A stretch of DNA of 24,627 nucleotides from Rickettsia sp. (GTDB lineage Bacteria; Pseudomonadota; Alphaproteobacteria; Rickettsiales; Rickettsiaceae), in assembly GCA_031254535.1 (NCBI GenBank), contig JAIRUG010000004.1:1-24627 (forward strand), in the 5' to 3' direction. Below the pieces are notes generated by a model. That model had not been told where the DNA came from. It searched no databases and was given only the letters and a program-made list of their open reading frames with translations. A program made the translations under genes and the position numbers. Positions 1 through 24,627 of the stretch are shown one piece after another. How positions within the stretch are numbered: position 1 is the stretch's first letter; the number at the start of each line of letters is the position of its first letter.

Positions 1-86
1 TATAATTAGCTCTGGATTCAATAGTTTTTAATTCTTTAGCTACTACTTCAAAATCAAATAATTCTTTTTTTCTTTTTTTTCATTAT
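1..86 (-). pseudogene. Possible 5' remnant of a release-factor-2-like gene
   Basis: Read on the minus strand from about position 58 to the window edge, one frame is open and reads FDFEVVAKELKTIESRANY. From memory this resembles the N-terminal region of peptide chain release factor 2, which carries an L-F-D-x-E pattern followed by a basic helix and an I/L-E. The nearest upstream ATG (rc of 84-86) follows a purine-rich stretch but lies in another frame, reading MKKKKKRII and then TGA. The open frame resumes one base further on, at the Asp codon overlapping that TGA. This could be an RF2-type programmed +1 frameshift, a one-base homopolymer deletion, or a truncated gene joined to foreign sequence. 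No AGGGGG-like stimulator is visible and the leader is far shorter than in known prfB genes. Only about 19 residues are seen, so identity is weak. Confidence 0.25.
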
Positions 87-190
87 ACCATACCTATCTC
101 TTCTTTCAACAGTCCCATAAAAGTCTGTTGCATATGATTGTAAGAAGTGCGATAATATAGTGATAATTAAAAAAATGGTTATTTGATTTT

Positions 191-922
191 ATGAGATTAA
201 TAGAGCTCTTTTTGCTTATTATATGTTCTTTTTTGATAGTTAGTTGTGATAAACAGTCTCAAGAAAAGAGTTTAATAGTTGCAACTTCTGCAGATAATCC
301 TCCTTATGAATTTATCCAGAATGGGCAGATAGTAGGATTTGACATTGATATTATTAATGCTATAGGAGAAAAATTAGAAAAAAAAATTATAATTAAAAAT
401 TTTGATTTTAATGGCTTACTTGCATCTTTAACTAGTGAGAATGTTGATATAGTGATAGCTGGATTAACAGTGACCGAAGAGCGTAAAAAACACGTTAGCT
501 TTTCAGTTCCTTATGTAACAACTAACGTATCAGTATTATATAGAGCAACAGATGATTTAAAGAGTGTTGAAGATTTGGATAATAAAGTCGTTGGCATGCA
601 GCTTGGTACAACATGGGTGGTGATAGTTCAGGATTTATCCAAGCAGTTTAATATTAGGACAAATTATTTGTCGAATAATTTAATGCTAGTTGAAGAATTA
701 AAGTCAAAAGTTATAGATGTGGTGGTACTAGAGGAATTGCAATCTAAGAAATTTATTGAGAATAATCCTGATCTTGCTAGTTTTAGTTTAACAGAGTTCT
801 CATCTAAATTTGCTATCGCTATGCCAAAAGATTCTAAACTTGTTGAAACTGTCAATAAAGCTATTAGTGAGTTAAAGGAAGATGGGACAATTAGTCGTAT
901 TACTAAAAAATGGCTTCAATAG
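191..922 (+). CDS. Amino-acid ABC transporter substrate-binding lipoprotein (SBP family 3)
   Basis: This is a 243-residue periplasmic solute-binding protein of the polar amino acid type (SBP_bac_3). It would capture an amino acid in the periplasm and deliver it to an ABC permease not encoded here. Residues 1-18 form a hydrophobic signal peptide ending in a lipobox (IVSC), so Cys19 is the probable lipidation site. Family features visible are the early S-A-D-N-P-P-Y-E-F and V-G-F-D-I-D segments (ligand-binding lobe 1), the [14 protein letters not shown] block, and a C-terminal [13 protein letters not shown], which typically ends these proteins. Length is normal. The stop overlaps the next gene by 13 bases, suggesting co-transcription with the flavin-reductase-like gene and dapB. 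The amino acid bound cannot be told from sequence. Confidence 0.9.
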
Positions 923-1392
923 TGAATTCTGAACAATTTAAACAAGCTCTTAGTACTTGGTCTACTGGGGTTACTATTATCACTACTTTATATAATAATA
1001 AGCTATTTGGTTTTACGGCAAACTCCTTTACCTCGGTTTCCTTGTTACCACCATTGGTATCGTTTTGTCTTGATAAAAAATCCTTCAGTATTAGTGCTTT
1101 TGCTGGTAGTGAGTATTTTGCTGTTAGTATCTTAGCCGAAAATCAAGAGGATATATCTAGACATTTTTCTAAGTTTAATACTGATAAATTTTCTGATATT
1201 ACATATGATCTAGGGCAAATTACTAATTGCCCTTTGATTGAAGGAGCGATTTGCCATATTGAGTGCAACAAGTTTAATCAATATGAAGCAGGGGATCATG
1301 TTATATTTATTGGTAAAGTGATAAGTACTATGGTGAATAGTAATTTAAAACCACTAGTACATTGTTTAAGACAATATAGAGGGTTAAAATGA
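910..1392 (+). CDS. Flavin reductase-like FMN-binding split-barrel protein
   Basis: A 160-residue protein of the flavin reductase-like (DIM6/NTAB, FMN-binding split barrel) family, expected to bind FMN and pass electrons from NAD(P)H to free flavin or a partner oxygenase. The typical opening is present: [17 protein letters not shown], then [20 protein letters not shown]. The later [12 protein letters not shown] segment matches the conserved D-H-x-x-x-x-G block. The ATG at 910 overlaps the preceding gene; a GTG at 922 is an alternative start. The stop overlaps the dapB start (ATGA). The partner and physiological substrate are unknown. Confidence 0.85.
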
Positions 1393-2138
1393 GTGTTTCT
1401 ATAGGTATTTGTGGTGCTACCGGTAAAATGGGACAGATGATAATTCAAAAAATAAAGGAACTTAATAGTTGTACGCTTTCTGCAACATTTTCTAGGAAAA
1501 ATAATATAGATGATCTTGCTAAGTTTTGTCAGAATTCTGAGGTGATTATCGATTTTTCTAGTAGCGAGATATTGGAAAAATTGCTTGATTATGCTGTTAC
1601 ATACAACAACAAACTAGTTATTGGTACTACTGGTCTGACTAACTATCAGTTTGATCGTTTACATGAAGTTTCCAAAAATTTGGCAATATTCTATTCAGCT
1701 AATATGAGTTTAGGAGTAAATTTACTGGTGATGCTGGCAAAAAAGGCGGCAGAAATTCTAGATAATACTTACGATATAGAGATTTTAGATTGTCACCATC
1801 GTATGAAAAGAGATGCACCGTCTGGTACGACTATAATGTTAGGTAAGGCTGTAGCAAAAGTTAGAAATTTAGACTTTAATAAATGTGCGATATTTGATCG
1901 TACTGTAAAAGATCAAAGACAGGCTGGTGAAATTGGCATTGCTTCCATTAGGGGAGGACATTTACATGGAGAACATCAGGTGTTATTTTTAGGGGATAAC
2001 CAAATCCTTACTCTAAAACATCAGGGGTCAAGAGAGTCCTTTGCTGATGGGGCAATTCAGGCTGCCATCTGGGTATCTGATAAACCGCCTGCTCTTTATT
2101 CAATGAGCGATATGTTGCCATCTTTGCAAAAGTTTTAA
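1389..2138 (+). CDS. dapB: 4-hydroxy-tetrahydrodipicolinate reductase
   Basis: DapB reduces 4-hydroxy-tetrahydrodipicolinate to tetrahydrodipicolinate with NAD(P)H in the lysine/diaminopimelate pathway feeding peptidoglycan. At 249 residues it has a normal length. The N-terminal Rossmann motif [10 protein letters not shown] is at residues 7-15. The catalytic signature [14 protein letters not shown] is at about 135-148, with the catalytic His136-His137 and Lys140. The start codon overlaps the stop of the flavin-reductase-like gene, so it is probably the last gene of a three-gene transcript. The next pathway enzyme, DapD, is encoded at 12083-12910. Confidence 0.97.
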
Positions 2139-2176
2139 CTATTAACAAATATTTGTATTATTTTCAACTGTACATA

Positions 2177-2205
2177 TTGACATAAAGTCCTAATAGTAGT
2201 ATAAT
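2177..2205 (+). promoter_or_regulatory. Consensus sigma70 promoter of rpmB-rpmE
   Basis: A TTGACA hexamer at 2177-2182 is followed after exactly 17 bases by TATAAT at 2200-2205, a full match to the sigma70 consensus. Transcription should start near 2212, leaving a leader of roughly 28 bases. A strong promoter fits two ribosomal protein genes. Confidence 0.85.
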
Positions 2206-2229
2206 TACGTGATATTGATGAATAATTAT

Positions 2230-2234
2230 AGGAG
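2230..2234 (+). promoter_or_regulatory. Ribosome binding site of rpmB
   Basis: AGGAG lies five bases before the ATG at 2240. It is a clear Shine-Dalgarno sequence, stronger than most others in this window, and it fixes the rpmB start. Confidence 0.75.
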
Positions 2235-2239
2235 TCACA

Positions 2240-2533
2240 ATGTCTCGTAGGTGTGAGCTTAGTGGGGTTGGTGTTTTACACGGTAATAAAGTGTCGCACT
2301 CGCAAAGAAAAACTAGAAGACGCTTTGAGCCAAATCTGAGAGTGGTAAGGTTTGCAAGTGATCTTACCGGGCAAGAATATAAGCTTTCGGTAAATGCCAA
2401 ATGTCTACGTTCTGTCGAGAAGGTAGGTGGTTTTGATGAATATATGCTTAAAATATCAAGTGATATACTTTCCGATAAAGCACAAATAATAAAAAGAAAG
2501 ATAGCTGAGAAAAAAGTTGGTGCTGCATTATGA
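2240..2533 (+). CDS. rpmB: 50S ribosomal protein L28
   Basis: A 97-residue L28 of the large ribosomal subunit. The N-terminus M-S-R-R-C-E-L-S-G-V-G-V-L-H-G-N-K-V-S-H-S and the following T-R-R-R-F-E-P-N-L segment are diagnostic of the family, as is the basic middle block ending in L-R-S-V-E-K-V-G-G-F-D. The gene has a consensus promoter and a good ribosome binding site, and its stop overlaps the start of rpmE. Confidence 0.97.
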   Translation: MSRRCELSGVGVLHGNKVSHSQRKTRRRFEPNLRVVRFASDLTGQEYKLSVNAKCLRSVEKVGGFDEYMLKISSDILSDKAQIIKRKIAEKKVGAAL

Positions 2534-2757
2534 AAGATGGAATACATCCGAAATATAAAAAGTTCAAAATTATCATTAGTAATGATGTTTTTGAGACAAA
2601 TTCCGGTGGTTATGCAGAAGAAATCTTAATGGATGTTGATTATAGGAAGCATCCAGCATGGACTAAAGAATCTGGAAATATTGTTAACCAATCTAATAAA
2701 AATGTCAGTGATTTTAACAAAAAATTTGCTGGGCTTAGTTTCGGTAAGAAGGTTTAG
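2530..2757 (+). CDS. rpmE: 50S ribosomal protein L31
   Basis: A 75-residue L31. The opening M-K-D-G-I-H-P-K-Y and the block D-Y-R-K-H-P-A-W-T are typical of the family. There are no cysteines, so this is the zinc-independent form. The ATG overlaps the rpmB stop (ATGA), indicating translational coupling. No clear terminator hairpin was seen after the stop. Confidence 0.95.
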   Translation: MKDGIHPKYKKFKIIISNDVFETNSGGYAEEILMDVDYRKHPAWTKESGNIVNQSNKNVSDFNKKFAGLSFGKKV

Positions 2758-2807
2758 CTAAGTTTTGCTTGTTTCAGAAATTGGTTATATCTTTAATGAT
2801 ATCTGTT

Positions 2808-2880
2808 ATGGTACCCTTGCGAAAGCAGAGAACAAAGGTTTTGTAGTATTGCAGACTTTGCCTGTATGAGAATGATAGGT
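2808..2880. repeat. Decayed palindromic repeat between rpmE and the tRNA
   Basis: The stretch around TGCGAAAGCAGAGAACAAAGG and the following GCCTGTATGAGAATGATAGG look like the two degraded arms of a common rickettsial palindromic repeat of the 'tcctgcgaaagcagga' type. Pairing is no longer perfect. AATGATAGG at 2871-2879 is also inverted as CCTATCATT at 2914-2922. No coding potential was seen between 2758 and 2954. Confidence 0.3.
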
Positions 2881-2954
2881 AAAAGATGTAGGAAGGATAT
2901 GGAATTTGTTAAGCCTATCATTTTTGCTAATAAGTAAAGAAGAATATCTATTAT

Positions 2955-3031
<77 letters not shown>

Positions 3032-3047
3032 ATTGTAACGGTATTGT

Positions 3048-3073
3048 TGTCCTTATCTCCAACAGTTTCCTAG
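3048..3073 (-). repeat. Solitary end of an IS5-like element
   Basis: Read on the minus strand from the CTAG at 3070-3073, the sequence GAAACTGTTGGAGATAAG resembles the terminal repeat GAGGTTGTTGGAAATAAC at 9726-9743, which is also preceded by CTAG. A related copy lies at 6474-6492. Only one end is recognisable here, so this is probably a remnant. Confidence is limited by the short length. Confidence 0.35.
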
Positions 3074-3090
3074 ATAATCCCTCCGTTTAT

Positions 3091-3163
3091 TAGTGACGAA
3101 GCAATTCAGGAAAATGATTAGAAATTGCTTCGTCGCTACTAAAGTAGCTCCTAGCAATGACGT
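3091..3163. repeat. Short palindromic repeat pair (family A/B)
   Basis: GACGAAGCAATT at 3095-3106 is repeated inverted as AATTGCTTCGTC at 3123-3134. The second copy continues as a full unit to 3162, with the centre CTAC-TAAA-GTAG followed by CTCCTAGCAATGACG. It belongs to the same family as the clusters at 14274, 16983, 20262, 21181 and 24298. Confidence 0.85.
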
Positions 3164-3199
3164 TTTGAGCTTTTAAACTACTATGGCACTCAAGCAAGG

Positions 3200-3679
3200 T
3201 TAAGTTATAGATCTATCGACTTTCTTAATAGAATCTAAAGTAGTCTCTAAAATCATACTTGCTGCAACTGAATCGTCTTTTTGATTACGTTCTCGTCTTT
3301 TTATCCTTAACGATTTTAATAAGTTATTGGCAGCAAGGGAAGTAAATCTTTCATCTTGTAGGTATATAGGAAGATTTGTTACAAAGCTTAGTTTTGTGCT
3401 GAATTTTAAGACAATTATAGTTTGCTCACTAGATTGACCATTCATACTAATAGGTAAACCTACGACTATACCACAGATGGAGTAAGTTGCGACTAAATCT
3501 AATATTGACTTAATCTTATTTTCTTCTATCGTTTCATAAATAGTTTTTAGCGGCATAGCGATGGTCTGTTCTTGATTTGAAATAGCGATGCCTGTTTTCC
3601 GTGTTCCATAATCTATGGCAATAATTGGTTTATTAGCTTGTAGAAGCTGAAAAAATTCTTGCAATGTTGCTATTATCAT
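3200..3679 (-). CDS. ruvX: Putative Holliday junction resolvase RuvX/YqgF
   Basis: A 159-residue RNase H-fold nuclease of the YqgF/RuvX family, linked to pre-16S rRNA 5' processing and proposed to act on Holliday junctions. Family signatures visible are A-I-D-Y-G-T-R-K-T-G-I-A at about 21-32 (first catalytic Asp), I-V-V-G-L-P in the middle, Q-D-E-R-F-T-S and the C-terminal D-D-S-V-A-A (last acidic residues). Length is slightly above the usual 130-150, through an N-terminal extension of about 16 residues. It is transcribed divergently from the phosphoethanolamine transferase gene across a gap of about 40 bases. Confidence 0.92.
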   Translation of the reverse strand: MIIATLQEFFQLLQANKPIIAIDYGTRKTGIAISNQEQTIAMPLKTIYETIEENKIKSILDLVATYSICGIVVGLPISMNGQSSEQTIIVLKFSTKLSFVTNLPIYLQDERFTSLAANNLLKSLRIKRRERNQKDDSVAASMILETTLDSIKKVDRSIT

Positions 3680-3696
3680 GATACCTAAATTATAAT
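3667..3696 (+). promoter_or_regulatory. Probable promoter of the eptA-like/lpxB pair
   Basis: TTGCTA at 3667-3672 and TATAAT at 3691-3696 are separated by 18 bases. The -35 element lies within the first codons of ruvX on the other strand. With this -10, transcription would begin near 3703, which favours the ATG at 3719 over the GTG at 3710. Confidence 0.5.
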
Positions 3697-3718
3697 TTAT
3701 ACAGAGTACGTGTTTATT

Positions 3719-5290
3719 ATGTCAGTTCTAATTCAAAGACACCTAGATAGTAAATTAATAAAACTATCTTTAGTTTTTGCCTTTATTTATTTCATATTTT
3801 TTAATTCAGCAGTTTCTTGTTACAAATTTAGTTACTACAAGGTAACTTTTTTGAAAGCAATATTGGAGTTGAGTAAAGACTTTCTATATATATACTTTAC
3901 TTGTTTTATCATTTTTTTTGGTTTAACTATCCATAGGCTTGTTTTTATAATTGGGACGATATTTTTGTTTATAACAGGGGCAATTGCCAGCTATTACCTA
4001 TATTGTTTTAGAATTTCTCCTACAAAAGAAATGATGGGTAGTTTTTTTTCCACCGACTTTAATGAAGTATACGAAATAGTTAGTATCAAGCTAATTGTCT
4101 GGTTAGTTTTTAGCTTATTTAGCTGTCTTTATACAATGAAACACTTCTCCATTTTAGATAGTAAACTATTTGTTACAAAATTACTATCAGCAATTTGCCT
4201 TTTAATTACCGTTAATAATATTATCACATCGCAGTTTAAATTGCTAAATAGTTATTTTCCTATTCAATATCTACATAATACATATTTATATTTTTCTAAT
4301 AGTAAATACACCATGCGTAAAGATATAAATAAGAAATTTTCTTTTGCCGATCAATCTGATCAAAATATTATAACTGTACTTGTTATAGGAGAATCAGCAC
4401 GGTTTGATCATTTTGCTATTAATGGTTATTCCAGGGATACTACACCATATTTAAGCACTGTTGAAAATCTTTTTTCGTTTAAAGCACAATCTTCATCTAA
4501 TCATACATATATTGCAGTTCCATCTCTTATGTCCCGCCATCCTGTTAGAGATTTAGGTAAAAGCCTGGAAGACACAAGTTTTTTATCAGTTTTTACCATG
4601 CTTGGTTTTAATACTAATTGGATTGGAACTCAGAGTCTGGTACAATATTTAAAGAGTAAAAACCAATCTACAATTTATGATGAGGTTAAGTTTACCATAA
4701 TACCAGGTGGCTCTGCTTTATTAAAAATGAATGATCATGATGAAAAAATGTTACCTTATATTAAAAATATTGTAAATAACTCTACTACTAAAGAGCTTTT
4801 AGTTATTCATACAAGTGGTAGTCATTGGAAATATTCTGCTAGATATCCTAAAGAATTCCAAAAATTTACTCCTAAGTGTAATTCCACTGCTATGGTAGAT
4901 CAAAGTGTTTGTAAGCCTGAAGAGTTAATTAATGATTACGATAACACTATTTTATATACTGATTTTTTTTTATATAACGTAATAGATTTATTAAAAAATA
5001 ATAACGCAATTCTAATGTATGTTTCTGATCATGCTGAATCTTTGGGAGAACATGGTTATTACGGTCACGGTGGACCGATGATCTCAGAGCAAACTACTGT
5101 ACCTTTCTTAGTTTGGGTATCGGATGAATTTAAAAAAAAACATCCTGACTTGGTGAGTTCTGTAGCTAATCATTTAGGTACTGAAATTAGTCATGACTAT
5201 GTATTTCATTCGATTCTTGATTGTGTTGGCATCCGTTCGACAGTGATTGAAAAAAGTTTAAGCCTATGTGGTAAGAAGTCAAATGGTTAA
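3719..5290 (+). CDS. Lipid A phosphoethanolamine transferase (EptA/sulfatase family)
   Basis: An inner-membrane enzyme of about 523 residues with a periplasmic sulfatase-fold domain, expected to move phosphoethanolamine from phosphatidylethanolamine onto lipid A or another surface glycolipid. Hydrophobic segments fill roughly the first 175 residues. The catalytic domain shows V-I-G-E-S-A-R...N-G-Y-S-R-D-T-T-P-Y-L (the metal/nucleophile motif), H-T-S-G-S-H-W with R-Y-P, Y-D-N-T-I-L-Y-T-D, and the metal-binding S-D-H-A-E-S-L-G-E-H-G. The usual nucleophile Thr of the G-E-T motif is Ser here, the main oddity. A GTG at 3710 would add three residues. The gene overlaps lpxB, consistent with a shared lipid A role. 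Exact substrate is not determinable. Confidence 0.88.
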   Translation: MSVLIQRHLDSKLIKLSLVFAFIYFIFFNSAVSCYKFSYYKVTFLKAILELSKDFLYIYFTCFIIFFGLTIHRLVFIIGTIFLFITGAIASYYLYCFRISPTKEMMGSFFSTDFNEVYEIVSIKLIVWLVFSLFSCLYTMKHFSILDSKLFVTKLLSAICLLITVNNIITSQFKLLNSYFPIQYLHNTYLYFSNSKYTMRKDINKKFSFADQSDQNIITVLVIGESARFDHFAINGYSRDTTPYLSTVENLFSFKAQSSSNHTYIAVPSLMSRHPVRDLGKSLEDTSFLSVFTMLGFNTNWIGTQSLVQYLKSKNQSTIYDEVKFTIIPGGSALLKMNDHDEKMLPYIKNIVNNSTTKELLVIHTSGSHWKYSARYPKEFQKFTPKCNSTAMVDQSVCKPEELINDYDNTILYTDFFLYNVIDLLKNNNAILMYVSDHAESLGEHGYYGHGGPMISEQTTVPFLVWVSDEFKKKHPDLVSSVANHLGTEISHDYVFHSILDCVGIRSTVIEKSLSLCGKKSNG

Positions 5291-6446
5291 AATTTACCTA
5301 ATTGCTGGTGAAATGTCAGGAGATTTTATAGGGGGTCGTTTGATACAGAGTCTAAAAGAGCTCTATAAAATGGAGGAAGTAAAATTAGAGTTTGTTGGTG
5401 TTGGGGGAAGTCAAATGCAAGAGGCGGGATTGCAGCATAGCCTCTTCCCGATTAGTCAAATAAATCTTATGGGCTTCGTTGAAATTATACCACATATTTT
5501 TAGGATCACTAAGTTAATCAAACAAACTATTGACGATATTATTCAGCATAATCCAGATTTATTAATTACTATAGACTCCCCAGGCTTTACTTATAGAGTG
5601 GTAAAGAAGGTTCGAGAAGCACGACCTAACTTAAAAATTATTCACATTGTTGCTCCCTCAGTCTGGGCATATAAACCTTCTCGGGCTATGAAATACGCTA
5701 AAATTTACGATTATTTGTTAGCTTTACTGCCATTCGAGCCGCCATATTTCCAAAAAGCTGGGCTAGATTGTCGATATATTGGTCATCCAATATTAGAGCA
5801 GTATTTTTATGATGATAAAGTTAAACAACAGTTAAAACAGGAATTACAAATATCTATTCATTCAAAATTATTATGTGTTACTTGTGGTAGCCGCAAAGGT
5901 GAGATAATTAGGCATGCACCTATCTTTATAGAGGCAATTAATTTACTAGCAAGGCAGTTCCCTAATCTTCAAGTAATATTTGTCCTGGCTTTTTCTAGTC
6001 ATCAATCTTTAATTGAACCATTTTTATCAGAAGCAGTATTTAGCTACCATTTTTCAAGTGATAGACTTAAGATTTTTGCCGCATCTGACCTTGCTATAGC
6101 AAAATCTGGTACTAATACTTTAGAAATTGCTGCTTGTAATACGCCAATGGTTGTTGCATATAAATTAAATATCGTAAGTTTTTTTCTAATAAGATTATTA
6201 ATAAAAATACCTTACATTTCTTTGATTAATATTATTGCTAATAAGGAGATATTACCAGAATTCATTCAATTTAACTGTACTAAATCGAATATAGCGGCAA
6301 GGCTTACATCGTTGTTAGTTGATAAAGAAAAAGCAGCTGAGCAAGTAAAAGAAAGCCAAAAAATCTTAATGGAATTGGATTTAAAAGGGCATAGTTCTCC
6401 ATCAACTGTTGCAGCCCATATTATAAAGTCAGAATGTTTAAGCTGA
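5283..6446 (+). CDS. lpxB: Lipid-A-disaccharide synthase
   Basis: LpxB, a membrane-associated GT19 glycosyltransferase, joins UDP-diacylglucosamine and lipid X to make the lipid A disaccharide. The ATG at 5283 gives M-V-K-I-Y-L-I-A-G-E-M-S-G-D, the normal family start. A GTG at 5268 would add five residues and is less likely. Other signatures are D-S-P-G-F-T-Y-R-V, I-V-A-P-S-V-W-A-Y-K-P-S-R, T-C-G-S-R-K-G-E-I and K-S-G-T-N-T-L-E-I-A in the nucleotide-sugar domain. Length (387) is normal. It overlaps the transferase gene by 8 bases, so the two are probably co-translated. It converges with the STAND gene. Confidence 0.96.
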   Translation: MVKIYLIAGEMSGDFIGGRLIQSLKELYKMEEVKLEFVGVGGSQMQEAGLQHSLFPISQINLMGFVEIIPHIFRITKLIKQTIDDIIQHNPDLLITIDSPGFTYRVVKKVREARPNLKIIHIVAPSVWAYKPSRAMKYAKIYDYLLALLPFEPPYFQKAGLDCRYIGHPILEQYFYDDKVKQQLKQELQISIHSKLLCVTCGSRKGEIIRHAPIFIEAINLLARQFPNLQVIFVLAFSSHQSLIEPFLSEAVFSYHFSSDRLKIFAASDLAIAKSGTNTLEIAACNTPMVVAYKLNIVSFFLIRLLIKIPYISLINIIANKEILPEFIQFNCTKSNIAARLTSLLVDKEKAAEQVKESQKILMELDLKGHSSPSTVAAHIIKSECLS

Positions 6447-6473
6447 AAAATCTATAAACCCGAATTCTGGATT

Positions 6474-6492
6474 GGAGGCTGTTGGAAATAAC
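6474..6492 (+). repeat. Direct repeat flanking the STAND gene (left copy)
   Basis: GGAGGCTGTTGGAAATAAC occurs here and, with one mismatch, at 9725-9743 in the same orientation. The pair brackets the STAND gene. The right copy is the end of a 162-bp IS5-like remnant, so this left copy is probably another fragment of the same element family. Confidence 0.6.
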
Positions 6493-6511
6493 AAAATAAA
6501 AATATTCAATT

Positions 6512-9500
6512 TTATTGCAATAAGCTCTTAATAGTTTTTTCTTTACTGTTAATATTGTTTAGTTCACTCTTAAGATGTAATTTCTCTGCTTGTTGTTTAG
6601 CTTTATCACAATATTCTAAAGCTTTGTTGAAATCTCCCTTGCTAAAATAAGCATCTGAATAAGTTATATAAAAAAACATTTTTATTAGATTATCAGCCGT
6701 TTGCTCAATTAAATCATTATGCTTATTAAACTCTACTATTACTTTATCAACTTGATTGGTTAAAATAAGTAGTTTCCCATACAATTCTATTGATAGTAAA
6801 AAGTCTCTAATGTTGTGAATTTCATGGAATAGCTTTATTGCTTCTTGAATTGATTTTATAGACGTCTCTATTTCTGGTGTATTTGTTGTATTAATTGTAT
6901 CTGTTGTTTTATTTACACTATTTTTTGCTAAGACAAGATTAGCTTTATGGTACAATAATTTTGCATTTAAACCTTTCATATCATTACTATTTATTGACTC
7001 ACTTACTTTTATATTATTATACTTATTAATTGCTTTATTTATTTTTTTTTCAGCCTTTTGATAATCACCAATTTTACAAAAATATGATGAGTATATATAT
7101 AGAATTTTACATTTTAACATTTCTAAGCCGTCAGTTTCCTGCAAATATTTATTAACCTCATCAACTATCTTTAGAAAATCTTCATATTTCTCTTGATGAA
7201 AATAGACCGAAGAAACCATCAAGTCCATTGCAGCAAGATCTTCATTATATTGATTCTTAAATTTAGTTTTAAATTGCTTACTAGTTTCAATAAGTTGTTG
7301 AAAAGAATTAGTTAGTTTAAACTCCCATTCATTATTTATAAAAAACCGTAATAATGATTCAAACCATCTTAAATTTAAGGTAGAACAAATATTATTTTTA
7401 CTGTCTAGTGATTGACGAAGTTGATTACGTAGCACTGCTTGTACTAAGCGATGGATAGCAATATTATCATTATCATCATAATTAATCATGGAATATTGCC
7501 ATAATAGAGCAATATGCTTATTTAACGTTAATTGTGGGGATGATAAATGCGGATAAGCTGCTTGTAGCCATGTAAGTAATAGTTTATAAGAGATTTTATC
7601 GGGTGCTAGATAAACACATACTGTTAAAAGTTCAATAGCTATTGGTAGTTCATTGTTAATTTTAGTATCTCTAATAATTGCCTCCAAACTAATATTCCAT
7701 GTTATTGCCACTGAGTGGTTATAGGTATTTGTTTCTTCTAAAAAGGTGTTGTCCGTTAGTAATTCTGTTTCATACTTTTTGTAAAGATCTAAATATTCTG
7801 GAATAGTGATATGTTTTTGCTTAATGTAAGCACCAGCTTGTACTAGTGCTAAGGGTAAATATCCTAAGACTTCTACTAATTCTTTTATAGTATCTTGTTC
7901 TCCTACTATATCCCGTTGTATTAAAGTCTTAATTGTTTTGATAGCTTCCTCTTCTGTCATAATATCAATAGGCAATACTGAGAACTTTGTTGGCCAATGA
8001 CGCTGGCGAGTTGTTAAAATCACATATCCACCAGCTTCCGGTAAAAATGGTTCGATTTCACGATAGTTGTTTACGTTGTCATAAACTAAAAGCCATCCTG
8101 GATTGTCAATTAGCCATTGTTTAACATAATCAATAATATTTTCTTTTGTATATATGACTTCTGCGTATCCTAATAACTTAGCGAATTCAATATATTTATT
8201 ACATAACTGATCAATATTCTCTGCAGGAAACCAAACTTTAAGTGTATAAGGATGTTTTGTATGGTTTATATATTGCAAGGCTAATTGTGTTTTACCGATT
8301 CCGCCAAGTCCAGCACATGCACTAATTGCTAAATTATTTATTACTTCTGGCGTATGATTATGATGTAATTTATTATATAAATCACTCAATAGTTTTTCTC
8401 TACCAACAAAAACATGATCTTGTCTGGGGATATTCCAACTAGTCAAATTCTTAGGAAATATTATTGACTCTTGTGGTTTAGGGCAGGGCACTTCTATTTT
8501 TTGACTTTTAACCATTTTTTTAATAGTTGGAATAGATATTAAAAGATAAGCACTACAAATAATCAAAACCAATACACCAACTATTGGTAGGTAAATATTC
8601 TTAGCTTTGCCTTGAATATTTTTATTTGTCAAATAAGATTGAGGAGAAACTGAACCGGAATTATTTGATATAATATTATTATATCTTTCCTTGAAGTTAA
8701 TAATAATGTTCTCTATATTCGTGTTAGGAAAAATTTTTGTGATAATTTCTAAAAAAACAAAATGATATTGTTTGGATGAGGAGAAGTTAATATATTCAAA
8801 ATTAGCTTGTTTAGGTATGAATTTTATATATTCTTCTTCCTGCGGTATAAGGAAAAATACTTTAGATATATCCTGATCATTAGACATAATAACATAATTA
8901 TTACTTTCCTGTTGTTTAGCTATATTAGCTTTATTTACAGCTAAAACATAAATCGTACATTGCCTTAAAGGTTTTTTGCCTTTGTTCTTGTGCTTGCCTA
9001 AAAATATAGGAGTATTATTAAGATATTCTCGTAATTCTACAAAAACTGTTATTCCTATAAGTTGTAAATCACTGCGTATCTTATTGATTATCAAGTTTAA
9101 ATCATTGTTTCCTGATTCATTATTTTTCAGACTTTGCAAAACAATAAAAAATGATATATTATCAGACTTTGTTAATACTAAAATTTCCTTCAAGATTTTT
9201 TTGAATTCTTGTTGAATTAATAAACTTAAATAATAGCTTTGTACTAATTTGTATTTATCAGATTCTTCTATAAAGTTTACAATTCCCTCTCGGGAATTTG
9301 TTCCTATTTTCCGCTTGATATTAGAAAGATGACTTTCAATAGTTCTTGTTTCGATCTGTTTATCCTCTTTTGATAAAAAATTAGCTACTCCTTTTGTATT
9401 TTTCCCATGCATAATGCATGCTATTACATCTATTTCTCTTGATGTAAATCTGATATTGTTAATTGTTAGCAAATGTTTTTGATAAATCTCTTGTAGACAC

Positions 9501-9520
9501 AAGCTCTCTTTATTTTCCAT
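6512..9520 (-). CDS. STAND protein: LuxR HTH, TIR-like region, TM, NB-ARC, TPR
   Basis: A 1002-residue multidomain protein. Residues 24-85 are a LuxR-type DNA-binding helix-turn-helix (F-T-S-R-E-I-D-V-I-A, then T-R-T-I-E-S-H-L-S-N-I-K-R-K-I-G). Residues 118-265 have an alternating strand/helix pattern reminiscent of a TIR/SEFIR domain, including a closing Y-I-N-F-S-S-S-K-Q-Y; this is tentative. Residues 309-331 form one strong hydrophobic segment. Residues 370-700 are NB-ARC: F-V-G-R-E entry motif, P-loop G-L-G-G-I-G-K-T at 404-411, Walker B L-L-V-Y-D-N at 477-482, G-Y-L-P-L-A-L at 553-559 and I-H-R-L-V-Q at 689-694. Residues 745-1000 are helical with TPRs, clearest at 805-836 and 948-981. 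NB-ARC/TPR STAND proteins switch state on ligand binding by the repeats; some bacterial ones are anti-phage. What this one senses or regulates is unknown. It is bracketed by repeat remnants. Confidence 0.88.
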   Translation of the reverse strand: MENKESLCLQEIYQKHLLTINNIRFTSREIDVIACIMHGKNTKGVANFLSKEDKQIETRTIESHLSNIKRKIGTNSREGIVNFIEESDKYKLVQSYYLSLLIQQEFKKILKEILVLTKSDNISFFIVLQSLKNNESGNNDLNLIINKIRSDLQLIGITVFVELREYLNNTPIFLGKHKNKGKKPLRQCTIYVLAVNKANIAKQQESNNYVIMSNDQDISKVFFLIPQEEEYIKFIPKQANFEYINFSSSKQYHFVFLEIITKIFPNTNIENIIINFKERYNNIISNNSGSVSPQSYLTNKNIQGKAKNIYLPIVGVLVLIICSAYLLISIPTIKKMVKSQKIEVPCPKPQESIIFPKNLTSWNIPRQDHVFVGREKLLSDLYNKLHHNHTPEVINNLAISACAGLGGIGKTQLALQYINHTKHPYTLKVWFPAENIDQLCNKYIEFAKLLGYAEVIYTKENIIDYVKQWLIDNPGWLLVYDNVNNYREIEPFLPEAGGYVILTTRQRHWPTKFSVLPIDIMTEEEAIKTIKTLIQRDIVGEQDTIKELVEVLGYLPLALVQAGAYIKQKHITIPEYLDLYKKYETELLTDNTFLEETNTYNHSVAITWNISLEAIIRDTKINNELPIAIELLTVCVYLAPDKISYKLLLTWLQAAYPHLSSPQLTLNKHIALLWQYSMINYDDNDNIAIHRLVQAVLRNQLRQSLDSKNNICSTLNLRWFESLLRFFINNEWEFKLTNSFQQLIETSKQFKTKFKNQYNEDLAAMDLMVSSVYFHQEKYEDFLKIVDEVNKYLQETDGLEMLKCKILYIYSSYFCKIGDYQKAEKKINKAINKYNNIKVSESINSNDMKGLNAKLLYHKANLVLAKNSVNKTTDTINTTNTPEIETSIKSIQEAIKLFHEIHNIRDFLLSIELYGKLLILTNQVDKVIVEFNKHNDLIEQTADNLIKMFFYITYSDAYFSKGDFNKALEYCDKAKQQAEKLHLKSELNNINSKEKTIKSLLQ

Positions 9521-9631
9521 AATATATAAATTATTTAAACTACTATTCCTACTCTTATGAGGATTGTATTTTAAATATAAGACATAATCTGCTTAATTCT
9601 CTGAATTATATCTATGTATTTTTTACTTACG

Positions 9632-9685
9632 TATAATACTTAATATTTTTTAATAATTGAAATAATTTATAATACTTAATATTTT
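9632..9685. repeat. 18-bp direct repeat upstream of the STAND gene
   Basis: TATAATACTTAATATTTT occurs at 9632-9649 and 9668-9685, start to start 36 bases apart. The core AATACTTAATATT is a near-palindrome and occurs once more at 15198-15210, upstream of the histidine kinase. The pair lies about 110-165 bases upstream of the STAND start codon. It could be an operator or just an AT-rich duplication. Confidence 0.6.
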
Positions 9686-9721
9686 AGCAAAAATATATAT
9701 GTTTTAATAAATTCTTCCAGG

Positions 9722-9891
9722 CTAGGAGGTTGTTGGAAATAACTAAAGTAATTACTATATTTTGCTCTTTTTAGTTGTGAATAAACATGATTTTCTTGAA
9801 ATAGGTACACTATCCCTTCAAAAATCATATTTATTCTCGCCGAAAAATAGCTCAAAATATAATTAATTAGTTATCGTAGGTAGCCTCCTAG
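9722..9891. mobile_element. MITE-like remnant with CTAG ends (IS5-like)
   Basis: CTAG at 9722-9725 and at 9888-9891 enclose 162 bases. The two 25-base ends (9722-9746 and 9867-9891) are inverted copies matching at 17 of 25 positions: CTAGGAGG outside and ATAACTAA inside are conserved. A four-base YTAR target duplicated at both ends is typical of IS5-group insertions, as I recall. The interior is AT-rich with no open frame, so this is a non-autonomous element or a deleted IS. Confidence 0.5.
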
Positions 9892-9945
9892 AACATTAAC
9901 GGGTTAGCTATAGCTGGGAAATTAAACTATAGCTTGAATTATTGT

Positions 9946-10155
9946 AAAATAATAATTCACCTTACGCATAACCCCCATGGCAATTTAAAAATTGCAGGAG
10001 AGCACAAGACGTCTATTAGCAAGACCACGCAAGTAGGTTGTGACATCCACATTCATTGGATTGCATCAATGCCACAAAGTGGCTCCTCGCTAATAGCATC
10101 AGGTTGTTTTCCCTATGACTTTTAAATGCCATGCATAAGGTGAAATAATAAATAT
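9946..10155. mobile_element. MITE-like element carrying nested palindromic repeats
   Basis: CACCTTACGCAT at 9958-9969 is matched by inverted ATGCATAAGGTG at 10131-10142 (11 of 12), and the match continues imperfectly outward through A/T bases and inward to CATGG/TGCCATG. The enclosed 185 bases hold decayed copies of the short palindromic family: a B unit at 10010-10050 and an A unit at 10057-10098, joined by ATTCATT as in the cluster before recR. A 63-codon open frame crosses it but is explained by the repeats. Confidence 0.5.
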
Positions 10156-10194
10156 TTAAAAACAAGTTCATTGCAACTTAGTAGAGTATTAATT

Positions 10195-10812
10195 ATGAAA
10201 AATATAGATACTAACGATTTACGTAATATCGTAGGTTCTATTAGTACTAAACTGGATAAAAATGATATAGCAGCTGAAATACATTACAGGTTAAAAGATC
10301 CTTGTTCTATTTTAAAGAAGATATTAAGAAAAACTATCGCTTTGAAAGAATTAACGGATATAATTGCTTTTAGAGTTATAGTTGATAAAAAAGAAGACTG
10401 TTATAAAGTGTTGGATATTATTTACAGTCTTTATTCTGTTAATATCAACAAGTCTAAAAACTATATTGCTAATCCTAAGGATAATGGCTACCGTTCTTTA
10501 CATGTCATAATTGTAGTTGGTATCTATGAACGTAATATAGAAATACAAATACGGAGCAGGAAGATGCATAATATCGCAGAATCTGGCACAGCAAACCATG
10601 ATAAATATAAAAAAACTCAGGAAATAAAGCTAAGAAAGTTACTCTCTAAAGAGAAGATTAATACAGCTGCTATTAATACTGAAATCAATAACGCATATAA
10701 TATTTTTAGCCAGTTTAATTGGACTATAGCAGAACTCATTGCTTACGAGCAGGCAATTGAAAATCTTTGTTGTAATTTGTACGATGTACAATTAAATAAA
10801 GTTATTGAGTAA
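10195..10812 (+). CDS. Stand-alone RelA/SpoT synthetase-domain protein
   Basis: A 205-residue protein made essentially of a (p)ppGpp synthetase domain, which would transfer pyrophosphate from ATP to GDP/GTP. Visible motifs are Y-R-L-K-D-P-C-S-I at 31-39 (the R-x-K-x-x-x-S-I nucleotide-binding motif), L-T-D-I-I-A-F-R-V-I-V-D at 53-64, P-K-D-N-G-Y-R-S-L-H at 94-103, E-I-Q-I-R-S at 116-121 and H-N-I-A-E-S-G-T-A-N-H at 125-135. The N-terminal HD hydrolase and C-terminal TGS/ACT parts of full RelA/SpoT are absent. It could be a small alarmone synthetase or the synthetase half of a split spoT. A TTG at 10171 would extend it by eight residues; ATG 10195 with AGAG just upstream is preferred. It is separated from the STAND gene by the two MITE-like elements. 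Confidence 0.85.
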   Translation: MKNIDTNDLRNIVGSISTKLDKNDIAAEIHYRLKDPCSILKKILRKTIALKELTDIIAFRVIVDKKEDCYKVLDIIYSLYSVNINKSKNYIANPKDNGYRSLHVIIVVGIYERNIEIQIRSRKMHNIAESGTANHDKYKKTQEIKLRKLLSKEKINTAAINTEINNAYNIFSQFNWTIAELIAYEQAIENLCCNLYDVQLNKVIE

Positions 10813-10825
10813 CTTTTTAACTTTC

Positions 10826-10860
10826 GACAGCTGTAGGTTTCGCACCTTCTCGCAATGATG
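10826..10860 (+). repeat. Truncated short palindromic repeat
   Basis: GGTTTCGCACCTTCTCGCAATGATG is the 3' half of an A unit with centre GGT-TTCGC-ACC. The 5' half (GGATTGCTTCGTC) is missing or eroded. Confidence 0.55.
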
Positions 10861-10874
10861 CCTGGGATGTCTAA

Positions 10875-10895
10875 AACTTATTCGGGTTAGCTATA
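10875..10895 (-). repeat. Dispersed 16-bp motif, possible IS630 end
   Basis: The minus strand reads CTAACCCGAATAAGTT preceded by TATAG. The same 16 bases occur on the plus strand at 16943-16958, and a shorter version at 9898-9912. The transposon end at 24396-24415 begins in a similar way (TATAGCTTAACC), so these may be solitary ends of IS630-like elements. Confidence 0.45.
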
Positions 10896-10914
10896 AATGA
10901 TATTTTCGTTATGC

Positions 10915-12078
10915 TCAAACCTTAACTGGCATAATCACAAAAACATCTTTAGGATTCTGTGCCGTTTTCAATAACATTGGCGATGATGCGTTTAAAAAAT
11001 ATAGCTCAACTTGGTTTGCTTTAGTAGTATTCAACACAGCATTGAGTGCATCGGTAAGATATTTAGGGTTAAAACCTATAGACAAAGTGTCTTCATGATC
11101 AAAAACGTATAAATTATTTTCATCTAGTGAATGTGGTATGGTCTCTTTAGCTTCCCCTCTTGCTTCCCCTGAAGCCGTAATTTCAAGCAAATCTTTTGAC
11201 AAAGTTAATTTTATTGCTTGAAATTTATCTATAGTTATTGTTGCTACTCTATCTATAACATCAGCTAGCAATTTGGTATTAATAGTAAGCTTATAGTTAT
11301 TATCTACTGGGATAAATCCTTGGTAATCCGGGAAAGTTCCATCAATCAGTTTTGATATCATCATAATATCATTGCAAACAAACTTAATTCTATTCACACT
11401 TAGAAAAATTTCTACCTCTAACTGAATATTTTTAGGGTCTTTTAATATTTTGACAATTTCCTCGAGGGTCTTTTTAGATAAAATAACGCCAAATTCGTTA
11501 ACCTTATCGGCTATTTCTACTACTGACACTGATAACCTATGTCCATCGGTGCTAGCCATACAACATTCTTCATCTTTTACATAAAAATAAACGCCATTAA
11601 GATTATAGCGAGTTTCATCAAGGGACACCGAAAACAAAGTACCGTCGATCATCTTAACAAAATCACGACAAGGTATTTTAAAAGTAGCATCAACATTAAT
11701 ATCATCTAATGTAGGAAATTGGTCAGCAGGTAGGGTTAACAGATTAAAAGCACAATTTTTTCCTAAAATTTCAAGCTGATCGGTTTCATTTGACACACTA
11801 AGTACTATATCATTATCAGCTATCTTTCTTACTATGTCATTTAATGTTTTAGTAGATACCGTTATTTCACCCTCACTTATTACTTGAGCTGCTACTTTCT
11901 GGCTTAAATATATTTCCATATTAGTAGTTATTAACTCTAGTTTACCATCCTTCGATGATAATTTAATATGACTAAGTTCGGCAACTACATTACGTTTTTC
12001 TACCACTGAATTGGCAAAACTCAAAGCATGAATTAGGGTTTTTGTCTCAACTATAATCTTTAATTTATTACTATTCAT
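10915..12078 (-). CDS. dnaN: DNA polymerase III sliding clamp (beta subunit)
   Basis: A 387-residue beta clamp that encircles DNA and tethers DNA polymerase III and other partners. The three repeated clamp folds are recognisable. The N-terminus has [17 protein letters not shown], the centre [16 protein letters not shown] and S-T-D-G-H-R-L-S-V, and the C-terminus [10 protein letters not shown] with a final F-V-I-M-P-V-K-V close to the canonical Y-V-V-M-P-M-R-L ending. It lies four bases downstream of dapD and is probably co-transcribed with it. dnaA is not nearby, so this is not the usual dnaA-dnaN origin arrangement. Confidence 0.97.
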
Positions 12079-12082
12079 ATAT

Positions 12083-12910
12083 TTAATTTCCTCTTAACAG
12101 ATCATTTATCGATACCTTACTCCTAGTTTTAGCATCCACCTGCTTAACTATTACTGCACAATATAAACTTGGTTTTCCTGGATCAGCAGGCAAGCTGCCA
12201 GGTACAACAACTGAGTATGCTGGAACTCTACCATAAATTATCTTGCCACTTTCTCTATCCACTATTTTCGTAGAAGAACCAATAAATACTCCCATACTAA
12301 TTACGCTTCCTTCTTCTACTAAAACTCCTTCTGCTATTTCTGATCTTACACCTATAAAACAATTATCTTCGATTATTACTGGATTGTTTTGGATGGGCTC
12401 TAATACACCACCAATACCTGTCCCACCAGAAATATGACAATTTTTGCCTATTTGGGCACATGATCCTATAGTAGCCCAGGTATCAACCATTGTTCCTTCC
12501 CCTATATATGCCCCTATATTAATAAAAGAAGGCATAACAACAACGTTTCTAGCTAAATAGACCCCTGTTCTAATAATTGCTCCGGGAACAATACGACAGC
12601 CATCTGCTTGGAATAATTCGTCACTGTAATGTGTAGAAAATTTGGGAGCAATTTTATCATACCATCTCATGCAATCTCCAGAATGAATTTGTGGATCAGT
12701 TATTATCATATGTAATAAAATTGCTTTTTTTACCCAATGATTAACTCGCCAATTAGTCCCTTCTTTTTCGCAAACTCTGATTAATCCTTGATTCAAACCA
12801 TCAATAATATCTTGCAATATTTGTTTGGCGTAATTAGTTTTTTCTGAATCTTTAGTTAATTTATCGCGTATCTGCCAAAATTCTTCTATAGTATTAATAT
12901 GTTTTTGCAT
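12083..12910 (-). CDS. dapD: Tetrahydrodipicolinate N-succinyltransferase
   Basis: DapD transfers a succinyl group from succinyl-CoA to tetrahydrodipicolinate in the succinylase branch of the DAP/lysine pathway. At 275 residues it has the normal proteobacterial length. The N-terminal helical domain is followed by a left-handed beta-helix of hexapeptide repeats, roughly residues 105-220, with blocks such as [20 protein letters not shown] and [15 protein letters not shown]. The C-terminal V-V-P-G-S-L is also conserved. The start is supported by AAGGA about five bases before the ATG. DapB, the preceding enzyme, is at 1389-2138. Confidence 0.97.
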
Positions 12911-12936
12911 AACGTCCTTGCTAAATTATAAAAAAA

Positions 12937-12964
12937 ATCATAATTTACTTTATCTTTAAGTCAA
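12937..12964 (-). promoter_or_regulatory. Probable sigma70 promoter of dapD-dnaN
   Basis: On the minus strand TTGACT (rc of 12959-12964) is followed after 16 bases by TATGAT (rc of 12937-12942). The -10 lies about 26 bases upstream of the dapD start, leaving room for the AAGGA ribosome binding site at 12915-12919. Confidence 0.7.
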
Positions 12965-13009
12965 CCTAATATACTTAAATAGTTTGAGTACATAAATTAG
13001 AGTATATAA

Positions 13010-13669
13010 ATGAGTATTTCCTGCCCAAGTTGTAACACTAACTTTATAGTGTCGAAAGAACAAATAGGCATGACCGGTAAGAAGGTCAAATGTTCACAAT
13101 GCAACCATATCTGGTATCAAAAAGCAGAACATGAAAAGCAACAACCACCAATTATATCAGATCATCATACAGCAAAAAGTGTTAGCACTAATGAAAATAA
13201 TAAAATATTTTTAACCCAAGGTACTAATTTGCCAGCTTTATTACCACCAAAAATTCCTCAACATTCACATATTATGCTTACATTATTGTTTAGCTTAATT
13301 ATTCTTTTATTATTATTGTTATTTCATGAAAAGTTTAACATACCAGCTTTGTATAAAGAGAACGATAATATACTAACTATAGGAAACATCCATGTTGAAC
13401 AAAATAAAAAAATGGGACAAATTAAAGTTTCCTACCAGATAACCAATAATTCCAACCGTGATGTAACAATACCACAAATTAGGGTTAGATTGTTGGATAA
13501 AAAATATGTAACAGTAAAATCCTATATAATGCATCATAAAAATATCAAATTGTCACCTAAAAAACATATAGACATCGCTACACGTCTTGATGTAGTTCCG
13601 CATTCAAGTGAATTCTTAAATATCGTGCTTGGTAATAGTGTGGCTCTCATATTACAAGACTTCTTTTGA
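13010..13669 (+). CDS. Zinc-ribbon (MJ0042-type) single-pass membrane protein
   Basis: A 219-residue protein of unknown role. The N-terminus is an MJ0042-type zinc ribbon with C-P-S-C at 5-8 and C-S-Q-C at 28-31, then G-x-K-V-K-C and H-I-W-Y. A low-complexity linker leads to one membrane span at about 88-105, and a roughly 110-residue extracytoplasmic beta-rich domain follows, resembling the DUF3426-type tail common in proteobacterial proteins with this ribbon. The N-terminus would be cytoplasmic. It is divergent from dapD across 99 bases. Confidence 0.8.
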   Translation: MSISCPSCNTNFIVSKEQIGMTGKKVKCSQCNHIWYQKAEHEKQQPPIISDHHTAKSVSTNENNKIFLTQGTNLPALLPPKIPQHSHIMLTLLFSLIILLLLLLFHEKFNIPALYKENDNILTIGNIHVEQNKKMGQIKVSYQITNNSNRDVTIPQIRVRLLDKKYVTVKSYIMHHKNIKLSPKKHIDIATRLDVVPHSSEFLNIVLGNSVALILQDFF

Positions 13670-13697
13670 AAGAGAATTTATAATAACCTGAAAGTTA

Positions 13698-13732
13698 GCA
13701 CAATGACCTAAGGTAGCTACCTTAAGCTGTGC
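13698..13732. terminator. Hairpin with a 16-bp perfect palindrome
   Basis: TAAGGTAGCTACCTTA at 13709-13724 is a perfect palindrome, with GCACA at 13698-13702 and TGTGC at 13728-13732 able to pair outside it. It lies about 40 bases after the stop of the zinc-ribbon gene and before the RDD gene. The T-rich tail is weak, so it could be a terminator or a dyad protein-binding site. Confidence 0.45.
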
Positions 13733-13768
13733 ATTTTAAAATAATTATACAAATCTAAGCTAGAAAAA

Positions 13769-14254
13769 ATGAATAAGCAAATTATATACCCCAAACTAAT
13801 TCCCAGGCTTTTTGCTTCTTGTCTAGATTCATTTTTGTTATCAATGTTTACAACTCCGCTCACTACCTTTATATTATCTAAACTGTCTTTATTTTTTTTC
13901 CAAGCTAGTATGGCGGACATACTAATAATGGGTAGCAAGAAACCGGAATTACTCCAAAACGTGACTGCTAGTGGTGTTTTTACATTGTTTATTTTAATGG
14001 TTATAATTAATTTTGCTTTAGTTGCAGCATATTTTATTGGTTTTTGGATTTACTGCGGAGCTACACCCGGAAAACTGATTATGCATATGAAAATAGTAGA
14101 TGCAATAACTCTTGGAAAACCTAATAAATGCCAATTAGTTAAAAGATTTTGTGGATATGTATTAGTGCTGGTTGGTATTTGGTTTATACTATTTTCTAAA
14201 CAACGTCAAGCTTTGCATGATAAAATTGCTGGAACTGTGGTGATTAAGAGTTAA
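13769..14254 (+). CDS. RDD family membrane protein
   Basis: A 161-residue inner-membrane protein. The RDD signature is present as R-L-F-A-S-C-L-D-S-F at about 12-21. Typical later motifs are T-P-G-K-L-I-M-H-M-K-I-V-D-A and R-Q-A-L-H-D-K-I-A-G-T-V-V. Three hydrophobic segments are visible (about 20-45, 70-95 and 130-145). RDD proteins are usually of unknown function; some have been linked to ion exchange. It follows the zinc-ribbon gene on the same strand, but the hairpin between them may separate transcription. Confidence 0.85.
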   Translation: MNKQIIYPKLIPRLFASCLDSFLLSMFTTPLTTFILSKLSLFFFQASMADILIMGSKKPELLQNVTASGVFTLFILMVIINFALVAAYFIGFWIYCGATPGKLIMHMKIVDAITLGKPNKCQLVKRFCGYVLVLVGIWFILFSKQRQALHDKIAGTVVIKS

Positions 14255-14273
14255 AAAATAATAAAAACAATAT

Positions 14274-14553
14274 GGATTGCTTCGTCGGCTTACACCTCCT
14301 CGCAATGACGATTGGAGTGCATATACGTCTATTAGCGAGCGAGCGTATGTGAGCGTGGCAATCCATGAAGCTTGTCATATGGATTGCTTCGTCGCCACTA
14401 AAGTGGCTCCTCGCAATGACAATTGGGGTGCATTTTCGTCATTGCGAGACCACATAGTGGTCACGGCAATCCATATTCATTAAATTAGATTGCTTCGTCG
14501 TGCTTACGTACTCCTCGCTAATAGCGTTGGGTAAAGCATTTCTGTCATTGCGA
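14274..14553. repeat. Cluster of five short palindromic repeats before recR
   Basis: Units of about 38-41 bases alternate in orientation: A at 14274-14310, B at 14326-14366, A at 14381-14420, B at 14437-14474, A at 14487-14526, and a partial B at 14543-14553. A units run GGATTGCTTCGTC, variable hairpin, CTCCTCGCAATGACG; B units are the inverse. Centres include GGCTTACACC, CCACTAAAGTGG and ACCACATAGTGGT. Two terminal variants occur, ending in CAATGACG or CTAATAGCG. The cluster fills the 316-base gap between the RDD gene and recR; a 68-codon open frame here is only repeat sequence. Confidence 0.9.
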
Positions 14554-14570
14554 AGTAGTGAAGGTATACT

Positions 14571-15170
14571 ATGAATAAACCAAATGAGATAGATCAGTTG
14601 ATTTATCTTTTCTCCAAACTACCTGGTCTTGGTCAAAGATCAGCAAGGCGTATAGTTCTGCATCTTTTACAAGAAAAAGATATTAGGTTAAAAAGTCTAA
14701 TTTCTGTTCTTTGTTGTGTAGATAGTAATGTTGTTAAGTGTGATATCTGTGGTAACATAGATTCTCATCATATTTGTAGAGTATGTTCATCTGATGATCG
14801 TAACGGATCTATCATAGCAATTGTTGAAACAGTGACAGAATTATGGGCAATAGAGCGTAGTGGTATTTTTAATGGGCATTACCATGTATTAGGACATAAT
14901 TTATCCACTTCGAATGGTCATAATCCTAAAGCACTAAGACTACCAGAATTACTAGCTAGGTGTCAGGATAATAACATTAACGAAGTAATTATTGCAACTA
15001 ATTCCACTTTAGAAGGTCAAACTACTGCTTATTTCATTACTGAATATTTCAAAGATTCTACCATCAAAATATCAAGGCTAGCTAGTGGTATTCCGATAGG
15101 TGGAGAATTGGACTATTTAGATGAAGGGACTCTATCAGCTGCAATAACATTAAGACAACCTTTTGACTAG
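14571..15170 (+). CDS. recR: Recombination protein RecR
   Basis: A 199-residue RecR of normal length, acting with RecF/RecO to load RecA at single-strand gaps. The N-terminal helix-hairpin-helix region has [11 protein letters not shown] at 18-27. The C4 zinc finger uses Cys57, Cys60, Cys69 and Cys72. The Toprim domain follows with [14 protein letters not shown] and [16 protein letters not shown]. The C-terminus [20 protein letters not shown] is diagnostic. It starts directly after the repeat cluster; no strong promoter was recognised. Confidence 0.97.
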
Positions 15171-15505
15171 TTTACTAAAAGTTATTTATTTTATCAAAAT
15201 ACTTAATATTATACATAAAGTATTAGTTGTATAATTTGATGATTTCTATTAATAAATTGTCAAAGATTACTACATTGCATTGTTTATATATACTGTAACA
15301 TGTTTATTTAAGCAGTTTAATCTTTTCTTAGTTATTTTATATTTCATCTTACATATACTGCTTTGATCTTAAGAATTGAATTTCATTTGAATGGTGAGTC
15401 CATACTAACCACTATAAGATATGTGAGCATGCAGATTCATGATAAAATGAAAAAGTAATTCTTGAAAACAAAGTAATATATAATTATTTTAAATAAAATA
15501 AGCAT
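15171..15505. other. AT-rich intergenic region before the histidine kinase
   Basis: No convincing gene, repeat unit or RNA was seen in these 335 bases. AATACTTAATATT at 15198-15210 matches the core of the direct repeat upstream of the STAND gene. TTGAAA at 15462 and TATAAT at 15479 are only 11 bases apart, too close for a normal sigma70 promoter. It may be an eroded former gene. Confidence 0.5.
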
Positions 15506-16369
15506 ATGTTCCAACTTATTTGGGCTATTTTAGTTATATTTTTGATTCCTGTATTTTTTTATATTTGCAGATACAGGATGTTTTTATGGTCCAGTTTAAG
15601 GAGTAATTCAAATAAAATATTAGAATTAGAACAAAAATTATCAGAACAAGATAATATTTTAAATCACGTTACTCACGAAATTAGGACTTCAATACATGGA
15701 GGAAGTAGTATAGCACAATTTTTATATGAGAATTGGGATAAAATGGATGAGCAAGAGCATATAAAGTATGTTGGTATAATAGCTAAGAATAGTCAGCATA
15801 TTATAAAGTTAATTAATGACCTACTAGACCTATCTAAGTTTAGTACCGGGAGGATGAAGTTTAATTTTGCTGCTATGAATCTATTAGATTCTATAAAAAA
15901 TATTGTGCAACAATTTACAGAATTAAACGTGTTTAACGATCAAATCAATATTATTCTTATTAATCATGGCATTACGAAAGCAATGATTAATGGAGATGCA
16001 ATTAGAATTAACCAATTATTAAATAATTTATTTAATAATGCCCTCAAATACACTAAAGAAGGATTAATTGTGGCAGTAATTAATTTAAAGAATTATGAAA
16101 ATAATTCTTATTGGTGCTTTAGCTTAATCGATACAGGTATAGGAATTCCAGACTCAGAGCTCGAAACTATTTTTGAAATATTTACTTGTAGCTCACGAAC
16201 TAATGATAATTTTATTGGTACTGGCATTGGTTTATCTATTTGCCGGGAAATTGTACTAGCTCATAAGGGCTATATTTCTGTTGAAAATAACCGTAGAAAA
16301 GGAACAAAGGTAGAATTCATGATTCCTGTATACGATGACAAAGAGACGCAAAATGCTGACAAAATATAA
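15506..16369 (+). CDS. Membrane-anchored sensor histidine kinase
   Basis: A 287-residue kinase. Residues 4-22 form a single hydrophobic N-terminal segment, followed by a short coiled stretch and no recognisable sensor domain. The H-box is T-H-E-I-R-T-S-I at 56-63 with His57 as phospho-acceptor. It carries Ser where Pro is more usual. The N-box is N-N-L-F-N-N-A-L-K-Y at 173-182, the G1 motif D-T-G-I-G-I-P at 209-215, and the G2 motif G-T-G-I-G-L-S at 238-244. All elements for autophosphorylation are present. The 3' end overlaps the response regulator gene, so the two are almost certainly cognate. The signal is unknown; a short kinase like this may depend on a partner for sensing. Confidence 0.93.
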   Translation: MFQLIWAILVIFLIPVFFYICRYRMFLWSSLRSNSNKILELEQKLSEQDNILNHVTHEIRTSIHGGSSIAQFLYENWDKMDEQEHIKYVGIIAKNSQHIIKLINDLLDLSKFSTGRMKFNFAAMNLLDSIKNIVQQFTELNVFNDQINIILINHGITKAMINGDAIRINQLLNNLFNNALKYTKEGLIVAVINLKNYENNSYWCFSLIDTGIGIPDSELETIFEIFTCSSRTNDNFIGTGIGLSICREIVLAHKGYISVENNRRKGTKVEFMIPVYDDKETQNADKI

Positions 16370-16769
16370 TATTATAAAAGTATTTACTATACTTTTTGTT
16401 GATGATGAACCAATTTGCCATGACGCGATCAATTTAGTGCTACGTCATGAACAAAAATATAAAATTATCAATGCTTGTACCGGACAAGAAGCAGTTGATT
16501 TATTTAAAATATATGCTGATAAAATAGATATAATATTTCTTGATATTTCTCTTCCTGATATGACAGGTTATGAAGTACATAAACAGATAAGAAGTGACAA
16601 AAATCTTGCCCATATTCCTATAATTTTTCAAAGTGGTTTGTCTAGCAATCATGAGGAAATACAAGGGCTCTTACAAGAACAAGCGACATACATAATCCAT
16701 AAACCTTATAAAAACGAAGAACTGCTTGAAACTATAAGGCAGTTCCATAAAGCATATACATCAAGTTAA
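16353..16769 (+). CDS. REC-only response regulator
   Basis: A 138-residue single-domain receiver. Counting from the ATG at 16353, the acidic pair is Asp17-Asp18, the phospho-accepting Asp is Asp64 in F-L-D-I-S-L-P-D-M-T-G, the switch Ser is Ser94, and the conserved Lys is Lys117 in H-K-P-Y. There is no output domain, so it would act by protein contact or as a phosphorelay intermediate, like DivK or Spo0F. It overlaps the kinase gene by 17 bases. An ATG at 16335 would add six residues. Confidence 0.92.
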   Translation: MLTKYNIIKVFTILFVDDEPICHDAINLVLRHEQKYKIINACTGQEAVDLFKIYADKIDIIFLDISLPDMTGYEVHKQIRSDKNLAHIPIIFQSGLSSNHEEIQGLLQEQATYIIHKPYKNEELLETIRQFHKAYTSS

Positions 16770-16916
16770 GGAAATAGGGTTTAATAATCCCAGTGTTTTT
16801 AGGGTTGATAATCTAGTTTTTCGATATTTGTCTTTTACAGGAAAGAACCAAGCTATAATTAATTTTTTAAGAAATTCAACCAAATGCTCCGTTTTCTCAT
16901 TCAATAATTCAGACAT
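16761..16916 (-). CDS. Small hypothetical protein (51 residues)
   Basis: An open frame with ATG at 16914-16916 and stop at 16761-16763 reads M-S-E-L-L-N-E-K-T-E-H-L-V-E-F and continues with a hydrophobic/aromatic patch L-I-I-A-W-F-F-P, then a basic tail. It converges with the response regulator and overlaps it by nine bases. The composition looks more protein-like than a random frame, but no family is recognised. It could be the remains of a larger gene or chance. Confidence 0.3.
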   Translation of the reverse strand: MSELLNEKTEHLVEFLKKLIIAWFFPVKDKYRKTRLSTLKTLGLLNPISLT

Positions 16917-16982
16917 TCCAAAGTAACAAATGTTATGTATACTAACCCGAATAAGTTGTTGATATTGTTATAGGTTCCTAAA

Positions 16983-17126
16983 TGTCATTGCGAGCGAACG
17001 TACGTGAGCGTGGCAATCCAAAAAGTGACCAGAAATGGATTGCTTCGTCGGCTTACGCCTCCTCGCAATGACGTTTAAGGTGCATACACGTCATTGTGAG
17101 ACCACGTAGTAGTCGCGGCAATCCAT
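16983..17126. repeat. Three short palindromic repeats before gyrA
   Basis: B unit at 16983-17020 with centre built on ACGTACGT, A unit at 17037-17073 with centre GGCTTACGCC, and B unit at 17089-17126 with centre GACCACGTAGTAGTC. This is the same family as the cluster at 14274-14553. The rest of the 16770-17298 gap holds a copy of CTAACCCGAATAAGTT at 16943-16958 and an unremarkable AT-rich stretch before the GTG of gyrA. Confidence 0.9.
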
Positions 17127-17298
17127 ATTCATTAAAGCTGCATCGCAGCTCTGAGCCATGATGTTTAAGCGGAGCATACATCTCATTAATTTTGTTCACA
17201 TAATCTAAGTCTATGATCATTCAACAATAGATTTTCTTCTGAATATGTACTATACTTAAACCATTCTAATATTACTTTAATAAATGTAGGTTCTAACT

Positions 17299-20013
17299 GT
17301 GACTATTATAGATCATCAAAACTTAATATCTGTTAACATTGAAGATGAGATGAAAAGCTCATACTTAGATTATGCGATGAGTGTAATTGTCAGTAGGGCT
17401 ATTCCAGATGTACGTGATGGTCTAAAGCCAGTGCATCGTAGAATCCTTTATGCAATGTATGAAGCTTCTAATTATTTTAACAAACCTCATCGTAAGTCAG
17501 CAAGAATTGTCGGTGATGTAATGGGTAAATATCATCCACATAGCGACACGGCAATTTATGACTCATTAGTGAGGATGGCACAGGATTTTTCTTTAAGATT
17601 ACCATTAGTTAGTGGGCAGGGTAATTTTGGTTCGAGAGATGGGGATGCAGCTGCTGCTATGAGGTATACAGAGTCAAGAATGGCAAAAGTTACTCATACA
17701 TTGCTCGAAGATATTGACAAAGAAACTGTTGATTTTGCCCCAAATTATGATGGCTCTGAGAGAGAGCCTGTGGTATTGCCGTCAATGTTTCCAAACCTCT
17801 TGGTGAATGGTACTAATGGTATTGCTGTAGGTATGGCTACCAACATTCCCCCTCATAATCTTGGGGAAATTATTGATGCTTGTTGCCTATATGTTGATAA
17901 TAATGATATAGAAATATTAGAGCTTATGTCAGTGGTTAAAGGACCTGACTTTCCGACTGCTGGTATTGTACTTGGTACAAACGGTATTAGGTCAGCTTAT
18001 TTAACGGGCAGGGGGAGTATTCTAACTAGAGGACGTACAGAAATTGAAGAGATTTCTAATAATAGGCAGGCTATTATTATTACAGAAATACCATATATGG
18101 TTAACAAAGCTAAATTGGTTGAGAAAATTGCAGAGCTAGTTAAAGAAAAACGTATTGAGGGCATCAGTGATCTTAGAGATGAATCAAATAAGGATGGTAT
18201 TCGAATAGTAATTGAAATAAAGAAAGATGTGGTAACAGAAGTGGTACTGAACCAAATATATTCTTATACTCAGTTACAAACCAGTTTTGGGGTGATTATG
18301 TTAGCTCTAAAAGACGGGATACCAGAAGTTATGAACTTAAAAGAAGTGATAGCGACTTTTGTTAATTTTAGAGAAATAGTAATCACTCGGAGAACGATCT
18401 ATTTGTTAAATAAGGCTCGTGATAAAGCACATATTTTATTAGGGCTAATTATTGCGGTTGGTAATATTGATGAGGTTATTAGAATTATTAAATCTTCAAG
18501 TGACTCGGCAAATGCTAAAGAGCAACTAATGCAAAGAACTTGGGATGCATCAAGTATAATAGATCTAGTAAAACTTGTTGACGATAGAGCAATGATAGCC
18601 GATGACGGTAAATGCTATTTTACTGAAACACAGACAAAAGCCATTCTGGAAATGCGGTTACAACGTTTAACTGCTATGGAGAAGAATAAATTAGAAAGCG
18701 ATATTGGCGAACTTGTACAGGAAATTACTGGTTATACTGTCATTTTATCATCACGTGAGAAATTTTTAGAGATTTTAAAAAACGAGTTAATTAGAATTAA
18801 AGAAGAATTCGCTACACCCCGCCTTACTAGCATTGAATTTGGTGATTTTGATCAGGATATAGAAGATCTCATCCAAAGAGAAGAAATGGTGGTAACCGTA
18901 ACATTAGGCGGTTATATTAAACGTGTACCTCTTGCTACTTACAGAGCACAAAACCGGGGAGGGAAGGGCAGGCCTGGTTTGTCAATGAGAGACGAAGATA
19001 TTACTACTCAAATATTTGTTGGCAGTACTCACACGCCAATGTTGTTTTTCTCCAATACTGGTCAGGTATATAGCTTAAAATTATATAAATTACCGCTTGG
19101 TAATCCTCAGAGTAAAGGCAGACCAATAGTCAATATTTTATCTTTAAAAGAAGGAGAGCGTATCAGTAATATTATGCCATTACCTGAAAATCAGGATGAG
19201 TGGGATAATTTAAATATTATTTTTGCTACAAGCCAAGGTAACATTAGAAGAAATGATTTATCAGACTTTAAACGTATTCAATCCAACGGTAAAATTGCTA
19301 TCAGGCTTGATGATAATGATCATTTAATAGATGTTAAAGTTTGTAAAGATGAAGATCATGTGTTACTGGCAACAAAAGCTGGTAAAGCTATAAGATTCCC
19401 AGCTAGTTCAGTTAGGGTATTTAAAAGCCGTACTTCTGATGGTGTAAGAGGTATGAGACTTGCTTCAAACGATTACGTTATTTCTATGACCATATTAAAA
19501 GGTATATCATGCACCATGGATGAAAGAGAAGCTTACCGATCAATTCCTATAGAAAACAGGTTGTTAATAGCTGATGGTAAAGAATTTACACCGGAAGAAT
19601 TTGGGGTGAATTTAACTAAAGAACAGATTTTAGAAATGGCACTTTCTGAAGAATTTATTCTTACTGTTACGGAAAATGGTTTTGGCAAGAGAAGTTCAGC
19701 ATATGAGTATAGGATTACTAATCGTGGTGGTAGTGGTGTCGTTAATATGGACGTGTCTAACAAAACTGGCTTGGTTGTTGGTGTAATGCCAGTTAATATG
19801 TCTGATGAATTGATGCTAATTACTAATAATGGTAAACTAATTAGGTGTAAACTTGAATCTGTACGTATCACTGGTCGTAATACTAGTGGTGTAATATTAT
19901 TTAAAACCGAGCAAGAAGAAAGGGTAGTTTCTGCTGCATTGATTGCTGATAGTCCTGAAACAGATGAAACTATGCAAGATGGTAGTGATGATGGGAAAGT
20001 ATCGCCTAAATAG
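17299..20013 (+). CDS. gyrA: DNA gyrase subunit A
   Basis: GyrA cuts and rejoins DNA within the GyrA2GyrB2 enzyme that introduces negative supercoils. Length (904) is normal for Rickettsiales. The GTG start gives an N-terminus leading into [20 protein letters not shown]. The catalytic Tyr123 (Tyr122 in E. coli) is in A-M-R-Y-T-E. The C-terminal wrapping domain carries the GyrA box as Q-N-R-G-G-K-G, which separates it from ParC. In the quinolone region it reads [10 protein letters not shown], so Ser stands where E. coli has Gly81, and Thr where it has Ser83. The TAG stop is the first triplet of the palindromic element that follows. Confidence 0.97.
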
Positions 20014-20156
20014 ACCTCTTTCAAAACTTGCTTATGCTGAGGAATTTGAAGGAGACGCGAAACGCAGAACCGCAGCGTACTTTAATGTACGTGAGGATTC
20101 GAGTACCGCATCGACGTACAAATTACCAGCAGAAGTAGAGTTTCGAAAGAGGTCTA
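20011..20156. repeat. Rickettsial palindromic element (RPE) at the gyrA stop
   Basis: TAGACCTCTTTC at 20011-20022 is inverted at the other end (GAAAGAGGTCTA, 20145-20156), and the arms stay similar for about 38 bases, giving a 146-base imperfect palindrome. One frame reads [20 protein letters not shown] and ends in F-R-K-R-S-N-E. From memory this resembles the peptides encoded by rickettsial palindromic elements. That frame is offset by one base from gyrA, so the peptide is not fused to GyrA. The RPE subtype is not assigned. Confidence 0.85.
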
Positions 20157-20261
20157 ATGAAATTATCTCTAGTTTGTGCATTTGCTGGTTATCAGGAAAT
20201 AACTAATATCTATAAATATGCTATGGTGATGCAACTCTTTTTTATCAGCTATCATCTTAAA

Positions 20262-20337
20262 CGTCATTGCAAGGAGTTGACGTATGTGTTTATAAATCGT
20301 CATTGCGAGCGAACGTATGTGAGCGTGGCAATTTATG
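20262..20337. repeat. Two short palindromic repeats after the RPE
   Basis: A truncated B-like unit at 20262-20297 (CGTCATTGCAAGGAGTTGACG) and a full B unit at 20298-20335 with centre GAACGTATGTGAGCG. Between the RPE and these units (20157-20261) lies AT-rich sequence, including GGAAATAAC at 20196-20204 similar to the IS5-like ends. No gene is supported in this gap; open frames here are repeat-derived. Confidence 0.8.
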
Positions 20338-20380
20338 GTGTTAGTCATCATAATGGTATCTTGATTTTCCATAATATATA

Positions 20381-20944
20381 TTATAGAACACTTTGAAAAA
20401 TAAGTAATTTACTATCACCATATATTTTTTCTTTAATGAGCTCTAAACAATCATCAGTAAAATTGTCAGTTTTGGCAAGTTCAACTACAATAATGGTTCC
20501 CTCTTTTAACCATTGACCTTTTTTTAAAGTATTCACTGCCTTTGGTACAAGGTTCTGATAGTATGGCGGATCAATAAAAATTAGATCAAAGCTGTTTCTA
20601 CCTTTTGGCAAAGCTGTAGCATTGATATTTAGGAAAGTCATCTTATCCATTTCACCTATTTTACTAGCAAATTCCTTTGCTATCCGCAAATAATCAGTAT
20701 TTATATCAATTAGTGTAACAGCTCCAGTACCTCTGGAACAGCTCTCAAAAGCTAAACTACCAGTACCGGCAAATAAATCGAGAACTTTAGACTCATTGGT
20801 AAATAACCTGCCATCACTAAATTCTCCTGAAGTTAGTATGCTAAAAATCGCCTCTCGAATTTTGCCAGTGGAAGGATGATAGTTAGAGTTTTTTAAGGTA
20901 GGTATTATTCGGTTTTTATGTTTGCCGGCGATAATTCGTATCAT
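20381..20944 (-). CDS. rsmD: 16S rRNA (guanine966-N2)-methyltransferase
   Basis: RsmD methylates G966 of 16S rRNA with S-adenosylmethionine. The ATG at 20944 gives the family start M-I-R-I-I-A-G-K-H-K-N-R-I and a normal 187-residue product; a more upstream ATG at 21010 would add 22 residues belonging to the broken rluB region. The AdoMet motif I is V-L-D-L-F-A-G-T-G-S-L-A-F-E at 54-67, and the catalytic motif is D-P-P-Y at 125-128. It follows the rluB remnant by four bases, as expected of a former rluB-rsmD operon. Confidence 0.95.
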   Translation of the reverse strand: MIRIIAGKHKNRIIPTLKNSNYHPSTGKIREAIFSILTSGEFSDGRLFTNESKVLDLFAGTGSLAFESCSRGTGAVTLIDINTDYLRIAKEFASKIGEMDKMTFLNINATALPKGRNSFDLIFIDPPYYQNLVPKAVNTLKKGQWLKEGTIIVVELAKTDNFTDDCLELIKEKIYGDSKLLIFQSVL

Positions 20945-20948
20945 AAAA

Positions 20949-21190
20949 TCACAAAAATTTCTTAAATTTCTCAAGTGGCAGTTCTTTATACTGATTTGGT
21001 TGCAAATCACCTAATAAAAACTCCCCATAACTATTTTTATAATTTTTGAGCAAGAGACTTGGGTTACCATGTGCTCTGACTTTATATATACGTTCGAACT
21101 TACTTGATGGTAGCTCAAACTTCCTTGCTAAGTCACCATTATTGGTAAGTAATAGTAATCCTTCACTATTGAGGTCTAGTCGCCCTAAGT
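20949..21190 (-). pseudogene. rluB: rluB pseudouridine synthase remnant
   Basis: The minus strand is open without a start codon and reads S-Y-L-G-R-L-D-L-N-S-E-G-L-L-L-L-T-N-N-G-D-L, the catalytic signature of RluB/RsuA pseudouridine synthases, including the active Asp of G-R-L-D. It runs on to a family-like end (S-Y-G-E-F-L-L-G-D-L) and stops at 20949-20951. The N-terminal S4 domain and first catalytic part are absent, replaced by palindromic repeats at 21181-21313. A block of roughly 60 residues normally lying between the K-V-R-A-H-G-N-P and the C-terminal Y-G-E-F segment also seems deleted. The product cannot be functional. Confidence 0.85.
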
Positions 21191-21314
21191 AGCTCCTCGC
21201 AATGACGTATATGCAACCCAGGCGTCATTGCGAGACCATGTAATGGTCGAAGCAATCCATTTTTAGTTACTTTTATGGATTGCTTAGTCGGTTTATGCCT
21301 CCTCGCTAATAGTG
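21181..21314. repeat. Short palindromic repeats interrupting rluB
   Basis: A truncated A unit at 21181-21207 (AGCTCCTCGCAATGACG end), a B unit at 21223-21260 with centre GACCATGTAATGGTC, and an A unit at 21275-21313 with centre GGTTTATGCC and the variant end CTAATAG. The B-spacer-A arrangement is repeated almost exactly at 24298-24389. Confidence 0.9.
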
Positions 21315-21338
21315 TTGACCACAATATTCCCCCCTTCC

Positions 21339-22187
21339 CTATTTACTTCGTATCTGCAACATTGCCAAAAGCAGTAACAAACTAGTGAACATCTGTATAC
21401 AAAATATAATACTACTCAGTTCTGGTAAGAATATAACAACCATAGGCTGTAATAAAATTGCCACACCACTTGAAAACAGGGTTATCCTGATGCATGTTTG
21501 CCAAGAGGATTTAGGACCAAAATAGTTAGTTAACAAATATACTAATATGATAATAAAGCTTTTTTCAAATAAAATTGTTACAAAACGAAAAGCTATTATT
21601 ATAGGCATTAAAATGTAAATAAATATCTTTGGTGCTTGTATTAGGGTTTTGGCAAAATGCTTTTTAATAACTTCTTCAGTAAGAATTTTTTGATCAGGAG
21701 TAAATAATTTAGAATATCCTATACTGAATATGCTCTTTTTTTTATCGGTTATTTCTACTGTAGTAAGAGTTATATTGTTACTACTAAACAGGATAGGAAT
21801 TTTGATTTTCTCACTATAAGATAATTGATTTTTTGAGTCTATAACCGCAAGCTTATTACCATTTTCATCAAGTAAATATATAGGTTCATCCTGATCAACT
21901 AAAATTTTACTACCATCATAATAGATTTCTGGTAATTGTTTTAATATATGTTCAATAGTTATAGTGCCTTTTGTTAAACGATTTTCAGTAAAGTAATCGG
22001 TGAGAATTAACAAATAATTAAATATAACAATACAATAAATCAATGAGGATATAAAAGACACAGTAAATATATACTTAATTCCGTATCCTTTATATGACTT
22101 ATAAACATCTTGGTAGAAGTTTACTGAACTAATTGATAACCATAATTGATGCAATAAAGTGCTAAACCATGAGAAATTTGTTGTCAT
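21339..22187 (-). CDS. DUF1189 family membrane protein
   Basis: A 282-residue inner-membrane protein of unknown function. The opening has the family-like F-Y-Q-D-V-Y-K-S-Y-K-G-Y-G-I-K-Y, then a membrane span at about 40-63. A hydrophilic, probably extracytoplasmic, domain follows at about 65-185, with L-P-E-I-Y-Y-D-G. Three or four further spans fill 190-278. The order of one span, an external domain with the L-P-x-I-x-x-D-G motif, and a cluster of C-terminal spans is what I recall for DUF1189. It is divergent from tkt across 73 bases. Confidence 0.75.
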   Translation of the reverse strand: MTTNFSWFSTLLHQLWLSISSVNFYQDVYKSYKGYGIKYIFTVSFISSLIYCIVIFNYLLILTDYFTENRLTKGTITIEHILKQLPEIYYDGSKILVDQDEPIYLLDENGNKLAVIDSKNQLSYSEKIKIPILFSSNNITLTTVEITDKKKSIFSIGYSKLFTPDQKILTEEVIKKHFAKTLIQAPKIFIYILMPIIIAFRFVTILFEKSFIIILVYLLTNYFGPKSSWQTCIRITLFSSGVAILLQPMVVIFLPELSSIIFCIQMFTSLLLLLAMLQIRSK

Positions 22188-22260
22188 AATATCTATTTTG
22201 ATGTAGATTCATAAAAAATTTTTATCCCTATCTTTTAACACAAAATTAATATTTATTATA

Positions 22261-24267
22261 ATGAAGTTTAATAAAATACCAAAATATTCAGAAGAATATT
22301 CTAAATTAAGTAATTGTATTAGAGTTTTAGCAACTGATAGCATAGAACATGCCAAATCAGGGCATCCAGGTATGGTACTTGGCATGGCAGATGTTATGAC
22401 CATATTAGTATTTAATTTTCTAAAATTCAATCCTAATGATCCAACTTGGTTTGATCGTGATCGCCTGGTTCTATCAGCTGGGCATGGTTCTATGTTGCTT
22501 TATAGTTTTTATTATTTAACAAATTATAAAAATTTTCACCTAGAAGATTTAAAACAATTTCGGAAATTACATTCCAAAACTCCTGGACATCCAGAATATG
22601 GGGCATATGAAGCTATTGAAGCTACTACAGGTCCATTAGGTCAGGGGTTTGGCACCTCAGTGGGTATGGCAATTGCCCAAAAAAAATATCAACAAAAATT
22701 GGGCAAAGATCTTAGTGCACATAAAATTTACTGTATAATTGGAGATGGATGCCTAATGGAAGGTATCAGCTATGAAGCTGCTTCTTTAGCAGGGCATTTA
22801 TGCCTTAATAACTTAATAGTTTTGTTTGATGATAATAAAATCTCCATCGATGGTCCTACCGATCTTGCCGTATCTGAAAACCATCTGCTGAAATTTGCCG
22901 CCATGGGATGGATCACCAAATCTATTGACGGACATGATTTTGAACAAATTAATGCCAGCTTAATTAAGGCACAAAATTCTGATAAGCCCTATTTCATTGC
23001 CTACCGTACTTTAATTGGCAAAGGCTCTATTAACAAGGTAAATTCAAATGCCGTCCATGGTTCGCCACTTGGCAAAGATGAAGTTAAACTTCTAAAAGAA
23101 AATTTAGGCTTTAATAATGAGGAGTTTAGTATATCAGATGAATTAAAAGAGATATGGGGTACGACTTGGTTAAGGAATCAAGCAAGTTATAATAGTTGGC
23201 AAGAAAACTTTGCTAATATAACCCAAGAACAAAAGGCTTATTTGAGCAAAGCTGATATAGATTGTTCTTTTCTTGATAATATTCCTCTTCCGGAAAAAGA
23301 TGAAGCAACCCGTTGTTCCTCTGGTAGAGTTATAGAATATTTAAGCAAACTATCAGATAAAATTATTTTTGGGTCAGCTGATTTATCATTATCCAATAAT
23401 ATCAAAAATACTGTTAGTAAAATAATTAATAAAGATAATTTTAGTGGCAATTACATCCATTATGGTGTTCGTGAACATGTTATGGGAGCTATCATGAATG
23501 GACTCGCATTATCAGGATTCTTACCTGTAGGGGGCACCTTCTTAGTCTTTTCTGATTATATGAAACCAACTATGCGTCTTTCTTCTATTATGCAGCAACA
23601 AGTGATCTACATCATGACTCACGATTCAATTGGTGTAGGAGAAGATGGTCCTACTCACCAGCCAATTGAACATCTAACGTCCTTTCGAAGCTTACCAAAT
23701 ATGATGGTACTACGCCCGGCAGACTACCTTGAAACAGCTGAATCTTGGAGAATTGCCTTATCTAATAAAGATGGTCCTTCTATTCTTGCTTTAACCAGAC
23801 AGGCAGTACCTCAAATAGTTAGCCGAATAACTTCACAAAATTTATGCTCTAAAGGTGGGTATATATACTCAAATCAGAAGAGTATATTGTCAGGGGATAA
23901 TCAAGAGACAGTAGATGTTGCTATCTTTGCCACCGGTTCTGAATTGTCAATTGCCTTAGAGGTACAAGACATATTAAGCAAAAATGGCTTTAATATAAAT
24001 GTGATTTCAATGTTATGTTTTGAGTTATTTTTTAAACAACCGCCTGGCTATATCCAAAATATCCTATCCAATGCCAAATTAAAAGTTGCTATAGAAGCTG
24101 CAAGTAGTTTTGGCTGGCATCGAATCATCGGGGAAAACGGCATGTTCTTTGGAATGGAACAATTTGGTTTATCTGCTTCGTCTAGTGATTTATACTCATA
24201 TTTTGGTCTTACTCCCTCAAATATCTCCGAAAAGATTATGGCAAGAATTAAGGAGATGTATATCTAA
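22261..24267 (+). CDS. tkt: Transketolase
   Basis: A 668-residue thiamine-diphosphate enzyme moving two-carbon ketol units between sugar phosphates in the non-oxidative pentose phosphate pathway. The N-terminal S-G-H-P-G is at 33-37 and S-A-G-H-G-S-M-L-L-Y at 72-81. The ThDP motif runs from G-D-G at 161-163 to D-D-N at 190-192. The pyrimidine-binding domain shows H-Y-G-V-R-E-H-V-M and D-S-I-G-V-G-E-D-G-P-T-H-Q-P. The C-terminal domain has T-G-S-E-L-S-I-A. Length matches the family and no motif is missing, so it should be active. It would supply ribose and erythrose phosphates from fructose/glyceraldehyde phosphates. No partner enzyme (tal, rpe, rpi) is in the window. Confidence 0.96.
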   Translation: MKFNKIPKYSEEYSKLSNCIRVLATDSIEHAKSGHPGMVLGMADVMTILVFNFLKFNPNDPTWFDRDRLVLSAGHGSMLLYSFYYLTNYKNFHLEDLKQFRKLHSKTPGHPEYGAYEAIEATTGPLGQGFGTSVGMAIAQKKYQQKLGKDLSAHKIYCIIGDGCLMEGISYEAASLAGHLCLNNLIVLFDDNKISIDGPTDLAVSENHLLKFAAMGWITKSIDGHDFEQINASLIKAQNSDKPYFIAYRTLIGKGSINKVNSNAVHGSPLGKDEVKLLKENLGFNNEEFSISDELKEIWGTTWLRNQASYNSWQENFANITQEQKAYLSKADIDCSFLDNIPLPEKDEATRCSSGRVIEYLSKLSDKIIFGSADLSLSNNIKNTVSKIINKDNFSGNYIHYGVREHVMGAIMNGLALSGFLPVGGTFLVFSDYMKPTMRLSSIMQQQVIYIMTHDSIGVGEDGPTHQPIEHLTSFRSLPNMMVLRPADYLETAESWRIALSNKDGPSILALTRQAVPQIVSRITSQNLCSKGGYIYSNQKSILSGDNQETVDVAIFATGSELSIALEVQDILSKNGFNINVISMLCFELFFKQPPGYIQNILSNAKLKVAIEAASSFGWHRIIGENGMFFGMEQFGLSASSSDLYSYFGLTPSNISEKIMARIKEMYI

Positions 24268-24297
24268 CCTGAATAGTATTTATCCATAGCAAACTAA

Positions 24298-24389
24298 CGT
24301 CATTGCGAGACCATGTAATGGTCAAAGCAATCCATTTCTAATCACTTTCCTGGATTGCTTCGTCGGCTTACGCCTCCTAGCAATGACAC
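24298..24389. repeat. Short palindromic repeat pair after tkt
   Basis: B unit at 24298-24335 with centre GACCATGTAATGGTC and A unit at 24351-24389 with centre GGCTTACGCC. The spacer between them is nearly the same as in the pair at 21223-21313, so the whole B-spacer-A block of about 90 bases is one repeat. Confidence 0.9.
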
Positions 24390-24395
24390 TGTAGG

Positions 24396-24627
24396 TATAG
24401 CTTAACCAGATAATATGGCGACATCAGCTAATGCTGCCCAAACTGCCTGAAAGAAATCAGAGAAATTACCAGCAGTTTTCCTGATCTGCTGCTTAATTTT
24501 AACCAGTAATGCTCTATTGGGTTCAAATCTGGTGAATATGTTGGTAAAAAAAGAATCTTACAGCCCACTGACTCTATTAAATCTTTTACTTTCTTTGTAT
24601 GATGGAAATTGATATTATCCATTACTA
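24396..24627 (-). mobile_element. IS630-family element, 3' end (continues past window)
   Basis: The insertion sequence enters from the right edge and ends near the TATAGCTTAACC at about 24396-24407, with the transposase stop codon inside the terminal sequence. IS630 elements duplicate a TA dinucleotide, and a TA is present at this boundary. Only about 230 bases are in the window. Confidence 0.75.
24402..24627 (-). pseudogene. IS630-family transposase, C-terminal part with frameshift
   Basis: The minus strand encodes V-M-D-N-I-N-F-H-H-T-K-K, then P-T-Y-S-P-D-L-N-P-I-E-H-Y-W. These are the second Asp and the final Glu of the DDE triad, 34 residues apart as in IS630 transposases. In the uninterrupted frame the protein ends abnormally at 24428. 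A one-base change at the run of four A (plus strand T at 24497-24500) restores K-Q-Q-I-R-K-T-A-G-N-F-S-D-F-F-Q-A-V-W to a stop at 24402-24404. Either the copy is inactivated by a base lost from an A5 run or slippage is used. Confidence 0.85.

What the first reader, a model, noticed from the sequence alone, without database searches (positions are those of the whole stretch)
6512..9520. DNA-binding STAND protein: LuxR HTH fused to NB-ARC and TPR
One 1002-residue protein carries an N-terminal LuxR-type HTH, a central region, a membrane segment, a complete NB-ARC ATPase (P-loop, Walker B, G-L-P-L-A-L and H-R-L-V-Q motifs all visible) and a TPR tail. MalT-type STAND regulators have the HTH at the C-terminus and no membrane segment; here the order is reversed and NB-ARC is NLR-like. 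It could be a sensor that changes transcription on ligand or phage/host signal, which would be a new arrangement for an intracellular bacterium. The function is inference; the domain order is seen.
Basis: partly seen in the sequence, partly recalled or inferred. Interest (0 to 1): 0.78.

Follow-up and report, generated by a model that had tools for sequence, protein, structure and literature searches.

The report
Membrane-anchored LuxR-STAND gene regulator
A bacterium related to insect symbionts carries a large gene switch whose DNA-binding end should sit inside the cell while its NLR-like, energy-using sensor follows a membrane anchor and probably faces outward, and it is paired with an enzyme that makes the bacterial stress signal (p)ppGpp.

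Summary
A 1002-aa ORF (window 9520..6512, minus strand) encodes LuxR HTH, an orphan central region, one hydrophobic (TM) segment, NB-ARC/DUF7779 and a TPR-like tail. It is not a one-off: a TM lies 17-35 residues before NB-ARC in 21 of 21 fetched Rickettsiales rows and before NB-ARC in 22 of 22 further proteins, 20 of them from outside the order. Flank charges across 25 proteins favour HTH inside, NB-ARC outside (p=0.0002), but the window protein is one of two exceptions. dN/dS is 0.21-0.49 in six pairs. Nine of nine readable orthologues sit head-to-head with a (p)ppGpp-synthetase gene, sharing a conserved block that is absent at three synthetase relatives without the regulator. In two genomes the pair lies among conjugation genes. 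Thirteen of 14 family-positive class genomes encode an ATP/ADP translocase, against 31 of 371 others, which lifestyle could explain. Best reading: a ToxR/CadC-like regulator with a STAND sensor outside the inner membrane, controlling itself and the synthetase. Topology, DNA target and ligand are inferred.

The parts
6512..9520 (-). LuxR HTH - central region - TM - NB-ARC/DUF7779 - TPR-like tail protein, 1002 aa
9278..9448 (-). LuxR/GerE HTH, residues 25-81
   Evidence: E 1.3e-8; AF2 block pLDDT 62-92 over residues 21-90
8621..9265 (-). central region, residues 86-300, family-specific, no convincing Pfam or PDB match
8531..8587 (-). hydrophobic, presumed transmembrane segment, residues 312-330
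7721..8398 (-). NB-ARC ATPase domain, residues 375-600
8288..8311 (-). P-loop GLGGIGKT, residues 404-411
7412..7645 (-). DUF7779 (winged-helix position, recalled), residues 626-703
6515..7390 (-). TPR-like helical tail, residues 711-1002
9620..9641 (-). conserved intergenic block, candidate operator or promoter of the divergent pair
10171..10812 (+). divergent synthetase-only RSH, (p)ppGpp synthetase; an ATG lies at 10195
   Evidence: PF04607, E 1.8e-34; conserved neighbour

Best explanation
A membrane-anchored one-component transcription regulator. The LuxR HTH is in the cytoplasm, one TM segment follows, and the NB-ARC/TPR part lies on the far side of the inner membrane. Ligand or nucleotide binding there would drive STAND oligomerisation, bring HTHs together and change transcription from the shared intergenic region, controlling the regulator itself and the divergent (p)ppGpp synthetase. 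Shown: domains, a conserved hydrophobic segment, intact ATP motifs, purifying selection, the linked synthetase gene and the co-conserved block. Inferred: NB-ARC outside, oligomerisation, DNA target, regulation of the synthetase, ligand. A periplasmic NB-ARC needs ATP there; these genomes encode Tlc translocases, which take up host ATP across the inner membrane (recalled).
For: HTH and NB-ARC over cut-off. A hydrophobic stretch 17-35 residues before NB-ARC in 21 of 21 fetched Rickettsiales HTH rows and before NB-ARC in 22 of 22 further proteins. Net flank charge +2.44 on the N side, +0.56 on the C side; N higher in 21 of 25, lower in 2; p=0.0002, rows not independent. dN/dS 0.21-0.49 over the whole gene in six pairs with dS 0.17 or more; HTH, NB-ARC and DUF7779 lower than central region and tail in each pair. 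Divergent synthetase beside the gene in 9 of the 9 genomes whose HTH end and upstream DNA were read. Conserved block at 0 mismatches only at this locus, in 7 of 16 same-genus genomes, also in G069 with 1 mismatch and G258; absent at three synthetase relatives without the regulator beside them. In G069 and G258 an HD-domain gene lies on the other side. Tlc in 13 of 14 family-positive class genomes against 31 of 371 others.
Against: No experiment. The window protein is one of the two of 25 whose flank charges point the other way (N side 3 K/R and 0 acidic, C side 5 K/R and 1 acidic). A search for STAND, NTPase, periplasm and NB-ARC together found no paper, so there is no precedent to lean on. 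In the NB-ARC tree this clade groups with proteins that lack export signals, not with the signal-peptide clade. The Tlc link may only reflect intracellular life; two genomes with signal-peptide-like NB-ARC proteins (G042, G197) are not among the Tlc-positive. Synthetase orthologues at 82-86% exist without the regulator beside them. The block may be a promoter, not an operator; promoter-like matches in the region are no more than in shuffles (7 found, 6.7 expected).
Confidence: 0.5

Rival explanations
1. A membrane-attached regulator whose NB-ARC and TPR stay in the cytoplasm (the hydrophobic helix is buried or lies in the membrane without crossing it), working like AfsR near the membrane.
For: NB-ARC proteins normally act in the cytosol (recalled). 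In the tree this NB-ARC clusters with unexported ones. The window protein's flank charges point against N-inside.
Against: The segment is strongly hydrophobic and kept in every HTH plus NB-ARC protein checked, although the TM/linker stretch evolves fast; the family's charge bias favours crossing with the HTH inside.
Confidence: 0.25
2. A host-directed effector: the protein is exported, acts in the host cell, and the HTH is a relic.
For: Rickettsiaceae carry NB-ARC proteins with N-terminal signal-peptide-like segments; some Orientia TPR proteins have predicted Sec signals and are called putative effectors (PMC10732058, passages).
Against: The HTH is among the most constrained parts (dN/dS 0.06-0.31 in six pairs) and its motif is conserved across the family; the hydrophobic segment is internal, not N-terminal; a conserved block goes with the gene.
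Confidence: 0.1
3. A regulator that is cargo of a mobile (RAGE-type) element, serves the element, and decays in chromosomes.
For: In G069 and G258 the pair lies among MobA/TraA-like, TraD, HD, histidine kinase and DNA methyltransferase genes (Pfam of the G069 copy). Of 16 same-genus genomes 5 have an intact copy and 3 a broken or cut one.
Against: In the window no transfer genes were recognised, and none was picked out by eye beside the other same-genus copies (not searched by profile); intact copies are under purifying selection.
Confidence: 0.1
4. An anti-phage, NLR-like defence protein.
For: NB-ARC/TPR STAND architecture resembles bacterial NLRs (recalled).
Against: No PADLOC match for the protein; an HTH in place of an effector domain. 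Its neighbours were not scanned with PADLOC.
Confidence: 0.05

Closest known systems
AfsR/SARP regulators
   Same: DNA-binding domain first, then NB-ARC and TPR (recalled); AfsR is the best PDB sequence hit of the protein, over 371-565
   Different: AfsR has an OmpR-type winged helix plus BTAD and no TM (recalled); here LuxR HTH, an orphan region and a TM
MalT / LAL STAND regulators
   Same: STAND ATPase, helical repeats, LuxR HTH (recalled)
   Different: HTH at the other end, no TM (recalled)
ToxR/CadC transmembrane one-component regulators
   Same: N-terminal DNA-binding domain, one TM, C-terminal sensor (recalled)
   Different: LuxR HTH rather than winged helix; the sensor part is an NB-ARC/TPR STAND module
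FxSxx-COOH system TPR protein (FxsT, NF040586)
   Same: NB-ARC-DUF7779 core, E 2.1e-61
   Different: 208.5 bits against a cut-off of 300; the match covers only residues 364-705
HTH/TPR proteins of Ca. Megaera polyxenophila plasmids (WPX99664, WPX99920)
   Same: HTH module, TM, NB-ARC in that order
   Different: about 24% identity; annotated only as HTH and/or TPR proteins, the first a 628-residue frame followed by separate TPR ORFs; no synthetase in the annotated stretches

Membership tests
NB-ARC STAND ATPases | NB-ARC profile over cut-off with P-loop and Walker B | tested here: met
NB-ARC STAND ATPases | ATP binding/hydrolysis and oligomerisation | not testable with these tools
   needs protein
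LuxR/FixJ DNA-binding regulators | GerE HTH over cut-off | tested here: met
   AF2 HTH modelled well; Foldseek to VqmA/CviR only E 0.02-0.03
MalT/LAL | HTH at the C-terminus | tested here: not met
   HTH at 25-81
AfsR/SARP | OmpR-type winged helix plus BTAD before NB-ARC | tested here: not met
   GerE instead; Trans_reg_C only E 0.12; no BTAD match at E<=1
ToxR/CadC-type regulators | single TM between DNA-binding and sensor parts | tested here: met
   by hydropathy
ToxR/CadC-type regulators | OmpR-type winged helix | tested here: not met
ToxR/CadC-type regulators | sensor in the periplasm | tested here: inconclusive
   family charge bias supports it, the window protein goes against it
FxsT (NF040586) | curated score cut-off | tested here: not met
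   208.5 against 300 bits
known anti-phage systems | PADLOC model match | tested here: not met
   no family at E<=1
RAGE cargo | located among RAGE transfer genes | tested here: inconclusive
   conjugation genes beside the pair in G069/G258; none recognised in the window

The most novel reading that the evidence does not exclude
A class of transmembrane STAND receptors whose NB-ARC ATPase works outside the inner membrane on host-derived ATP (possible only where host ATP reaches the periplasm, as in Tlc-bearing intracellular bacteria), so that the host's energy state or a host ligand is read outside and passed to a cytoplasmic LuxR HTH, which here sets (p)ppGpp synthesis.
Probability: 0.3. Interest if true: 0.93.

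Novelty: new variant of a known kind. Interest (0 to 1): 0.72.

Why it matters
If the topology is right, an NLR-like STAND switch is used as an outward-facing receptor, in bacteria where host ATP may make that possible. It gives a concrete candidate for how host-restricted bacteria couple the host's state to the stringent response. It also points to a family spread over several alphaproteobacterial lineages (up to 6 matches in one genome) for which the paper searches made here found no functional description, and each step can be tested in a laboratory strain.

Tried and rejected
Central region: 13 members against Pfam at E<=10 gave 16 families, each matching one member only, best E 0.014; a PDB profile search gave three hits at E 1.1-1.2; comparison with the window's own response regulator gave nothing. 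My thought that it is TIR-like rests on pattern memory and found no support. AlphaFold: both models poor overall (mean pLDDT 47.0 and 48.4), with only 5 and 4 close sequences in the alignments; the NB-ARC was not modelled. Viral contigs: 20 pattern matches, none a relative. Cysteine content by domain did not discriminate. The first flank-charge script picked wrong segments in several rows (net charge N higher in 15, lower in 6 of 24, p=0.13); it was redone with TM ranges set by hand and one more protein. A synthetase beside the paralogues of other genera: no match in those fetched loci. Promoter scan of 9400-10300: no more than shuffles. The near-identical pair G069/G258 gave dN/dS 2.08 on dS 0.003, and the TM/linker stretch 2.03 in own/G004 on dS 0.07; neither is read as selection.

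Paper searches (open-licence PMC only): LuxR+NB-ARC+tetratricopeptide+Rickettsia 0 papers; NB-ARC+Rickettsiales 4; NB-ARC+Rickettsia+signal peptide 1, on placozoans; RAGE with SpoT/TPR/cargo terms, 3 of 4, 8; one-component/LuxR/STAND/NB-ARC/transmembrane, 4 of 5 terms, 21; Rickettsia+ppGpp+SpoT+transcriptional regulator 21; STAND+NTPase+periplasm+NB-ARC 0; bacterial NLR and related terms, 5 of 6, 21; Tisiphia+NB-ARC 0; NB-ARC/endosymbiont/other terms, 3 of 6, 83 of which 20 listed. Passages only were seen of PMC10732058, PMC9098888, PMC11077975 and PMC10438800; of the rest only the listings.

Full report
What is there. The ORF at 6512-9520 is on the minus strand and encodes 1002 residues. Pfam finds GerE at 25-81, NB-ARC at 375-600 and DUF7779 at 626-703, all over cut-off; TPR models reach only sub-threshold scores around 951-982. 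One hydrophobic segment lies at 312-330. NCBIfam places the NB-ARC-DUF7779 core near FxsT (E 2.1e-61, below cut-off). The best PDB hit of the sequence is AfsR (E 8.9e-7); a profile of ten related NB-ARC domains hits Roq1 first, then NRC1, AfsR, other plant NLRs and Apaf-1. AlphaFold models only the HTH and the C-terminal repeats well; the first Foldseek hit of the full-length model is a STAND-TPR protein, with a poor overall fit.

Where it lies. The window is contig 87 of a 725-kb assembly, 68% complete, with one copy of the gene. Named close relatives are Rickettsia endosymbionts of two beetles and two biting midges; PMC9098888 (passages) lists the two beetle symbionts, Pante1 and Lappe4, in the Torix group it proposes as Ca. 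Tisiphia. Many neighbours read as housekeeping genes (dnaN, dapD, dapB, recR, gyrA, tkt, lpxB; names recalled from the sequences; six other ORFs were checked by Pfam).

A family. A search with the protein in 58 relatives gave matches in 22, some of them only to the NB-ARC or the tail. A profile of the N-terminal module (A1, 15 rows) matched 29 of 262 genomes of the order at E<=1e-8, 21 of them at E<=1e-20, and 14 of 385 genomes of the class at E<=1e-20, all 2.6 Mb or smaller, three with 6 matches. Architectures: HTH-central-TM-NB-ARC-tail in many; variants without a recognised NB-ARC, namely L043 (about 50% identical in the shared parts but without residues 362-756), L025, L027, L030, L034, L035, L037 and L040; and one sodium-solute-symporter-like protein (PF00474) with the HTH module at its C-terminus, L029. 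In 20 regions from outside the order and two Megaera plasmid regions, 22 proteins carry both HTH module and NB-ARC; all 22 have a hydrophobic segment before NB-ARC and a P-loop, and two (L148, L149) show a second hydrophobic stretch elsewhere. Three more ORFs there have the HTH without NB-ARC: one of 551 aa with a TM, and two of 136 and 107 aa without.

Tree. Among 48 NB-ARC domains the 16 HTH-linked rows fall in two places (3 changes on the tree, at least 2 forced), 15 of 16 signal-peptide rows form one group (98/92), and the window's clade groups with one unexported protein and L063 (100/99); the root is unknown. This fits more than one fusion, a swap of the NB-ARC, or losses.

Topology. Of the fetched NB-ARC rows in the order, 64 distinct ones whose NB-ARC start was matched were scanned (duplicates and rows without that start were dropped). 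21 carry the HTH in frame and all 21 have a hydrophobic stretch 17-35 residues before NB-ARC. 17 others have one 6-21 residues before NB-ARC, which I read by eye as signal peptides (some sit in stop-to-stop frames with extra sequence in front). One, L063, is a split HTH case with a TM. The remaining 25, presumed Wolbachia and others, have none near, though two of them start too close to the NB-ARC to tell. Flank charges over 25 HTH-family proteins: net +2.44 on the N side, +0.56 on the C side, N higher in 21, lower in 2, tied in 2, Wilcoxon p=0.0002; without the window's own clade, 20 proteins, 18 higher, 1 lower, p=0.0005. The rows are related, so the p-values are optimistic. The two that go the other way are the window protein and L060. 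A cytoplasmic DNA-binding end plus one crossing puts NB-ARC outside; the tree, in which this NB-ARC does not join the signal-peptide group, gives no support for that.

The synthetase link. Of the window's 19 genes tested, the synthetase-only RSH (PF04607 E 1.8e-34) is the one found beside every orthologue whose HTH end could be read, divergently: own, G002, G004, G008 (beside the HTH-end fragment), G013, G014, G015, G069 and G258, nine of nine; G012 is cut by a contig end. Other neighbours differ between many of these loci. The intergenic alignment of seven same-genus genomes shows one strongly conserved block. In 16 same-genus genomes the 22-base pattern has 0 mismatches only at this locus, in 7 genomes; the 11 other matches have 3 mismatches, and the reversed-pattern control gave 6 matches in 5 genomes. 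The block is in G069 with 1 mismatch and in G258, and is missing (best 6-7 mismatches of 21) from the loci of three synthetase relatives (76-86% identical) without the regulator beside them, in G005, G006 and G012. Same-genus genomes carry 2-6 such synthetase matches each. In G069 and G258 the pair sits among MobA/TraA-like, TraD, HD, histidine kinase and DNA methyltransferase genes (ORFs; Pfam on the G069 copy), the cargo type described for RAGE in PMC10732058 (passages; its main text has no 'NB-ARC' or 'helix-turn-helix').

Selection. dN/dS over the whole gene was 0.26, 0.29, 0.39, 0.33, 0.21 and 0.49 for own/G013, own/G014, own/G004, own/G069, G013/G014 and G004/G069; near-identical pairs gave 0.10 (G002/G014, dS 0.008) and 2.08 (G069/G258, dS 0.003). 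Of 16 same-genus genomes, five carry an intact orthologue (G000, G002, G004, G013, G014); G008 has it in two distant pieces with a changed P-loop glycine, G015 has a stop, G012 is cut by the contig end, and G006 has a short remnant.

Host ATP idea. A periplasmic ATPase needs ATP outside. Tlc (PF03219) occurs three times in the own genome and in 0 of 14 control genomes. In the class sample 44 of 385 genomes have Tlc, including 13 of the 14 with the family; the exception, G574, is 76% complete. A smaller check gave 12 of 13 family-positive genomes against 3 of 13 negatives that I picked from the listing. In the order 21 of 21 family-positive genomes have Tlc against 75 of 241 others, but 20 of these 21 are of the window's own family, in which every listed genome has Tlc. 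Fisher p-values of 1.3e-12 (class) and 1.5e-10 (order) ignore phylogeny and lifestyle. G042 and G197 have signal-peptide-like NB-ARC proteins and are not among the Tlc-positive.

Verdict. A real, conserved, membrane-anchored LuxR-STAND regulator family; the mechanism with NB-ARC outside and the synthetase as target is the best-supported reading, not a demonstrated one.

Noticed in passing
L033, L042, L108-L110, L113-L115, L120-L127: 17 NB-ARC proteins (mostly 750-880-residue frames) whose N-terminal part looks like a Sec signal peptide directly before NB-ARC; a P-loop pattern is matched in 14 of 17. Many more NB-ARC frames of about 750 residues are listed in Rickettsiaceae genomes but their N-termini were not read.
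   Followed up: partly
L029:913-3840 (-): Sodium-solute-symporter-like protein (PF00474) in one frame with the HTH module at its C-terminus; the next ORF also starts like a symporter.
   Followed up: no
L043:4193-6025 (-): Paralogue about 50% identical in the shared parts but lacking the NB-ARC block (residues 362-756), a natural NB-ARC-less variant.
   Followed up: partly
window 9950-10150: Stretch of the intergenic region with no counterpart in the other six same-genus loci aligned; its ends look like inverted repeats by eye, MITE-like (sequence).
   Followed up: no
L048 and L049: The G008 orthologue is in two distant pieces; a copy of a 225-aa recombinase-like ORF lies at each break.
   Followed up: no
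window 3710-5290: Sulfatase/EptA-like phosphoethanolamine-transferase gene (PF00884, PF08019) just before an lpxB-like gene (name recalled).
   Followed up: no
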